A model generated the notes under the pieces. That model saw only the letters and a program-made list of their open reading frames with translations. It made no database searches and was not told where the DNA came from. A stretch of 64,000 nt of DNA from Thermanaerothrix sp. (GTDB lineage Bacteria; Synergistota; Synergistia; Synergistales; Synergistaceae): assembly GCA_026417795.1 (NCBI GenBank), contig JAOACP010000006.1:1-64000 (forward strand), in the 5' to 3' direction. The translations under genes were made by a program, and so were the position numbers. Each line of letters opens with the position of its first letter. Within the stretch, counting starts at the first letter, position 1. Below, one piece after another: positions 1 through 64,000 of the stretch.

Positions 1-986
<986 letters not shown>

Positions 987-1363
987 GCGCTCCGCCTCCT
1001 CTTTTTTGAAAGGGAAAATCGGGGCTGCCCAATCCCCGCGGACCCGACGTTAACCTGGTCCGGCTCGCAACTTATTATTCAACAGTTGACAAGCATACGC
1101 AAGGCGTTATCTGTTTTTTCAAGAAAATTACAAACAACTAGCCATGCTGGGCCCCAAACAAAACCCCGAACCGGCACTCCAACTCAAGGACAATGTTATC
1201 CCCCCAAGGGACATGGCACCAATGTGCAGCCTTCACCCACCCAAGATCAACGGATGCCAGTTTTCACCTTAAAAGCTCCGCCACCCAAGCCGGAGCCGCG
1301 CCGCATCCAACGCAAGCCGGGCCTAAGGAACCGCGACGCCATGACAAAACCTAAACCCACCCG
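987..1363. other. Intergenic region between divergent genes
   Basis: 377 bases between the mutase gene (-) and the MarR gene promoter (+). Apart from the weak minus-strand promoter listed separately I see nothing convincing. The long plus-strand reading frame crossing it is only the complement of the mutase gene extended by chance. Confidence 0.5.
1074..1102 (-). promoter_or_regulatory. Candidate promoter of the mutase gene
   Basis: Read on the minus strand: TTGCGT, 17 bases, AATAAT. The -35 is weak and the -10 matches five of six. It lies about 90 bases before the GTG start. Confidence 0.3.
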
Positions 1364-1392
1364 TTGATCCGACGGGCCCCAGGGGGTACAAT
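1364..1392 (+). promoter_or_regulatory. Promoter of marR-kynU
   Basis: TTGATC, 17 bases, TACAAT: a good sigma-70 promoter. Predicted transcription start is near 1399, 35 bases before the MarR start codon. Confidence 0.6.
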
Positions 1393-1401
1393 GGGAAATA
1401 A

Positions 1402-1413
1402 TTGCACATGCAA
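1402..1413. promoter_or_regulatory. Candidate MarR operator
   Basis: Perfect inverted repeat TTGCA-CA-TGCAA immediately after the predicted transcription start. Its position is typical for autorepression by the MarR protein encoded next. Binding is inferred. Confidence 0.35.
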
Positions 1414-1433
1414 GTAAATGGAGGACGTGGACC

Positions 1434-1913
1434 ATGGACAAAGACGCCCAGAAAAGGTCACCGGGAAGATGGATAGCCACCCTGTTCAGGCGGAGTCGGC
1501 TCTTCTTGGACCGGGCCTTCGAACCCGCGGGGCTTGGCAGGGGGTTTTACCTGTACCTGGCGCTGGTCTCCCGCAAGGAGGGGCTGTCCCAGAGGCAGCT
1601 GGCACAGGAGCTGGCACTGGACGAGGGAACCGTGGCAAGGGCCCTTCAGCGGCTCACCGAGGAGGGGTGGCTTACGAAGGAGCGGGATCCAAAGGACGGA
1701 CGGGCGTTCAGAGTCTTCCTGGGCCCCAAGGGGCTCAGCGCCATGCCAGATCTTTTGAAGGAGCTTCAAAGGTGGGACGAAAGGCTGCTCAAGGGGTTCT
1801 CCCCTTCCGAAAAGAAGGCCGCCGTGGAGTTGCTCATCCGGATGGCGGAAAACGCGGAGGAGGGATTGGAAACGCCGGACAAAACAACGGCACAGAAGGG
1901 GGAAGGAGCATGA
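1434..1913 (+). CDS. MarR-family transcriptional regulator
   Basis: 159 residues with a winged helix-turn-helix at about 35-100 (SQRQLAQELALDEGTVARAL, then the acidic wing ERDPKDGRA) between dimerisation helices, as in MarR proteins. ATG is preceded by GGAGG. The next gene, kynureninase, begins inside its stop codon (ATGA), so the two are translationally coupled and the regulator probably controls tryptophan/kynurenine catabolism as well as itself. An inverted repeat at the promoter is a candidate operator. The ligand (perhaps a kynurenine or anthranilate) is unknown. Confidence 0.9.
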   Translation: MDKDAQKRSPGRWIATLFRRSRLFLDRAFEPAGLGRGFYLYLALVSRKEGLSQRQLAQELALDEGTVARALQRLTEEGWLTKERDPKDGRAFRVFLGPKGLSAMPDLLKELQRWDERLLKGFSPSEKKAAVELLIRMAENAEEGLETPDKTTAQKGEGA

Positions 1914-3199
1914 GAAGTCTCGAACAGATGCGGAAAGTGGCTGAGGCCATGGACATGGAGGACCCCTTGAGGGAGTTCAGGGGCCGATTCGCCATGCCCC
2001 AAGGGCGCATCTACATGGACGGCAACTCCCTCGGGCTTCCGCCAAAGGAATCCCTGGAAGGGGTAAGGCGGGCGCTCCGGGAGTGGGAGGAGCTCCAGAT
2101 CGATGGCTGGCTCAACGGAGAGATACCCTGGTTTCACATGCCCGAGGAGATGGGAAGGCGGATGGCCCCCATGGTGGGAGCCCTTCCGGAGGAGGTGGTG
2201 ATGTGCGGTTCCACCACCTCCAACCTGCACAGCCTGGCTCTAACCTTCTACGAACCCGAAGGGGAGAGGTGCAAGATCCTGGCGGACGAGCTCAACTTCC
2301 CGTCGGACCTTTACGCCTTAAGCAGCATAATCCGCCTCAAGGGCAAGGACCCCTCGGAGGACCTGGTACTTGCGAGGTCCCACGACGGGCACACGCTGGA
2401 CGAGGACCACATCATCTCCCTCATGGACCACCGGGTATCGCTGGCCCTGCTGCCGTCGGTGCTCTACAGGAGCGGCCAGCTTCTGGACATGGAGCGCCTC
2501 ACCAAGGCAGCCCACGAAAGGGGCATAACCATAGGCTTCGACTGCGCCCACTCCGTCGGGGCAGTGCCCCATGAGCTTCACCGCTGGGGCGTGGACTTCG
2601 CCTTTTGGTGCAGTTACAAACACCTAAACGGAGGCCCCGGGAGCCCAGCCTTCCTCTTCCTGCACCAGCGGCACTTTCACCGGCAGCCCGCCCTGGCGGG
2701 CTGGTTCGGCTACGTAAAGGACAAGCAGTTCCAGATGAACCTGCGTTTCGAACCATCCAGGTCCGCCGGGGGCTGGCAGATGGGAACCCCACCGATCCTC
2801 TCCTCCGCCACCCTGGAGGGGGCCCTCAAGATCCACGAAGAGGCGGGGATGGAGCGCATAAGGGAAAAGTCCCTCAAGCTCACGGACTTCCTGATGGAGC
2901 TGGTGGACCTGTTCCTCTCCGGCGAGCCTTACAACTACTCCATCGCCACCCCCCGGGAACACCAACGTCGCGGAGGACACGCAGCCATCGAACACCCCTC
3001 CGAGGCGTGGCGCATATGCTGCGCCCTTAAGGCTCGAGGCATCATCCCGGACTTCAGGCCCCCCAGGATAATCCGGGTGGCCCCGGTGGGGCTCTACAAC
3101 ACCTTCACCGAGGTATGGGAGGTGGCAAGGGCTTTGAAGGAGATCGTAGACAACGGGGAGTTCAAGGCCTTCCCCGTTGAGCCCAGCAAGGTTTCCTAA
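1910..3199 (+). CDS. kynU: Kynureninase
   Basis: 429 residues, matching the usual 410-430. This PLP enzyme cleaves L-kynurenine to anthranilate and alanine (or 3-hydroxykynurenine to 3-hydroxyanthranilate). Seen: the N-terminal MDGNSLGLPP, the GSTTSNLH cofactor region, DCAHSVGA, and CSYKHLNGGPG with the Schiff-base lysine near residue 237. The same frame stays open upstream to 1418, but ATG at 1910, overlapping the MarR stop and preceded by GGAAGGAG, is clearly the start. No tryptophan dioxygenase or formamidase is in the window, so kynurenine may be imported or made elsewhere. Confidence 0.95.
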   Translation: MRSLEQMRKVAEAMDMEDPLREFRGRFAMPQGRIYMDGNSLGLPPKESLEGVRRALREWEELQIDGWLNGEIPWFHMPEEMGRRMAPMVGALPEEVVMCGSTTSNLHSLALTFYEPEGERCKILADELNFPSDLYALSSIIRLKGKDPSEDLVLARSHDGHTLDEDHIISLMDHRVSLALLPSVLYRSGQLLDMERLTKAAHERGITIGFDCAHSVGAVPHELHRWGVDFAFWCSYKHLNGGPGSPAFLFLHQRHFHRQPALAGWFGYVKDKQFQMNLRFEPSRSAGGWQMGTPPILSSATLEGALKIHEEAGMERIREKSLKLTDFLMELVDLFLSGEPYNYSIATPREHQRRGGHAAIEHPSEAWRICCALKARGIIPDFRPPRIIRVAPVGLYNTFTEVWEVARALKEIVDNGEFKAFPVEPSKVS

Positions 3200-3250
3200 C
3201 CCGTCCAAACCTTCCAAAGGCAGCCCCTCTCCGCCCCGGGCCGGTAAAAA

Positions 3251-3288
3251 CCAGCGCCCCGCCTTGCAAGTCCGCGGCGGGGCACTGG
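3251..3288. terminator. Hairpin after kynU
   Basis: A 13-bp stem (CCAGCGCCCCGCC with GGCGGGGCACTGG, one mismatch) 50 bases after kynU. There is no T-run on the plus side. On the minus strand it is followed by TTTTT, so it may terminate best leftward. Confidence 0.45.
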
Positions 3289-3483
3289 TCTTAAGCCAGA
3301 ACAGAGCGGCGCTCCGTTAACCACGGGGCCCCGCTCTTCGCGTCCTGGCGAAAGCCCTTTGCAAAATACAAAAAGACGGCTCCAAGACCTTCAACATACC
3401 CATATGAAAAGCCTAGCTTGCAGAAGCGGTATATAATATCATCTTCCACATACAACACCCTTAAGCTCGGAGGTGTAAAACCC

Positions 3484-3858
3484 ATGGAGATGCACCAGTG
3501 CCAGGTCTGCGGCAAGCTCTTCGCCTCATCGGGGCCGAGGATCTGCCCTGCCTGCATAAAGCGGCTCGACCGGGTGTACGAGAAGGCCCGGGGATACCTG
3601 AGGGACAACCCCAACGCCAACCTCAACGCCAAGGAGCTGGCGGACGCCATAGACGAGGACGTGCTGGACATAGAGGTGCTCATCGCGGAGGGACGCTTTG
3701 AGCGGGACCTGTCCAACGACCTGGAGGACATACGGCGCCAGCAGCTCTTAAGCGAGTTCCAAAAGTCATTGAGCCAGACCGAAGCGGCCCTCAAGGCCCA
3801 GCAAGAACAGAAGCGCACCACCTACGGCAAGGATCGGCACGGAAAGGGGATAGCGTAG
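3484..3858 (+). CDS. Small zinc-ribbon/helical protein
   Basis: 124 residues. Two cysteine pairs (CQVCG and CPAC) at about 5-26 form a zinc ribbon. A charged helical body follows, with an NLNAKELADAI-DEDVLDIEVLI stretch resembling a short helix-turn-helix, then a glutamine-rich coiled-coil tail. It recalls the YvyF/TIGR03826 proteins of flagellar operons, but no flagellar gene is nearby. Start is ATG after GGAGGT; the frame is open further upstream without a ribosome site. A TATAAT at 3432-3437 may be its -10. Function unknown. Confidence 0.75.
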   Translation: MEMHQCQVCGKLFASSGPRICPACIKRLDRVYEKARGYLRDNPNANLNAKELADAIDEDVLDIEVLIAEGRFERDLSNDLEDIRRQQLLSEFQKSLSQTEAALKAQQEQKRTTYGKDRHGKGIA

Positions 3859-3861
3859 GGG

Positions 3862-3890
3862 TTGACGTACCGCCTAAGGACGAGCAAAAT
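3862..3890 (+). promoter_or_regulatory. Promoter of fprA
   Basis: TTGACG, 17 bases, CAAAAT just after the preceding stop codon and about 70 bases before the fprA start. Confidence 0.5.
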
Positions 3891-3962
3891 AAAAGTCGTT
3901 TTAAAATAGAAGTCCGCCTGATCCGCCATGGGCGGTTAGGCTGGGCAAAGGAGGGAAAGGGA

Positions 3963-5159
3963 TTGCACAAGGCCATACCCGTCAGGGAAGGGGTTTTCTG
4001 GATAGGGGCCAACGACCGGGAGACGGACCTCTTCGAGGCCCTTTGGACGCTGCCCCGGGGGGTATCCTACAACTCGTACCTCATATGCGACCAGAAGGTG
4101 GCGGTGGTGGACACGGTCAAAAGCTCCTTCATGCAGGACTACCTTCAGCGCCTTTCGTCGGTGCTCAAGGGCTGCAAGGGCGTGGACTACCTCATAGTGA
4201 ACCACATGGAACCGGACCACTCGGGGTCCATAGCGGTGCTGCGGCAGGTCTACCCGGACCTCAAGATAGTGGGGAACAAGAAGACGCTGGAGATGATAAA
4301 GGCCTTCTACGGCATAGAGGAAGGCCTTCTTGAGGTGTCCGAGGGGGATGTGCTGGACCTTGGGGAGCACAAGCTGTCGTTCCACATGATACCCATGGTC
4401 CACTGGCCGGAGACCATGGTCACCTACGACAGCGCCACCAAGGTGCTGTTCACCTGCGACGCCTTCGGCGGCTTCAGCGCCCTTGAGGGAGGGGTCTTCG
4501 ACGACGAGGTGGACATGGACTACTACGAGGACGAGATCCTGAGGTACTTCGCCAACATCGTGGGGCGCTACAGCTCCTTCGTCCAGAAGGCCATAGCCAA
4601 GGTCCGCACCCTTGAGATATCCGCCATATGCCCCTCCCACGGACCCATACTGCGTTCCAACCCCTGGCGGGTGGTGGACCTGTACGACCGCTGGAGCCGC
4701 CACGAGACCGAGGAGGGCTGCGTCATCGTTTACGGCTCCATGTACGGGAACACCAAGAAGATGACCGACGCCATAGCCAGGTCCCTCACGGAGGCGGGAA
4801 TACAGAAGATAATCGTCCACGACGTATCAAGGTCCAACATGTCCTTCATGGTGCGGGACATATGGAAGTTCCGGGGCCTTGTGATGGGAAGCTGCACCTA
4901 CAACACCGAGCTGTTCCCCCCCATGGCCTACCTTGCCAGGACCTTGGCCAACAAGATGATGAAGAACCGGGTGTTGGGGCTCTGCGGATCCTACAGCTGG
5001 AGCAAGGGGGCCCTGTCGGAGCTGCTGTCCTTCGCCGAGAAGGGGGAGTGGGAGCTGGTGGAGCCCACGGTGGAGGTGAAGTCCTCCCCCACCGAAGAGG
5101 ACCTCAAGGCCTGCTGGCTCCTGGGGCAGAACATGGCGAAGGCCATAAAGAGAGATTAA
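3963..5159 (+). CDS. fprA: FprA-type flavodiiron protein (A-type flavoprotein)
   Basis: 398 residues, the normal length for a two-domain flavodiiron protein reducing O2 or NO. The beta-lactamase-like domain carries the di-iron ligands: H81-x-E83-x-D85 (NHMEPDHSG), H147, D166 and H226 (CPSHGP). The flavodoxin domain starts near 253 with the FMN loop YGSMYGNTKK. TTG start after GGAGG. It stands alone behind its own promoter with a strong hairpin after it. Electrons probably come from a rubredoxin or similar carrier not in the window. Likely role is oxygen/NO detoxification in a strict anaerobe. Confidence 0.95.
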   Translation: MHKAIPVREGVFWIGANDRETDLFEALWTLPRGVSYNSYLICDQKVAVVDTVKSSFMQDYLQRLSSVLKGCKGVDYLIVNHMEPDHSGSIAVLRQVYPDLKIVGNKKTLEMIKAFYGIEEGLLEVSEGDVLDLGEHKLSFHMIPMVHWPETMVTYDSATKVLFTCDAFGGFSALEGGVFDDEVDMDYYEDEILRYFANIVGRYSSFVQKAIAKVRTLEISAICPSHGPILRSNPWRVVDLYDRWSRHETEEGCVIVYGSMYGNTKKMTDAIARSLTEAGIQKIIVHDVSRSNMSFMVRDIWKFRGLVMGSCTYNTELFPPMAYLARTLANKMMKNRVLGLCGSYSWSKGALSELLSFAEKGEWELVEPTVEVKSSPTEEDLKACWLLGQNMAKAIKRD

Positions 5160-5206
5160 CCCCCGACGAACCCTTAAGCCGCCGAGAAGGCCGCCGATCT
5201 CAAGAA

Positions 5207-5235
5207 AAGGTCCCCCCTTGACGAGGGGGGACCTT
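5207..5235. terminator. Bidirectional terminator between fprA and the chemoreceptor gene
   Basis: Perfect 11-bp stem AAGGTCCCCCC / GGGGGGACCTT with a 7-base loop between convergent genes. The minus-strand side continues into TTTT. Confidence 0.75.
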
Positions 5236-5285
5236 GTGTTACCTGCCAGTGAAATCCCCACGGGGACCCGGCGCCAAACCCATCC

Positions 5286-6545
5286 CTACCCCTTAAGGGC
5301 CACGGATCCGGGCTGGGATATCTTGAAGGCCCCTATGCTGCGCCTTAGATCCTCCGACGAGGTCTTGAGCTCCCTCACGGAAGCCTCCATCCCCTTCACC
5401 GCCCCCTTGAGCTCCTCCGCGGCGCCCATGAACAGGTCGAAGGACCTGTCCACCTCCATCACCATATCCGCCGCCCCCTGCACGGACTCCGCTATCTCCT
5501 GGCTTGAGGCCGCCTGCTCCTGGGCCACCGCCGCCATGTCCTGGGTGGCCATGCCTATGCTCTTCAGCGACTCCTGGATGGACCTTATGGAGTCCTCCAC
5601 GGACACCGCCCTGGCTCGAGCTACCTCCGCCTCCGACGACGTCCTGTCCACCGACCGGACGACGCCCTCCAGGTCCTTAACGATGGTCTGAGCCAAGTCC
5701 GCTATGTTCTTCGCCGCCTGGTTGGACTCCTCCGCAAGCTTCCGAACCTCCTCCGCAACAACCGCGAAGCCCCGGCCCGCCTCTCCCGCCCGGGCCGCCT
5801 CAATGGCGGCGTTCAGCGCCAACAGGTTCGTCTGATCCGCTATCTGGGAGATGCTTCCCACTATGGACTGTATCTGGTGGGCCCGATCCGCCAGCTCCCG
5901 CACCATCCTGGCGGAGCTCACCGCCTCCTCCGCCAGGGCCCTTATCACCTCCGCGGCCTCCCGGACCGACGCAAGCCCCGCCTCCCCCGCCTTGGCGGCC
6001 CCAGCCGCCTGCTCCGCCATGTCGCTGCTCCGCTGGGCCACCGTCTGGGCACCAGCCGCCACCTCTTCCACCCCGGCGTTTATCTCCTCTATGGCGGACG
6101 CCGCCCGGCTCACCCTCGACCGAGACTCCTGTGCGGACCTCTCCATGTCCGCCGCCAGCTTGGACACCCTCTCCGACGACTCCCCAAGCCCCGACACCGC
6201 CGAGGCGTTCCTCTGGTTCGCCTGGCTCACCCTCCCCATGGCCTCGTCAAGGGAGGTGAGGAAGGAGTTCACCGAACGGCTCACATCCCCCACCTCGTCC
6301 CCCGCCCAGGTGAAGGTCCTGAAGGTGAGGTCCAGGCGGGAGCTTATCTCCCTCATGCCCCCCTCCATGTCCCCAAGGGGCCGGTACACCGAACGAAACA
6401 CCACCCAGCCCAGCGCCAGGTACAGAACCGCCAAAGCCGCCGCCCAGCGGAAGCCAAGCCACCCGGAGAGCAACAAAGCGGCCACCCCAAAGAGGAGCAC
6501 CGCCAAAAGCCTCACGGAAGACCTAAGGGACCGAAGAAAGCGCAT
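5286..6545 (-). CDS. Methyl-accepting chemotaxis protein without a sensor domain
   Basis: 419 residues. Two adjacent membrane helices (about 13-30 and 33-50) leave almost no periplasmic loop. A HAMP-like linker follows, then the long helical signalling domain with the conserved hairpin tip ([20 protein letters not shown]). It should dimerise and signal to CheA/CheW. With no ligand-binding domain, it may sense membrane state or temperature, or use a partner. Start ATG follows a GAGAGGGGA site. No other chemotaxis gene adjoins it. Confidence 0.93.
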
Positions 6546-6570
6546 GAGACCATTCCCCTCTCGTGTATGG

Positions 6571-6599
6571 TTTATACTTTTGCCCAGATGCTACCACAA
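6571..6599 (-). promoter_or_regulatory. Promoter of the chemoreceptor gene
   Basis: Minus strand: TTGTGG, 17 bases, TATAAA, ending 26 bases before the start codon. Confidence 0.45.
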
Positions 6600-6625
6600 A
6601 TTAAAGCACCCCTCAAAGCCTATCC

Positions 6626-6654
6626 TTGACCCGACGGTTGCCTAAATGTATAAC
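6626..6654 (+). promoter_or_regulatory. Promoter of the arn operon
   Basis: TTGACC, 17 bases, TATAAC, followed by a leader of about 70 bases before arnT. It is the strongest promoter upstream of the six-gene arn block. Confidence 0.65.
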
Positions 6655-6731
6655 CTCCTAGTCCCACCCGCAAAACCGACGGATTCATCTATCATTTAGG
6701 GAGTAAAACAGGACTCAAGGGGGTTATTAAC

Positions 6732-8411
6732 TTGGAGGTATTCCGAACCCACAGGGCCGCCCTGGCGGTCCTCATAGCGTCGCTCTGCCTTGTGTACTTC
6801 CTGGGCCTTGGCGGATGGGGGCTCATGGAGCCCGACGAGGGGCGGTACAGCGAGATACCGCGGGAGATGCTGTCAACCGGCGACTGGGTGACGCCAAGGC
6901 TCAACGGGGTCAAGTACTTTGAGAAGCCCGTGATGTACTACTGGATGACCGCCGGGTCCTTCAAGCTGTTCGGCCAGTCGGAGTTCGCCGCCCGGATCCC
7001 CTGCGCCGCATCGGCCCTCGCCGGGGCCCTTGGCACCTACGCCATGGGGGCCTCTTACGGACCTTCCGCCGCGTTCCTAGGGGCCTTCATCACCGGCACC
7101 GGGTTCCTGTGGTTCGCCCTGTCCCAGATAACCCTCACCGACATGGCGCTTGGGGCCTTCATGACATTGTCCTTGCTGTGCCTCTTCAAGGGCCTCACCG
7201 GCTCAAGACCGCTGCTGTGGCTGGGCTACGCCTTCATGGGGCTTTCGGTGCTCACCAAGGGACTCATAGGCATCGTCATCCCGGGGGGAATATTCCTCCT
7301 ATGGATACTGTTGACCCGAAGGACCTGGCTCATCATAAGGGGCATATCCCCGGTGGGCATTCTGGCTTTCCTTGGGGTTACGGGCCCTTGGTTCTACAGG
7401 GTCATCAAGGCCAACCCGGACTTCGCCTGGTTCTTCTTCGTCCACGAGCACTTCCTTAGGTACTCCACCATGGTGTCCAACCGATACCAGCCCTGGTGGT
7501 TCTTCCTGGCGGTGCTGCCCGTGGCGCTGCTCCCCTGGACCGGAACGGTCCTTCAGGGGCTTCTATCATCCCTTGGGGAGCTTAGGTACCTCCGGAAGGA
7601 CATAGCCCTCCGGGACTCCCACGAGGACATCGCGTCGGAGTCCGAAGAGGCCCTTTTCCTGCTCATATGGGCCTTCTTCGTGCTGGCCTTCTTCTCTGCC
7701 TCCAAGTCCAAGCTCATACCCTACATGGTGCCCGCCATGCCCCCCTTAGGGCTCATGGGAGGCATATACATGGCCCGGTGCCTAGAGGACCGGCGGTACG
7801 GCTCCCTGGTGCCCGGGTTCGCATTGACCGCCCTCATCATGGGGCTCCTTGGGATCGCCCTGATCCTGTACCCCAACCATCAGGACCGGTTCGACCCCTC
7901 TACCCTTAGGACCGTGGCCCTCTACACCGGGGCGGCCACCATCGTATCAGGCCTTCTGCCCCTCATGGCCGGCCTCTTCCGAAGGAACCCATGGCTTCCT
8001 TCCGCCCTGTGCGCCCTGGCCTTCCTACTTGCCATGAAGCAGCTCTTCCCGGTGGTGGCCCAGGCGAGGTCCCCCAAGGCCCTTACGCTCATGGCCCAAA
8101 GGGAGCTCACTCCGGACTCCAAGGTGATAATCTACAAGGACTACGACCAGGCGGTGCCCTTTTACCTGAAGCGCCTTGTGGTCATCGTCCAGGACGGTAG
8201 GGATTACGGGGAGCTGTCCTTCGGCTACAGGGCGGAGAAACCCGGCTGGTTCATCTTAACCCATGAGCTCAAGCCCCTGTGGGAGTCCTCTAAGGCGGTG
8301 ATGATAGTAAAACCGGAACACCTCAAGGAGATAGAAGAGCTTGGGATAAAATACCGCCTGGCAGGCCAAGATCCCGCCTACTACGGGAAAATGATATTGG
8401 TAAACCGTTGA
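6732..8411 (+). CDS. arnT: Undecaprenyl phosphate-aminoarabinose:lipid A transferase (ArnT-like)
   Basis: 559 residues, an inner-membrane GT83/PMT-type glycosyltransferase. Seen: a first membrane helix, the first-loop catalytic region EPDEGRYSEIPREML with acidic residues, PRLNGVKYFEKP, then about a dozen hydrophobic helices and a soluble C-terminal domain. It moves 4-amino-4-deoxy-L-arabinose from undecaprenyl phosphate to lipid A on the periplasmic face, lowering surface charge and cationic peptide binding. TTG start, eight bases after AAGGGGG. First gene of the arn block here, whereas in enterobacteria arnT is near the end. Confidence 0.92.
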   Translation: MEVFRTHRAALAVLIASLCLVYFLGLGGWGLMEPDEGRYSEIPREMLSTGDWVTPRLNGVKYFEKPVMYYWMTAGSFKLFGQSEFAARIPCAASALAGALGTYAMGASYGPSAAFLGAFITGTGFLWFALSQITLTDMALGAFMTLSLLCLFKGLTGSRPLLWLGYAFMGLSVLTKGLIGIVIPGGIFLLWILLTRRTWLIIRGISPVGILAFLGVTGPWFYRVIKANPDFAWFFFVHEHFLRYSTMVSNRYQPWWFFLAVLPVALLPWTGTVLQGLLSSLGELRYLRKDIALRDSHEDIASESEEALFLLIWAFFVLAFFSASKSKLIPYMVPAMPPLGLMGGIYMARCLEDRRYGSLVPGFALTALIMGLLGIALILYPNHQDRFDPSTLRTVALYTGAATIVSGLLPLMAGLFRRNPWLPSALCALAFLLAMKQLFPVVAQARSPKALTLMAQRELTPDSKVIIYKDYDQAVPFYLKRLVVIVQDGRDYGELSFGYRAEKPGWFILTHELKPLWESSKAVMIVKPEHLKEIEELGIKYRLAGQDPAYYGKMILVNR

Positions 8412-8432
8412 TTTGATTGGAGGAACCGTTAG

Positions 8433-9578
8433 ATGAGAGAGGATTTTCTGCCCTTCTCCAAGCCCTTCATAGGGGAGGAGGAGGTTGAGGCGGTGCGGGA
8501 AGTGCTGTTGTCCGGGTGGATAACCACGGGTCCTGTCACCGCCAGGTTCGAGGAGGCCTTCAGCGGGCTCGTGGGGGCCCGCTTCGGGGTGGCGGTGTCA
8601 TCCGCCACGGCGGGCCTTCAGATAGCCCTCATGGCCCTGGGCGTGGGCCCCGGGGACGAGGTCATAACCACCCCCATGACCTTCGCCGCCACGGTGAACG
8701 CCATCATATACAACGGCGCAAGGCCCGTGCTGGCGGACGTGGAGATGGGGACCATGAACATAGACCCCAATGGGATCCGGGAGAAGCTGTCCTCCAGGAC
8801 CAAGGCCATAGTACCGGTGCACTTCGCGGGGCTGCCGGCGGACATGGACGCCATAAGGGAGGCGGCGCCGGGCATACCGCTGGTGGAGGACGCCGCCCAC
8901 GCCATAGGCTCCTTCTACAAGGGCTCCCCGGTGGGGAAGGGGGCTTCCCCACTGGCGGTCTTCAGCTTCCACCCCGCCAAGAACATAACCACCGCCGAAG
9001 GGGGCATGATAGTAACCGACGACCCGGACCTTTCGGACTCCTGCAAGGTCATGCGGCAGCACGGCATGTCAAAGGGGGCCTGGAACCGGTTCGCCAAGTC
9101 AGGCCGTCCGGACTACGAGATAGTGTCCCCGGGCATAAAGGCGAACCTCACGGACCTGCAGTCCGCCATAGGGCTTAAGCAGCTGGAACGCCTTAACGAC
9201 TTCCAGGCCAAGCGGCATCGCATAGCGGACATATACGACCGGGAGCTCAAGGAAGTTCCGGGCATCATCCTGCCGGAGTATCCATCATACCCTCACGTGC
9301 ACGGCCGCCACATCTACTGGATCCTGCTCAAGACCGAGGAGCTTGGCATGTCCCGGGAGGAGTTCATGGGGCGCCTTAAGGATATGAACATAGGCACCGG
9401 GGTGCACTACAAGGCGGTGCACCACCACAGGCGCTATGAACGTTTCGGATGGGACGACCAGGATCTTAAGAACGCCTCCTACGCCTCCAGCAGGATAGTG
9501 TCCCTGCCGCTGTTCCCTGGCATGACCGAAGGCGACGCCATGGACGTAGTGAACGCGGTCAAGGAGATATGCCGATGA
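8433..9578 (+). CDS. arnB: UDP-4-amino-4-deoxy-L-arabinose aminotransferase
   Basis: 381 residues, a DegT/DnrJ/EryC1 PLP aminotransferase. The N-terminal LPFSKPFIGEEEVEAV and GWITTGP are typical of ArnB. VEDAAHAIG holds the cofactor aspartate and FSFHPAKNITTAEGG holds the internal-aldimine lysine (about K183). It transfers an amino group from glutamate to UDP-4-keto-pentose. ATG after TTGGAGGAACC. Downstream arnC begins within its stop codon. Confidence 0.94.
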   Translation: MREDFLPFSKPFIGEEEVEAVREVLLSGWITTGPVTARFEEAFSGLVGARFGVAVSSATAGLQIALMALGVGPGDEVITTPMTFAATVNAIIYNGARPVLADVEMGTMNIDPNGIREKLSSRTKAIVPVHFAGLPADMDAIREAAPGIPLVEDAAHAIGSFYKGSPVGKGASPLAVFSFHPAKNITTAEGGMIVTDDPDLSDSCKVMRQHGMSKGAWNRFAKSGRPDYEIVSPGIKANLTDLQSAIGLKQLERLNDFQAKRHRIADIYDRELKEVPGIILPEYPSYPHVHGRHIYWILLKTEELGMSREEFMGRLKDMNIGTGVHYKAVHHHRRYERFGWDDQDLKNASYASSRIVSLPLFPGMTEGDAMDVVNAVKEICR

Positions 9579-10525
9579 CCCCCGAGGTATCCATCGTAAT
9601 ACCGGTTTACAACGAAGAGGAGTCCCTGCCGGACCTCTTCGACAGGCTCTTCCCGGTGGTGGAGTCCCTCAAGAGGGACTGCGAGGTGATCTTCGTAAAC
9701 GACGGCAGCCGGGACCGGTCCCTTGGGCTATTGCTGGACGCGGCGAAAAGGAAGCCCTACGTCCGGGTGGTGGACTTCAACGGCAACTTCGGTCAGCACA
9801 TGGCCATAATGGCGGGGTTCTCCAAGTCCCGGGGGGACAAGATAATAACCCTTGACGCGGACCTGCAGAACCCTCCGGAGGAGATACCCAGGATACTGGA
9901 GCAGATGGACCTAGGACACGACATGGTGGGCACCTACCGGGTCATGAGGAAGGACCCGGTGTTCACCAGGAAGCTGCCCTCCAAGCTCATAAACTGGATA
10001 ACCAACAGGATAACCGGCCTCAACATAAAGGACTACGGGTGCATGCTAAGGGGCTACCACCGCCGGGTGGTGGACCTCATAAACCTGTGCCGGGAGACCA
10101 CCACCTTCCTCCCCGCCCTTGGGAAGAAGTTCGCCCAGAACCCGGTGGAGATACCGGTGTCCCACGAGGAGCGCCACAAGGGGACCTCCAAGTACGGGCT
10201 CTACAGGCTGATCCGCCTTAACTTCGACCTCATGACGGGCTTCTCCATGGTGCCCCTGCAGGCCGTCACCATCACGGGCCTTTTCGTGTCCGCCGGCAGC
10301 CTCCTTTTCGCCCTCTCCCTCATAATAAGGCGCCTTTTGGTGGGATCCGAGGCGGAGGGGATGTTCACGCTCATGGCCATAAACTTCTTCCTCATGGGGA
10401 TACTCCTCTTCGGCGTGGGAATAGCGGGAGAGTACGTGGGCCGCATATACATGGAGGTCCGGCAGCGCCCCAGGTACCTCATAAGGATGACCTACCCGGA
10501 CGACGGGGAGGCGGATAAACCATGA
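9575..10525 (+). CDS. arnC: Undecaprenyl-phosphate 4-deoxy-4-formamido-L-arabinose transferase
   Basis: 316 residues, GT2 family. The N-terminal GT-A domain shows VSIVIPVYNEEESLP, FVNDGSRDRS and LDADLQNPPEE; two C-terminal membrane helices lie at about 230-300. It transfers formamido-arabinose from UDP to undecaprenyl phosphate on the cytoplasmic face. Two ATGs are possible; the second (9575) is spaced eight bases from AAGGAG and overlaps the arnB stop as ATGA, so I prefer it. arnA starts within its stop in the same way. Confidence 0.92.
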   Translation: MTPEVSIVIPVYNEEESLPDLFDRLFPVVESLKRDCEVIFVNDGSRDRSLGLLLDAAKRKPYVRVVDFNGNFGQHMAIMAGFSKSRGDKIITLDADLQNPPEEIPRILEQMDLGHDMVGTYRVMRKDPVFTRKLPSKLINWITNRITGLNIKDYGCMLRGYHRRVVDLINLCRETTTFLPALGKKFAQNPVEIPVSHEERHKGTSKYGLYRLIRLNFDLMTGFSMVPLQAVTITGLFVSAGSLLFALSLIIRRLLVGSEAEGMFTLMAINFFLMGILLFGVGIAGEYVGRIYMEVRQRPRYLIRMTYPDDGEADKP

Positions 10526-11469
10526 GGCCCTCCATAGCGGTGTGCGCCTACAGCCAGGTGGGGACCCGGTGCCTTGAGGCCCTCCTGGAATGCGGCGCCA
10601 ACGTGGCGGCCCTCTTCACCCACGAGGACAACCCGTCGGAGAACCTGTGGTTCAGGACCCCCGACAAGGTGGCCCTCAAGGCGGGCATCCCGGTGATAAG
10701 GCACAGTCTTAGGTCCTGCGAGGGGATCGAGGCCTTTGGGCGGATAAAACCCCAGATGCTGCTGTCCTTCTACTACCGGGACATGATACCGGATGAGATC
10801 CTCAACACCCTTCCCCTTGGGGCCTTCAACGTTCACGGTTCCCTGCTTCCCCGCTATCGGGGGAGGGTGTCGGTGCACTGGGCCATCATCATGGGGGAGT
10901 CCAGGACCGGCGCCACCCTCCACGTGATGACCCCAAAGCCCGACGACGGCCCCATCGTGGACCAAGAGGAGATACCGATCCTATTCGAGGACACCTCAAA
11001 GGACGTGATGGAACGTCTGGCCGAGGGGGCCTACAGGCTCGTGAAGCGGGCCCTGCCCTCCCTGGAAAACCGATCCTTCCGGGCCGTCGAGCAGGACCAC
11101 TCCAAGGCCTCCTACTTCGGCGGCAGGTCCCCCAAGGACGGCCTCATACGCTGGGACCAGGAGGACTCCCTCGGGGCCTACCACATGGTGAGGGCCCTCA
11201 CGGACCCATACCCGGGGGCCTTCTCATTCTCACCCCAAGGGGAGAAGCTCATGATATGGCGGGGCTATCCCATCCCGGAGAAGGCGTCCCCCAAATGCCA
11301 GCCCGGAACGGTTACGGAGGACCCGGAGGGATACCTGCTGGTCCGCTGCGCCTTCGGGGCCTTGAGGGTCCTGGAGGCGGAGATCTCAGGACGCCGGGGA
11401 CACCCCCTCGAAACTCCCATGGGGGACATGATAGGACAGCGGTTGCGGAATGCCGCCGATAGTGATTAA
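10522..11469 (+). CDS. arnA: UDP-L-Ara4N formyltransferase (ArnA N-terminal half as a separate protein)
   Basis: 315 residues matching only the formyltransferase half of bifunctional ArnA. The N-x-H catalytic pair is in FNVHGSLLPRYRG and the catalytic Asp lies in PDDGPIVDQEE; a small C-terminal domain follows. It uses 10-formyl-tetrahydrofolate to formylate UDP-aminoarabinose. The decarboxylase half is encoded by the next gene after a 36-base gap, so the enzyme is split here instead of fused. ATG overlaps the arnC stop codon. A Fmt-like formyltransferase acting on another aminosugar is possible but unlikely in this context. Confidence 0.9.
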   Translation: MRPSIAVCAYSQVGTRCLEALLECGANVAALFTHEDNPSENLWFRTPDKVALKAGIPVIRHSLRSCEGIEAFGRIKPQMLLSFYYRDMIPDEILNTLPLGAFNVHGSLLPRYRGRVSVHWAIIMGESRTGATLHVMTPKPDDGPIVDQEEIPILFEDTSKDVMERLAEGAYRLVKRALPSLENRSFRAVEQDHSKASYFGGRSPKDGLIRWDQEDSLGAYHMVRALTDPYPGAFSFSPQGEKLMIWRGYPIPEKASPKCQPGTVTEDPEGYLLVRCAFGALRVLEAEISGRRGHPLETPMGDMIGQRLRNAADSD

Positions 11470-11505
11470 AATAACTATAAGACCTGGAAAGGATATGATG
11501 TTTTA

Positions 11506-12507
11506 ATGGAAAAGCTGCTGATACTCGGTGCCAACGGCTTCATCGGAAGCCACCTGTGCGAAAAGGTACTGGAGCACACCGACTGGGGGATACTGGCCCT
11601 GGACGTGAGCGACGACAACCTGGGGCATCTCATGGGTAACCCTCGTTTTACGTTCCACAGGTCCCCCATGTCCAAGGCCTGGGACTGGATACGGGACGGC
11701 ATAAGGGACAGCTTCGCGGTGGTGCCCCTGGCGGGGATAGCGAGGCCCGCCATGTACATAGAGGACCCCCTCTTCACCTACGAGCTGGACTTCGAGGAGA
11801 ACTTGAAGGTGGTAAGGGCCTGCGCGGAGGCCCGGCGGTGGGTCATATTCCCCTCCACGTCGGAGGTGTACGGCATGAGCCCGGATCTGGAGCTCAAGGA
11901 GGACGAGAGCCCCCTGGTCTTAGGGCCCATAAGGAACGTGCGCTGGATATACAGCTGCAGCAAGCAGATGATGGATAGGGTGATCTGGGCCCTGGGTCAG
12001 TCCAAGGGGCTCCCCTTCACCCTCTTCAGGCCCTTCAACTGGATAGGCCCAAGGCAGGACGACCCCCGAACCCCGAAGGGCAACCGGCTGGTGCCCCAGT
12101 TCCTGGGGAACCTCATGCGCCGGGAACCCCTGAGGCTCGTGAACGGCGGCGCCCAACGAAGGAGCTTCACCGACATCGAGGAAGGGGTCATGGGGCTTTT
12201 GGCCATTCTCCGCCGCCCCGAGGCGTCCATGGGGGAGATCTTCAACCTTGGGAACCCCAAGAACAACCACTCCGTGCGGGAGGTGGCGGAGGCCCTTAGG
12301 GAGGAGGTCTCCAAGGTGGCAGGTTACGAGTACGCCGCGGAGGTCCCCATAGTGGAGGTCTCCGGGGAGGAGCACTATGGCAAGGGCTACGAGGACGTGA
12401 AGGACCGGCGCCCCAGCATAGCCAAGGCCATGGAGAAGCTCCGCTGGGAGCCCAGGCTCACCCTTAGGGACACCCTGAGGAAGACGGTGGACTACTACCT
12501 GAGGTGA
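11506..12507 (+). CDS. UDP-glucuronate decarboxylase (ArnA C-terminal half as a separate protein)
   Basis: 333 residues, extended SDR fold. The N-terminal GANGFIG binds NAD. FPSTSEVYGM contains the Ser-Glu pair characteristic of the ArnA decarboxylase, WIYSCSKQ supplies the Tyr-x3-Lys-type region, FRPFNWIGPR and QRRSFTD (catalytic Arg) complete the signature. It oxidatively decarboxylates UDP-glucuronate to the 4-keto-pentose used by ArnB. ATG with GGAAAGGAT upstream. It continues the same operon; the split from the formyltransferase is genuine, since both proteins have their own starts and stops. Confidence 0.92.
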   Translation: MEKLLILGANGFIGSHLCEKVLEHTDWGILALDVSDDNLGHLMGNPRFTFHRSPMSKAWDWIRDGIRDSFAVVPLAGIARPAMYIEDPLFTYELDFEENLKVVRACAEARRWVIFPSTSEVYGMSPDLELKEDESPLVLGPIRNVRWIYSCSKQMMDRVIWALGQSKGLPFTLFRPFNWIGPRQDDPRTPKGNRLVPQFLGNLMRREPLRLVNGGAQRRSFTDIEEGVMGLLAILRRPEASMGEIFNLGNPKNNHSVREVAEALREEVSKVAGYEYAAEVPIVEVSGEEHYGKGYEDVKDRRPSIAKAMEKLRWEPRLTLRDTLRKTVDYYLR

Positions 12508-12514
12508 TCCGTCC

Positions 12515-13405
12515 ATGAAGGTCTTGGCCCTCAAAGTGGACGTGGACACCCTCCGGGGGCACCGGGAGGGGGTTTTGAACCTCCTCAACCTGTTCGACAG
12601 GCTGTCCGTGAAGGCCAGCTTCTTCTTCAGCATGGGGCCGGACAACTCCGGGAAGGCCATAGTGCGGATCTTCCGCAAGGGCTTCATATCCAAGATGCTG
12701 AGGACCAAGGCCCCTTCCACATACGGCCTTAAAACCCTTTTCTACGGCACCCTCCTAAAGGCCCCCATGATCGCCCAGTCGTTCCCGGGGCTGCTCAAGG
12801 AGACGGTGACCAGGGGGCACGACTTCGGGATCCACGCCTGGGATCACGTGAAGTGGCAGGACTGTCTTAGCAGGATGCCGGTCACCACCATAGAGGCGGA
12901 GCTCAAGAGGGCCTTCGACCTCTTCTACCAGTACACGGGCCGGCGGCCTAAGGCCTTCGCCGCCCCGGGATGGCAGATCAACACCGACGCCATGATGGTG
13001 CTTGACTCCATGGGGTTGGACTACACCAGCAACACAAGAGGCCTCTTCCCCTACCTTCCAAGGTTCGGCAGGAAGCAGTTCAACACCGTGGAGATCCCCA
13101 CCACCATGCCCACAATGGACGAGCTCATGGGGCTAAGGGGCCTCAAGGGCGGCGCCATGGCCCAACGGCTCCTGTCGGAGCTTAGGGACGGGCTCAACGT
13201 GCTCACCCTTCACGCGGAGATGGAGGGGCTGTCCCAGATACAGGTGTTCGAGGAGTTCCTGAAGGGCGCGTTGGACCAGGGGACAAGGTGCGTACCCCTC
13301 TCGTTCGTGTCCCGGATGGCCCGGGACGAGCTGCCCCGGTGCCAGGTGACCATGGGCGCCCTGGAGGGGCGGGCGGGGACCTTGGCGGTTCAAAAGGTTG
13401 ATTAG
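12515..13405 (+). CDS. arnD: 4-deoxy-4-formamido-L-arabinose-phosphoundecaprenol deformylase
   Basis: 296 residues, NodB-type polysaccharide deacetylase fold. The N-terminal LKVDVDT provides the metal-binding aspartates and HAWDHVKWQD the metal histidines; APGWQIN and LTLHAE match later catalytic motifs. It removes the formyl group from undecaprenyl-linked sugar. ATG after GAGGTGA, eight bases beyond the previous stop. Last gene of the tight arn run; no arnE/arnF flippase pair follows. Confidence 0.92.
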   Translation: MKVLALKVDVDTLRGHREGVLNLLNLFDRLSVKASFFFSMGPDNSGKAIVRIFRKGFISKMLRTKAPSTYGLKTLFYGTLLKAPMIAQSFPGLLKETVTRGHDFGIHAWDHVKWQDCLSRMPVTTIEAELKRAFDLFYQYTGRRPKAFAAPGWQINTDAMMVLDSMGLDYTSNTRGLFPYLPRFGRKQFNTVEIPTTMPTMDELMGLRGLKGGAMAQRLLSELRDGLNVLTLHAEMEGLSQIQVFEEFLKGALDQGTRCVPLSFVSRMARDELPRCQVTMGALEGRAGTLAVQKVD

Positions 13406-13440
13406 CCGGCGTAAGGGGCTTGGGCTTCTGGGTTAATCAT

Positions 13441-13470
13441 TTAACATCAACGTGGCTTTAGTTGTAAGAT
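13441..13470 (+). promoter_or_regulatory. Candidate promoter of ugd
   Basis: TTAACA, 18 bases, TAAGAT in the 150-base gap between arnD and ugd. Plausible but not strong; ugd may also be reached from the arn promoter. Confidence 0.3.
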
Positions 13471-13558
13471 ACATGGGCGATTGCCGCTTCAACGGTTAAA
13501 AGTTTAACAAAATGCCATGAGGGGCTTTAAAGGCCCCGTAAGATGGAGGTAAGCTTTC

Positions 13559-14881
13559 ATGAGGATATCCGTCATAGGAACCGGTTACGTTGGGCTGGTG
13601 ACCGGGGCTTGTCTTGCTGGGTTCGGCAACCACGTGGCCTGCGTGGACGTGGATCAGGAGAAGATAGCCTCCCTCAACCGGGATCAGGTGCCGTTCTTCG
13701 AGCCCGGGTTGGAGGAGATCATAAGGAACAACCGCACCGCAGGACGGCTCAAGTTCACCACCAGCCTTGAGGAGGGCATAAGGGGTTCCGCGGTTTGCTT
13801 CATAACCGTGGGAACTCCGTCGGACGTGGACGGCAGCGCGGACCTGCAGTACGTCCTTCAGGTGGCCCGGGAGATAGGCCGGCACATGGAGGAACCCATG
13901 GTGGTGGTCACCAAGTCCACCGTGCCGGTGGGCACCGCCGACAAGGTGCGGTCCGCGGTGGCGGAGGAGCTCAAGGCCCGGGAGGCTCAGATCCCATTCT
14001 TCGTGGCGTCTAACCCGGAGTTCCTTCGGGAGGGGGCGGCGGTGTCGGACTTCATGAACCCCGACAGGGTGGTCATAGGCACCGACTCCAAGGAGGCGGA
14101 GGAGCTGCTCAAGGAGCTCTACTCCTTCCTGCCCCCGGAGAAGGTGCTCTGCATGGACATAAGGTCCTCGGAGATGACCAAGTACGCCGCCAACGCCCTG
14201 CTGGCCACCAAGATATCCTTCATGAACGAGATGGCCCGCATATGCGAGCTGGTGGGGGCCGACGTGGAGCGGGTGCGGATCGGCATAGGCTCCGATTCCC
14301 GCATAGGCTACGCCTTCATATCCCCCGGCTGCGGCTACGGGGGCTCCTGCTTCCCCAAGGACGTGCGGGCCCTAAGGCACACCGCCCTGCGACACGGCTA
14401 CTCCCCCCGGATACTCCAGGCGGTGGAGGACGTCAACGAAGCCCAAAAGCACCTCATCTTCCAGAAGGTGCTGCGCCATTTCGGACAGGACATATCGGGG
14501 CTCACCTTCGCCGTCTGGGGGCTCTCCTTCAAGCCCAACACGTCGGACATGAGGGAAGCCTCTTCGCTGGTGCTCATACAGGACCTGCTGGGGGCCGGAG
14601 CCTTCGTCAAAGTCCACGACCCAAAGGCCATGGAGGAGGCCCGGCGGATGCTGTCGGGCCGAAACGGGGTCACCTTCGTGGAGGACCAGTACGAGGCCCT
14701 CAAAGGAGCCTCCGCCCTGGCGCTGGTCACCGAGTGGGACATGTACAAGCAGCCGGACTTCCACAGGATCAAGGAGGAGATGCTGAGCCCCGTCATATTC
14801 GACGGCCGCAACCAGTACTCCCCCAACGAGATGCGGCGCCTGGGCTTCACCTACTACGGCATAGGACGCCCAACCGCTTGA
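13559..14881 (+). CDS. ugd: UDP-glucose 6-dehydrogenase
   Basis: 440 residues, normal length. The Rossmann motif GTGYVGLVTG opens the protein; TKSTVPVGT, SNPEFLREG, EMTKYAANA and GYGGSCFPKD follow, with catalytic cysteine near residue 264. It oxidises UDP-glucose to UDP-glucuronate, the starting point of the aminoarabinose pathway encoded just upstream. ATG after GATGGAGG. Whether it also feeds capsule or other glycans cannot be seen here. Confidence 0.96.
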   Translation: MRISVIGTGYVGLVTGACLAGFGNHVACVDVDQEKIASLNRDQVPFFEPGLEEIIRNNRTAGRLKFTTSLEEGIRGSAVCFITVGTPSDVDGSADLQYVLQVAREIGRHMEEPMVVVTKSTVPVGTADKVRSAVAEELKAREAQIPFFVASNPEFLREGAAVSDFMNPDRVVIGTDSKEAEELLKELYSFLPPEKVLCMDIRSSEMTKYAANALLATKISFMNEMARICELVGADVERVRIGIGSDSRIGYAFISPGCGYGGSCFPKDVRALRHTALRHGYSPRILQAVEDVNEAQKHLIFQKVLRHFGQDISGLTFAVWGLSFKPNTSDMREASSLVLIQDLLGAGAFVKVHDPKAMEEARRMLSGRNGVTFVEDQYEALKGASALALVTEWDMYKQPDFHRIKEEMLSPVIFDGRNQYSPNEMRRLGFTYYGIGRPTA

Positions 14882-14907
14882 CCGAACGGGGGCGTATGGG
14901 GTTAAAT
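14878..14907 (+). promoter_or_regulatory. Candidate promoter of the thiT riboswitch transcript
   Basis: TTGACC, 18 bases, TTAAAT, with the -35 overlapping the ugd stop codon. Predicted start near 14914 is just ahead of the riboswitch, which supports it. Confidence 0.4.
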
Positions 14908-14919
14908 CTCTAAGCAGCA

Positions 14920-15006
14920 TCGGGGGAGCCGAAGGGCTGAGAGGGGGGCATGATAGCCCCCGACCCCTTGAACCTGATCCGGGCAATGCCGGCGAAGGGA
15001 AGGTGC
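14920..15006 (+). promoter_or_regulatory. TPP riboswitch (THI element)
   Basis: All hallmark segments are present in order: GGGGAGCC, GGCTGAGA (14935-14942), a variable GGGGGC/GCCCCC arm, GACCCCTTGAACCTGATCCGG, CAATGCCGGCGAAGGGA, and a closing strand. It senses thiamine pyrophosphate. An intrinsic terminator follows at 15036-15064, so control is probably by premature termination before thiT. Confidence 0.94.
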
Positions 15007-15035
15007 CGAACCCTTTTTAAAAATAGGGCGTTGAC

Positions 15036-15064
15036 GCCGTCCCCGATGCGGGGACGGCTTTTTT
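15036..15064 (+). terminator. Riboswitch-controlled intrinsic terminator
   Basis: Stem GCCGTCCCC / GGGGACGGC with loop GATGC and TTTTTT. It sits between the TPP aptamer and thiT, forming the expression platform. Confidence 0.85.
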
Positions 15065-15107
15065 CGTGCCGCGTCCTACGTGCGAACAGAACAGGAGGAG
15101 ATGCGAG

Positions 15108-15617
15108 ATGGAGAAGCGGGCTGTGAAGGTGATAACCGAAGGGGCCCTGGCGGCGGGGATGTCCGTGGCATTGTCGTTCCTTAAGGTGTTCCAGATGCCC
15201 CAAGGGGGGTCCATAACCCTTGAGATGGTGCCCATACTGGCCTTTGCGACCTTGAGGGGCGTAAGATCCGGAGCCCTCTGCGGCGCCGCGTCTGGGCTGC
15301 TCCAGATGATGCTGCAGGGCTACGTGGTAAACCCCGTTCAGGCGGCGCTGGACTACCCCATCGCCTTCGGCATCCTTGGCGTGGCGGGACTAAAGGACCG
15401 GGGCTTGGGGGTCATGCTCTCCATGGCCTTGGCGGGGGCCTTGCGCCTGGGATGCCACGTGTTATCCGGGGTGCTGTTCTTCGCCTCCTTCGCCCCCAAG
15501 GGAGCCAACGTGTGGGCCTATTCCTTCACCTACAACGCCACGTTCCTTATGCCCTCCCTCGCCATATCCATGGCCCTGGCAATACCCCTGATAAGCAAGC
15601 TGAAGGACCGGGTGTGA
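15108..15617 (+). CDS. thiT: Thiamine transporter S-component ThiT
   Basis: 169 residues, about six membrane helices, ECF-type substrate-binding subunit. MPQGGSITLEMVPI, GLLQMM and NPVQAALDYPIAFGILGVAGL match the conserved ThiT thiamine pocket. It would work with a shared EcfAAT energising module encoded elsewhere. The upstream TPP riboswitch independently supports thiamine as substrate. The start is ATG after AGGAGGAG; a GTG further upstream lies in the terminator T-run and is not used. Confidence 0.95.
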   Translation: MEKRAVKVITEGALAAGMSVALSFLKVFQMPQGGSITLEMVPILAFATLRGVRSGALCGAASGLLQMMLQGYVVNPVQAALDYPIAFGILGVAGLKDRGLGVMLSMALAGALRLGCHVLSGVLFFASFAPKGANVWAYSFTYNATFLMPSLAISMALAIPLISKLKDRV

Positions 15618-15669
15618 GGCCAAGCGCCTTTGGGGGCGTCTCCAAGGGACGAGAAAACGCAAAAAATAA

Positions 15670-15695
15670 GGGGCTCCTCAGGAGCCCCGCTTTTT
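15670..15695. terminator. Bidirectional terminator between thiT and pssA
   Basis: Stem GGGGCTCC / GGAGCCCC, loop TCA, with TTTTT after it on plus and AAAAAA before it, serving both convergent genes. Confidence 0.8.
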
Positions 15696-15719
15696 ATTGC
15701 CTTTATTACCTTCCCCGCC

Positions 15720-16445
15720 TCAAGCCTCGTTCTTTGCGGGCTTAGAACCGGTGAGCCACGCCCCCCAGTCGAACCGCAGGGGGCCGCTCAGCACGTACAC
15801 CAGGCACAAGCCCAGGGGCGCCTTCTCCCGCAGGATCAGCGACATGCCCACCAGGACACCCAAGAGCAGAAGGGCCCTTACCCTGTTCAGGTTCCCCCGG
15901 TGGACCTTCTTGAGGTTGCCGTAGGGGACGCTGGATATCATGAGCCCGCCGAGGGCGGCCATAACAACCGCCGCCAACCACCAGGGGAGGTTCACCCCAC
16001 CCATTATGAAGGACACCAGCGTGAGCCCCGCGGCGGGGATGGGAAGCCCCTGAAAGGGGCCCACCACGTGGGTTACGTTGAACCTGGCAAGCCTCAAGAC
16101 CCCGCACAGGGTGAAGAAGGCGCCGCACAGGACCCCCAAAAGACCCCCCTCAAGCCCCACGTAGGCCCCGTAGGTCATGAAGGCTGGAACCGCGCCGAAA
16201 CTTATGGCGTCCGCCAGGCTGTCAAGCTCAACCCCGAAGTCGCTGCTGCCCCCCAGCATGCGGGCCACCCGGCCGTCCATGTAGTCGAACACCACCGCGG
16301 CGCACACAAGCCAAGCGGCGGGCAGGAACCTGTCGTAGTAGGCAAGCGCCAATGCCATGAAACCGCAAAGAACGCTGCCGCTGGTTATCATGTTGGGCAC
16401 TATCTTACGGAACGGAAGGTCCTTCCTCAACCTGCGCCTTTTCAT
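15720..16445 (-). CDS. pssA: CDP-diacylglycerol-serine O-phosphatidyltransferase
   Basis: 241 residues, integral membrane CDP-alcohol phosphatidyltransferase. The signature D-x2-D-G-x2-A-R-x8-G-x3-D-x3-D is complete (D54, D57, G58, D75, D79), and about eight hydrophobic helices are visible. It makes phosphatidylserine from CDP-diacylglycerol and serine. It overlaps the psd stop by four bases, so the next step of phosphatidylethanolamine synthesis is coupled in translation. Last gene of the gyrA-psd-pssA run. Confidence 0.94.
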   Translation of the reverse strand: MKRRRLRKDLPFRKIVPNMITSGSVLCGFMALALAYYDRFLPAAWLVCAAVVFDYMDGRVARMLGGSSDFGVELDSLADAISFGAVPAFMTYGAYVGLEGGLLGVLCGAFFTLCGVLRLARFNVTHVVGPFQGLPIPAAGLTLVSFIMGGVNLPWWLAAVVMAALGGLMISSVPYGNLKKVHRGNLNRVRALLLLGVLVGMSLILREKAPLGLCLVYVLSGPLRFDWGAWLTGSKPAKNEA

Positions 16446-17059
16446 CTTCTCACCACTCCCACCGGGGTCTCTCCGGCCTTAACCCTCTGCCCCAGCTTCA
16501 CCATGGGCTCCACCGATGGCGGCAGGTAAAGGTCCACCTTGCTCCCCAGCTTTATCATACCATAACGATCCCCCCGGCCGAACCGGGAGCCCACGGGAGC
16601 CCAAGCCACGATGCGCCTTGCCAGAAGCCCCGCTATCTGCACCAGCATGGCGTCACCGTGGGGGGTCTTTATGCCAACGTAAAGCCGCTCGTTGTTCTCC
16701 GAGGCCTTGGGCTCGAAGGCCAACCACTTCCGGCCCGGCACGTAGCGAAGGTGGAACACCTCACCCTCAAAGGGCATCCGGTTCACGTGAACGTCCAGGG
16801 GGTTCATGAATATGCCTATCTTCGTGGAGGGCCCCACCACCGGGTCGCTCACCTGCTCCAGCTCCACCACCTTCCCGTCCGCCGGGCTCACCCAAAGGGC
16901 GGGATCCTCCGGGGGGCGTCTTTCCGGGTCCCGGTAGAACCAAAGCAGGAACAGCAGAGGCAAACACAAGGCGAAGGAAAGGGGCCTGGATATGAGCCAC
17001 GCGCCGGCCATCATGAAAAGCACGGCCCCCACCGAAGGCACCCCGTGCCGGTTTATCAT
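16442..17059 (-). CDS. psd: Phosphatidylserine decarboxylase, short type
   Basis: 205 residues, the short PSD-A form. The proenzyme self-cleaves at Gly-Ser; here [10 protein letters not shown] places it at about G172/S173, giving a small pyruvoyl alpha chain. Also present are [18 protein letters not shown] (with the charge-relay His/Asp region) and the N-terminal membrane anchor (about 10-40). Product is phosphatidylethanolamine. It starts inside the gyrA stop codon (ATGA) and ends overlapping pssA. Confidence 0.94.
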
Positions 17060-19509
17060 CCCAGGTCCTCCTCCTCGGAACAGCGGATGACGGTGACGTC
17101 CGCCACCGAATCCCCTTCGTCAAGGCGCACCACCATGGAGCCAGTGGCCATCCGGCTCAAGGTGGATATCTCCCTGGCGGCCATGCGGATCACCCGGCCC
17201 CTGGAGGTTACCACCATGAGCTCGTCGTCGTCCGCCACCCCCCAGGCCCCCACCAGGTCGCCGGTCTTGTCGTTGAGCCTCATGGCCCTAACCCCCATGC
17301 CGCCCCGGTGATGGGGGGTGAACTCGTCGTAAGAGGTCCTCTTGCCTAACCCCAGCTGGCTTATGAAGAGCACCTGGCGGCCCTGGATTATCACGTCGCA
17401 TCCCACCACCGCGTCCCCTTCCTCCAGCTTTATGGCCCTCACGCCCTTGGCGGCCCTTCCCTGGGGGCGGAACTCCTCCTCGCTGACCCTCAATGTCTGT
17501 CCCTTGGCGGTGGTTAGCAGCAGCTGGTCGTCGCCGCCGGTGAACCGAACCCTGGCTATGGTGTCCCCTTCCTCAAGGCCCAGTATCCGGCGCCCCGCCC
17601 TGGTTATGCCCTCCAGCTCCGTGACGGGAAGCCGCTTGGCAAGGCCCATGCGGGTGAGCAGGAAGACGAACCTAGCCCCCTCCATCACGCTGTCCCGGAA
17701 GGTCACCACCGACTCCCCTTCATCAAGGGAGATGAAGCTTCCCACGTGCTTGCCCCGGCCGCTCTTGGGCTCCGGCAGGGCAAGGCACTTAAGGGCGAAG
17801 ACCCTCCCACGGTCGGTGAAGAGGTAAAGGGTGCGGTGTGTGGTGGTGACCGCCACCAAGGACACCTCATCGTCCCCCTTGGTGGAAGCCCCCTTGACGC
17901 CCTTGCCCCCCCGGGACTGGCAGCGGTAGTCCTGCAAGGGCATCCGGCGGATGAAACCGTCCCTGGTCATGGCCACCACTATCTCGGTCTCGGGTATCAG
18001 GTCCTCGGCGGAAACGTCGTCCACCGAGTCCTCTATGACGGTTCGGCGCTCGTCCCCATAGGCCGCCTTGACCTCCAGCAGCTCCTTCCGCACCACCCCG
18101 TCCAGCTCCGAGGAGTCCTCCAGGATCCTGCGGTACCAGGCTATCTGCCCCTTAAGCTCCTCCAGCTCCTCCTGGAGCTTGTGGATCTCCAGGCCGGTGA
18201 GCCGCTGGAGCCTCATGTCAAGGATGGCCTGGGCCTGGGCCTCGGAGAAGGACAGCTCCTCAACAAGACGCCCCTTGGCCACCGATGGCTCCGACGAGGA
18301 CCTTATGAGGGCTATGACCCTGTCTATGATGCCAAGGGCCTTGACAAGCCCCTCCAGTATGTGGGCCCTCTCCTCCGCCTTCTTGAGCCGATACTCGGTA
18401 CGGCGCCTTACCACGGTCCTTCGGTGGTCTATGAATATCTGGAGCAGCCCTTTAAGGTTCAGCTCCATGGGGCGCCCGTCCACCAGGGCCAGGTTTATCA
18501 CCCCGAAGGTGGTCTGCAGCTGGGTCCTGGAGTAAAGCTGCCGCAGGACCAGGTTGGGGTCGCTGTCCCGGTGGAGCTCCAGCACCAGCCTTATGCCCTC
18601 CCGGTTGGACTCGTCCCTCACGTCGGTTATGCCGTCCAGCTGCCCCTTCTGAACCCCCTCCACTATGGTCTCTATGAGGTTCGACTTGTTGACCATGTAG
18701 GGGATCTGGGTTATCACTATGGCCTTCTTGCCCCGCTTGGCGTCCTCCACCTCGGCGCATCCCCGGACCGTTATCTTCCCCCGGCCGGTGGCGTAGGCGT
18801 CCACGATGCCGTCCCTGCCAAGGATGACCCCCCCGGTGGGGAAGTCCGGGCCTGGCATGAGGGACATGAGCTCCCCTATCTCCACGTCCGGGTTGTCCAG
18901 CAGGGCGCAGCAGGCGTCCACCACCTCCCGGAGGTTGTGGGGAGGCATGTTGGTGGCCATGCCCACCGCTATGCCAGTGCTTCCGTTCACCAGAAGGTTC
19001 GGGATGCGGCTGGGCAGCACCGACGGCTCCTCCAGGGACTCGTCGAAGTTGGGGAGCCAATCCACCGTTTCCTCGTCTATGTCCGCCAGCATCTCCTCGC
19101 CCAAGGCGTGAAGACGGGCCTCGGTGTACCTCATGGCGGCGGGGGGGTCTCCGTCTATGGAACCAAAGTTCCCCTGCCCGTCCACAAGGGGGTACCTCAT
19201 GCTGAAGTCCTGGCTCATCCGCACCATGGTCTCGTATATGGCGGCGTCCCCATGGGGATGGTACTTGCCCATGGTCTCCCCCACCACCCTGGCGGACTTC
19301 TTGAAGGGCTGGTTGTGCCTCAAGCCCAACTCCCTCATGGCGTACAGAATCCGCCGCTGCACCGGCTTAAGACCGTCCCTGGCGTCCGGCAGGGCCCTGC
19401 CCACTATGACGCTCATGGCGTAGTCTATGTAGCTGTGCTTTATCTCCTCCTCCAGCGGAAGGGGGATCACCTTCTGGAAGAGGTCGGAACCTTCCTTGCC
19501 CTTTTCCAT
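17056..19509 (-). CDS. gyrA: DNA gyrase subunit A
   Basis: 817 residues. The N-terminal breakage-reunion domain has the catalytic tyrosine at about Y128 ([10 protein letters not shown]). The C-terminal pinwheel has six-bladed repeats and a GyrA box read as QSRGGKG, which marks gyrase over topoisomerase IV. At the quinolone-determining helix ([12 protein letters not shown]) the position of E. coli Ser83 is Ala and that of Asp87 is Glu. ATG follows GGAGG; an open upstream extension lacks a ribosome site. psd overlaps its stop codon, an unusual partner for gyrA. Confidence 0.97.
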
Positions 19510-19617
19510 GACTTGCCTCCGAACAAAAGAAATGGAACACCCGCCCGGTGGGGGCACCGGGGGGTGAACCTAGATTTTACCACCTAAGGGACTGAGTTAG
19601 ATTAAAAAGGCAAAGAT

Positions 19618-20133
19618 CTACCAGCGGTTCCTGTGAACCACTCCATCGTCGATGCCCCTGTGGGGTTCCTTCTCCTCCCCGGGCCAGCCTATGGCGGCGA
19701 TGCCCAGTATCGCCACGTGGTCGGGCACCGAGAGGATGGCCCTCATGGCGGCCTCCCTCTCGGGGGAGTGCTTGACCCCGAGCCACACGGAGCCCAACCC
19801 CAGGGAGGCGGCGGCGATCAGGATGTTCTCCATGGCGGCGGAGCAGTCCTCCTCCCAGTACCGGGCGGCGTAGTCGCTCTTGGTGGGGTCCCCGCAGACC
19901 ACGATAGCCAACGGGGCCTCGAAAAGCATCTTGCCGTAGGGATGGGCCTCGCCCATGCGGTCCAGCACTCCCCGTTCGGTCACCACCACGAAGTGCCAAG
20001 GCCTCGAGTTGGCGGCGCTGGGGGCCGCGCAGGCGCACTCAAGCAACAGGTTTATATCGTCCTCCTTAACCTCGCGGTCGATGAAGCGCCTTATGCTGCG
20101 CCTTGAAAGTATGGCCTTTATAGCCTGGTTCAA
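19618..20133 (-). CDS. Nitroreductase-family flavoprotein
   Basis: 171 residues. It begins with the family's SRRSIRRF segment and has CAAPSAANSRPWHF (FMN pocket), the central EDCSAAMENILIAAASLGLGSVW dimer helix and the C-terminal GWPGEEK. These FMN enzymes reduce nitro compounds, quinones or enones with NAD(P)H. Start: TTG at 20133, six bases after AGGAGGA; a GTG two codons upstream would collide with that site. It follows the Lrp gene by two bases, so the pair is co-transcribed. Substrate unknown. Confidence 0.9.
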   Translation of the reverse strand: MNQAIKAILSRRSIRRFIDREVKEDDINLLLECACAAPSAANSRPWHFVVVTERGVLDRMGEAHPYGKMLFEAPLAIVVCGDPTKSDYAARYWEEDCSAAMENILIAAASLGLGSVWLGVKHSPEREAAMRAILSVPDHVAILGIAAIGWPGEEKEPHRGIDDGVVHRNRW

Positions 20134-20135
20134 CG

Positions 20136-20609
20136 TCACTCCTCCTCCTTCTGAGATATGGCGGGCTCCACCACCCGGTTGGCTATGGGGGTTGAAAGGA
20201 CCACCGAGGTGGTGGTCTGACCGTAGAAACCCATCTGGTTCACCACTTCCTCCAGGTGCCCCACCGAGGACACCACCACCTTTAGGATGATGCCGTCGGT
20301 GCCGGTCACGTGGTGGCACTCCAGCACCTCCGGTATCCGCTCCGCTATCTGGTCCGCCTCGTGGATGCGGCTTGCGGGGATTGCGATCCTTATGAAGGCG
20401 GTTATGGGGAAACCCAGCTTCTCGTGGCTCACGATGGCCTTGTAGCCCTTTATTATCCCCGCGTTCTCCATGCGCCTTATCCTCTCCGCTATGGCGGGCG
20501 AGGATAGCCCCACCTTCCGGCCAAGCTCGCTGTATGATATCCTGGCGTCCTCCTGAAGAGCCCTCAGGATCTTGCGGCCTATCTCGTCAAGGCACTTTTC
20601 CACCTGCAT
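20136..20609 (-). CDS. Lrp/AsnC-family transcriptional regulator
   Basis: 157 residues: N-terminal helix-turn-helix (LDEIGRKILRALQEDARISYSELGRKVGLSSPAIAERIRR) and a C-terminal RAM domain with the TGTDGIILKV ligand-binding loop. Lrp proteins sense amino acids. It is divergent from carbamate kinase and co-transcribed with a nitroreductase; the shared 210-base upstream region holds promoters for both directions, so arcC is a likely target. ATG start follows a GGGGGAAGGG site. Confidence 0.93.
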   Translation of the reverse strand: MQVEKCLDEIGRKILRALQEDARISYSELGRKVGLSSPAIAERIRRMENAGIIKGYKAIVSHEKLGFPITAFIRIAIPASRIHEADQIAERIPEVLECHHVTGTDGIILKVVVSSVGHLEEVVNQMGFYGQTTTSVVLSTPIANRVVEPAISQKEEE

Positions 20610-20672
20610 GTCCCTTCCCCCGCTTCCTTAATTTTTCACAGCCCTCCGGCCACGCCGGCACTCTCACTTAAA

Positions 20673-20700
20673 ATAATACAGTATTTCCCCGTTTTGCCAA
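20673..20700 (-). promoter_or_regulatory. Promoter of lrp
   Basis: Minus strand: TTGGCA, 16 bases, TATTAT (five of six matches each). Confidence 0.5.
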
Positions 20701-20754
20701 AGCTCTTTTATTGAATCATGGCAACCTTGACACCCAGGTTGTTGTAACATCATA

Positions 20755-20784
20755 TTGAACTCAAGGGCTCTTTTGGTTTAGAAT
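20755..20784 (+). promoter_or_regulatory. Candidate promoter of arcC
   Basis: TTGAAC, 18 bases, TAGAAT, 35 bases before the start codon. A perfect TTGACA at 20727-20732 with a poorer -10 (TCATAT) is an alternative. Confidence 0.4.
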
Positions 20785-20819
20785 ATCCCATATCCTAAGG
20801 TAACGAGGAGTGATATGTA

Positions 20820-21776
20820 ATGGCCGCCACTAAGGTAGTAGTAGCGTTGGGGGGCAACGCCCTCCAGGAGGCAGGCACCCCGCCCACCGCGGAGGCCCAG
20901 CTTGAAGTGGTGAAGAAGACCGCCGCTTACCTGGCGGAGATAAGCAAGAGGGGTTACGAGATGGCAGTGGTGCACGGCAACGGTCCCCAGGTGGGCCGCA
21001 TAGTGCTGGGCCAGGAGATCGCCGCCCAGGCGAACCCCGAGACCCCCGCCATGCCCTTTGACGTCTGCGGCGCCATGAGCCAGGGCTACATCGGCTACCA
21101 GATCCAGCAGGCCCTTCGCGACGCCCTGCGTAACCGGAACCTCAACATCCCGGTGGTCACCCTGGTGACCCAGGTGGTGGTGGACGCCAACGACCCGGCC
21201 TTCAAGAACCCCACCAAGCCCATCGGCCCCTTCTACACCGAGGAGGAGGCAAAGAAGCTCATGGCCGAGAAGGGCTACACCATGAAGGAGGACGCGGGCC
21301 GCGGCTGGAGGCGGGTGGTGGCCTCCCCAGAGCCCAAGAAGATCGCCGAGATCTCCGCGGTCAAGAGGCTGTGGGACACCACCATCGTGGTGACCGCCGG
21401 CGGCGGCGGCATCCCGGTGGTTGAGAACATGGACGGCTCCCTCTCCGGCGTGGCGGCGGTCATAGACAAGGACCTGGCGGCGGAGAAGCTGGCGGAGGAG
21501 ATCGAGGCGGACATCCTCCTCATCCTCACCGAGGTGGACAAGGTCTGCATAAACTTCAAGAAGCCCAACCAGCAGGAGCTATCCCACATGACCGTGGCGG
21601 AGGCCATCAAGTACATGGAGGAGGGCCACTTCGCCCCCGGGAGCATGCTCCCCAAGGTCTTGGCAGCGGTCAAGTTCGCCAGGACCTTCCCGGGCAAGAA
21701 GGCCATCATCACCTCCCTCTACAAGGCGGTGGACGCCCTGGAGGGCCGGGAGGGCACCGTGGTGACCATGGCGTAA
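20820..21776 (+). CDS. arcC: Carbamate kinase
   Basis: 318 residues, normal length. VVALGGNALQ at the N-terminus, HGNGPQVG, PTKPIGPFY, VTAGGGGIPV, VIDKDLAAEKLA and ILTEVDKVCINF are all classic carbamate-kinase motifs. It makes ATP from carbamoyl phosphate, releasing CO2 and ammonia. No arginine deiminase or ornithine transcarbamoylase lies in the window, so carbamoyl phosphate must come from genes elsewhere. Own promoter, ATG after GAGGAG, and a strong terminator behind. Confidence 0.97.
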   Translation: MAATKVVVALGGNALQEAGTPPTAEAQLEVVKKTAAYLAEISKRGYEMAVVHGNGPQVGRIVLGQEIAAQANPETPAMPFDVCGAMSQGYIGYQIQQALRDALRNRNLNIPVVTLVTQVVVDANDPAFKNPTKPIGPFYTEEEAKKLMAEKGYTMKEDAGRGWRRVVASPEPKKIAEISAVKRLWDTTIVVTAGGGGIPVVENMDGSLSGVAAVIDKDLAAEKLAEEIEADILLILTEVDKVCINFKKPNQQELSHMTVAEAIKYMEEGHFAPGSMLPKVLAAVKFARTFPGKKAIITSLYKAVDALEGREGTVVTMA

Positions 21777-21826
21777 ACCTGTGGTCCGCGGCTTTCCGCA
21801 ACTCCGAAGTAAGGCTTAAACCATCC

Positions 21827-21862
21827 GCCGAGGGGCCCATTCAAAGGTCCCTCGGCTTTTTT
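21827..21862 (+). terminator. Terminator of arcC
   Basis: Stem GCCGAGGG / CCCTCGGC with a 14-base loop and TTTTTT. Confidence 0.82.
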
Positions 21863-21918
21863 CTAAAGATGCTACAATGGCCAGAAACCCCAAACTAAAA
21901 GGAGACCAGCGGACCCAC

Positions 21919-23100
21919 ATGGGACCTTGTAAACCCGGTTACCCCATAAAATTCAATGAGCTCTTGAACCCCGAGCCGGTGGAGGGAACCTTCCTAAGGC
22001 GCATTAACCGGTTCGTGGCGGAGGTGATGGTGGACGGGAAAACACAGGAGGCCCATCTTCCAAACCCAGGACGCCTTCTGGAGCTCCTGTTTCCAGGGCA
22101 GCGGGTCTACCTGCTCCCCTCAAAGGGGGCCAAGCCCTACAAGGTCCACGGGACCCTAAGAAACGGCGGGTTCGTGCACCTGGACACCATAAAGATGAAC
22201 CGGGTGGCGGAAGCCCTCATAAACCGGGGCTTGATAGGCCCCCTTAAAGGCTTTAAGGTGGCGGCCCGGGAGGTAAAACACCTCCACAGCCGCTTCGACC
22301 TCCTCCTCGAAGGGGGGTCCTGCCGGATGCTCCTGGAGGTCAAGAGCTGCACCCTGTTCAACCGCCTTACGGCGTTCTTCCCAGACGCCCCCTCCGAAAG
22401 GGGAACCAAGCACCTTAAGCACCTGGCTGGGATCGACCACATGGACCGGGGGGTGCTGTTCCTGGTGCAGTCCACCGCCCCTTCGGCCTTCCTGCCCGAC
22501 TGGCACACGGACCTTCGGTTCGCCCAGGCCTTCAGGGAGGCCAAAGACCTTGGGGTAAGGCTCATGGCGGCGGGGATAGACATGGACCCGGAGCTTAGGC
22601 TCCTGTCGGAACCAATTAACATCCCCATACCCCTGGAGCCGGCGGTACCCCACATGGTGGACCGAGGGGCCTACTGCGTGCTCATGAGGCTGGGGGATGA
22701 GAGCCGCGTAACCGTGGGGGCCTTGGGCGACATCCTGTTTCCCAAGGGATACTACGTCTACGTGGGCTCCGGGATGGGGGGTCTGGAACGGAGGATGGCA
22801 AGGCACCTGGGGACCGTAAAGATCCCGCGCTGGCACGTGGACTACCTTTCAAGGCTCTGCAAGGCAAAGCGGGGCATCCCCGTGAGGACCCACCTAAAGA
22901 TCGAGTGCCTCCTGGCGGAGAGCATAGGGAGGCTTGGGGGAACTCCCATACCCCGGTTTGGATCCTCCGACTGCGGCTGTCTCAGCCATCTCTTCCATTT
23001 TGGCGAAGACCCCACCGCCCAGGTCTTCGAGACGGTGCTTCACATGAGGTCCCTAATAGGTTTGGGGCGCCAGGTCATGCCCGACGCCCCGGAGGGTTGA
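21919..23100 (+). CDS. sfsA: SfsA fused to a DUF123 (GIY-YIG-like) domain
   Basis: About 393 residues. Residues 1-225 are SfsA: RINRFVAEV, EAHLPNPGRL, then D-x(n)-E-x-K in SRFDLLLEGG/LLEVKSCTL, the nuclease-like core, and GRGVLFLVQ-type motifs. Residues 240-393 match DUF123: GAYCVLMRLG, GYYVYVGSGMGGLERRMARHL, WHVDYL, ECLLAESI, FGSSDCGCLSHLF. SfsA binds DNA and is named from sugar fermentation in E. coli; the real activity of either part is not established. ATG 21919 is chosen because a TACAAT sits at the upstream ATG 21877, which would add 14 residues and has no ribosome site. Confidence 0.88.
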   Translation: MGPCKPGYPIKFNELLNPEPVEGTFLRRINRFVAEVMVDGKTQEAHLPNPGRLLELLFPGQRVYLLPSKGAKPYKVHGTLRNGGFVHLDTIKMNRVAEALINRGLIGPLKGFKVAAREVKHLHSRFDLLLEGGSCRMLLEVKSCTLFNRLTAFFPDAPSERGTKHLKHLAGIDHMDRGVLFLVQSTAPSAFLPDWHTDLRFAQAFREAKDLGVRLMAAGIDMDPELRLLSEPINIPIPLEPAVPHMVDRGAYCVLMRLGDESRVTVGALGDILFPKGYYVYVGSGMGGLERRMARHLGTVKIPRWHVDYLSRLCKAKRGIPVRTHLKIECLLAESIGRLGGTPIPRFGSSDCGCLSHLFHFGEDPTAQVFETVLHMRSLIGLGRQVMPDAPEG

Positions 23101-23199
23101 TCTTCGTATTCCCCGCCGCCCAGGCCTTATCCACCCGTAAACGGCGGCGCTCCCTTTACGCTGCCAAGGTCAATCCCAGTGGTCTTAGGGCCGAAGCCG

Positions 23200-24072
23200 T
23201 TAGTTAAGCCTAGGCGCCTCCGCCATTAGCTGCCTTGCTATCCGCTGTCCCGTGGGGGTGGCCGCAAGCCCCCCCTCGGAGGTCTCCCTGAGGGCCGACG
23301 GCAGGGCCCTTCCCACCGCCGCCATGGCGTCCACCACCTCGTCGGGTGGTATGGTGGACCTCACCCCCGCCAGGGCCATGTCGGCGCACAGCGCCGCCAC
23401 CCCCACCATGGTGCCGTTTCTAACCACGCAGGGCACCTCCACAAGACCCGCCACGGGGTCGCACACCATTCCCATTATGGACTGAAGCACCAAGGCGGCG
23501 CCGTGGAACACCGCCTCCGGATCCCCGCCCTTGAGGTGAACCAGGGCGGCGCAGGCCATGGCGGCGGCGGCGCCGCACTCCGCTTGGCAGCCCCCCTCAG
23601 CCCCCGCCAGGGTGGCCCGCTCGGCTATCACGGACCCCACCGCGCCGGCCACCAAAAGGCCCTTCAACAGCTCCTCCTCCGACACCTCATGGGTCCTGGA
23701 GTAGGCGGCCAAGACCCCGGGCACTATTCCGCAGCTGCCGGCGGTAGGACAGGCCACTATGCGCCTCATGGCGGCGTTGCCCACCGCCACCTTCATGGAT
23801 ATGGAACAGGCCAGGCTCACAAAGTCCCCCGACAGGGGCGAACCGGAGCGCCTTAGGTGCTCCAGCGACTCCCCTTCGCCGCCCACCAGCCTTGCCCTTG
23901 GGGGACGCTGCTCCACCGACACCACCGAGGCCTTCATGTCCCTAAGGCGGGAGAGCATGCGCTCCAGCACCACAGCCCTGGGCACGCCCCGCTCCTCTTC
24001 CTCAATGGAAAGTATGGCGTCGGTAAGAGAAAGGTTCCTGGCCCTCTCCAAGATGGCGTCAAAGGACCTCAT
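23200..24072 (-). CDS. sdaAA: L-serine dehydratase, alpha subunit
   Basis: 290 residues, the two-subunit Fe-S serine dehydratase found in anaerobes. The cysteines that hold the [4Fe-4S] cluster are visible in CPTAGSCGIVPG, GCQAECGAA and MVCDPVAGLVEVPC. It deaminates L-serine to pyruvate and ammonia. ATG after GAGGAGG and overlapping the stop of the beta subunit gene by four bases. An upstream in-frame extension lies inside sdaAB and is not coding. Confidence 0.96.
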   Translation of the reverse strand: MRSFDAILERARNLSLTDAILSIEEEERGVPRAVVLERMLSRLRDMKASVVSVEQRPPRARLVGGEGESLEHLRRSGSPLSGDFVSLACSISMKVAVGNAAMRRIVACPTAGSCGIVPGVLAAYSRTHEVSEEELLKGLLVAGAVGSVIAERATLAGAEGGCQAECGAAAAMACAALVHLKGGDPEAVFHGAALVLQSIMGMVCDPVAGLVEVPCVVRNGTMVGVAALCADMALAGVRSTIPPDEVVDAMAAVGRALPSALRETSEGGLAATPTGQRIARQLMAEAPRLN

Positions 24073-24746
24073 CTTCCCGCCTCCTCTCCCAGGGAGGGTA
24101 TGAGCATAAGGCGCCTTATGGCCCCGTGGCACTTCCTGATCCGCTCCAGCACTTCCTCCGAAGGCAGGGCGTCAAGCTCCAGCACCATGGCGGCCCCCTT
24201 GCCGCGGCCCTGACGGTGCACGTTCATGGACGCCACGTTTATCCCCGCCTCCGCCAGGATGGCGCTCACCGCCGCTATGACCCCGGGCTCGTCCCGGTGG
24301 AAGGTCACCATGGTTGGAAGCTCCCCGGAGGCCCTAAGGCTGAAGCCGTCCACCTCCTGCAGCTCCACCGCCCCGCCGCCCAGGGAGGCGCCAACCACCT
24401 CCATCATCTTGTCGCCCTCCCTCATCACGAAGCGCACCGAGTTAGGATGGGCTCCATCCACCTTCTCCCCGTGGAAACGGTACTTAAGCCCCCGCTCCGC
24501 GGCTATCCTGAAGGACTCCTTAAGGGACTCATCGCTGGGGGAGAACCCCATGATCCCCGCCAAGAGGGCCTTGTCGGTGCCGTGCCCCCAGAAGGTGGCG
24601 GCAAAGCTGCCCCTGAGGAATATGTCCACCTCCCGGACCTCCCCTCCCCAGCAGAGCCTGGCGAGGTTGCCCAGCCTCACCGCACCGGCGGTGTGGCTCG
24701 AAGAGGGCCCCACCATCACGGGCCCCACTATCTCCTCCAAAGCCAT
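24069..24746 (-). CDS. sdaAB: L-serine dehydratase, beta subunit
   Basis: 225 residues: VGPSSSHTAGAVRLGNL at the N-terminus is the beta-domain signature, HPNSVRF lies mid-protein, and an ACT domain fills the C-terminal third (TMVTFHRDEPGVIAAVSAILAEAGINVASMNVHR). Start is ATG six bases after GGAGGT. Translationally coupled to the alpha subunit. An ATGAT-GCATA-ATCAT inverted repeat at 24770-24784, just upstream, may be regulatory but is short. Confidence 0.96.
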   Translation of the reverse strand: MALEEIVGPVMVGPSSSHTAGAVRLGNLARLCWGGEVREVDIFLRGSFAATFWGHGTDKALLAGIMGFSPSDESLKESFRIAAERGLKYRFHGEKVDGAHPNSVRFVMREGDKMMEVVGASLGGGAVELQEVDGFSLRASGELPTMVTFHRDEPGVIAAVSAILAEAGINVASMNVHRQGRGKGAAMVLELDALPSEEVLERIRKCHGAIRRLMLIPSLGEEAGR

Positions 24747-24799
24747 TGAAACACCTCCAACGTGATGCAATGATGCATAATCATAACCCACCGGGGCGC

Positions 24800-25198
24800 C
24801 TAAGCCCCCGAAGGCCCCAGCAGTCTATCCATCGCCGCCTTGAGGGAATCCCTGGAAACGGGCTTGCGCACCACCGCCACCCTGGGATCCCTGTCCACCG
24901 CCCCAAGTACCTCATCCTCCCCAAGGGCGGAGAGGAACACCACCGGCGTTGGGGGCAAGCCCAGCCGCTGCTCCAGCGAGCGGATGTGGCTTAAAACGTC
25001 CACCCCGTCCATCTGGGGCATCAGCACGTCCAGTAGAACCGCGTCAAAGGGGGCGCCGCCGTTCGCCGCCTCCTCAAAGACCCTGAGGGCCTCCGCGCCG
25101 TCCTGGGCGCTTAGACACTCCCCCATGTCGGAAAGGTATATTCGGAAGAGGCGGTTGCTGCTTGGGTCATCATCCGCCACCAGGAAACGCACCTTCAT
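24800..25198 (-). CDS. Single-domain response regulator (CheY-like)
   Basis: 132 residues with only a receiver domain: acidic pair at ADDD near the start, phospho-acceptor Asp in LLDVLMPQMDG (about residue 56), a Ser/Thr switch in FLSALG, and Lys in VRKPVS. No DNA-binding or enzymatic output domain. It is divergent from the CHASE4-PAS receptor gene at 25343, which suggests a shared signalling role, but no histidine kinase is adjacent. ATG start at 25198. Confidence 0.9.
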   Translation of the reverse strand: MKVRFLVADDDPSSNRLFRIYLSDMGECLSAQDGAEALRVFEEAANGGAPFDAVLLDVLMPQMDGVDVLSHIRSLEQRLGLPPTPVVFLSALGEDEVLGAVDRDPRVAVVRKPVSRDSLKAAMDRLLGPSGA

Positions 25199-25287
25199 AC
25201 CCCCTTAAAACCGCCCTTTGAACTGATTTTACCATCCAACCCGCCGGAAGAATCGTGGGAAAGGTGGAAAATTTTGCTTTGCGCCGG

Positions 25288-25296
25288 TGATATAAT
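25288..25296 (+). promoter_or_regulatory. Extended -10 promoter of the CHASE4-PAS gene
   Basis: TGATATAAT, a perfect extended -10. There is no good -35. Transcription would start near 25303, which fits the TTG start at 25343 and not the longer frame. Confidence 0.5.
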
Positions 25297-25342
25297 CCGC
25301 CTATGGGGCCACGCACAAGTATTGTGGAAGGGGGGCGAGTCC

Positions 25343-26728
25343 TTGGGTAAAAACTGGTGGAAGATGCCTTTGGGGTTCGCCCTCATGTTCGTGGTCCTGT
25401 CCGGCATGCTGTTCCTGGCCCTGATGGAGTACGCCGACAGGGCCCTCTTCAGGTTGGAGGTGCAGGAGGCCAGGGGAAGGGGGGCGGAGCTCAGGGGTTT
25501 TCTCGACTACCAGGCCGCCCAGCTGGATCTTCTGTGCATAGATTGGGCCAACTGGGACCAGGCATACCGGTTCGTCCTGGGGGGGGAATTGTCCTTCGAG
25601 GAGGAAAACCTGAACCTCATGTCCTTCGAGAACGCCAACCTGAGCCACGCGGCGTTCTTCACGAAGGGCCTTTCGGTGCGATGGCACGGCAGGTACATCC
25701 GGGGCACCAAGTGGCTGGCGGGCTGCTCCGGGGAGGAGATATCACTCTTCAAGGAGCTCCTGGCAAGGTCCTACAAGACCGGTTACTCCAGGGGCATCGT
25801 ATCCTTGGACAACCAGATATACCTCATGGCCGCAAGACAGATAAGGGACAGCGACTCCAAGCTCCCCATGGCGGGCTGGCTGGTGCTCACCCGTCCACTT
25901 CCAGAAGTTAAGGAGATGCGAGGGGTTGTACCGGGCCTTATTGAGATATCCCCCATCCCCCGGGCAAGAGAAAGGTCCCCCCACAGGGACCCCAAGGACG
26001 CCGTCTCCATAGTGCCAATAAGTTCCTCCTCCTTGGACATTGCGGCGCTCCTGTGGGATCCACTGGGCAACCCAGTAGCGGAGGGACACATCAGGGTTGA
26101 CCGTTGGATCGCAAGGGAAGTGCGGGAGCTCATGGGACGGGTCCTTCTTGGGGTGGCCCTGCTGGGGCTTGGGATGTGCACAGGCCTTATAATGTGGCAC
26201 CGAACCCACATAAGCGAACCCCTTCAGGGGGTGTACGAAAAGGTGGCGCAGATGACCGCCTCGGGGAACCTGGAGATGCTTTCTTTGGAATCCGGGGAGC
26301 TGGAGGGCATCGTGAAGGCCATGAACAGTCTCATCAGCCACGCCAAGGGGGTGGAGAGAAGGGCCGCCATGGAGGCGGGCCGCACCAGGGACATCCTGGA
26401 CGGCATGGACCTCATGGTGGCCCTCTGTTCCCCCGACGGGACCATAAGCTTCGCCAACCGGGCCATGGCATCCCTCTTCAGGGACCTGCCGAGTCTTACG
26501 GGAACCAGGTTTTGGGACCTGATGGACCACCAGGATCGGGAGAGAGTCCGGGAACAGTTCCTTGCCGCCGGAGAGGGGAAGAGGCCCCTGCTTCGGGTTC
26601 ACCTAAGGTCCCGCAGGACGTCGCTGGTGATCAACATGTCCCCCATAAAGTCTCCCAAGGCGAAGGGGGAGGTGATGGTGCTCTGCAGGGCCACCACCGC
26701 ATCCCTCCCCCCCGGAGTCTTCGCCTGA
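25343..26728 (+). CDS. Membrane receptor with CHASE4 and PAS domains, no output domain
   Basis: 461 residues. Membrane helix 1 at about 9-28, then an extracytoplasmic CHASE4-like domain (DWANWDQAYRFV, ENLNLMSFENANL, GWLVLTRPL), membrane helix 2 near 265-285 (RVLLGVALLGLGMCTGLIMW), a HAMP-like helical stretch, and a C-terminal PAS domain (MVALCSPDGTISFANRAM). The protein stops after PAS; no kinase, GGDEF, EAL or methyl-accepting domain follows, unusual for CHASE4 proteins. TTG start seven bases after GGAAGGGGGG. Confidence 0.85.
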   Translation: MGKNWWKMPLGFALMFVVLSGMLFLALMEYADRALFRLEVQEARGRGAELRGFLDYQAAQLDLLCIDWANWDQAYRFVLGGELSFEEENLNLMSFENANLSHAAFFTKGLSVRWHGRYIRGTKWLAGCSGEEISLFKELLARSYKTGYSRGIVSLDNQIYLMAARQIRDSDSKLPMAGWLVLTRPLPEVKEMRGVVPGLIEISPIPRARERSPHRDPKDAVSIVPISSSSLDIAALLWDPLGNPVAEGHIRVDRWIAREVRELMGRVLLGVALLGLGMCTGLIMWHRTHISEPLQGVYEKVAQMTASGNLEMLSLESGELEGIVKAMNSLISHAKGVERRAAMEAGRTRDILDGMDLMVALCSPDGTISFANRAMASLFRDLPSLTGTRFWDLMDHQDRERVREQFLAAGEGKRPLLRVHLRSRRTSLVINMSPIKSPKAKGEVMVLCRATTASLPPGVFA

Positions 26729-26764
26729 CCATCTGCTTATTGACGGGAACGGGGCGACCTCGCC

Positions 26765-27034
26765 TCAGGGGCCGTACCTACGCTCCATAGAATCCATCAG
26801 ACGGCGGGTAAGCCCGCCGGACCCCTTGAAGGCCGCCCAAAGCGCCGCCATGGCCACCCCCACCTTAATGGGGTTGAGGGGCTTCACGTCCAGCGACAAG
26901 GCGGGGAAAAACCGCTTGAGCACGAAGCTGATCCCAAGGAAGATGCCCCAAAGGAGCAACACTCGGCACGCCGCCTCGGCGCAGCCCATCTTTTCCCTGA
27001 AGGAGCGCCCGGATGGTACTCGGTCCAAGCTCAT
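26765..27034 (-). CDS. Small membrane protein of unknown function
   Basis: 89 residues. A polar N-terminus, one clear hydrophobic helix (about 22-43), a second weaker one (about 55-70) and a basic tail (TRRLMDSMERRYG). It lies 22 bases after the TPR-LysM gene on the same strand and is probably the last gene of that operon. No family recognised. Confidence 0.65.
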   Translation of the reverse strand: MSLDRVPSGRSFREKMGCAEAACRVLLLWGIFLGISFVLKRFFPALSLDVKPLNPIKVGVAMAALWAAFKGSGGLTRRLMDSMERRYGP

Positions 27035-27056
27035 GCGGGCCCCCGCAAGCGGCAGG

Positions 27057-28016
27057 TCACCGCCGGTCCGGGACGAGCTCCTCGTCCCCCAGGGGAAGGC
27101 TCAGGGTCTGCCCAACCTTGAGCTTGGAGGGGTCCTCCAGGCCGTTGTGCCTTGACAGCACCGTCCACGCCTGACCCTCCCCGTAGAGCCTTCTTGATAT
27201 GAGCCACAGGCTGTCGCCCCGTTGAACCCGGTAGCTGCGCTCCACCTCGAGGCCCCTCAGGTCAACGTGCTTGGCCCCATCCATGGCGTACACCGCCATC
27301 TCCACCTGATAGCGGGTAAGAAGGCTTGGCACCTTGCCAAACACCCTCACCGCGTCCCCTTCCTGCTCCACCAACACCTCCACCCGTCCCCTTGAGATGG
27401 AGGTACCCTGCTTCACCCGGGTAAACCCAAGGGGGTACGATCCCTTCATGGGGGTGGAGAGCTTCGAGACGTCGTAGTAGTAGTGGGCCTCCAACGCCGC
27501 GGGCTCTGGGCCCTTGAGCCAACGTTCCAGGTGTTTGGCTCCAAGGAAGGCGCCAAATAGCACCGCGCATAGGCCCCCCGCGGCCAACGCCGCCTTTATG
27601 GCAAGGCCCAGCCGGTGGGCCGCTATTATGGCGGACCTCTTGCCCTCCTCTATGGCCTTAGCAAGGCTCAGGGTCCTCTTAAGCTTGATGTTCCCCGGCT
27701 GCAGCTCCAGGGCTCTTCTCCATATCTCCACCGCCTTCATGTCCTGCCCCCGGTGGAAGTATATGCGGCCCAGAAGGTCCATGGCCTCCGGGTTCCTGGA
27801 GCCCTCCTTGAAGATGAGGCGGAACAGCACGTCCTCCGCCTCCTGCAGGGCCCCCTTCCTTAAAAGCCACTGGGAGCGCCATATGATGACCGACTCCACC
27901 AGGGAGGCTATGGCCTCGACCCTCTGGTAGCCGTCCAAAACCGCCTTGGCCCCCGCACTGTTGGGCAGTCCATCAAACTTCGGTGCCCCGTGATGCCTCC
28001 TATGCTGTATCGCCAT
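27057..28016 (-). CDS. TPR protein with membrane anchor and C-terminal LysM domain
   Basis: 319 residues. The N-terminal cytoplasmic half has tetratricopeptide-like helices (about 30-125, e.g. AMDLLGRIYFHRGQDMKAVEIWRRALELQPGN). A membrane helix lies near 140-165 (AALAAGGLCAVLFGAFLGA). The extracytoplasmic half ends in a LysM domain (YRVQRGDSLWLISRRLYG...LKVGQTLSLP) that should bind peptidoglycan. Start is ATG after GGAGGTGAGG, overlapping the end of the GrpE-like gene by 17 bases. It might link cytoplasmic protein handling to the cell wall; this is inference. Confidence 0.82.
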   Translation of the reverse strand: MAIQHRRHHGAPKFDGLPNSAGAKAVLDGYQRVEAIASLVESVIIWRSQWLLRKGALQEAEDVLFRLIFKEGSRNPEAMDLLGRIYFHRGQDMKAVEIWRRALELQPGNIKLKRTLSLAKAIEEGKRSAIIAAHRLGLAIKAALAAGGLCAVLFGAFLGAKHLERWLKGPEPAALEAHYYYDVSKLSTPMKGSYPLGFTRVKQGTSISRGRVEVLVEQEGDAVRVFGKVPSLLTRYQVEMAVYAMDGAKHVDLRGLEVERSYRVQRGDSLWLISRRLYGEGQAWTVLSRHNGLEDPSKLKVGQTLSLPLGDEELVPDRR

Positions 28017-28521
28017 CTCTGGCCTCACCTCCGGGACGCCCAAGCACCACTTCCCCCACCTGTATGACCTCTCCCTTGAGCATTATGGTGGGTTTGAGGG
28101 CTTCAACTATCATCTCCTTCTCCAGCCCCGGCACCTCGACCACCTGCACCACCTTGGGCACCATGCCAAGGGGGACCTCCCCCACGTGGTCTATGACCTG
28201 CACACCGTCCTGAGCCATGGACTCCCAGGTGCTCTCCAGGGCGTATATGGCCTCCCGGATCTCCTTGGGCACCCGCTTCATGGACTCCACCTTCTTCTTC
28301 ACCCGCCACACCCCGGTGCCGAGCTCCGCCAGGAAGCGGGCCAGTTCCCTCTTGTCCCTGCGATGAAGGTCCTCGGAGGATATGAGGGCGGGCTGTATGA
28401 GCTGCACCAGGTCCTCAAGGGTGTCCAGCTGGTCGCCGTCGAACTCAGGCTCCGGAAGGCGGAACTCCTCGGGGTAGCTGAGCTGCCTGAGCCGCCAGGA
28501 TAGGTTGGAAATCCAGCTCAT
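28000..28521 (-). CDS. GrpE-like protein
   Basis: 173 residues. The central helices and the C-terminal beta region (KVVQVVEVPGLEKEMIVE then MLKGEVIQVGEVVLGRP) follow the GrpE pattern for the Hsp70 nucleotide-exchange factor, but the N-terminal coiled coil is short and the usual FDP motif is not evident. Genes of this divergent GrpE type often accompany TPR proteins, as here. No dnaK or Hsp70 gene is in the window. Its real partner is therefore unknown. Confidence 0.65.
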   Translation of the reverse strand: MSWISNLSWRLRQLSYPEEFRLPEPEFDGDQLDTLEDLVQLIQPALISSEDLHRRDKRELARFLAELGTGVWRVKKKVESMKRVPKEIREAIYALESTWESMAQDGVQVIDHVGEVPLGMVPKVVQVVEVPGLEKEMIVEALKPTIMLKGEVIQVGEVVLGRPGGEARDGDTA

Positions 28522-28537
28522 GGGGACAGGCCCTTCC

Positions 28538-29029
28538 TCACCGGCCCCTGCCCTTCAGGGCCGAAAACCGGCCCTCCGGAAGACGGGAGAGGGCCCTTAC
28601 AAGGGGCACCCCAAGGCCGAAGCAGACCCCCGCCTCCCCCAGGGCCACGTAGGCCATCGAGAGGTGCCAGGGCATCTTGAGCAGCACCGAGAGATATCCC
28701 CCAACCACAAGGCCGTTGACGAGCACGGGCCAGAGGGCCCCCATGAAGAGGTTCCTGGACCTCATGGTGAGGTATCCGGCTAAAACCGTGGCGAAGGTGC
28801 CGAAAACCACGTCCACCCACCCGAAGCCCCCCGCCAGGTTGGATATGAGGCACCCTATGCCCAGTCCCGCCAGGGCCTCGGGCCAGAGGAACGGGAACAG
28901 GGTGAGCACCTCCGAGACCCTAAACTGCACGGGCCCGTAGGATATGGGGGCGAAGGCCAGCGTAAGGGCCACGTAAAGGGCCCCCACCAGGGCGGATCTG
29001 GTAAGCTTGATCTTATCGAACTGGAACAT
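28538..29029 (-). CDS. queT: QueT-type ECF transporter S-component
   Basis: 163 residues, about six hydrophobic helices. VQFRVSEVLTLFPFLWPEALAGLGIGCLISNLAG and WVDVVFGTFATVLAG match the QueT family, proposed importers of queuosine precursors (preQ0/preQ1). It requires the shared ECF module encoded elsewhere. ATG at 29029 with AGGAGGG upstream; a longer frame lacks a site. A small hairpin (GTCCC/GGGAC at 29074-29087) lies in the leader, but I could not match it to a known preQ1 riboswitch. Confidence 0.85.
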   Translation of the reverse strand: MFQFDKIKLTRSALVGALYVALTLAFAPISYGPVQFRVSEVLTLFPFLWPEALAGLGIGCLISNLAGGFGWVDVVFGTFATVLAGYLTMRSRNLFMGALWPVLVNGLVVGGYLSVLLKMPWHLSMAYVALGEAGVCFGLGVPLVRALSRLPEGRFSALKGRGR

Positions 29030-29173
29030 AAGGGGAAGTCCCTCCTCAAAAGGATGATGAGTATAATTACCGTGTCCCAACGGGGACCACTATTTTTGAA
29101 TTATAAACCATAGGCCCAGCTGCTGCAGCGGCACCACGCAGGAAGGGACTTTGGACCCAAGGGGGTTGTGAGT

Positions 29174-30175
29174 TTGAGCGAAGGGGCGATCATCTCGGTG
29201 TTGGGGGCCGGGAGCTGGGGTACCGCGGTGGCGGACCTTTTAGGAAGGAACGGGCACCGGGTGGTGCTTTGGTGCAGGGATGCCAACATGGCCCGCCACA
29301 TGGAGTCCTCGGGCAGAAATCCCAGGTATCTCAAGGACCTGCTGCTAAGTCCCAACGTACGGGTAACCTCCGAAATATCGGAGGCCTTAGGCGCATCTGA
29401 CCTCACGGTGGCGGCGGTGCCCGCCCAGGGGGTGCGGGAGCTTCTGCGCTCCGCAAGGTCTTACGGCCCTCGCCGGTGGCTCAATCTGGCCAAGGGGATA
29501 GAGATATCCACCGGGCACCTGCTCCACCGGGTGTTTGAGGAGGAGGCGCCCGGGGACAGGTATTCGGTGCTCTCCGGCCCAAGCCATGCGGAGGAGGTGG
29601 CCCTTGGGCTTCCCACCGCGGTGGTGATAGCTTCCGACGATCCAGATGAGGCAAGGCACTGGCAGGGGCTGGTGAACAGCAGCCGCTTCAGGGTCTACGG
29701 CAGCTCCGACGTGACGGGAGTCGAGCTTGGGGGAGCGGTGAAGAACGTGATAGCCATAGCGTGCGGCATGGCCAGGGCCATGCGCATGGGGGACAACGGG
29801 GTATCCGCCCTGGCCACCCGGGGCCTTGCGGAGATGTCCCGCCTTGCCATGCGCATGGGGGCGGATCCCATCACCCTATCGGGCCTTGCGGGCATAGGGG
29901 ACCTCATGGCCACCTGTTTCAGCTCCAACTCAAGGAACCTCAAGCTGGGCATGCTCATAGGTTCCGGCATGGAGCTCCACCAGGCCAAGGCGGAACTGGG
30001 TCAGGTGGCGGAGGGGGCCTTCACCGCCCAGGCCATAAGGGAGCACGCCAAGCGCTGGGGGGTGGAGATGCCCATATGCGAAGGGGTCTACAGGGTGCTC
30101 TTCGAAGGGGAGGTCCCTCGCAGGCTCATGGAGGAGCTCCTGTGCCGGGAGCCGAAGATGGAGTCCCTCGCCTAG
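29174..30175 (+). CDS. gpsA: Glycerol-3-phosphate dehydrogenase [NAD(P)+]
   Basis: About 333 residues, normal length. NAD motif VLGAGSWGTAVADLL, NLAKGIE, SGPSHAEEVA, catalytic lysine in GGAVKNVIAIACG, GLAGIGDLMATCFSSNSRN and a C-terminal EGVYRVLFEGE. It reduces dihydroxyacetone phosphate to sn-glycerol 3-phosphate for phospholipid synthesis. TTG at 29174 has AAGGGGG eight bases upstream; GTG at 29168 would add two residues but sits too close to it. Ends 23 bases from a convergent gene. Confidence 0.95.
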   Translation: MSEGAIISVLGAGSWGTAVADLLGRNGHRVVLWCRDANMARHMESSGRNPRYLKDLLLSPNVRVTSEISEALGASDLTVAAVPAQGVRELLRSARSYGPRRWLNLAKGIEISTGHLLHRVFEEEAPGDRYSVLSGPSHAEEVALGLPTAVVIASDDPDEARHWQGLVNSSRFRVYGSSDVTGVELGGAVKNVIAIACGMARAMRMGDNGVSALATRGLAEMSRLAMRMGADPITLSGLAGIGDLMATCFSSNSRNLKLGMLIGSGMELHQAKAELGQVAEGAFTAQAIREHAKRWGVEMPICEGVYRVLFEGEVPRRLMEELLCREPKMESLA

Positions 30176-30198
30176 CCCGTCCCCTGTGGGCAAGGAAC

Positions 30199-31215
30199 TT
30201 ATGACATGTCAGCCGGAGCTACGTACCTCCCCTCCAGGGATCTGAAGGCCAGCTGCGACACCGCTTGAAGGCCGGTGATCCTGGGGTATCTGAACACCGG
30301 GGCAATCCACTGGACCCGGCGGGATATGAGCCCCGCAAGATCGGTGAAGGCGGAGCACCCGCCGCAAAGGGCTATGAAGTCCACCCGGCCGTCAAGGACC
30401 CCCGCCATGGCGCCTATCCACTGGGACACCTGATGGGCCATGGCGCCCACCACCTCCGCCGCCCTTTGGTTGCCCCTCTGGAAGGCCGCCTCCACCTCGG
30501 TCATGAGGTACGTCCCGAGGTACCCCGCCACGCCGCCGCCCCCCGCCAGGAGCCTTAAAAGGTCCTCCCGGCTCCTGCGGCCGCTCAAGGCCTCCCTTAC
30601 GAGGTCCATGGCGGGAACCGAGCCGGAGAAGGCCACCGAGAAGGGGCCAGTCTCCTCCGGGTTGTTGGAGTCCAACACCAGGTCTCCCTTGATGGCGCAC
30701 ACCGAGAACCCCCGGCCCAGGTACGCCACCACCGAAGAGGCGTCCTCGGGGAACAGCCCCTCCTCCCTTGCGGTGACGTTGCACCACTTGACCTGGGGGG
30801 CGTGCCGCAGCGGCCTTACGGGAAGCTCCGGCAGGCCGGTTATAAGTGAGTGAGGGAGGACCTCGCAGGACGTCATGGGCTCCACCAGAAGCGCCTTGAG
30901 CCCCAGGGCCTGGGCGGTCAAAAGGGCCGTCAGGGGGGCAAAGCCCATGGCCCCGGCGGAGGACAGGGATTCCTCCAGGGATGGTTCAAGCCAGTAGACC
31001 CCGACCCCCACGGGACGGTTAAGCCCGCCGCTGGAGGCGATCAACCGGACGGGACTTCCACCCAAAGCGTCCAGCAGCCGCGAAGAGACCATCCGAGCCT
31101 CAGAGGGATCAAAGGACCTAAGCTTTACCATGCCATTAAGCCTTGAGCTCCCGTCCCGTCGGACCAAGGCGAACTCAAGCCCCGCGGACGATAGATCCAG
31201 CGCCAGAACCTCCAT
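30199..31215 (-). CDS. Divergent butyrate-kinase-like ASKHA protein
   Basis: 338 residues. The middle and C-terminal parts track butyrate kinase closely: VVAYLGRGFSVCAIKGDLVLDSNNPEETGPFS, VPAMDLVREALSG, GYLGT, and GGCSAFTDL. The N-terminal phosphate loop, normally INPGSTSTK, reads LALDLSSAGLE, and the usual catalytic context is changed. It may therefore have lost or altered acyl-phosphate kinase activity. Start ATG after AGGGGGG. A CCCCCG-GCAT-CGGGGG hairpin at 31248-31263 lies in its leader. No phosphotransbutyrylase gene adjoins it. Confidence 0.75.
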   Translation of the reverse strand: MEVLALDLSSAGLEFALVRRDGSSRLNGMVKLRSFDPSEARMVSSRLLDALGGSPVRLIASSGGLNRPVGVGVYWLEPSLEESLSSAGAMGFAPLTALLTAQALGLKALLVEPMTSCEVLPHSLITGLPELPVRPLRHAPQVKWCNVTAREEGLFPEDASSVVAYLGRGFSVCAIKGDLVLDSNNPEETGPFSVAFSGSVPAMDLVREALSGRRSREDLLRLLAGGGGVAGYLGTYLMTEVEAAFQRGNQRAAEVVGAMAHQVSQWIGAMAGVLDGRVDFIALCGGCSAFTDLAGLISRRVQWIAPVFRYPRITGLQAVSQLAFRSLEGRYVAPADMS

Positions 31216-31391
31216 AAGGGCCCCCCTCTGTGATAGGCTTAAGTGGTCCCCCGGCATCGGGGGCGTAAAAGCCCCTGAGCCTTGGAAACCGCGTTTTAAA
31301 TATACAACCTCACCGCCACGGCGTCATGGCGCATTTTGATTTTTGGATTATACTTATGGCTTGACCACCACTAGGGAAAGAAGGGTTTGTG

Positions 31392-32225
31392 ATGATGTTC
31401 TGTTATCACGACGGTGAGTTCACGCCCCTTGAAAGGGCGTACGTGCCCTTGTCCGATTACGCCATCCAAAGGGGCATAGGGGTGTTTGAGTCCATAAGGA
31501 CCTACGACCGGCGGCCGTTCGCCCCGGGACCCCACCTGGAGCGTCTCTTGAGGAGCGCCGAGCAGGCGGGGATAGAGGCAAAGGATCTGGTGTCCCGCAT
31601 ACCGGAGATATTCTCCCACATACTGAGCCGTCCGGAGCTTCCGGAGGGGGAGATAATAATGAAGCCCTACATAACCGGCGGGGACGTGATGGAGAACAAG
31701 CGCTTCCCCAAGCCCCGGCTCTACGTGCTGGTGGAGCCACTGGAGCTGCCGGACCCGGAGCTGTACAGGACCGGCATAGCCCTGCAGCCGGTGGCCATGG
31801 AAAGGCCGTTCCCCCTCATAAAGAGCATAAACTACATGTTCGGCTACATCCCGGTGGCGGGCATGGGGGACGTGTTCGAGTCCCTGTTCTGCCCCAACGG
31901 GGAGATAACCGAGGCGTCGTCCAGCAACTTCTTCCTGTGCGCCGCCGGCAGGATAATAACCGCCCCGGTGGGCAGGGTGCTGGCGGGCATAACCAGGGGG
32001 ATAGTTCTGCACCTGGCCAAGGAGGCGGGCTTCAAGGTGGAGGAGCGCTGTCCAAGGGTAAACGAGCTTGAGACCGCCGACGAGGCGTTCATAACCGGCT
32101 CCATCAAGGAGATCCTGCCGGTGGTGCGCATAGGGGGCCGACGCATCGGAAACGGCAAACCCGGGCCTGTGACACAGCACCTACACAGGCTCTACAAAGC
32201 ATCCCTTCCCAAGTGGCTTGGGTAG
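31392..32225 (+). CDS. Class IV aminotransferase (BCAT / D-amino-acid / ADC lyase family)
   Basis: 277 residues. PLP fold-type IV motifs: SDYAIQRGIGVFESIRTY, LERLLRSAEQAGI, IKSINYMFGY with the catalytic lysine, GEITEASSSNFFL, and GITRGIVLHLA near the phosphate site. It could be a branched-chain aminotransferase, D-alanine aminotransferase or aminodeoxychorismate lyase; sequence alone does not decide. I start at the first ATG (31392), seven bases after AAGAAGGG; a GTG one codon upstream is also possible. Single gene followed by a hairpin. Confidence 0.88.
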   Translation: MMFCYHDGEFTPLERAYVPLSDYAIQRGIGVFESIRTYDRRPFAPGPHLERLLRSAEQAGIEAKDLVSRIPEIFSHILSRPELPEGEIIMKPYITGGDVMENKRFPKPRLYVLVEPLELPDPELYRTGIALQPVAMERPFPLIKSINYMFGYIPVAGMGDVFESLFCPNGEITEASSSNFFLCAAGRIITAPVGRVLAGITRGIVLHLAKEAGFKVEERCPRVNELETADEAFITGSIKEILPVVRIGGRRIGNGKPGPVTQHLHRLYKASLPKWLG

Positions 32226-32255
32226 CCCCTAAGGTCAACGCTCAACCCTTAAGCA

Positions 32256-32288
32256 GGCGGAAGTCCCATCGCCACAGGGACCTCCGCC
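32256..32288 (+). terminator. Hairpin after the aminotransferase gene
   Basis: Stem GGCGGA-A-GTCCC / GGGAC-C-TCCGCC with one mismatch, 30 bases past the stop. The following T-stretch is poor (TAGCCTTTAT). Confidence 0.45.
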
Positions 32289-32457
32289 TAGCCTTTATGG
32301 GACCCTAGTACTTGATTAATTATATATTTTTGATACCATTGACCCCATAGAGTGCGACCCAAGAAAGTCGCAAGGCTGTAAAATATCTAATGACAACTTG
32401 CCCAATTTACGGCACCCCAAGGGGAAGGACCATCCCCAAAGAAAAGGAGATTCGGCC

Positions 32458-34435
32458 ATGCAATCCAAAGCCCCCAGCCTTGAAGAGATCTTCGCTCCCA
32501 AGACGTTGAAGCAGCGAGGCTGGGCTTTTCTTCTCCTGTCCCCACAGGGGGAGCTGTTGGACCACAACCAGGAGGGGCTGGAGCTGGCCCGGGAGATGGG
32601 ACTTGCAGAGGGGCAGACCTTCGCAAGGAAGGGACACGGCGCCGCCAGGGAGGCGTTTCTTTGGGCCCTGCGGGGCAGGGCCTCAAGGCTCAGGCTCCAC
32701 TTGGAGGACCGCAGCGTGACGGCCTTCGTGAACCCGGTCCCCTCCGGCGTGTCGGTGATGGCCTCCTGGGACAGGGCTTCCATGTGGGAGGATATGCTGC
32801 TGGGGCAGGTGGACAGGATGTGCGTGGTCCTAGACCACGAGGGCCGGGTGATGGCCGCCACCGACGCCATGTTGGATCAACTGAAGACCCCCATGAACCG
32901 TCTTCTGGGGAAGCGCTTCTCAAGGTTCCTGCAGAGCCCCGCCACCGCCTCCAGCGTGGCATGGATAGTAAAGGAAAAGGGGCATTGGGAGGGTGAGGTG
33001 AACCTGCGCCGCTTAGACGGGGCGATAGTGCCCCTTAAGGTGCGGGTGCGCTCCATAAACGACCCCCGGGGAGGGAGGATAGGTTTCTCGGTGCTGGCGG
33101 ACAACACAACGCAAGATGCCGCCCCGCCCTGGATCTACACCCACGACCCGGTGACCGCCCTGCCCAACCGCCCGTACCTGTTAAGCCGGCTTTCCGAAAT
33201 CCTCCCCCCCAGCCACGACCCGGTGGGGCTTCTGCTGGCGGACATGGATAGGTTCCGGGACGTAAACGTGCTCCTTGGGCACGACGGGGGGGATCGGATG
33301 CTCCAGCTGGCCCTGCGGCGCATAAAGGACGCGGTGGGGAAGAACGAGGGGGTGTTCCGGCTGGAGGGGAACACCTTTGCGGTGCTGCTGTCCCGCCACG
33401 AGACCGAAACTTTGGCATTGGGGGATCGGGTGGTGGAGGCCTTCCGGGAACCCCTTACGGACACCCACCCGGTGATAACCGTGAGCTGCAGCGTTGGGAT
33501 ATCCATATCACCCCACGACGGCACAAGGCCCGACGAACTGCTTGACAAGGCCTTTCACGCCCTGCGCCGGGCCAAGGAGCTGGGGGGAGCTAGGTGCATC
33601 CGGTTCAACCGGGACATCCGAAGGGACTTCACCATGAGGATGGTGCTGGAGAACGGCATCCGACGGGCCATCCGGGAGGAACAGTTCCAGCTGCACTACC
33701 AGCCCCTGGTAAACCCTGTCAACTGCAAGGTGGTGGCCATGGAGGCCCTGCTCCGCTGGCCCACCGGGAAGGGAACCTACGTGCCCCCCTCCAAGTTCAT
33801 ACCCATAGCGGAGAGCACGGGGCTCATCCTCGAGATAGGCGAGTGGGTGCTCAACCGGGCCTGCATGGACGCCAAGAGCTGGTCCCAGGGCCCCATAGGC
33901 GAAGTTCCGGTCTCCGTCAACCTATCGGGCACGGAGCTTAGGCTGGGCAACCCCGAGGAGAAGATAAGGCTGGCCCTCGAGAGATCCCAGCTGGACCCCA
34001 AGCTTCTCATAGTTGAGATATCGGAGAACGCCATCCTTGAGGAGCGGCGGAGGGCCGAGAAGGTGTTCTTCGACCTTAGGAAGGCCGGAGTTAGGATTTA
34101 CATAGACGACTTCGGCACCGGTTACTCGTCGTTGAGCTACCTTAGGGACTTCACGCTGGACAGGTCTTAAGGTGGACAAGTCCTTCGTAAGCCAAGTTCC
34201 AAGGAGCGAGAAGGACATGGCCCTAATAGCCGCCATACTGGGCATGGCCAAGGCCCTTAAGCTTGAGACCGTGGTGGAAGGGGTGGAGACCCGGGAACAG
34301 TGCTCCGCCGTGACCAACATGGGCATAGGCTGCATACAGGGGTTCCTGTTCAGCCCCCCTATGCCGCTAAAGTCGCTGGAGTCCATGGTGTCCGAGTCGG
34401 GGATCCTGTCGCACCCCCTAAGACTCCCCCGATGA
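32458..34435 (+). pseudogene. PAS-GGDEF-EAL protein interrupted by a frameshift
   Basis: The first frame (570 residues, to 34170) holds two PAS-like regions, a degenerate GGDEF domain (the GGDEF position reads LEGNTF, so no cyclase activity is expected) and most of an EAL domain: MEALLRW (E429), SVNLSG, VEISENA, IDDFGTGYSS. Just after YLRDFTLDR it meets TCT-TAA. Reading one base further gives LKVDKSF and continues in the other frame through VVEGVETREQ and IQGFLFSPP to 34435, restoring the catalytic Lys, Glu and Gln. One extra base near 34165 thus splits a c-di-GMP phosphodiesterase. Mutation, sequencing error or +1 recoding are all possible. ATG after AAGGAGA. Confidence 0.85.
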
Positions 34436-35752
34436 CAGGGACCTTAGACTCCTTCTGACCAGGTAGAATCCCAAGAGACACCCTCCCACGTCAGCCACCG
34501 GCAGCGCCATCCAGACGCCGGTTATGCCGAATATGGGCGGCAGCACCACGAGGGGCACCAGGACGAAGAGCACCACCCGGCACATGGCGGAGAGAAGCCC
34601 CGCCCGCCAGTTGCCTATGCCTTGGAAGTAGTAGCCGGCGGTTATGGACATCCCCGCCATGGGGGCCCCGGCGTAGGACACCCTAAGCCCCCATGCGGCC
34701 ATCTTTAGAAGCTCCGGGTCGTTCTTCACGAACAACCCCACCAGCTGTTCCGCAAAGATCTGGACCACCAGGAGGCTAAGGCAAAAATAGCCCACCGCGT
34801 AGGCCACCGCGGTCCAGATGGTCCTCCTCACCCGTTCCAGGTTCCCCGCCCCGTAGTTGTACCCTATTATGGGCTGGGCCCCCTCCCCCAACCCTATGGC
34901 GGGGAGGAAGAACAAAGCGTCCAGGCCGAAGAATATGCCCAGGGCGGAAAGTCCTGCGTCGCCGCCGTAGAACTTGACCTGCCGGTTCATCAGGGCTATC
35001 ACTATGGTGAACCCCATCTCGGTGAGCCCCGAGGGCAGCCCCACGGACACGATGCGCCTCATGATACAAAGGTCCGGACGGAGGTGCCTTACGCCAAGCC
35101 TTGAGGTCCTAAGGACCAGCAGGACCCCGGAGAGGGCCATGAAGGCCTGGGACACCAAGGTGGCCCAAGCGGCTCCCTTGACGCCGGCGTGAAGCCCCAT
35201 CACCCACCACCAATCCAGCGCCACGTTCAGCAGCGCCCCCGCCAGCTGCACCCCCATGGCGGAGTTGGGCCTGTTGAGGGCCCTTAAGACCGGCGTCATG
35301 GTCATCCCCACCACCGAGAATATGGAACCGGGGAGCACTATCCTCATGTAGTCCCTTGAGAGCTGCAGCACCCTACCCTCCCCCCCCTGGGAGGAGGCGA
35401 AGAGGTCCATCCCCACCAAGGATGCCGCCACGAACACGCCGCCCCCCACCAGGGCCAGTAGAAGCCCGTTGCCCAGGGCCCTCAAGGCCCCATCCCGGTC
35501 GGAGGCCCCAAGGCATATGGCCATCCGGGAAGAGGTCCCCACCCCCGCCACAAGCCCAAGGGCGATGAAGGCAAGCATGATCGGGAACGCCAGGGAGAGG
35601 GCCGCAAGCCCCTCGGAACCCACCGCCCGGCCCACGAAGACCCGGTCGGTTATGTTGTAAAGGGCGTGGGCTATCAGCGCCCCTATGGCGGGGCCCGAGA
35701 ACTTTACGATCAAAGACGATATTGGGGCCTTGCCCAGACGATCTTCGCTCAA
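34418..35752 (-). CDS. MATE-family multidrug/Na+ antiporter
   Basis: 444 residues, 12 membrane helices. N-terminal ISSLIVKFSGPAIGALI, NITDRVFVGR and, in the second half, GLGEGAQPIIGYNYGAGN are MATE hallmarks. It exports cationic compounds using Na+ or H+. The TTG at 35752 is chosen: AGGAGG lies ten bases upstream, whereas the ATG at 35773 is before that site and only about 11 bases from the predicted transcription start. Its 3' end overlaps the convergent EAL gene by 18 bases. An inverted repeat over the promoter suggests repressor control. Confidence 0.93.
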   Translation of the reverse strand: MSEDRLGKAPISSLIVKFSGPAIGALIAHALYNITDRVFVGRAVGSEGLAALSLAFPIMLAFIALGLVAGVGTSSRMAICLGASDRDGALRALGNGLLLALVGGGVFVAASLVGMDLFASSQGGEGRVLQLSRDYMRIVLPGSIFSVVGMTMTPVLRALNRPNSAMGVQLAGALLNVALDWWWVMGLHAGVKGAAWATLVSQAFMALSGVLLVLRTSRLGVRHLRPDLCIMRRIVSVGLPSGLTEMGFTIVIALMNRQVKFYGGDAGLSALGIFFGLDALFFLPAIGLGEGAQPIIGYNYGAGNLERVRRTIWTAVAYAVGYFCLSLLVVQIFAEQLVGLFVKNDPELLKMAAWGLRVSYAGAPMAGMSITAGYYFQGIGNWRAGLLSAMCRVVLFVLVPLVVLPPIFGITGVWMALPVADVGGCLLGFYLVRRSLRSLSSGES

Positions 35753-35778
35753 ATCGCTGAATCCTCCTAACATGCAAT

Positions 35779-35801
35779 CGGTTATGGTATGATTATAACC
35801 G
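35779..35801. promoter_or_regulatory. Candidate operator over the MATE promoter
   Basis: Perfect 7-bp inverted repeat CGGTTAT / ATAACCG with a 9-base spacer, covering the -10 box and start site. Typical of efflux-pump repressors; the regulator is not in the window. Confidence 0.4.
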
Positions 35802-35819
35802 CTTAAGGGGATTACCCAA
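35792..35819 (-). promoter_or_regulatory. Promoter of the MATE gene
   Basis: Minus strand: TTGGGT, 16 bases, TATAAT. Confidence 0.5.
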
Positions 35820-35950
35820 TATAAGTTCCTATTTTGAAAGCTTATGCTATCATACCAGGTGATCCCTTATACCACCGGCAGAGGAGGGGTAGGCATGCGC
35901 GTTCTTTGAGGCCTTGTCCTGTCGCATGGCATGCGCGCCAACCCCATGAA

Positions 35951-36062
35951 AACCGGAAGCCGGTGGGTTTCGGCCCTCCCCTGTTGAAATCAAGCGCCGG
36001 GGCCTCATGTCGGATGGCTCCCGACGGGCTCCCTTGAAAACCGTTCCCATCGGTTTCCGGTT
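35951..36062 (+). other. Structured non-coding element upstream of the double-cubane protein gene
   Basis: AACCGGAAGCCGGTGGG (35951-35967) pairs along all 17 bases, with two G-U pairs, with CCCATCGGTTTCCGGTT (36046-36062). Smaller stems (GTCGG/CCGAC; GGCCC/GGGCC) lie inside. It is preceded by two copies of GGCATGCGCG (35892-35901, 35928-35937). The stretch 35820-36163 holds no convincing gene. This may be an RNA leader structure or a dispersed palindromic repeat; I could not match it to a known riboswitch. Confidence 0.4.
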
Positions 36063-36163
36063 CTTCCCCAGCAAATGACGGCGTCTTGTGCGTCATCCAT
36101 TTGACAGCCCCGGTTAAGAGGGCTCGTTCTCACCGGGGGGAGAATCGGAAGGAGGAGTTTCAG

Positions 36164-37435
36164 TTGGCTGATTACCGTGAGATGTGGAGTGACCTTGGAC
36201 TGGACTTGGAGCTGCACGACAAGCTCTGCGCCGCTCTACCACCCCTTTTCGAGGAGGCGTTCCTCCACCAGAAGGACCGGCCCTCCGGGATGGACTACTT
36301 CAACATGGTGATAGCGGAGGTCCACGGGCTTAGGATAAAGGAGCTGGTAGACCACAAGAGGAACGGCGGGTTCGTGGCGGGCTCCTTCTGCGTCTACGTC
36401 CCCGAGGAGATAATCCTGGCCCTCGGGGGCCTCATGGTGGGGCTTTGCGCGGGCTCCCAGTTCTGGGTTCCTGAGGGCGAGAAGGTGCTGCCCAGGAACC
36501 TCTGCCCCTTGATAAAGGCCGCCCTGGGAGCCAAGCTGTCCAAGACGTGCCCCTACTTCCAGTCGGTGGACCTGGTGGTGGCGGAGAACACCTGCGACGG
36601 CAAGAAGAAGGCCTGGGAGGAGATGGGCCGTCTGGTCCCCACCTACGTCATGGACCTTCCGAACCGCAAATCCCCGGAGGGTAAGGCCCTTTGGCGCTCC
36701 CAGGTAAGGGAGCTCATAGGGGAGCTGGAAGGCCGCTTCAACCGGAAGCTCACCCATGAGAAACTCCTGGAGGCCATCGAGAAGGTGGAGGCCAAGAGGC
36801 AGGCCCTTAGGGACCTTTACGAGACCCGCAAGGCGGACCCAGTTCCCATATCGGGGATAGACTCCCTGGTGGTGTCCCAGATAGCCTTCTACGACGACAT
36901 AGGCAGGTTCACCTCCATGACCCGGCAGCTCGCCGATGAGTGCAGGGACCGGGTAAGCTCCGGCTTTGGGGTGTTCCCCAAGGGGACCAAGCGGGTGCTC
37001 TTGACCGGGAGCCCCATAGTGGTGCCCAACTGGAAGGTACATCACATCCTGGAGACCAGCGGGGCCGCGGTGGTGGTGGAGGAGAACTGCACCGGCACCA
37101 GGTACTTCAAAAGCTCCGTGGACACCTCCGCCAAGGACCTGGAGGGTCTCATAGACGCTCTGGCGGACCGCTACCTTGATGGCATAAACTGCGCCTGCTT
37201 CTCCCCCAACCAGGGCCGGCTGGACGACGTGGTGGAGCTGGCAAGGGAGTACCGTGTCCACGGGGTGATAGACGTTACCCTCAGCTTCTGCTCCACCTAC
37301 CAGGTGGAGGAGGCATCCCTCAAGAGGCGCCTTAAGGAGGAGGGAATTCCGCTCCTTTGCCTTGAGACCGACTACGCCCCCGGCGACGAGGGACAGATCA
37401 GAACCAGGGTCGAGGCGTTCCTGGAGAGCCTTTAA
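36164..37435 (+). CDS. Double-cubane cluster protein (2-hydroxyacyl-CoA dehydratase family, YjiM-like)
   Basis: 423 residues, HgdB/BcrC-like. The NTCDGKKKAWEEMG segment, LCAGSQFWVPEGE, RNLCPLIKAALG, KTCPYFQSVD and EENCTGTRYF supply conserved cysteines. This variant with CDGKKK and an adjacent ATPase corresponds to the double-cubane [8Fe-9S] cluster proteins (DCCP), which reduce small molecules at very low potential, rather than to the two-subunit dehydratases. TTG start six bases after AAGGAGGAG. The activator gene follows 31 bases later. Natural substrate unknown; the downstream Se/S genes are suggestive. Confidence 0.9.
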   Translation: MADYREMWSDLGLDLELHDKLCAALPPLFEEAFLHQKDRPSGMDYFNMVIAEVHGLRIKELVDHKRNGGFVAGSFCVYVPEEIILALGGLMVGLCAGSQFWVPEGEKVLPRNLCPLIKAALGAKLSKTCPYFQSVDLVVAENTCDGKKKAWEEMGRLVPTYVMDLPNRKSPEGKALWRSQVRELIGELEGRFNRKLTHEKLLEAIEKVEAKRQALRDLYETRKADPVPISGIDSLVVSQIAFYDDIGRFTSMTRQLADECRDRVSSGFGVFPKGTKRVLLTGSPIVVPNWKVHHILETSGAAVVVEENCTGTRYFKSSVDTSAKDLEGLIDALADRYLDGINCACFSPNQGRLDDVVELAREYRVHGVIDVTLSFCSTYQVEEASLKRRLKEEGIPLLCLETDYAPGDEGQIRTRVEAFLESL

Positions 37436-37466
37436 GAGACTCAAGAGACACCGGGAGGCGTGATTC

Positions 37467-38225
37467 ATGTCCTTGGCCCTTGGGGTAGACGCGGGAAGCC
37501 GGTTCATAAAATGGGTGCTGCTCAAGGATCAGGCCCTGGAGGACATGGGAAGGATATCCTCCGAGGGGACGGACCTTAAGTCCCTGCCCTCCCGCCTTCC
37601 AAGCGCTCCAACAGCGGGGCTCACCGGCTACGGCCGGCACCTTCTGAAGGGGATTTTCGACAACTGTTCTGTGGTGTCCGAGATATCCGCCCACGCCCTG
37701 GGGGCCGTTGCCCTGGCCCCTGGGGCCCGGTTCGTGCTGGACGTGGGGGGCCAGGACAGCAAGGCCTTGGAGATGGATACACGGGGAAGAGTCTTGGACT
37801 TTCGGGTGAACGACCGCTGCGCCGCCGGCACCGGCCGTTTCCTTGAGAACATGGCAAGGGTCATGGGGTTCGGCATGGTGGAGATGGTACGGGAGGCCCT
37901 TGAGGCCCAGGAGGCCGTGGAGGTGAGCTCCATGTGCGCGGTCTTCGCGGAGAGCGAGGTCATATCCCTCTTAAACCGCGGAGTTCCAAGGGGCAGGGTG
38001 GCCAAGGGGATGTTCCAGTCCCTGGCCCGAAGGCTTGAGGCCCTTGGAAGTTTCATAAATCCCCAAGGGGGATCCTTCGCCTTCACCGGGGGGCTGTCCC
38101 AGCTGGAAGGCGCTCCGGAGCTCATGTCCACGGGGCGGATGCGCCTTAACCCCGTGAAGGATGGGGCCTTCGCCGGGGCGTTGGGGGCGGCGCTTACGGC
38201 CTTGAGGGGGGTGCCGGTTGGCTAG
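37467..38225 (+). CDS. ATP-dependent reductase/activator of the double-cubane protein (BadF/BadG family)
   Basis: 252 residues, ASKHA ATPase. GVDAGSRFIKWVLL and VLDVGGQDSKALEM are nucleotide-binding motifs; Cys118 (NDRCAAGTGRF) and Cys157 (SSMCAVFAESE) should bind the [4Fe-4S] cluster bridging the homodimer. It hydrolyses ATP to drive a low-potential electron into its partner, here the DCCP encoded just upstream. ATG with GGGAGG upstream. The DUF3343 gene starts eight bases inside its end, so all three are co-translated. Confidence 0.92.
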   Translation: MSLALGVDAGSRFIKWVLLKDQALEDMGRISSEGTDLKSLPSRLPSAPTAGLTGYGRHLLKGIFDNCSVVSEISAHALGAVALAPGARFVLDVGGQDSKALEMDTRGRVLDFRVNDRCAAGTGRFLENMARVMGFGMVEMVREALEAQEAVEVSSMCAVFAESEVISLLNRGVPRGRVAKGMFQSLARRLEALGSFINPQGGSFAFTGGLSQLEGAPELMSTGRMRLNPVKDGAFAGALGAALTALRGVPVG

Positions 38226-38451
38226 TTTGTACTGCCTGTTCGAAGGGGCCTCGGAGGGGATGATGCTTCACAAGCGCCTGCGGGAGCTCATGGTGCCCCA
38301 CCACGTATGCCCCTCCCCAAGACATCTCACCGAGAGCTGCGGGATAGCCCTCAAGTTCGACGAGGCCTACCTTGAGCAGGTGGCCCTCAAGGCGGAGGAG
38401 CTCAGCCTTAAGGTGGCGGTCATATCGGAGGATGGGAAGCGTATAAGATGA
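38218..38451 (+). CDS. DUF3343 (putative Se/S carrier-like) protein
   Basis: 77 residues beginning with the family pattern: SLYCLFEGASEGMMLHKRL, then VPHHVCPSPRHLTESCGIALKF. Conserved cysteines at CLF, VCPSPR and SCG are proposed carriers of persulfide or selenide. TTG start six bases after GAGGGGGG and overlapping the preceding gene. DUF3343 proteins commonly occur with YedF, YedE and a cysteine-desulfurase-like enzyme, all present downstream. The function is inferred from such neighbourhoods, not proven. Confidence 0.85.
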   Translation: MASLYCLFEGASEGMMLHKRLRELMVPHHVCPSPRHLTESCGIALKFDEAYLEQVALKAEELSLKVAVISEDGKRIR

Positions 38452-38491
38452 TGGGCTCCCAGGGGCGCTTCTTGCGTGCATGGGCCATTAG

Positions 38492-38596
38492 GCGGCAACC
38501 GGGGCTTTAGGGGACAGGTAAAGCCCCGTTGAGCCGCGGAGGTTTTAAGGTCCCACCGGGGAATCGGGGCGTATAGAGGGGTCTCTTGGCCCCGAT
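38492..38596 (+). other. Two-hairpin structured region upstream of yedF
   Basis: Hairpin 1 (38492-38537): perfect CGGGGCTTTA / TAAAGCCCCG with a 9-base loop, extended by AA/TT and GCGGC/GCCGC around small bulges. Hairpin 2 (38563-38596): ATCGGGGC / GCCCCGAT with an inner AGAG/CTCT, followed by AAAAA. No T-run follows either, so they are poor terminators. They fill the 202-base gap between DUF3343 and yedF, and may be an attenuator, an mRNA processing or stability element, or a ligand-sensing leader. Confidence 0.45.
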
Positions 38597-38653
38597 AAAA
38601 AGGACAATTCCATCAAGCGCCAATGGAGGTTGAAGACGGAGGTGGCATGTGGC

Positions 38654-39262
38654 ATGAGGATAGACGCCAGGGGCAGGAACTGCCCCCAGCCGGTGATGAT
38701 GACCAAAGAGGCGGTGGACCGGGGCGAGGTGGACCTGGAGGTCCTGGTGGACAACCCGGTGGCGGCGGGCAACGTTACCAGGTTCCTTGAGGGCAAGGGA
38801 TACCGGGTCAGCAGGGCGGAAGGTCCAGAGGGTACCCTGATACGGGGCGAAAAGGCTTTGGAGGGGACGGGTTCCCACCCCGTCCCAAGCCCCGCGGAGG
38901 TGGGCGCGGGATGCTCGTGCTCCGCCATGGACATGGGGCTTCTCATCCTCTCCAGGACCATGGGGTCCGAGTCGGCGGAGCTGGGGGAGGCGCTGATGAA
39001 GGCCTTCCTTGAGACCATGAGGCAGTCCGGGCGGGTTGGGGTGCTGGCGTTGATGAACGGCGGCGTCTTCCTGGCCCTTCCGGAATCCTCCGCCTGCGAC
39101 ACCATAAGGGAGATGGAGGCCCAGGGAACCCAGGTGCTGGTCTGCGGAACCTGCACGAAGCACTTCGGAATCACCGACAGGATCGCGGCGGGCGCGGTTT
39201 CCAACATGTTCGAGATAACCGAGCAGGTGTTCCGCATGCCCAAGGCCGTGACCATAGGCTGA
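38654..39262 (+). CDS. yedF: Selenium metabolism protein YedF
   Basis: 202 residues. The N-terminal TusA-like domain (about 1-70) has the CPxP motif (ARGRNCPQPVMMTKEAV). The C-terminal DsrE-like domain (about 95-200) has ILSRTMGSESAELGEALMKAFL, NGGVFLA and LVCGTCTKHFGI, which fits the YedF family linked to selenium use. ATG at 38654, ten bases after GGAGGT; upstream TTG and GTG codons collide with ribosome-site sequence. Probably receives or hands on persulfide/selenide. Confidence 0.92.
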   Translation: MRIDARGRNCPQPVMMTKEAVDRGEVDLEVLVDNPVAAGNVTRFLEGKGYRVSRAEGPEGTLIRGEKALEGTGSHPVPSPAEVGAGCSCSAMDMGLLILSRTMGSESAELGEALMKAFLETMRQSGRVGVLALMNGGVFLALPESSACDTIREMEAQGTQVLVCGTCTKHFGITDRIAAGAVSNMFEITEQVFRMPKAVTIG

Positions 39263-39267
39263 TCCCA

Positions 39268-40434
39268 ATGGAAACCCGCAGGGTATACCTTAACAACGCC
39301 GCCACCACGTGGCCTAAGCCCCTTGAGGTGGCGGAGGCCATGTACCGGTTCATGACCCAGGACGGCGCGAACCTGGCCAGGGGGTCCGCTTCGTCAAGGG
39401 ATCTTGCCACCATGGACATGGTCTTAAGATGCCGGGAGGAGCTGGCCCGGTTCTTCGGCGGCTGCTCCAACGGGGACCCCCGGTACGTGACCTTCACGTC
39501 CAACGTGACGGAGGCCCTTAACGTGGTCCTCAAGGGGTATCTCAAGCCCGGCATGACCGCGGTCACCACATCCATGGAGCACAACGCGGTGATACGCCCC
39601 TTAAGACGCCTTGAGGAGTTGGGCGTCACGGTGCGGGTGGTGAGGTGCGGCCCGGACGGCACGCTTCCGCTGGAGGACTTCAGGGAGGCCCTGAACGGGG
39701 CGGACCTTGCGGTGCTGTGCCACGGCAGCAACGTATGCGGGACAATGCAGGATCTGGAGGCGGTGGCGGAGGCCTGCCGGAGGATGTCGGTTCCATTGGT
39801 GGTGGACTCCGCCCAGACCGCGGGGGTTGAGGAGATATCCGTTTCGGACCTTTCCATAGGGGCTTTGTGTTTTACGGGCCACAAGGGGCTCATGGGACCT
39901 CAGGGGATAGGGGGCATAGTGTGGAGCCCCTCCCTGGCGGAGGCCTGTTCTACCCTGGTGGAAGGGGGCACCGGGAGCTTCTCCCACCAGGAGACACAGC
40001 CCTCCGCCATGCCGGACAAGTTCGAGTCAGGTACGCCGAACCTGCCGGGCATAGCGGGGCTTCTTGGGGCCTTGGGATGGCTGAAGTCCACGGGGATCGA
40101 GGCCATAAGGGCCAGGGAAGCGGAGCTGAAGAGGCTTCTGCTCGAAGGGCTCAAGGGCATCGAAGGCGTTGAGACCTACGGGGTCACCGACCCGGGTAAG
40201 TCCTTAGGGGTGGTGGCGCTGAACCACCGGTCCACGGACAACGGTACCCTTGCCATGGAGCTCTCGGAGCTGGGGATCGAGACCAGGCCGGGCCTTCACT
40301 GCGCCCCCTTGGCCCACAGGACGTTGGGCACCTACCCCGTGGGGGCCTTAAGGCTTTCGGTGGGCTACTTCAACACCGCCGAGGACGTCGAAGCGGCCCT
40401 GTGGGCCCTCAGGGAGGTACTAAGTCGGCGATAA
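39268..40434 (+). CDS. Cysteine desulfurase / selenocysteine lyase-like class V aminotransferase
   Basis: 388 residues. YLNNAATTWPKP at the start, THE-like MEHNAVIRPL, VDSAQTAG, FTGHKGLMGPQG with the PLP lysine, and RPGLHCAPLAHRTLGT with the catalytic cysteine close to the C-terminus. This pattern matches the desulfurase subgroup that co-occurs with yedE/yedF. It would release sulfur or selenium from cysteine or selenocysteine to the neighbouring TusA-type carriers. ATG five bases after the yedF stop; no strong ribosome site. Confidence 0.93.
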   Translation: METRRVYLNNAATTWPKPLEVAEAMYRFMTQDGANLARGSASSRDLATMDMVLRCREELARFFGGCSNGDPRYVTFTSNVTEALNVVLKGYLKPGMTAVTTSMEHNAVIRPLRRLEELGVTVRVVRCGPDGTLPLEDFREALNGADLAVLCHGSNVCGTMQDLEAVAEACRRMSVPLVVDSAQTAGVEEISVSDLSIGALCFTGHKGLMGPQGIGGIVWSPSLAEACSTLVEGGTGSFSHQETQPSAMPDKFESGTPNLPGIAGLLGALGWLKSTGIEAIRAREAELKRLLLEGLKGIEGVETYGVTDPGKSLGVVALNHRSTDNGTLAMELSELGIETRPGLHCAPLAHRTLGTYPVGALRLSVGYFNTAEDVEAALWALREVLSRR

Positions 40435-40440
40435 GGACAG

Positions 40441-41574
40441 ATGAGAGGGAAGGGAGTATTTAAGGTGATCTGTTCAAAGGGAGGCTGTGTTCTTACCTCG
40501 AAGTGGGGCCCCATCATTACCGGCATAGCGGTGGGGATACTGGCCCCGGTGTTGGTGCACCTTGGGAACCCTGGGAACATGGGGATGTGCGTGGCCTGCT
40601 TCACCCGGGACATAGCGGGGGCCCTTGGTTTCCACCGGGCCGCCATAGTGCAGTATCTAAGGCCCGAGATCCCGGGCCTTCTGCTGGGGGCCTTCGGGGC
40701 CTCCATGGCGTTCGGTGAGATGAAGCCCCGGGGGGGTTCTTCGCCGGTGACCCGCTTCTTCCTTGGGGTCTTCGCAATGGTGGGGGCCCTCATCTTCCTT
40801 GGCTGTCCCTGGAGGGCTTACCTCAGGCTGGCGGGAGGGGATCTCACCGCCGTGGCGGGGATACTGGGCTTGATATGCGGCATATGCATAGGGATAGGGT
40901 TTCTGTGGAACGGTTTTAACCTTGGCAGGTCAAGGCCCACATCAAAGGCCTCCGGCTACGTGATGCCCGTGGTGGTGCTTGGACTGCTGGCGCTTCTGGT
41001 GGCGGCGCCACTCATGGGGCGCACCCCGGAGGGGGACCCCACGGGGCCCATATTCTTCTCCGCCAAGGGTCCCGGGGCGATGCACGCCTCGGTGGCGGCA
41101 TCGCTGGCGGTGGGGGCGGTGATAGGCTGGATGGCCCAGAGGAGCCGTTTCTGCACCGTGGGGGCCTTCCGGGACCTCATCATGCTGAAGGACCCGCACC
41201 TTTTCTGGGGCATAGCCGCCCTGGTGGCGTCCGCCGCGGCCACCAACGGGGCCCTTGGACAGTTCAAGCTGGGGGTGGAAGGGCAGCCGGTGGCGCATCC
41301 GTCGCACCTTTGGAACTTCCTCGGCATGATGCTGTCCGGGTTGGCCTTCACCCTGGCGGGTGGATGCCCGGGCCGGCAGGTGATAATGTCCGGAGAGGGG
41401 GATTCCGACGCGGCGGTGTTCGTCCTTGGAATGCTGACCGGCGCCGCGGTGGCCCACAACTTCACCCTTGCAAGCTCCGCCAAGGGGCCGTCCCCCTACG
41501 TCGTGTGGGCTTGGGGCTTGGGGATGATCTTCTGCCTCGCGGTGGGGTTCCTGAGCCGCAACGAAAACGTCTAG
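40441..41574 (+). CDS. yedE: YedE-type sulfur/selenium transporter
   Basis: 377 residues, about nine or ten membrane helices. Family cysteines: MCVACFTRDIAGALG, QRSRFCTVGAFRDLIM and LAGGCPGRQVIM. YeeE/YedE proteins import thiosulfate or related oxyanions; the YedE branch is proposed for selenium compounds. ATG at 40441 follows the preceding stop by six bases but is only three bases from AAGGA; GTG at 40465, eight bases after GGGAG, is an alternative that would remove eight residues. Confidence 0.91.
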   Translation: MRGKGVFKVICSKGGCVLTSKWGPIITGIAVGILAPVLVHLGNPGNMGMCVACFTRDIAGALGFHRAAIVQYLRPEIPGLLLGAFGASMAFGEMKPRGGSSPVTRFFLGVFAMVGALIFLGCPWRAYLRLAGGDLTAVAGILGLICGICIGIGFLWNGFNLGRSRPTSKASGYVMPVVVLGLLALLVAAPLMGRTPEGDPTGPIFFSAKGPGAMHASVAASLAVGAVIGWMAQRSRFCTVGAFRDLIMLKDPHLFWGIAALVASAAATNGALGQFKLGVEGQPVAHPSHLWNFLGMMLSGLAFTLAGGCPGRQVIMSGEGDSDAAVFVLGMLTGAAVAHNFTLASSAKGPSPYVVWAWGLGMIFCLAVGFLSRNENV

Positions 41575-41611
41575 GCGGGCTTAAACGCACACAAGGGGGG
41601 TGCATCTTAAC

Positions 41612-41833
41612 ATGTCTTCCAGCGCAACCGTCGACGCCAGGGGGCTGTCCTGCCCCCAGCCGGTGCTTTTGACCAAGAAGGCCCTGGACTCCTCACCGGA
41701 GCTTCCCATAACCATCCTGGTGAGCACCGTGACATCCCGGGAGAACGTCATGCGGTTCTGCTCCTCCAGGGGTCTTTCGGCATCGTGGGAGGAAACCCCC
41801 GACGGAGACTTTAGGATAACCGCGGGCTCTTAA
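41612..41833 (+). CDS. TusA/SirA-family sulfur carrier
   Basis: 73 residues with the CPxP motif near the start (DARGLSCPQPVLLTKKAL), the active cysteine at about residue 14 carrying persulfide. TusA proteins pass sulfur (or selenium) from a desulfurase to acceptors. It closes the yedF-desulfurase-yedE run and is followed by a strong terminator. ATG is preferred to a GTG four codons upstream, which touches the AAGGGGGG ribosome site. Confidence 0.93.
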   Translation: MSSSATVDARGLSCPQPVLLTKKALDSSPELPITILVSTVTSRENVMRFCSSRGLSASWEETPDGDFRITAGS

Positions 41834-41866
41834 ATCTTAAACAACATAAGGCTACTTAAGCATCAC

Positions 41867-41901
41867 AACAGGGGAGGGGACAGCTCCTCCCCTGTTGTTT
41901 T
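41867..41901 (+). terminator. Terminator of the Se/S gene cluster
   Basis: Perfect 11-bp stem AACAGGGGAGG / CCTCCCCTGTT, loop of 8, then GTTTT. Confidence 0.85.
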
Positions 41902-41958
41902 AAGGCATCGGTTGACAACGAAACTGTGACACCCTCCATGATCCTGGGCAGCGGAATT

Positions 41959-41967
41959 TGTCATAAT
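41959..41967 (+). promoter_or_regulatory. Extended -10 promoter of the soluble chemoreceptor
   Basis: TGTCATAAT, an extended -10 with five of six core matches, 40 bases before the start codon. Confidence 0.4.
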
Positions 41968-42007
41968 TGTTCAGAGGTATAGACACAAGGCGAGGGGGAA
42001 GGAATAC

Positions 42008-43585
42008 ATGGAGAGATCGCCGGTTCCCGTGACCGGAGGGGATAGACTGGACGTCGTGGAGTTGCTGGAGGTTCTGGCGGAGACGGACGGCCTTTTAAGG
42101 TCCTTCGTAAGGGAGCAGCGTCTCTCGGTGCGGCTTGCCAGCGCGGACTCCGCGGGGCTTCTCAAGGAGCTTGACGATGGCAGGCACTCCCTGGACAGGG
42201 CCTGCTCGGACATGGAGTCCAGCCAAAGGCGCATGATGGAGGTCATAAGGGACGTGGAATCCCTCAAGGCCACCCTAGAGCGGGCGGTCCAGGAGGGGGA
42301 CAGGAGCGCGGAGCTCATGGGAAGGGCCACGGAGTCTCTGGACCGGATGAACCGCTCATTCGAGGACGTACAGGGCCTCGTTGGATCCTTGGCCCAGGTG
42401 GCCCGGGACGTGGCGGACATGTTAAACGGCATAGAGCGGGTGGCGAAGCAGACCAACCTGTTGGCCTTGAACGCCGCCATAGAGGCCGCCAGGGCTGGGG
42501 AGCACGGCAAGGGCTTCGCGGTGGTGGCCGACGAGGTGCGGAAGCTAGCGGCGGAGAGCACCGGGATAACCAAGAAGATAGCCTCCCTGATGGAGATGCT
42601 GTCCAAGAAGACCCAGGAGACCCAGGAGGGGATAGAGACCTTCCGGGAGCTCAAGGAGGCCACGGTGAGGGAGATCTTGGGCGGCACCAGGACGCTTAAG
42701 GACTCCATGGAGAGCCTCAAGTCCTCCTCCGCCAGGTTGGAGGACATATCCAAGCGGGTGGAGGAACAGGGGCGCATAGAGGCGGAGGTGCTCAGGGGAT
42801 CCTGCGCCATAAACGCCAAGATAGCGGAGACCGTGGAGGTCTCCGAGGCCCAGGCGAGGAAGCGGGAGGTCCTGTTCTCAGGCCTTGAGCGCTACGCCAG
42901 AGAAGCTAAGAGGACCTTCGAGCGGTTCCTGGGCTTCCGGTCCAAGGTGAGGCGGGAGGACGTCGTAACGTTCGGGCACGACGACTCCTATGCCCCGTGG
43001 GTATACCTGTCCGAAGGGGCCTCGAAGGGCATAAGCATAGAGAGGGCCAGGAAGGCCGCCTTTGGCATGTCAAAGGGGGCATCTTTCATAGGGGCCCCCT
43101 GGGACCAGGTCTTCCCGCTCCTCATGGAGGGCAAGGTGGACGTGATACTGAACGCCGGCTGGCCGAACCCCTACTTCAACAGCTTCCCCGTGGAGGCCAC
43201 AAAGCCCTACGGGACCTTCAGGACCAGGGTGTACGCCTCCAAGGTAGACGGGCTTGGGAGGCCCAGGGACATGGGGCCCCTTAGGGACGTCAAGGGGAAG
43301 ACCGTGGGGGTGCAGAGGGGTGGCACCGGGAACCTTATCAACATCTTAAAGTCCAAAGGAGCCAAGGTGGTGGAGTTCGAGAACGACCCCTTAAGCTTCG
43401 CGGAACACATGTGGAACCTGGTGGAGATGGTGGCCTGCGAGGAACAGGTGGCGAAGCACCTGAACCAGACCCTTTACGATGGGCTATTCGAACCGGTGGG
43501 AGAAATCCTCGAGACCGTGGAGGTGGTGATGCTGGTCCACAAGGACCGGCTGGAGCTCCTTGGCGCGTTGAACTCGCACATATAG
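42008..43585 (+). CDS. Soluble methyl-accepting protein with C-terminal solute-binding (SBP_bac_3-like) domain
   Basis: 525 residues, no membrane helix and no signal peptide. Residues about 1-300 are helical, with the methyl-accepting signalling tip ([23 protein letters not shown]). Residues about 320-525 resemble the family 3 solute-binding fold: [48 protein letters not shown], the second-lobe segment [14 protein letters not shown] and a late [12 protein letters not shown] region. Sensor at the C-terminus and in the cytoplasm reverses the usual receptor order. It would report an internal amino acid or similar solute to CheA. Confidence 0.88.
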
Positions 43586-43608
43586 GGCAAGTCATTAAAC
43601 ATTTAAAT

Positions 43609-43651
43609 CTTTCGCAAGCCCCCTTGCGAAAGCCATAAAATGGCGTAGAAT
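43609..43651 (+). promoter_or_regulatory. Inverted repeat and promoter upstream of the small exported protein
   Basis: CTTTCGCAA / TTGCGAAAG, a perfect 9-bp inverted repeat with a 6-base spacer. Its right arm contains the -35 TTGCGA, with TAGAAT 16 bases on. It may be an operator, or a hairpin ending the preceding transcript. Confidence 0.45.
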
Positions 43652-43686
43652 ATTCTGAACAAGCTCGCTGGAGGGGGGATCCAGGG

Positions 43687-44052
43687 ATGCGAAAGTACCG
43701 CATATTTGCGTTGGCGGCGTTGTTGGTATTGGCGTTGGCGGCATCGGCCATGGCGGGCTCCGCCACGGGGAGCGGAACCCAGATAAGGGGCAACCCGGGG
43801 AGGAACGCGGAGCTAAAGTCCACGCCCTTCACGGTTCCCGACGGGGTGACCGCCACCATATCGGACGGGTACTGCAACGGGGACGGGTTCTGGATCGAGA
43901 GGAACGGCAACCTGGTGGCGTCCTTCTCATCCGTCAATGAAGCCAAGGGGTTCAGACTGTCGCCGGGGACCTACATGGTGTACCCCAACCTCAAAGAGGG
44001 ACAGATCAAGCAGGACGTAGCAAAGGTGCAGATAACCGTCACGTGGCCCTAG
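43687..44052 (+). CDS. Small exported protein of unknown function
   Basis: 121 residues. A clear signal peptide (basic start, LAALLVLALAASAMAG, cleavage about residue 23). The mature part of about 98 residues is rich in Gly, Asn and Thr, with one cysteine (SDGYCNGDGFW) and beta-strand character ending in VQITVTWP. It stands alone between its own promoter region and a very strong hairpin. No family recognised. Confidence 0.8.
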   Translation: MRKYRIFALAALLVLALAASAMAGSATGSGTQIRGNPGRNAELKSTPFTVPDGVTATISDGYCNGDGFWIERNGNLVASFSSVNEAKGFRLSPGTYMVYPNLKEGQIKQDVAKVQITVTWP

Positions 44053-44090
44053 GGTGGCAAAAGACCGCGCACGATAAAAAGGCGCTTCAC

Positions 44091-44127
44091 GCGAGAAGAG
44101 GCGGGCTCCCGGCCCGCCTCTTCTCGC
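44091..44127. terminator. Very strong bidirectional hairpin
   Basis: Perfect 16-bp stem GCGAGAAGAGGCGGGC / GCCCGCCTCTTCTCGC with a 5-base loop, between convergent genes. No T-run on either side. Confidence 0.7.
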
Positions 44128-44179
44128 AGCTGAGGGGGCTCGAAGGCCCCGATGGTCCTTCAATCACATAGGGCTCTCA

Positions 44180-45529
44180 TCATCCCATGCCGTACCTTGA
44201 AAGGACGTGGAAGGCCGCCTCCGCGGCGGTCCTAACCATCAACTCCACCTCGTCCTCTTTGATTACGTAGGGGGGCAGGAAGTAGATCACGTCCCCCAGG
44301 GGCCTTATGAGGACCCCCCGTCTCATGCACTCCAGGCCTATGAGGCGGCCCAACCGCAGCTCCCCCGGCAAGGAAGCGCCGTCGGGGTTCCTTAGGTCCA
44401 AGGCCCCCACAAGGCCCATCCGCCTCATGTCCCACACCAATGAAGACCCCCCGAAGTGGCGCGCCATGGCGTCCCCAAGGACCTCCCCAAGGGCCCTTAC
44501 CCTGTCAAGCACGTCCTCCTCCTCGAAGATGCATAGAACCTCCAGGGCCAGGGCGCAGCCCAAGGGGTTTCCGCAGTAGCTGTGGCTGTGCAGAAAGGCC
44601 CTTCCAAGGCCTCCACCGTAGAAGGCCCGGTACACCTCCTCGGAGGCCAGCACGGCGGAGAAGGGCATCATGCCGCCGGTTATGCCCTTGGAGAGGCACA
44701 AAAGGTCCGGGGGCCTCTCAAGACTGCAGTGCTGAAAGGCCAGGAACTCCCCGGTCCTGCCGAAACCCATGGCGATCTCATCGTCTATGAAGAGCACGTC
44801 CAGTTCCAAGGCGGCTCTCCTTAGGCCCTCGAAATAGCCCTTGGGGTACATCCTCATGCCCGCGGCCCCTTGCACCAGGGGCTCCACTATGACCGCGCAG
44901 ACCTCCGAAGCCCGCTCTTTCAACGTCTTAAGGTCCCTTTGAAGGCACCCCAGGGAGCACCGGTCCCGGGATTCGCCGAAGGGGCAATCGGAACAGCAGG
45001 GCCCGTGAAGCCTAAGGTTTCTTTGGGTGATGGCCCTGTAGGGCTTCCCGTAGAGCCCCAGGTCCCCCACCGAAAGGGCCCCCAGGGTCTCCCCGTGGTA
45101 GCTGCCCCCAAGGTGGGCGAAAAGCCGCCTTTCGGGCCGTCCCCGGTTGACCTGGTAGTGGTAGGCCATCTTCATGGCGGTCTCCACCGCGGAGGAGCCG
45201 TTGTCGGCGTAAAAGACCCGGTCAAGCCCCGTGAGCTTCGTGAGATTCTCGGACAGCTCCACCGCCCAGGGGTGGGTGAGGCCCGCGAACATGCAGTGGT
45301 CCAACCGCCGGGCCTGCCTCGCAAGGGCCTCCGCAAGGCGGGGGTGGCAGTGGCCGAACAGGTTGGTCCACCAGGAGGAAATGCCGTCCAGGAGCCTTGA
45401 ACCGTCCTGCAGGTGAAGCCATACCCCCTGGGCGGACGCCACGGGCAGCGGCAGGAACTCCTGGTGGTCCGCCATCTGGGTGCAGGGGTGCCAGTTAACC
45501 CTAAGGTCCCGCTCAGCCAGGGAAGCCAA
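44180..45529 (-). CDS. bioA: Adenosylmethionine-8-amino-7-oxononanoate aminotransferase
   Basis: 449 residues. WHPCTQMADHQ near the start, GISSWWTNLFGHCHP, FYADNGSSAVETAMKMA, GSYHGETLGALSVGD, FIDDEIAMGFGRTG, LCLSKGITGGMMP (PLP lysine) and HSHSYCGNPLGCA are diagnostic for BioA. It makes diaminopelargonate in biotin synthesis. TTG start nine bases after GGAGG, overlapping the bioD end by 17 bases. Last gene of bioY-bioB-bioD-bioA. Confidence 0.96.
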   Translation of the reverse strand: MASLAERDLRVNWHPCTQMADHQEFLPLPVASAQGVWLHLQDGSRLLDGISSWWTNLFGHCHPRLAEALARQARRLDHCMFAGLTHPWAVELSENLTKLTGLDRVFYADNGSSAVETAMKMAYHYQVNRGRPERRLFAHLGGSYHGETLGALSVGDLGLYGKPYRAITQRNLRLHGPCCSDCPFGESRDRCSLGCLQRDLKTLKERASEVCAVIVEPLVQGAAGMRMYPKGYFEGLRRAALELDVLFIDDEIAMGFGRTGEFLAFQHCSLERPPDLLCLSKGITGGMMPFSAVLASEEVYRAFYGGGLGRAFLHSHSYCGNPLGCALALEVLCIFEEEDVLDRVRALGEVLGDAMARHFGGSSLVWDMRRMGLVGALDLRNPDGASLPGELRLGRLIGLECMRRGVLIRPLGDVIYFLPPYVIKEDEVELMVRTAAEAAFHVLSRYGMG

Positions 45530-46259
45530 TGCCCATCACCTCCAAAAAGCTCTTAAGCTGGTCTTGGGGAATGGATACCCCGCCGTCGGGATGGTGGGGC
45601 ACCGTTATAACCTCCACCTCGCAGTTCCTGCGGATCCAGTCCCGGTTGTCCCGGTGGATCAACGACGTACCGTCGAAGCAGTTCATGATGACGCAGGGCG
45701 CCGCAACACCCATGGAACGAAGGAAGAAGAGGGCGGTCCAAAGGTGGCTCAAGGCCCCAAGGCCGCTTGGGGACACCAGCGCCGCGGGCATACCCCATCT
45801 GGCAACCCAATGGGATATAAAAAGCCCCTCCCCAAGGGGCACCGCCACGCCGCCGGCCCCCTCCACCGCCACCACGCCGTAACGGGCCATGAGGCGGCGC
45901 AGCTTGTCCATCACGAGCCTCTCCTCCGCCTCTGATATGGAACGGCCCTCCAGGGCGGCGGCAAGGTGGGGGGAGGCGGGGAACCTGAAGAGAAGCCCCG
46001 TGAGGTCCGATGGGTCCTCCTCAAGCCCCGCCCGGAAGGTCACCGCCTTTGCGTCCTCCCCCACCAGGTTCCCTTCCATCTCAACCGCCCCGGTGGCCAC
46101 GGGCTTGAAGTAGCCGCAGGGAAGCCCCATATCCCTTAAACCCTTAACCAGGGCGGCGCTAACCGCGGTCTTTCCCACGTCGGTACCGGTGCCCAGCACC
46201 CAAAAGCCGCTCGGCCTGCTCGATCCAAAGGCCCCAGGGATGTCAGCTTTGATGCTCAT
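45513..46259 (-). CDS. bioD: Dethiobiotin synthetase
   Basis: 248 residues. The P-loop GTGTDVGKTAVSAALV, FKPVATGA, and VEGAGGVAVPLGE are the BioD signature; the C-terminal nucleotide region (NCFDGTSLIHRDN) is also present. It closes the ureido ring of dethiobiotin using ATP and CO2. Start overlaps the bioB stop (ATGA) and its end overlaps bioA. Confidence 0.95.
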   Translation of the reverse strand: MSIKADIPGAFGSSRPSGFWVLGTGTDVGKTAVSAALVKGLRDMGLPCGYFKPVATGAVEMEGNLVGEDAKAVTFRAGLEEDPSDLTGLLFRFPASPHLAAALEGRSISEAEERLVMDKLRRLMARYGVVAVEGAGGVAVPLGEGLFISHWVARWGMPAALVSPSGLGALSHLWTALFFLRSMGVAAPCVIMNCFDGTSLIHRDNRDWIRRNCEVEVITVPHHPDGGVSIPQDQLKSFLEVMGIGFPG

Positions 46260-47227
46260 AGGACCTTACCCAGGGGCCTTAAGCCCAGCTCATCCAACAT
46301 CCGTAAGTCCTCCTCGAAGGACATGCCGTGGGTCGTGAGGAAATCCCCGGTCATGAGGGAGTCCACCGGCCCCGACAGGGCGGCCCGGTCGAAGGGCCTT
46401 ATGATGGGCCTGCCCCCCGCTATCCTTATCCTGCTAAAGGGCATAAGGTACCTTAAGACGCAGGCGAACCGCAGGAAGTCCTCCCCCTTGACCGGAGGAC
46501 GGCCCTCCAGGGGGGTGCCCTTTATGGGGGACAGTATGTTAAGGGGAAACGACGCCGCCCCCGCGTTAAAGCTCCAAAGCCCAAGGCTCACCAGGTCCTC
46601 CAGGGACTCCCCCATGCCCATGATGCCGCCGGAGCAGACCTCAAACCCCATGGCGGAGGCCTCCCTTATGAACTCAAGCTTCATGGACCAACGGTGGGTT
46701 GAGCATATGGAGGGGAAGAAGGCCGGGGAAGTTTCAAGGTTGCAGTGGATCCTCTCCACCCCCGCGTCCTTGAGGGCCTTGAGCTCATCCCTGGAGAGGA
46801 ACCCCAGGGAGACGCATGGGGAAAGCCCCATGGAGCGAACGGCGGGGGCCAGCCGCACCGCCATCCTTAAGACCCGCTCCGGGGCCTTGAAGCCCGAGGA
46901 CACCAGTGAGAAGCGGCTCACGCCGAAGGAAGCGGCCCGTTGGGCCATGACAAGGACGTCCTGGTCCTCCATCTCCCCGCCTAGGACCTCCGCCCCCAGG
47001 GGGCCCCTGGAGGACTGGGCGCAGAACCCGCAGTCCTCCGAGCAGGAACCGGTGTGCACCGAGCATATGGCGCAGAGCTCAACCCCCGGGGGCACCAGGG
47101 CCTGTCTTATCATGGAGCTGCCCTCCATCAGCTCATCCAGGGGGGCGCTGAAGAGCGAGAGCCCCTCCTCCGGGGAAAGGCTCCCGCCGCCCAGAACCCT
47201 GCGGGCAAGGTTAAGCGCCAATCTCAT
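46256..47227 (-). CDS. bioB: Biotin synthase
   Basis: 323 residues, radical SAM. The CxxxCxxC motif is at C62, C66, C69 (SCSEDCGFCAQSS). CNLETSPAFFPSICSTHRW and the C-terminal RIRIAGGR (arginine near the [2Fe-2S] cluster) follow the BioB pattern. It inserts sulfur into dethiobiotin. The start is ATG at 47227, overlapping the bioY stop; a much longer upstream frame is just bioY read out of phase. Confidence 0.96.
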   Translation of the reverse strand: MRLALNLARRVLGGGSLSPEEGLSLFSAPLDELMEGSSMIRQALVPPGVELCAICSVHTGSCSEDCGFCAQSSRGPLGAEVLGGEMEDQDVLVMAQRAASFGVSRFSLVSSGFKAPERVLRMAVRLAPAVRSMGLSPCVSLGFLSRDELKALKDAGVERIHCNLETSPAFFPSICSTHRWSMKLEFIREASAMGFEVCSGGIMGMGESLEDLVSLGLWSFNAGAASFPLNILSPIKGTPLEGRPPVKGEDFLRFACVLRYLMPFSRIRIAGGRPIIRPFDRAALSGPVDSLMTGDFLTTHGMSFEEDLRMLDELGLRPLGKVL

Positions 47228-47805
47228 CCAAGGAAGCTCCAGTTGAGCTTTCTTGTCCTCAAAGCCACCATGGCTATGAGGCAGCACAGCACCAGGTCTC
47301 CGCCGATTGGGACCAGGAAGCCCGCCTTCACCGCCCATCCCCAGCCCTTGGCCTTGCCAAGGTAAAGGTCCATTATCATCCAAAGGTACGGGACCCCCAT
47401 CAGGTATATCACCGAAAGGCCCGTCAGGGCGGAGAGGTACGCCCACATAAAGGTGCCGGCCCTGCGGCCCCATCTCTCCCAGAGGAACCCGGTGGCGTAA
47501 GCGCCGGCGCAAAAGCCCATGAGATAGCCGAAGGTGGGCTGGAAGACGTAGGACGGGCCGCCGCCGGCGGTGAACACCGGAAGCCCAGACAAGCCCATGA
47601 GGACGTAGATGACCTGGGATACGAAACCCCATCGGGCCCCCAACAGGATGCCCGAAAGGGCGCAGAAGAAGAACTGCAGGGTGAAGGGCACGTAGGGTAT
47701 GGGGATCCTTATGAAGGCCCCCACCGCCGTGAGGGCGGCGAAAAGGCCCGCCATAACCCAACTCCTCGTGGCCCCATGGCTTTTGGAACCGCTTAAAACG
47801 TTCAA
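47224..47805 (-). CDS. bioY: Biotin transporter BioY
   Basis: 193 residues, six hydrophobic helices, ECF S-component. IPYVPFTLQFFFCALSGILLG, GLSGLPVFTAGGGPSYVFQPTFGYLMGF and GDLVLC are the BioY signature. TTG at 47805 lies seven bases after GGAGGT and is preferred to a TTG ten codons upstream without a proper site. First gene of the operon, so uptake and synthesis of biotin share one promoter. Confidence 0.95.
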   Translation of the reverse strand: MNVLSGSKSHGATRSWVMAGLFAALTAVGAFIRIPIPYVPFTLQFFFCALSGILLGARWGFVSQVIYVLMGLSGLPVFTAGGGPSYVFQPTFGYLMGFCAGAYATGFLWERWGRRAGTFMWAYLSALTGLSVIYLMGVPYLWMIMDLYLGKAKGWGWAVKAGFLVPIGGDLVLCCLIAMVALRTRKLNWSFLG

Positions 47806-47846
47806 AGGCGACACCTCCAAAGGGAAAACTCCCAAGAGATGCCGCC

Positions 47847-47875
47847 AGTTTACGGAAATCTACGGGATATGTCAA
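47847..47875 (-). promoter_or_regulatory. Promoter of the biotin operon with a BirA-like inverted repeat
   Basis: Minus strand: perfect TTGACA, 17 bases, TAAACT. The boxes themselves form an inverted repeat (AGTTGAC and GTAAACT, 17-base gap), reminiscent of BirA half-sites, though the gap is slightly longer than usual. It overlaps the end of the GH18 gene. Confidence 0.6.
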
Positions 47876-47881
47876 CTAGCT

Positions 47882-49342
47882 TTATTGCATGGTTGACACG
47901 TTCTCCCTGACCGCCGCGGCCCCCATGGCGTTGTGTATGGCCCCCCAAACCTCGGGCCGTTCAAAGCCCCGCCGCCAGGCGGCCACGCCGGCCAGCTTGT
48001 ACCGGGGCACCAGGGAGGCCTTAAGGGCCAGGGACCTCTCCTCCTCGAGCCATATTCGGTACCTCTTGCCGCCCTTGAGGTACTCCGCGTACAGCTGCCC
48101 CACCTCGTCAAGCCACCGGACCAGGGCCTGGTTCTCCTGAACCCTCGACTCCGCGGCCCCCATGGAAAGGGCCTTGGACCTAACCCTTACGGAGGTTCCC
48201 GATGGGGTCTCCTCCCACTCCCTGGTGTAGAAGGGGAGCCCCAGCAGGAGCTTCTCGGCGGGAACGCTTCTTAAAAGCCCCTCCACCCCCCGCTGCACCC
48301 AGGGCAGCGACGCCACGGACCCCGCCACGGGGCTCCTGCCCCAGTGTTCGTCGTAGGTCATCACCATCACGTAGTCCGCCGCCTCCCCCAAGGCCCGCCG
48401 GTCGTAGCAGCGGGACCAGAAGCCGCTGGTGGACTCCACGGTAACGTCCACGGAGGTCCTAAGGCCCATGGGCCTCAAGCGCTCCGCCAGGGCCCTCACG
48501 AAGGCGCTGTAGGCGTCCCTGTCCGCGGGGTCCATGTTCTCGAAGTCCAGGTTTATACCGTCCAGCCCCAAAAGGGCGCAGTAGGCGGCGATGCGGCTTA
48601 TGGCCCGGTTCACCGCGGCGGGGTCGTTGAGGAAGGCCTTGGTGGATGCGGGGTCGAAGCCGTTGTTGACCAAGGGCCAGACATGGATGCCAAGCCGGTG
48701 GGCGCCGGCCACGTAGGAAAACCGCCCGGCGAACTCCACCTCCCCGTCGGGCCTTATCCTAAACCACGAAGGGGACACCACCGACACGGATGGGAACGAT
48801 GGGTCCAGGTGTGGGTCAGTCCTGTACATCGGATCCCACACCAGGGAGAAGGGGTGCTGCAGCGGGGAGTTCAACGGGGAAGGAAGGTCCCTAAGCTCCC
48901 CCAGGGAGTTGAGGCGGTACAGCATAACCCCCCCGTCAACGGCGGCCATGGCCACGCCGAGCACCGGCTCAAAGCCCCGGATGTCCATGAACACATCGCC
49001 GCTAACCAGGCTCCCCCGGGCGGTAAGGCGAAGCCCCTCAAGGGGCACGTCGAAGGACACCATGGGGTTGCCGGGCCTTAGCTCCATGACCACCAGCTTG
49101 GAGCTCCCGTCGAATGCCAGGTCCGCCCCAATGCGTCTTAAAGCCCCAAGGGGCACCAGCACCGACTCTCCCCGCCTTATGGCCGTGCCCGCCACCACCG
49201 GACGGTCCCCCACGGCGTTAAGGTACAGCGGAACCGGCTCGTCCGCCGCCCCATCTCCGGCCCCAAAGGCCAGTGAGGACAGGGCCAGCACGAACACCGC
49301 GGCTATCCAAAGACATCTCCTGCACGCTGCAAAGCTCCTCAA
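47882..49342 (-). CDS. Exported GH18 (YaaH/chitinase-like) protein with N-terminal copper-amine-oxidase-N-like domain
   Basis: 486 residues. Signal peptide (LWIAAVFVLALSSLAFG), then about 30-120 resembling the copper amine oxidase N-like domain (VPLYLNAVGDRPVV, VLVPLGALRRIGADL). The glycoside hydrolase 18 barrel runs from about 165 on: SFPSVSVVSPSWFRI, LDGINLDFENM with catalytic glutamate, VMVMTYDEHWG, LLLGLPFYTREW, GVAAWRRGFE. Likely acts on cell-wall glycan or GlcNAc polymers outside the inner membrane. TTG start seven bases after GGAGGT; an upstream GTG would put that site inside the gene. Confidence 0.9.
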   Translation of the reverse strand: MRSFAACRRCLWIAAVFVLALSSLAFGAGDGAADEPVPLYLNAVGDRPVVAGTAIRRGESVLVPLGALRRIGADLAFDGSSKLVVMELRPGNPMVSFDVPLEGLRLTARGSLVSGDVFMDIRGFEPVLGVAMAAVDGGVMLYRLNSLGELRDLPSPLNSPLQHPFSLVWDPMYRTDPHLDPSFPSVSVVSPSWFRIRPDGEVEFAGRFSYVAGAHRLGIHVWPLVNNGFDPASTKAFLNDPAAVNRAISRIAAYCALLGLDGINLDFENMDPADRDAYSAFVRALAERLRPMGLRTSVDVTVESTSGFWSRCYDRRALGEAADYVMVMTYDEHWGRSPVAGSVASLPWVQRGVEGLLRSVPAEKLLLGLPFYTREWEETPSGTSVRVRSKALSMGAAESRVQENQALVRWLDEVGQLYAEYLKGGKRYRIWLEEERSLALKASLVPRYKLAGVAAWRRGFERPEVWGAIHNAMGAAAVRENVSTMQ

Positions 49343-49521
49343 AGAAACTACCTCCCAAATGGACACGGATCACCGGCCGCGATACCACAGCCCACGAGGG
49401 GACATCTCCGCCGGACATCCTTGAATTTTTCGTTATAGCCCATTATGGGGCAATGCTCTTCACAATACAACCGGACCCATGGATGCGATTTCACCCACGT
49501 TCACTAGGCATTACAGCCCCA

Positions 49522-50340
49522 TCATCCGGAAGGATTTCGTCCCCACCTCACCGAAAGCACGTATTCTCCGGCGGGGTTCAACGGATAGATCCCCTGCTCG
49601 AGCCGAACGGTGTAACCCATGAACTCGACTGGGTTCCCTGATTCCAGCCTGAAGGATTTCATGATGTTACGAATGGTTTCCCTCTGGTCCGGCGACAGGT
49701 CGTCGATGACGAGGATTATGCGCAGGTTGGCCTTGAAGGCCTTTTGTATCTGCTGGTCCAGCTCACGCCCAAGGTCGTAATCCCGTATGTGGGGCTTTAT
49801 CTGTCGGATCCAGGAGAAGACCTTCTCCCGGGGCCCTTCATCGCTGGTTATCAGCTTTCATGAGCTTATCCGTCCACTCCGCCACGGTGTTGTCCCGCAT
49901 TCCCTTGTCCGCCACCACCGAGAAGGCCGAGGCGAAGCGGATCAGCTGCGGGATGATGTGTCCGTTCAGGTAGTTAAAACGGTCAACGGCCCTGTACTTG
50001 GCCTGGCCGTAACATTCATACTCGATGAGGTTGATGGAGAACGCTCCCCCCTTGTCCGGTCGGAACAGGAGCATGAGCGCATCGGGGATGCCGCAGACCC
50101 CGTTACCTTCGTAGCCTTCGGGCCCCTTTGTCTTGAAAAGCCGGTTTTCCGGGAACAGGACGGTGTTGGATTCCGGGAACTCCGGGAAAAGGGAGTGGAA
50201 GTACCGGTTCACGAGGGACTCCAAACCCTGGTTCGGGTCCCTTTCCCCCTTGAAGTTGACCACATTAAAGATCCCGTGGTGGGCGGTTTCCAGAATTGGG
50301 AATCGGCATTTATGGTGACGGGGGCCGCTTTGATACTCAT
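49522..50340 (-). pseudogene. Decayed gene, possibly a PD-(D/E)XK-type nuclease
   Basis: Three overlapping frames make one protein. It begins near MSIKAAPVTINADSQ (ATG 50340), shifts frame near 50300 into ILETAHHGIFNVVNFKG and continues to 49838. It then shifts again into DEGPREKVFSWIRQIKPHIRDY, ending at 49522. The central part reads GIPDALMLLFRP then INLIEYECYGQAKYRAVDR, resembling a PD...E-x-(E/K) nuclease core. Two frameshifts argue for a pseudogene. It marks the edge of the AT-rich island. Nuclease assignment is tentative. Confidence 0.6.
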
Positions 50341-50799
50341 TGTTTCCACAAAATCAAAGAGGTCCTATATTGGATCGTTTATGCGCTATGGAGCACAAAA
50401 TAGAGTAGATCTAAAACACAAGACGAGCATATAGCTATGCAAGCGCTACAGAGTCCCACAATAGATCTGTTTGCCTATATTTAAGCAAAAACACAAAAAA
50501 CTAGACACCAATAGCATCTTAAAGACAAACAAATAACACATATAACTAACATTAAAATCAAATATCAAACACACCAAAGACTACAAAAAATAACAATCAG
50601 CCTACCCTACTATCATAACAGAATTACTACATAACCCAAGCATACTAGCAAAAGGATGCCTTAAAGCGACATTTTTTCCTGTTTAATTGCAACTTTATAT
50701 CTGGATAAATCAATGATGCCATCTTATCCAAACCACAGGATACTATAAAAACAAAAAGACATCTAAAATACCCAACAAAAATTAATCGCCACAAACAGC
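50341..50799. other. AT-rich non-coding stretch with strong strand asymmetry
   Basis: 459 bases, full of stops in all frames and far lower in GC than the surroundings. In 50521-50640 I count 29 C but only 5 G on the plus strand. I see no gene, RNA gene or clear repeat here. Probably decayed foreign DNA downstream of the ATPase gene. Confidence 0.5.
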
Positions 50800-51819
50800 C
50801 TAATACAATCCCCTAGATGAAGTCGAAGCACTCCTAAGGGCATTTATACTGTTCTTTGCTAATCCCTCTCCTTTTTTCAATATATTAGTTTTAATATTTC
50901 CATAACGGCCTATATAGCGGGTATCTATAATCATTTGTATTGCTGTGCCACTAAAATTTGTTTGTATGCATTTTATATTAATAGCGCCACGGCATCCTTC
51001 CATCCGCAAAGCAGAACTACCACTTGCTATCAAAAAACTCCCACCTAAATTTGCACATATTTGGCTTGCCATATATAATCCGTACCCAGAGTTTTTCCAA
51101 AAATCATCGTAAACATTCTGTTTACCCGTATTTGGCGAAAATTTCCTAGAAACACCTGGCCTTAGCGATAGTTCAAGTGCATCTTTATCGCTAGATATAG
51201 CATTACTATATATCGAATTAGACGAAAGGCTTTCATAAATTCCAATTCCTTCGTCCAACAAGCTCAATTCAACCTTATTCTTTGAAGGCCAGTATTGAGC
51301 ACAATGCCAAACTTCACCAGCCTCACTATGCTCTGGGATATTCCTTATCATCTCACGCAAAAGATAAACCAAAGGATCTTGCAATTTTTTCAGAACGCCA
51401 TAAAACCATTGCCATTTCCCTTGCTTTTTCTTCAATCAACTCGCCCACATAAACCATTTTTTCTTTGCTTGATTTGCATAAATCTTCAACAGATAGACTA
51501 GTTATTGGCAGGTAATTAAGATTACCAGAAGCTTCTCCTGGAACCTTCCCAATATTTATTCCAGAGGACAAAAAAATGCCATATGCTGAGCATATGTATT
51601 ATTACAGTTTATAGCATCAAAATCACGACAAGCATACTGTTCCCGTAACCGTCTAAGCATAGACGATACAATCAGCATTGTAAACAGATAAAAGAACTTA
51701 ACTCCTTCAAAATCAAAACCACGGACTTTATTTGTTTCACGGTCATTTAATTTAGAAAGACTCAAACAAAAACCTAAGGCATTAGACCAGGCTAGATCAG
51801 GCACAGGAATGTACTCCAT
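50800..51819 (-). pseudogene. GHKL/HATPase-domain protein broken at two homopolymer runs
   Basis: Three frames join into one protein of about 340 residues. Frame 1 starts at ATG 51819 (MEYIPVPDLAWSNALGF) and breaks at seven A (plus strand, 51570-51576). Frame 2 (SSGINIGKVPGE...EEKAREMAMVLWRSEK) breaks at six T (51385-51390). Frame 3 (LQDPLVYLLREMIRNIPEHS...) runs to 50800. The last part is a histidine-kinase-type ATPase: N-box REMIRNIPEHS, G1 LLDEGIGIYE, G2 SGYGLYMASQICANLGG. Adding one T and removing one A would restore it. GC is far below the genome's, indicating transfer. No phosphorylatable-histidine domain seen. Confidence 0.7.
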
Positions 51820-52128
51820 GTAGCCTCACCCCCAATAATATTAGCCACTAATCCAATGCTTGTTAGCCAAGATATCGCGGATTTTAACTAATTTTGGCCA
51901 TTTATTGTGCTTAATAGCCATATCCAAAGGCCTATTCCCCTATCCAGGTTGAACATGATATATTTAAAATTTATGATTTTAATCTCTCGCAAATACAATG
52001 CTCTTGATGCTATTATTTTTGAATTATAGCATAAAATTCCGAGTCTGTCACATATTTGTACCCGGTGTACCCGGCCAGTGATATTGTCACCACATAAGTG
52101 GACGGAAAGGGGATGGAGAAAATGCCCC
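51820..52128. other. AT-rich gap with possible insertion-sequence end
   Basis: 309 bases without a convincing gene. From about 52045 the composition changes and there is a tandem GTACCCG repeat (52061-52076), then GTGATATTGTCAC (palindromic, about 52078-52090), which may be the left end of the element whose transposase remnant follows. Confidence 0.35.
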
Positions 52129-52276
52129 ATGAGAACGGATGACGTCTTCTTGTAAAAGGAATCAAGGCGGGTATATGTCATGGAGCAGCTGATTGAGGTA
52201 AAAAGATCATGGTAGGGCAAGCTTCCGATATCTTAGTGGTAAGGTAGCGTCACACAAAGAGGCTTAAGGCTAGAGA
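52129..52276 (+). mobile_element. Remnant of a transposase N-terminus
   Basis: From ATG 52129: MRTDDVFL, stop, KESRRVYVMEQLIE, then after a frameshift KIMVGQASDILVV, stop, RHTKRLKARD. Ignoring the lesions this reads like the helix-turn-helix start of integrase-core (ISNCY-type) transposases, where a YVMEQ..EGK region is followed by QAAEILGLS.RQ.KRLK. Two in-frame stops and a frameshift show it is dead, and the catalytic domain is missing. Confidence 0.5.
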
Positions 52277-52494
52277 CGTTTTCACTGTCCCACCAGCGGT
52301 TTAGGCGACATCTTTTCTATGCACCTACAACAACCCGCGAACCGGATAATCCAAGGGGTGAACCCCCAAAGACTGAATCTTAACCCCCGCAAACGGCCTT
52401 TACATCCCATGATGGTTGGCCCACAATAAGCTACCGGGTTTAAAAAGCCCCACAGGGGGACGACCCGCAAAAACCAAGTCAAGGAGGTTCAGCG
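52277..52494 (+). other. Region upstream of the decarboxylase beta-subunit gene
   Basis: 218 bases between the transposase remnant and the next start. GC recovers to normal near 52400. A weak TTGGCC-18-TTAAAA at 52419-52448 is the only promoter-like match. No gene seen. Confidence 0.35.
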
Positions 52495-53634
52495 TTGGAA
52501 GGACTGTTAAGTTTCCTGGGTCACACCATAAGCGCCTTCACCTACAAGGAAGCGGTCATGATAGCGGTTGGAGTGGGGCTCATGCACCTCGCCATAGTCA
52601 AGGGGTTTGAGCCAAACCTCCTGCTGTCCATGGGGTTCGGCACCATACTGGTAAACATACCGTTTACCTCCGCCCTCGACCAGATCTCCGGCGGCAAGCT
52701 CACCGAGGGGGCGTTGTCGCTGCTGTTCAAGGCCGGCATAGCCACCGAGATGTTCCCCTTGCTCATATTCATCGCCGTGGGGGCCATGTGCGACTTCTCG
52801 CCCCTCATATCGAACCCCCGGATGTTCATCTTCGGCCTGGCGGCCCAGGGCGGCATATTCATGACCATGGGGCTTGCGCTACTCCTAGGCTTCAGCCTCA
52901 ACGAGGCGGCATCCATAGGGATAATAGGCGCCGCCGACGGCCCCACCTCCATATACGTGGCCAACCGGTTCGCCCCGCACCTACTGGGCCCCATATCGGT
53001 GGCGGCGTACACCTACATGGCCCTGGTGCCCATAATCCAGCCGCCGGTGATAAAACTCCTCACCACCAAGGCGGAGAGGTCCATGAGGATGACCTACGTC
53101 CAGAAGGAGGTGTCCAGAACGAAGCTCATCGCCTTCCCGGTGATAGTGACCTTGGTGGCGGGCATCGTGGCCCCTCCCTCCGCGGCGCTGATAGGGTTTC
53201 TCATGTTCGGCAACCTGCTAAGGGTCAGCGGCGTCACCGAGCGGCTATCCCAGGCGGCCCAGAACGAGCTGGCAAACATAGTGACCATACTGCTTGGCTT
53301 CACCATCTCCGCCACCATGACCGGCGACAGGTTCGTGAACCTCTCCACCCTCATGATAATAGCCATGGGGCTCGTGGCCTTCGTGCTGGACACCGCCGCA
53401 GGGGTGGTTATGGCCAAGGTCCTCAACCTCTTCCTGCCCCAGCACCTTAAGGTGAACCCCATGGTCGGCGCGGCGGGCATCTCCGCCTTCCCCATGTCCG
53501 CCAGGACCATCCAGAAGCTGGGACAGGAGGAGGACCCCGGGAACTTCCTCCTCATGCACGCCGTGGGGGCCAACGTCTCAGGTCAGATAGGCTCGGTGCT
53601 CGCCGGGGGCCTGCTGTTGGCCATGCTAAGTTGA
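52495..53634 (+). CDS. oadB: Na+-translocating carboxylic acid decarboxylase beta subunit
   Basis: 379 residues, a membrane protein of the OadB/MmdD/GcdB family with about nine helices. GIIGAADGPTSIYVANRFAP contains the conserved Asp for Na+ movement; VAPPSAALIGFLMFGNLLRVSGV and MVGAAGISAFPMSARTIQ are further signatures. The subunit couples decarboxylation of a biotin-bound carboxyl group to Na+ export. No alpha, gamma or biotin-carrier gene adjoins, so which acid (oxaloacetate, methylmalonyl-CoA or glutaconyl-CoA) is used is unknown. TTG start after AAGGAGG. The biotin operon in this window fits the need for biotin. Confidence 0.92.
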   Translation: MEGLLSFLGHTISAFTYKEAVMIAVGVGLMHLAIVKGFEPNLLLSMGFGTILVNIPFTSALDQISGGKLTEGALSLLFKAGIATEMFPLLIFIAVGAMCDFSPLISNPRMFIFGLAAQGGIFMTMGLALLLGFSLNEAASIGIIGAADGPTSIYVANRFAPHLLGPISVAAYTYMALVPIIQPPVIKLLTTKAERSMRMTYVQKEVSRTKLIAFPVIVTLVAGIVAPPSAALIGFLMFGNLLRVSGVTERLSQAAQNELANIVTILLGFTISATMTGDRFVNLSTLMIIAMGLVAFVLDTAAGVVMAKVLNLFLPQHLKVNPMVGAAGISAFPMSARTIQKLGQEEDPGNFLLMHAVGANVSGQIGSVLAGGLLLAMLS

Positions 53635-53661
53635 GGGAGCCCTAAAACCCCAACCCTAAGA

Positions 53662-54954
53662 CTAAAAGTATTCCGGCTCCGGAGCTCCCTGGTCGTAGAC
53701 CCTATCCCTGGGCTTCGACCCTCCGGAGCCCTTCTTATCTGGCTTTAGCTCCCCTTCCCCGCCCTTAACCGCCGGCTTCGGCTTGCCGTTCACCTTGGGA
53801 GCCGCGTCCTTGGCGCCGAGGGAAGACGCCCCAGCATCGAGACTCTCCGACGCCCCATCGGGGCCCCCCGACGCCCCGGCGCCTCCCCCCAATAGGGGAA
53901 GGCCTGAAAAACTGGGGTACAGTATCCTTATGTGGGTCACGTCCTTGAGGAACACCCCCTCCGCAACGCTGGAGGCCTTGGGCATGTCCTGCCACTCCCC
54001 GTCTAAGATCCGAACCTTCACCGAAGCCCAGGACAGGTTTTCAAGAAAACCGCCCCCGAAGTCCCTCTCCGAAGGGCCTGGGGTGAGGTAACCGCTGAAC
54101 AGGGGCCTTGCGCCCGGGGAAGCCCCGCCCCCCATGGAACGGACTATGAGCCACTGGGGCTCGTACCAGGCGGGCTTCATCTCGTGGGACCTGGCGTGCT
54201 CCTCCGGCACGATCTGGAAGCCCCCCATCTCCCCCGGCGGCGAGGTGGACACGCACACCACCCCCGGGTGGTTGGCCCTTATGCGCCCCACCCCCTGGTA
54301 GTGGCTCCCCTCGAAGAAGCCTATGCCGCTCACCGGGTGCACCACCTCCCCTATCACCTTAGACCCGGAAGGATACACCGCCTCCACCCGTCCGCCCAAA
54401 CGGTTCTCCAGATCCACCCACAAGGGACCTCCCACGGGGGGTGCCACCCGGTAGCGGATCTCCACCGCGTCCTTGAGGGTGTTTTCATCCAAAGGTGCCT
54501 CGGAGCCGTCCCTCAAAACCGCCGCCACCGGGGTGCCAACCGGCGGACAGTAGAGGCCGAAAAGGCCACTGCCCCCAACACCGTCCACCACCACCGCGCT
54601 GAAGGGCCTTGAGGCGGGGGCCGTCGTATAGGAAGGTATCAGGCTCACCACCGATCCACGGCCATCCCTAAGACCCACCAGGATGTGAACCGCGTTCACC
54701 GCCGAGGCCACCACCGTCCCCACCTTGCCCCAACGGGAGGCCCCGAAGGCGGGGTACAAGGGCCTTACGGGGGTGGACAACACCTGCCCCACCTGGACCG
54801 ACACTCCCCCCTGCTCCACCCGGGCCTGCCTGCCCCTCTCAAGGGGGACCCTCACGGTGAAAAGCTCCCCCTGGGCGGAAGCCCCGCAAGGGAAGGCAAA
54901 AAGCCACACGGAACACGAAACCCAAGCGAATATCCTCAAAAAAACATCACGCAC
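53662..54954 (-). CDS. Exported protein of unknown function with Gly/Ser/Pro/Lys-rich tail
   Basis: 430 residues. Signal peptide (VFLRIFAWVSCSVWLFAFPCGASAQG), then about 310 residues rich in beta strands (VRVPLERGRQARVEQGGVSVQVGQVL; GDGEW-like turns), then from about 350 a low-complexity tail (GGGAGASGGPDGASESLDAG, KPKPAVKGGEGELKPDKKG). No domain recognised. GTG start five bases after GGTGGAG; the longer upstream frame runs into the nagR promoter and is not coding. Possibly a cell-envelope component. Confidence 0.75.
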   Translation of the reverse strand: MRDVFLRIFAWVSCSVWLFAFPCGASAQGELFTVRVPLERGRQARVEQGGVSVQVGQVLSTPVRPLYPAFGASRWGKVGTVVASAVNAVHILVGLRDGRGSVVSLIPSYTTAPASRPFSAVVVDGVGGSGLFGLYCPPVGTPVAAVLRDGSEAPLDENTLKDAVEIRYRVAPPVGGPLWVDLENRLGGRVEAVYPSGSKVIGEVVHPVSGIGFFEGSHYQGVGRIRANHPGVVCVSTSPPGEMGGFQIVPEEHARSHEMKPAWYEPQWLIVRSMGGGASPGARPLFSGYLTPGPSERDFGGGFLENLSWASVKVRILDGEWQDMPKASSVAEGVFLKDVTHIRILYPSFSGLPLLGGGAGASGGPDGASESLDAGASSLGAKDAAPKVNGKPKPAVKGGEGELKPDKKGSGGSKPRDRVYDQGAPEPEYF

Positions 54955-55003
54955 CAAAACTCCACCCCCCAATAACCGGTCAATCATACCACCATGGCCG
55001 GCG

Positions 55004-55036
55004 TTGCGCCGAAAGACCTGAGGTGGTATAGTCCAC
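55004..55036 (+). promoter_or_regulatory. Promoter and NagR-type operator of the nag operon
   Basis: TTGCGC, 17 bases, TATAGT. The -10 lies inside GTGGTATAGTCCAC (55023-55036), close to the TGGT(n)4ACCA-type operator known for NagR/YvoA. This suggests autorepression relieved by an amino-sugar phosphate. Confidence 0.6.
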
Positions 55037-55071
55037 ATGACAACATGACGACCATCCTTGGGGGGATTGCC

Positions 55072-55800
55072 ATGACGCTGCGGAAGGAAAGTCCGGTGCC
55101 CCTGTACTACCAGCTCAAGGAGAAGCTGCTCAGGAAGATAGAGCAGGGGGAGCTCAAGCCCGGGGACCCCATACCCTCCGAGCGGGAGCTCTGCGACCGG
55201 TACCAGATAAGCCGGATGACCGCCGCCAAGGCGGTGACAGCCCTGGTGAACGAAGGGGTCCTGTTCCGCCAGCGGGGGGTGGGCACCTTCGTGGCCCAAC
55301 CCAAGCCCCCCTGCAGCTCCTCCACCCTGGGGGGCTTCACGGACAACATAAGGGAGGCGGGGCTCTCCTGCAGGACCCAGATCATATCCTTCTCCGAGGA
55401 ACCCGCGGAGGGCAGCCTCCCCTCAAGGCTTCAGGTGCCCCAAGGGGCCGCGGTCTTCAGCGTCCTGCGCCTTCGGTTCGTGGAGGATGAGCCCTTCTCC
55501 CTTGAACACGCCTGGATCCCCAAGGACCGCTTCCCGGACCTCTCGTACCAGCTCCTGGACGGGGACTCACTGTACAGGCTCTTCAGGGAGCACCTCAAGA
55601 AACCCCCGGTGCTGGCCAGGCAGACCATAGAGGCGGTGCTGGCGAGCGAGTACGAGGCCAAGATGCTTCAGGAGGAACCCAAAACGCCGATGCTCCTCTT
55701 CAGAAGGGTGGCCCTGGACTCCGACGGGCTCCCCTTGGAGTTCTCGAAGTGCATATACCGGGGACGGAAGTTCCTGTACGAGATAACCTTCTCCATCTAG
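55072..55800 (+). CDS. nagR: GntR/HutC-family repressor of N-acetylglucosamine genes
   Basis: 242 residues. N-terminal winged helix (PLYYQLKEKLLRKIEQGELKPGDPIPSERELCDRYQISRMTAAKAV) and a C-terminal UTRA effector domain (LRFVEDEPFSLEHAWIP ... LLFRRVALDSDGLPLEFSKCIYRG). It heads the nag operon, with a NagR-like operator over its own promoter, so amino-sugar control is likely. ATG at 55072 follows GGGGGGA; the frame is open further up but crosses the promoter. Confidence 0.92.
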   Translation: MTLRKESPVPLYYQLKEKLLRKIEQGELKPGDPIPSERELCDRYQISRMTAAKAVTALVNEGVLFRQRGVGTFVAQPKPPCSSSTLGGFTDNIREAGLSCRTQIISFSEEPAEGSLPSRLQVPQGAAVFSVLRLRFVEDEPFSLEHAWIPKDRFPDLSYQLLDGDSLYRLFREHLKKPPVLARQTIEAVLASEYEAKMLQEEPKTPMLLFRRVALDSDGLPLEFSKCIYRGRKFLYEITFSI

Positions 55801-55884
55801 GCGCCACAAGGGCGTTCAACAAAGGGCAACGGGGGGAGATCCCCCTTAGGCCATAAAAATCTCACCACAGGGAGGTAGAAAGAG

Positions 55885-57267
55885 ATGTTTGGAGGTCTTC
55901 AGAAGCTTGGCAAGGCCCTGATGCTGCCGGTGGCGGTGCTGCCGGCGGCGGCGCTGCTGCTTCGCCTAGGAGCGCCCGACGTGCTCAACATCCCCTTCAT
56001 CATGCAGGCCGGAGGGGCCATCTTCGACAACCTGCCCCTCGTCTTCGCCATCGGCGTGGCGGTGGGCTTCGCCTTCGACGGCGGTGGAGCCGCGGCCCTG
56101 GCCGGGGCTGTGGGGTACCTCACCCTCACCAAGGCCATGGTGACCATCAACAAGGACATAAACATGGGAGTCCTGGCGGGCATCCTCTCCGGCGTCCTGG
56201 CAGGACAGCTTTACAACCGCTTCCACAACATCAAGCTCCCGGACTTCCTGGGCTTCTTCGGGGGCAAGCGCTTCGTCCCCATAGCCGCCGCGGGCTCCAG
56301 CATCGCCCTGGCGCTGGTGTTCGGCTTCATATGGCCCCCCATACAGCAGGCCATCCACGGGGTGGGAAACTGGATCGTGGGCGCCGGCCTTGTGGGGGCC
56401 TTCGCCTTCGGAGCCCTTAACAGGCTGCTGCTGCCCTTGGGACTCCACCACGTGGTCAACAGCCTGGTGTGGTTCGTCTTCGGCTCCTTCACCGACAAGG
56501 CGGGCAAGGTGGTCACCGGAGACCTCTCCAGGTTCTTCGCCGGAGATCCCACCGCTGGAACCTTCATGACCGGCTTTTATCCCATAATGATGTTCGCCCT
56601 GCCTGCCGCGGCGCTGGCCATGTACACCACCGCAAGGCCCGAGAACCGCAAGGCGGTAAGCGGCATCCTGCTCAGCGTGGCGTTGACGTCCTTCCTCACC
56701 GGCATAACTGAACCCATAGAGTTCGCCTTCATGTTCCTGGCCCCGGCGCTCTACATAGCCCACGCCCTCCTCACCGGCGCGGCCCTGGCCCTGTGTGAGG
56801 CCCTGGGGATCCACCACGGCTTCGGCTTCTCCGCCGGCGCCATAGACTACGTGCTGAACTACGGACTTGCCACCAAACCGATCCTCCTCATACCCATAGG
56901 CCTTGCGTTCGGCGCGGTGTACTACTTCCTGTTCGTGGCCATGATCAAGGCCATGGACCTGCCCACCCCCGGAAGGGAGGCGGCCCCCGCAGGCATGACC
57001 GCCTCGGCGTCCACCGACGAGGAACTCGCAAAACTCGCCGCCGCCTACATAGCAAGCCTTGGGGGAGCTTCCAACATAGCCTCCCTGGACTCCTGCATAA
57101 CTCGACTTAGGCTCTCCGTGAAGAACGGCGGACTGGTGGTAGAGGAGGAGATCCGGAAGCTAGGGGCCACGGGCATAATAAGGCCCAACTCCACGGACAT
57201 GCAGATAGTGGTGGGCACCAAGGCGGACCTCATCGCGGGCGCCATCAAGAAGCAGCTCAAGGGCTGA
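55885..57267 (+). CDS. nagE: PTS N-acetylglucosamine-specific EIICB component
   Basis: 460 residues. The EIIC membrane domain (about 1-370) starts FGGLQKLGKALMLPVAVLPAAALLLRLG and has HHVVNSLVWFVFG and GITEPIEFAFMFLAP typical of the glucose/GlcNAc family. After a linker, the EIIB domain (about 385-460) carries the phospho-cysteine in LDSCITRLRL. It imports and phosphorylates GlcNAc. The fused EIIA of E. coli NagE is missing; a separate EIIA gene closes the operon. ATG after GGGAGG. Confidence 0.94.
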   Translation: MFGGLQKLGKALMLPVAVLPAAALLLRLGAPDVLNIPFIMQAGGAIFDNLPLVFAIGVAVGFAFDGGGAAALAGAVGYLTLTKAMVTINKDINMGVLAGILSGVLAGQLYNRFHNIKLPDFLGFFGGKRFVPIAAAGSSIALALVFGFIWPPIQQAIHGVGNWIVGAGLVGAFAFGALNRLLLPLGLHHVVNSLVWFVFGSFTDKAGKVVTGDLSRFFAGDPTAGTFMTGFYPIMMFALPAAALAMYTTARPENRKAVSGILLSVALTSFLTGITEPIEFAFMFLAPALYIAHALLTGAALALCEALGIHHGFGFSAGAIDYVLNYGLATKPILLIPIGLAFGAVYYFLFVAMIKAMDLPTPGREAAPAGMTASASTDEELAKLAAAYIASLGGASNIASLDSCITRLRLSVKNGGLVVEEEIRKLGATGIIRPNSTDMQIVVGTKADLIAGAIKKQLKG

Positions 57268-57281
57268 GGGGGGCATAGGCG

Positions 57282-58412
57282 GTGAAAGCCTTGCGGGGCG
57301 CATGGGTGGCGCTGCCCTCCGGTGAGGCGGTGGCGGGGACCGTGGTGTTCGACCACGTCATAAGGGACGTAATCCCGGGGACTCCTCCATTGGAGGGATG
57401 CCGCGTACTTGACTGCCCTGGGTTCTACCTCACCCCGGGGCTCATGGACGTGCACATCCACGGCATAGGGGGCTACGACGCCTGCGACGGCACGCCTGAG
57501 GCGCTGGAGGCCATGTCCCATCACCTTGCGTCCTGCGGGGTAACCGCCTTCTGCCCCGCCACCATGACGCTGCCGGAAGAGGAGATAAGGGGCATCCTTG
57601 GCAACATAAGATCCGCCATGGAGCGCCCCATGCCCGGCGCCAGGGTGATGGGGGCCCACCTGGAGGGCCCCTTCATCAGCCCCGAGCGGCCCGGGGCCCA
57701 GGACCGGTCGTTCATAAGGGACCCCAAGCCGGAGCTGCTGGAGGACTTCAAGGACGTCATAAGGATCGTGACCTTCGCCCCCGAAAGGGATCCCCACGGC
57801 GTCCTCCTTGACACGGCCCTTAGGCTCCACATGGTCCCCTCGGCGGGGCACTCCAACGCCTCCTACGAGGAGACCCAAAGGGCCTTCCTCCAGGGGGTCA
57901 TGTCGGTGACGCACCTCTTCAACGGCATGGCCCCCTACCACCACAGGACCCCGGGGCTTGCGGGGGCGGCGCTGGACGCACCGGTATTCTGCGAGATCAT
58001 CGTGGACGGCATCCACTCTCATCCCTCCGCGGTGCGGCTGGCGTTGAAGGCCAAGGGGGAGGACAGGCTGGTGCTGGTATCGGACTCCATGCGCGGAGCA
58101 GGCCTAGGGGACGGCACCTTCTCCCTTGGGGGGCAAGAGGTCACCGTATCCCAGGGGGTGGCCCGCCTTAAGGGGGGCGCCATAGCGGGGAGCGTCATAA
58201 CCCTGGACCAGGCGGTGAGGAACTACGGCGCTTACACGGGCCTTAGGTTCGAGCGGGCCGTAAGGGGGGCCACCCTCAACCCCGCAAGGCTCCTGGGGGA
58301 GAGGACCTCAGGGACCATAGCCCCGGGCATGAGGGCGGACATGGTCCTGTGGGGAAGCGGCGGAGAGGTGGCAAGGACTTACGTGAACGGAATGGAGGTC
58401 TTCAGCAGATGA
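57282..58412 (+). CDS. nagA: N-acetylglucosamine-6-phosphate deacetylase
   Basis: 376 residues, amidohydrolase fold. Metal and substrate residues: GLMDVHIHG (HxH), HLEGPFISPE (Glu), SAGHSNA, THLFNGM (His), and catalytic Asp in VSDSMRGAG. It yields glucosamine 6-phosphate and acetate. GTG start eight bases after AGGGGGG. Its stop overlaps the nagB start (ATGA). Confidence 0.95.
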   Translation: MKALRGAWVALPSGEAVAGTVVFDHVIRDVIPGTPPLEGCRVLDCPGFYLTPGLMDVHIHGIGGYDACDGTPEALEAMSHHLASCGVTAFCPATMTLPEEEIRGILGNIRSAMERPMPGARVMGAHLEGPFISPERPGAQDRSFIRDPKPELLEDFKDVIRIVTFAPERDPHGVLLDTALRLHMVPSAGHSNASYEETQRAFLQGVMSVTHLFNGMAPYHHRTPGLAGAALDAPVFCEIIVDGIHSHPSAVRLALKAKGEDRLVLVSDSMRGAGLGDGTFSLGGQEVTVSQGVARLKGGAIAGSVITLDQAVRNYGAYTGLRFERAVRGATLNPARLLGERTSGTIAPGMRADMVLWGSGGEVARTYVNGMEVFSR

Positions 58413-59149
58413 GGATAGTGGTAGCCAAGGACTACGACCAGATGAGCCGGATGGCCGCCATAGTGGTGGCAAGCCGGGTGATACTGCAACCCGACTGCGT
58501 GCTTGGGCTCGCCACCGGTCAGACGCCGCTGGGGCTTTACCGGAACCTGGTGGAGTTCTACAGGCACGGAGACCTGGACTTCTCCAGGGTCACCACCTTC
58601 AATCTGGACGAGTACGTGGGGCTAGGTCCGGACCACCCCTGCAGCTACCACCGGTACATGGAGGACAACTTCTTCTCCCACGTGAACGTACCACCGGAGA
58701 ATCGCCACATCCCACGGGGGGACGCGGCGGACCTGGCGGAGGAGTGCAGGCGGTACGAGGAGGCCATATGCCAAGCGGGCGGCATAGACCTGCAGATATT
58801 GGGCCTTGGGGTGGACGGCCACATAGGCTTTAACGAGCCGGACGTGAAGTTCGAGGGCAGCACCCACGTGGTGCAGCTGGCCCAGAGCACCATAGAGGCA
58901 AACAGCCGGTTCTTCCCATCCCCGGACCATATGCCCCGCTTCGCCATAAGCATGGGAATAAAGACCATAATGAAGGCCAGAAGGGTGCTGCTTCTGGCCG
59001 CTGGAGAGGAGAAGGCCCGGGCGGTCCGGGGGGCGGTGCTGGGGGAGGTAACGCCGGATCTGCCGGCATCCATACTCCAGCTGCACCCAAACACCACCAT
59101 AATAGTGGACGACAAGGCGGCTTCCCTCATAAGGGAAGCCATAAGGTGA
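58409..59149 (+). CDS. nagB: Glucosamine-6-phosphate deaminase
   Basis: 246 residues. LATGQTPLGLYRNLVEF, FNLDEYVGL, and LGLGVDGHIGFNEP are NagB motifs; the catalytic Asp and His of the deaminase lie in these. It converts glucosamine 6-phosphate to fructose 6-phosphate and ammonia. Translation coupled to nagA. The longer upstream frame belongs to nagA sequence. Confidence 0.96.
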   Translation: MRIVVAKDYDQMSRMAAIVVASRVILQPDCVLGLATGQTPLGLYRNLVEFYRHGDLDFSRVTTFNLDEYVGLGPDHPCSYHRYMEDNFFSHVNVPPENRHIPRGDAADLAEECRRYEEAICQAGGIDLQILGLGVDGHIGFNEPDVKFEGSTHVVQLAQSTIEANSRFFPSPDHMPRFAISMGIKTIMKARRVLLLAAGEEKARAVRGAVLGEVTPDLPASILQLHPNTTIIVDDKAASLIREAIR

Positions 59150-59164
59150 GGGGAGGCGACGGCG

Positions 59165-60109
59165 TTGAGGAGGATGTTGGACCTTCACGCAAGCCACGTA
59201 AAAAGGCTCACCGGCAGAGATCTTCTGGACAGCATACGGCTTTCGGAGGGCAGGACCGTGGCCTGCGAGGTCATAGCCACCGCCCAGCCGCTGCTGGGGG
59301 ACATAAGCAACCCGGAGCTCGCCAAGGCCATGGGGGCGGATCTGGTGATACTGAACCTCTTGGACCTCCAGAACCCGGTGGTAGGCGGGCTGCCGGAGGG
59401 GGACGGGATTGAGGAGCTCTTCCGCTCCTCCTTCCACCAGGGGCATGTAAGGCCCACTACCCACAGGAACCCCATCGCACTTGCGGGGGACATGACCGGA
59501 TGCCCCATAGGGGTCAACCTGGAGCCCATGGGCAGCGGAGACATGGAGATCCCCCCGGGCAGATCCGCCACGGCGGAGAACGCCAAAAGGGCGGTGGAGA
59601 TGGGGGCAAGCCTTTTGGTGATCACCGCAAACCCCTACACTGGGGTGGGGACGGCGGACATAATCGCCAGCGTAAGAAGCATAAGGGAAGAGCTGGGGGA
59701 CGTGATAATAGGGGCGGGGAAGATGCACGCCGCCGGCTCCGACTCCCCCTGGAAGGATATGCCCAAGACCGCCGCGGAGCTGGTGAAGGCCGGGGCGGAC
59801 CTGGTGCTGATCCCATGTCCTGGCACCGTGCCGGGACTCTCGGAAGAGCTATTCGCCCTGTCCGCGGAGGCGGTCCACAAGGCGGGGGGGCTTGTGATGT
59901 CCACCATAGGGACCTCCCAGGAGGGCGCGGACCGGGACACCATAGGGCGCCTTGCGCTGATGGCCAAGATGGGCGGGGCGGACGTGCAGCACATAGGAGA
60001 CTCCGGCTACTCGGGCATAGCGGTGCCGGAGAACATAATGGCCCTCTCCATGGCAATAAGGGGCAGGCGCCACACTCTAAGACGGATGGCGAGGTCGATA
60101 GCCCGATGA
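59165..60109 (+). CDS. Uncharacterised DUF7916-like protein of PTS operons
   Basis: 314 residues, probably a TIM barrel. The start (RRMLDLHASHVKRLTGRDLLDSIRLSEGRTVACEVI) and segments such as GADLVILNLLDLQNPVVGGLP, PIGVNLEP, ITANPYTGVGTADII, IIGAGKMHAAG and GTSQEGADRDTIG suggest a phosphate-binding barrel enzyme. I recall homologues in PTS sugar operons, sometimes called PEP phosphonomutase-like, but no function is known to me. TTG start eight bases after GGGGAGG, between nagB and EIIA, and coupled to the latter. It may process a modified amino sugar or regulate flux. Confidence 0.75.
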   Translation: MRRMLDLHASHVKRLTGRDLLDSIRLSEGRTVACEVIATAQPLLGDISNPELAKAMGADLVILNLLDLQNPVVGGLPEGDGIEELFRSSFHQGHVRPTTHRNPIALAGDMTGCPIGVNLEPMGSGDMEIPPGRSATAENAKRAVEMGASLLVITANPYTGVGTADIIASVRSIREELGDVIIGAGKMHAAGSDSPWKDMPKTAAELVKAGADLVLIPCPGTVPGLSEELFALSAEAVHKAGGLVMSTIGTSQEGADRDTIGRLALMAKMGGADVQHIGDSGYSGIAVPENIMALSMAIRGRRHTLRRMARSIAR

Positions 60110-60576
60110 TAACCGGGTGGTTCAAGCGTAAGGAGTTCAAGGTTCTCTCCCCCTTCACCGGCACCGTGCGCCCATTGGAAGAGGTGCCGGACCAGGTGTT
60201 CTCCTCCAAGATGGCGGGGGACGGCGTGGCGGTGGAGCCATCGGAGGGGTTGGTGCTGAGCCCCGTGGACGGAATCATAGAGGTGCTCTTCCCCTCCGCC
60301 CACGCCTTCGGGGTGCGAACCCCCGAGGGGGTGGAGATCCTGGTTCACGTGGGGGTGGACACGGTGAACCTCCGGGGAGAGGGCTTTGAGGCCCTAAAAA
60401 ACCAGGGGGACCGGGTGAGCGCCGGTGAGCCGGTGATAAGGTTCGACCTTGATACGGTGAGGTCCAAGGCGCCGTCCATCCTGTCCCCGGTGGTCATAAC
60501 CACAGGACAGGCCTTTCGGGTGCTCAAGGAAGGGCCAGTGAAGGCCGGCGAGGCGGTCCTGTCCTACCAGCCCTAG
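60106..60576 (+). CDS. PTS glucose-type EIIA component
   Basis: 156 residues, Crr-like. VLSPFTGTVRPLEEVPDQVFSSKMAGDGVAVEP, HAFGVRTPEGVEILVHVGVDTV (the second His in VHVG is the phosphorylated one) and TVRSKAPSILSPVVIT follow the family. It passes phosphate from HPr to the EIIB domain of NagE. ATG overlaps the preceding stop (ATGA). Last gene of the nag operon. Confidence 0.95.
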   Translation: MITGWFKRKEFKVLSPFTGTVRPLEEVPDQVFSSKMAGDGVAVEPSEGLVLSPVDGIIEVLFPSAHAFGVRTPEGVEILVHVGVDTVNLRGEGFEALKNQGDRVSAGEPVIRFDLDTVRSKAPSILSPVVITTGQAFRVLKEGPVKAGEAVLSYQP

Positions 60577-60593
60577 GGGAAAGCGGCGCAACC

Positions 60594-60624
60594 GCAGGGG
60601 CTCCGGCGCCCATGGGGCCCCTGC
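60594..60624. terminator. Hairpin between the nag operon and the BTAD regulator
   Basis: GCAGGGGC / GCCCCTGC stem with a 15-base loop between convergent genes, enclosed by a looser GCGGCG/CGCCGC pair. No T-run. Confidence 0.4.
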
Positions 60625-60662
60625 CAAAACCGCCGCAGCTAAGGACCTTGGCGATACGGGGG

Positions 60663-63407
60663 TCAAAACCCGCCGGCGGACCCCATACGGCGCCGCAGCT
60701 CCTCCACGAAGACCCTCCAAGAGGGCTTGCCTATGGAAAGGGCGTTAACCGCCCGGCGCATCAACCCGGCGGCCTCCTCCATCCTTCCCTGAAGCCCCCG
60801 GTGAAGGGCCGCCACCGCGAGGACCGGCCCGTCGTCTCTCACCCACGGCATGGAAGAGAAGATCCCCAAGGCCTCCTCCGCGTGAGCGAAGGCCCCCTCC
60901 AGGTCCCCCGCCAGGTACTTAAGCCTCGCCAAAACGGAAAGGACGAAGGGCTCGACCCTCATGAAGCCCCTGGACCTCACCGATCCCAAGCATTCCATGA
61001 CCCTTGCGATCCCCTCATCCAATCTGCCAAGCAGGAACAGGCACTCTCCACCGTAGATCCCAGCCGCCAAGCGATTGAGCTCGTGGGGGACGCCCATCTC
61101 CGACAACATCTCAAACTCCCCGGCGGAGGCCTCAAAGAGCCTGAGTGCCTCCCCAAGGCGCCCGGAGAACATCCTGGAAAGCCCCATGAACCTAAGGGAC
61201 AGCCCCTTAAGGGGCAGCCGGGCCTTGATGTCCCGCAGCTTGAGGGCCGTCTCCTCAAGCATTGCGGGGTCCTCCACCTGTATGTAGAAGTACCCAAGGC
61301 GCCTCAAGCACCCAGCCAGCACGTCCAGATCCCCGGCCCTCAAGGCCATCTCAGCCCCCCGGGAGGTCATCCCAAGCCCCCGGTGGTACTCTCCCCACCA
61401 GAGGAGGAACCCGCCCTTCAGCATCATGTAGCGGGAGGCCAGGTCATCCCCGGCGCCGATGGCGGACATGAGGGACCGGCACTCCTCCAGCATCTCCTCC
61501 GTGGCCTCCCTGGCGCCGTAGAAGCTCGAGGGCCCCAGCAGATGGTCCGGGAGAAGAGGGAAGAGCTCGTAGTGAAGCTCCATGTGGCGCTCCAGGTCCC
61601 TAAGGCGCACCTCGATCTCCCCCCGCAGGTTGCCCCCCTTCCTCATGTGGTGGGCGGCCCTCATGGAGGAGAAAGGATCCTCCTTGGAGCGAAAGGCTTC
61701 GCCGGCCATGGCATGGAGTTCCATCCTCCTGGATGCCTCCATGGACAGGTATATGCACTCCCTGAAGAGGCCGTGGTACACGTCCACCGCCGGCCCGTCG
61801 GGGCCTTCCTCCACCCGGATGAGCCTAAGGCCCTCAAGGGAGTTAAGTACCTTAAGGAAAGGGAACCCTTCACGGCCCGGCAAGGCGATTGCCTTGAGCT
61901 CCTCAAGCCCCACCGGACCGTCAAGGACCGCCAATGCCTCCATCACGGACCACTCGTCCCCAGAGAGCTCCCCCATGAGGCCCTCCACGGCCCCCACGAA
62001 AGTCTGGCCCCCGATGGAAGGCCCCTTGGCGGCCTCCTCCACGAAGAGGGGCACCCCGCAGGTCCTGTCGTATAGGTCCAATAGCTCCGCCTCCCCCAAG
62101 GTCCTGCGGGAAAGCCTTCTGAACAGCTCACCGGTGTCCTCCTGGCTTAGGGGCTCAAGCTCCATCTCAAGGACCTTCAAATCCCCCCTCATCATGAGGG
62201 ACCTTAGAAGCCGCCCCATGGAACCCGCCCGGGGACGGGAGATGAGCCCAACCCTAATTCCGCAGCGGGAATCCATGGAGCCCAAAAAGCCCTCCAGAGC
62301 GTCCATTGAGGCCTCGTCGAACCGGTGGAGGTCGTCGAAGAAGACCCAAAGCCCAAAGCTCCGGCGGCAGACCGTGCTCAACAGGTGAAACACCATGGCC
62401 CCTATGGAACGGGAGTCCACCGGCTGGAAGTCCGACGCCCTAACCCCCAGGGAGGGGAACACCTGCCCGAGCCGCAGGAAGAGCGGAGACGAAGAGGCCT
62501 CCCCGTCCATGAGTCCCTTGGCCACCAGACCTCTCAGGAGGTCCTCGAAGGGCCAAAGGGGGAGCTTGCCCATCACGGGCCTGGCCCACAGGGAGGGCAC
62601 CCCGCAAAGCCGGGCGAGCTCCCTTGCGAAGCTTGTCTTGCCAACCCCCGCCTGGCCGAACACCCAAAGGGCCGCCGGGCCCGAAGAGCCGGCGAACTCC
62701 AAAACCCTCCTGAGCTCCAAGCCCCTTCCCACCAGGTTTGACCTCTCCATCATGAGGCCCACCAGCCGATCCTTTAGATGAACCGCCTCCTGGGAGGGCT
62801 CCTCCCCCTCCTCGTTCAGCGCCCTCTTAAGACGGGCAAAGGTCCTGAGGGCCTCCCCGGGGCGGCCCAAGTGGGCAAGACAGTCCATCAACCCCAAGGC
62901 CAGCTCCTCGTCGCAAGGGGCCCGGTTGAAGAGGCCCCAAAGCTCCGAAAGGCGCTCCGCATCCCAAGGCCCCCTCAAAAGGGACCGCCTGACCCGCTCC
63001 GCCACGTCCATCCTCATGGACTCCACCCATTCCTCGAAGGCGGGACAGTCCGGAAGGCTCAAACCCTCCAGGAAATCCCCCTGTGGAACCTGGGAAAACG
63101 CGCCTTCCACGAGCAAATCCAGGTCCACGTTCCAACCATCTCCCCGGATGACCCACAGCCTGTCGGTCCGGATGGCCCCATCGGACAGGTACCTTTTTAA
63201 CTCGTAAAGGGCGTTCCTAAGGCTCCCTGAAGCCCGGGGCCGGTCGAAGTCGCCCCAGAATAGCTCCTCAAGGCGGGCCCGCTGGACCCTTCGGTTGACC
63301 AAGACGTAAGCTAAAAGGCCGTAGGCCTTCTTGAACGGGAGCACCGTCTCCGCGCCGTCCCTGTATATGCGGAAGGGGCCTATGAGGCGGGCCTCCAGGG
63401 AGCTCAT
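60663..63407 (-). CDS. SARP/BTAD-type regulator with AAA ATPase and TPR-like domains
   Basis: 914 residues. N-terminal winged-helix-like part (EARLIGPFRIYRDGAETVLPFKKAYGLLAYV) and bacterial transcriptional activator domain (about 95-220). The ATPase has Walker A GQAGVGKTS (K257) and Walker B LWVFFDDLHR. Several hundred C-terminal residues form TPR-like helices. Such STAND-type proteins act as signal-gated transcription activators. ATG at 63407 overlaps the stop of the ureohydrolase gene, so the two are co-expressed. Its targets and ligand are unknown; amino-acid catabolism is a reasonable guess. Confidence 0.88.
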   Translation of the reverse strand: MSSLEARLIGPFRIYRDGAETVLPFKKAYGLLAYVLVNRRVQRARLEELFWGDFDRPRASGSLRNALYELKRYLSDGAIRTDRLWVIRGDGWNVDLDLLVEGAFSQVPQGDFLEGLSLPDCPAFEEWVESMRMDVAERVRRSLLRGPWDAERLSELWGLFNRAPCDEELALGLMDCLAHLGRPGEALRTFARLKRALNEEGEEPSQEAVHLKDRLVGLMMERSNLVGRGLELRRVLEFAGSSGPAALWVFGQAGVGKTSFARELARLCGVPSLWARPVMGKLPLWPFEDLLRGLVAKGLMDGEASSSPLFLRLGQVFPSLGVRASDFQPVDSRSIGAMVFHLLSTVCRRSFGLWVFFDDLHRFDEASMDALEGFLGSMDSRCGIRVGLISRPRAGSMGRLLRSLMMRGDLKVLEMELEPLSQEDTGELFRRLSRRTLGEAELLDLYDRTCGVPLFVEEAAKGPSIGGQTFVGAVEGLMGELSGDEWSVMEALAVLDGPVGLEELKAIALPGREGFPFLKVLNSLEGLRLIRVEEGPDGPAVDVYHGLFRECIYLSMEASRRMELHAMAGEAFRSKEDPFSSMRAAHHMRKGGNLRGEIEVRLRDLERHMELHYELFPLLPDHLLGPSSFYGAREATEEMLEECRSLMSAIGAGDDLASRYMMLKGGFLLWWGEYHRGLGMTSRGAEMALRAGDLDVLAGCLRRLGYFYIQVEDPAMLEETALKLRDIKARLPLKGLSLRFMGLSRMFSGRLGEALRLFEASAGEFEMLSEMGVPHELNRLAAGIYGGECLFLLGRLDEGIARVMECLGSVRSRGFMRVEPFVLSVLARLKYLAGDLEGAFAHAEEALGIFSSMPWVRDDGPVLAVAALHRGLQGRMEEAAGLMRRAVNALSIGKPSWRVFVEELRRRMGSAGGF

Positions 63408-64000
63408 CGGCGCTCGCACATGCCCTTTAGGAAACGGAATATGACGTCGGCCCCCAGGGAGGCGGTCCTCTGGTCCTGGTCCAGGGGCGGGCTTATCTCC
63501 ATTATGTCCAGGTACTTGACCTTGTAGCTTCGGCCCGCCAGGTACGCCACCTTGTTGAGCTCGTGGGACGAGAGGCCGTTGGGGGACACCGCGGAAGCTC
63601 CTGGGGCGTCGGTGCTCCTCACGGAGTCGATGTCCACCGACACCGCGATGGCCCGGGTGCCGCGACCGGCTATCTGCAGGGCCTTTATGAAGGTCTCCAT
63701 GGGACGCCCCTGGATCTCGTCAAAGGTCATCACCGTGGCGTGCCTCTCGGATAGCCAGTCGTAGTAGTAGGGTGAGTTATGGGCCTCCTGAATGGCGTAC
63801 TCCACGAAGTTCCTTGGGTTGAGGGACCTCGTGGGCATCTCCTCCAACGAACGGTAGAAGGGAGTTCCGCTGGTGATGCCCCCCCAGGAGAGATCCCTCA
63901 CATCCAGGTGCTGGTCCACGTTGACAACCCCCAGCTCCCCCTCCCCAAGCCCAAGCCCCTCCGCCAGGCCCAAAAGGCCCGGGTAGCTGTTGTCGTGTCC
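63404..64000 (-). CDS. Ureohydrolase (arginase/agmatinase/formimidoylglutamase family), start beyond the window
   Basis: The last 198 residues are visible. Mn-binding motifs are present: GHDNSYPG at the edge, VVNVDQHLDVRD (D-x-H-x-D) and VSVDIDSVRSTDAPGASAVSPNG. SGTPF after the second motif resembles formimidoylglutamase, the last step of histidine breakdown, but agmatinase-like activity cannot be excluded. It is coupled to the BTAD regulator gene. The N-terminus lies to the right of the window. Confidence 0.9.
   Translation of the reverse strand, partial: GHDNSYPGLLGLAEGLGLGEGELGVVNVDQHLDVRDLSWGGITSGTPFYRSLEEMPTRSLNPRNFVEYAIQEAHNSPYYYDWLSERHATVMTFDEIQGRPMETFIKALQIAGRGTRAIAVSVDIDSVRSTDAPGASAVSPNGLSSHELNKVAYLAGRSYKVKYLDIMEISPPLDQDQRTASLGADVIFRFLKGMCERR

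Follow-up and report, generated by a model that had tools for sequence, protein, structure and literature searches.

What would a double-cubane cluster protein (DCCP) do among genes for selenium and sulfur trafficking? Structural studies of DCCPs date from 2018, the year of the work on the Carboxydothermus hydrogenoformans protein and its reductase that is reportedly due to Jeoung and Dobbek (PDB 6ENO). Their biological function was still described as unknown in 2025 (PMC11971306). The question is raised by a 64,000-nt stretch of Thermanaerothrix sp. DNA (contig JAOACP010000006.1), referred to here as the window, in which positions 36164-41833 of the forward strand hold seven co-directional genes, for DCCP, its presumed reductase (DCCR), DUF3343, YedF, a class-V desulfurase, YedE and a TusA-like carrier (Table 1).

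Table 1. Genes of the cassette and its closing terminator, in positions of the window.
Feature	Position	Strand	Basis
DCCP (double-cubane cluster protein, group A, 6ENO type), 423 aa	36164..37435	+	NF040772 and 6eno_A
DCCR, BadF/HgdC-type ATPase, presumed DCCP reductase, 252 aa	37467..38225	+	TIGR00241, PF01869
DUF3343 (Se_S_carrier), 77 aa	38218..38451	+	PF11823, alignment A3, structure model
YedF, about 202 aa; TTG at 38630 is a possible earlier start	38654..39262	+	TIGR03527
Class-V PLP desulfurase / selenocysteine-lyase-like enzyme, 388 aa	39268..40434	+	TIGR01977
YedE, putative selenium/sulfur membrane transporter; start unsure (40441-40489)	40441..41574	+	TIGR04112
Single-domain carrier resembling TusA/SirA, 73 aa, with a CPQP motif; GTG at 41600 is a possible earlier start	41612..41833	+	PF01206
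Intrinsic terminator closing the cassette (predicted)	41864..41898	+	RNA fold

The gene order, strand and coordinates given in an earlier note on this DNA all proved correct on re-checking. The close packing that it described for the first three genes takes the form of a 31-nt gap between DCCP, which starts with TTG behind the ribosome-binding site AAGGAGGAG, and DCCR, followed by an 8-nt overlap of DCCR with DUF3343. A gap of 202 nt precedes YedF; the remaining gaps are 5 nt (YedF to desulfurase), 6-30 nt (desulfurase to YedE) and 25-37 nt (YedE to TusA), the two ranges reflecting uncertain start codons. Neither a consensus sigma-70 promoter nor a terminator was found in the 202-nt gap, such a scan being weak evidence, and a search for known RNAs, riboswitches included, returned nothing upstream of DCCP or in this gap apart from one match far below threshold. 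The single strong terminator noted earlier at the end of the cassette was recovered, with a 15-bp stem, a folding energy of about -29 kcal/mol (-29.4) and a U-rich tract after the stem.

Family models assign these genes clearly. DCCP scores 473.6 bits against NF040772 (cut-off 350) and 451 bits against PDB 6eno_A across residues 2-422, with nine cysteines in common, placed by the alignment at C76, C95, C114, C129, C144, C309, C343, C345 and C376. It thus resembles the C. hydrogenoformans protein in length, type and the adjacent BadF-type ATPase, from which it differs in sharing one cassette with DUF3343, YedF, the desulfurase, YedE and TusA. Two DCCP subtypes were separated cleanly by the A2 profile (656-815 bits vs 368 bits or less). 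The partner ATPase expected of a DCCP is present in DCCR (156.7 bits to the activase model TIGR00241, cut-off 125.4; 147 bits to PF01869), and YedF (TIGR03527, 151.5 bits, cut-off 110) contains both of its domains, with CPQP in the N-terminal and CGTC in the C-terminal one. YedE (TIGR04112, 478.8 bits, cut-off 200) and the TusA-like protein (PF01206, 55 bits, cut-off 28.6) also exceed their thresholds. The desulfurase, which carries a GLHCAPLAH motif, belongs to TIGR01977 (392.3 bits, cut-off 377) but scores below the threshold of the SclA selenocysteine-lyase model (NF040779, 323.4 bits, cut-off 525), so that its activity may be that of an ordinary cysteine desulfurase. DUF3343 (PF11823, 41 bits, cut-off 25) has a PxPR...CG motif that is invariant across the 39 sequences of alignment A3, with C41 as its one invariant cysteine. 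Its predicted structure is ferredoxin-like (beta-alpha-beta-beta-alpha-beta, pLDDT 89.6), which does not support a TusA fold; compared with the PDB, the model had no significant match, the best being weak, generic resemblances to PII, ACT and UreE-like structures (E 0.06 or worse).

The cassette is not confined to one strain. It is kept in full in two genomes of the same genus (G001, G002), and a fourth genome (G006) retains it with the ATPase replaced. Across a wider survey, the neighbourhood that had been expected around DCCP was recovered in part: DUF3343 lies immediately downstream of group A DCCP, the type found in the window, in 72 of 80 loci (and beside it in 14 of 15 in an even sample of Clostridia), and a desulfurase is near it in 45 of 80, whereas yedF adjoins it in 3 of the 80 and yedE in 1. 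The conserved partners of group A DCCP are therefore DUF3343 and the class-V desulfurase, not yedF or yedE. Among 114 loci, the only widely recurring genes are those for DCCP, DCCR, DUF3343 and the desulfurase. The truA, ECF and V-PPase genes seen beside DCCP in this set resemble local Lachnospiraceae synteny.

The selenium traits of the host were examined genome-wide. The earlier statement that selD is missing is correct for the window but not for the genome, where the suggested check located SelD on another contig (G000:C3:25488-26417; 339.8 bits), its selenocysteine position being encoded by an in-frame TGA (TKTSGUAAKIGP). SelB (339.5 bits) and tRNA-Sec (81.1 bits) are also encoded, and YqeB (TIGR03309) had no match in the host genome (G000), G001, G002 or G006. 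Because SelD, SelB and tRNA-Sec are present and YqeB, the marker of the labile-selenium-cofactor (SDMH) trait, is absent, the host is a selenocysteine user and not a user of the labile cofactor. The labile-selenium trait suggested earlier does not hold for this organism, and a cassette serving that cofactor in the host was rejected on the same ground.

The selenium link of DCCP itself, by contrast with that trait, was strengthened by two kinds of evidence, the first of which is co-occurrence. SelD is encoded in 50 of 196 Clostridia genomes and in all 24 of those with DCCP (15 with group A, 9 with group B only), against 26 of the 172 without it (p about 1e-16, a kinship-blind value with no phylogenetic correction). 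In a second genome set, 48 of 50 genomes with group A DCCP have SelD; of the other two, one encodes SelB. Among Synergistota genomes with a DCCP the figure is 27 of 30, the three SelD-less genomes having SelB, SelB plus tRNA-Sec, and YqeB, respectively. One metagenome-assembled genome (G069) has group A DCCP and neither SelD nor SelB. The link is specific to DCCP, since three of four more distant HGD-D relatives (198-270 bits) occur in SelD-less genomes. Among 14 control genomes, only those of E. coli and M. jannaschii combine DCCP, SelD above the cut-off and PF11823.

The second kind of evidence is the presence of DCCP inside sel operons elsewhere. It lies within a selD-selA-selB operon in one genome (L134: selD-selA-selB-DCCP-DUF3343-DCCR) and within yqeB-yedF-selD operons in three: two like clusters, L150 and L151 (yqeC-yqeB-yedF-selD-DCCP-DCCR-mocA), and L011 (yqeB-DUF3343-selD-yedF-mocA-SclA-like-DUF3343-DCCP-DCCR), which comes from a genome with 6% contamination (G035:C79) whose taxonomic placement was not relied on. 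Locus L105 reads yedE-tusA-DCCP-DCCR-DCCP-DUF3343-desulfurase-selD-yedF. Most DCCPs sit away from sel genes, and on the DCCP tree linkage to selenium genes requires 11-12 changes; it has therefore been gained or lost repeatedly. Since DCCP occurs in operons of both the selenocysteine and the labile-cofactor type, it probably acts before the two traits diverge, by providing SelD with reduced selenium; the step common to them is the selenide that feeds SelD.

Known systems resemble the cassette in part. E. coli has DCCP, ATPase and DUF3343 genes in a row (yjiM-yjiL-ytiA) and also SelD, but YjiM is of the shorter group B type, and yedF, yedE and a desulfurase are not adjacent. For Slackia heliotrinireducens, a STRING table ties together an activase, a 2-hydroxyglutaryl-CoA dehydratase subunit, DUF3343, a Sec lyase, YedF and SelD, and the discussion of its selenium gene cluster covers YedE, YedF, DUF3343 and LysR only (Lin et al. 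2015, PMC5322559); its selD lies in the same region, unlike that of the host. Selenium-dependent molybdenum hydroxylase (SDMH) clusters like that of E. faecalis (EF2563-2571; PMC2432076, PMC2276186) have two genes in common with the cassette, those for YedF (EF2566) and for a class-V desulfurase resembling EF2568 (TIGR01977), whereas the host cassette is without YqeB, YqeC, SelD and hydroxylase, YqeB being absent genome-wide. In the accessible part of Kountz and Balskus 2023 (PMC10418091), a dicubane cluster protein is "provisionally linked to selenium metabolism" and DCCP/DCCPR are drawn among the selenium genes of Type 1 mlp gene clusters, which encode corrinoid methyltransferases absent from the host cassette; no DCCP-SelD co-occurrence test was found in that part of the paper. 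The link is thus already published, provisionally, with gene neighbours reported in 2015, and what appears new to the literature is how strong the co-occurrence is.

Given the selenium-gene content and conserved order of the cassette, the co-occurrence with SelD and the ties to two different selenium traits, the DCCP module may act in selenium metabolism upstream of the selenophosphate synthetase SelD, with a probability that we put at about one half. DCCP is likely to be part of selenium supply; for selenide-forming reduction as its reaction, the odds fall a little short of even. YedE would let in, or retain, a selenium (or sulfur) species, and the desulfurase would release selenium or sulfur from selenocysteine or cysteine onto the single-cysteine DUF3343, YedF and TusA. 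ATP hydrolysis by DCCR would push electrons of very low potential to the [8Fe-9S] cluster of DCCP, which could then reductively free carrier-bound or oxidised selenium as selenide. SelD would convert this to selenophosphate, which the host would use for selenocysteine synthesis and some other species for the labile selenium cofactor as well. Sulfur-transfer chemistry is known in the DCCP superfamily from TudS (PMC11971306). Against selenide supply stand the 26 of 50 SelD-bearing Clostridia without DCCP; with about half of SelD genomes lacking it, DCCP is not essential for SelD function. The distance of most DCCPs from sel genes, the case of G069 and the sub-threshold SclA score of the desulfurase also count against it, and it is not obvious why electrons driven by ATP should be required to reduce Se(0) or selenite. 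It is rather doubtful that DCCP-DCCR is a dedicated ATP-driven reductase giving SelD selenide from DUF3343-bound selenium, which would be the first natural function of a DCCP; a bolder version makes selenium the bridging atom of the double-cubane cluster.

Other readings were weighed against the same observations. Single-cysteine DUF3343 and the desulfurase, as the most conserved neighbours of group A DCCP, could serve to mature it by delivering the ninth, bridging chalcogenide (sulfur, possibly selenium), with DCCP acting on some other substrate. We consider this unlikely, as it leaves unexplained why DUF3343 adjoins yedE-tusA-selD without DCCP in three genomes (G004, G024, G025) and, unless the cluster contains selenium, why DCCP tracks SelD. 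Enzymes of the DCCP superfamily cleave C-O and C-S bonds reductively, so DCCP might instead cleave the C-Se bonds of organic selenium such as methylselenides or selenosugars, as opposed to reducing inorganic or carrier-bound selenium. TudS is an example of such enzymes (PMC11971306), the accessible part of PMC10418091 includes DCCP in methyltransferase clusters proposed for methylselenides, and the G006 cassette additionally encodes an ECF S component and a putative desulfidase with a relationship to TudS; the host cassette, however, has no methyltransferase gene, and this reading seems quite improbable.

A sulfur relay, in which polysulfide or thiosulfate is reduced or sulfane sulfur transferred and the SelD co-occurrence is secondary, would suit the resemblance of YedE to thiosulfate transporters (a weak TsuA match), the possible sulfur-carrier domains of TusA, YedF and DUF3343, and the occurrence of DUF3343 in SelD-less organisms (PMC5322559). 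Sulfur metabolism being universal, it fails to predict the restriction of DCCP to selenium users in the Clostridia, and we regard it as having little probability. It is very improbable that DCCP and SelD lack any functional link and co-occur through strict-anaerobe lifestyle and ancestry: many Synergistota and Clostridia do have both traits and the Clostridia counts ignore kinship, yet the sampled Clostridia are largely anaerobes with SelD in only a quarter, one of the two controls with the full combination, E. coli, is a facultative aerobe, and the gene clusters joining DCCP to selenium arose or were lost many times.

Selenide supply is, to our knowledge, a step without an assigned enzyme in many anaerobes. 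The near-complete dependence on SelD and the sel gene clusters point to this supply as the function of DCCP and reduce the question to a short list of tests, and the same trio of genes in E. coli makes its role approachable in an ordinary laboratory strain.

The seven genes of the cassette lie in the positions and order described by the earlier note, all on one strand, and a strong hairpin closes them, in agreement with the single terminator it proposed. In profile searches, curated cut-offs were exceeded by DCCP, the activase (DCCR), YedF, YedE, the TIGR01977 desulfurase, DUF3343, and TusA, and the desulfurase fell short of the SclA selenocysteine-lyase cut-off. The match between the window DCCP and the solved Carboxydothermus protein spans the entire length. 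The DUF3343-YedF gap measures 202 nt here and a few tens of nt in G001 (L007), a genome of the same genus; this shortening favours a single putative unit that includes the junction. A MATE-like efflux protein, recognized by eye, is divergent from the cassette, and the window also carries a TPP riboswitch.

Coordinates of the features discussed (G, genome; C, contig; L, locus; G000, genome of the window)
Feature	Location	Strand	Remark
Seven-gene cassette	window 36164-41833	+	
MATE-like efflux protein	window 34418-35773	-	
TPP riboswitch	window 14912-15018	+	73 bits
SelD	G000:C3:25488-26417		TGA at canonical site TKTSGUAAKIGP
tRNA-Sec	G000:C5:89676-89767		81.1 bits
SelB	G000:C18		339.5 bits
Second DUF3343 gene	G000:C1:33435-33632		77 bits
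ECF S component and TudS-related protein	L009:8729-9870		in G006
244-aa protein	L131:12233-12967		
yjiM-yjiL-ytiA	NC_000913.3, 4563668-4565850		L040, E. coli K-12

Among 61 Synergistota relatives, contiguous DCCP-DUF3343-yedF-yedE recurs in G001, G002, and G006 besides G000; the arrangement is therefore not unique to one strain. DCCR and the desulfurase are also in place in G000, G001, and G002. The G006 cassette lacks DCCR, and in its place, between DUF3343 and yedF, two other genes hint at import of a thio- or seleno-compound: one for an ECF S component (CD3073 family), the other for a putative desulfidase related to TudS (CD3072 family). Other relatives carry DCCP and DUF3343 without yedF/yedE (G040, G041, G048, G056, G058, G059), DCCP-DCCR-yedF (G038, G047, G055), or yedE-tusA-selD without adjoining DCCP and in some cases with DUF3343 (G004, G024, G025, G045).

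Profile scores and a tree of 155 proteins cleanly separate group A, the window's type (~421 aa, 6ENO-like), from group B (~384 aa, YjiM-like). In 80 DCCP-A loci from named genomes, an uneven sample ranked by likeness to the query, DUF3343 lies directly downstream in 72 and within 6 kb in 75; DCCR (63) and a class-V desulfurase (45) are frequent within 6 kb, while YedF (3), YedE (1), and SelD (1) are rarely near. In evenly drawn Clostridia, DUF3343 adjoins DCCP-A in 14/15 genomes and the desulfurase in 4/15. Therefore, the core module is DCCP-DUF3343-DCCR, often with the desulfurase, and yedF/yedE joined it locally, in the lineage of the window and in a small number of others; the adjacency suggested earlier is general for DUF3343 and rare for yedF and yedE.

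The distribution of DCCP follows that of SelD. In those Clostridia (196 genomes, at least 90% completeness requested), SelD occurs in 50, including all 24 with DCCP-A (15) or only DCCP-B (9). The hypergeometric p, centre genome excluded, is 1e-16, and the true association is weaker than this implies because genomes were treated as independent despite kinship. In a second set, SelD is present in 48/50 DCCP-A genomes; of the SelD-less ones, G061, apparently identical with the MAG G042, encodes SelB, and the Dorea MAG G069 has neither SelD nor SelB. In Synergistota, 27/30 DCCP genomes have SelD, and the three SelD-less ones carry SelB (G058), SelB and tRNA-Sec (G042), or YqeB (G018, 65% complete). 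Among 14 control genomes, DCCP, SelD over cut-off, and PF11823 coincide only in E. coli and M. jannaschii. Of the more distant homologues that fall in neither DCCP group, G017, G036, and G146 (198-244 bits) belong to SelD-less genomes, with G269 (270 bits, SelD present) as the exception. In the reverse direction, SelD without DCCP is common. In G005 and G011, called 96% complete, tRNA-Sec exceeded the gathering score and SelD was not found, perhaps through assembly gaps.

DCCP also lies inside selenium gene clusters. Locus L134 reads selD-selA-selB-DCCP-DUF3343-DCCR (SelA 626 bits, SelB 407 bits). L150 and L151 read yqeC-yqeB-yedF-selD-DCCP-DCCR-mocA, families being scored in L151 and assigned in L150 from gene order and likeness of starts; in L151 a xanthine-dehydrogenase-like hydroxylase follows mocA. 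L105 reads yedE-tusA-DCCP-B-DCCR-DCCP-A-DUF3343-desulfurase-selD-yedF, and in L131 yedE-tusA-DUF3343 is divergent from DCCR-x-DCCP-DUF3343, with selD ~11 kb off. L011 (G035:C79) holds a complete labile-selenium cluster, yqeB-DUF3343-selD-yedF-mocA-SclA-like-DUF3343-DCCP-DCCR. Same-genus relatives of G035 lack selD; the cluster would reflect recent transfer or contamination, which stands at 6% in this genome. Since the selenium-neighbour label requires 11-12 changes on the DCCP tree, the linkage is not a single inherited event.

The statement that selD is missing holds for the window but not for G000 (1.92 Mb, 97% complete). With SelD containing an in-frame TGA, tRNA-Sec, and SelB present, and no YqeB match in a profile search of the genome, this organism decodes selenocysteine without the labile-selenium-cofactor marker being shown. 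For this genome, the earlier tie to labile-selenium traits thus gives way to a selenocysteine trait. A second DUF3343 gene in G000, scoring above the cassette copy, adjoins no recognised selenium gene and has a counterpart in most relatives.

A 2015 study linked YedE, YedF, and DUF3343 with selenium, and its STRING table already lists an activase next to them, together with a dehydratase subunit (PMC5322559). Kountz and Balskus describe the dicubane cluster protein as "provisionally linked to selenium metabolism" (PMC10418091). In the open-access literature searched, we found no statement of DCCP-SelD dependence and no report that places DCCP in selDAB or yqeBC clusters. Because DCCP joins selenocysteine genes in some species and labile-cofactor genes in others, the step common to both traits should be selenide supply to SelD. 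On the simplest reading, DCCP would reductively free selenium that is oxidised or bound to a carrier; its known reactions so far are small-molecule reductions of unclear relevance (PMC11971306). The alignment shows a single invariant Cys in DUF3343, and the structure model, which predicts a ferredoxin-like fold, puts it in a loop; this fits a possible carrier without proving one. Putative transport by YedE is the weakest step, since in M. maripaludis its deletion gave no clear uptake phenotype, although selenium starvation strongly induces YedE (PMC11097638). The selenide-supply reading gives an orphan metalloenzyme a proposed function that can be tested.

Between DCCR and DCCP-A, L131 encodes a 244-aa protein that received no name from the family profiles used, and a similarly placed 233-aa gene in L012 gives a weak DCCP match. 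In E. coli K-12, ytiA, annotated as uncharacterized, encodes a DUF3343 protein and overlaps yjiL by 4 nt; this bacterium thus possesses the DCCP-DCCR-DUF3343 trio.
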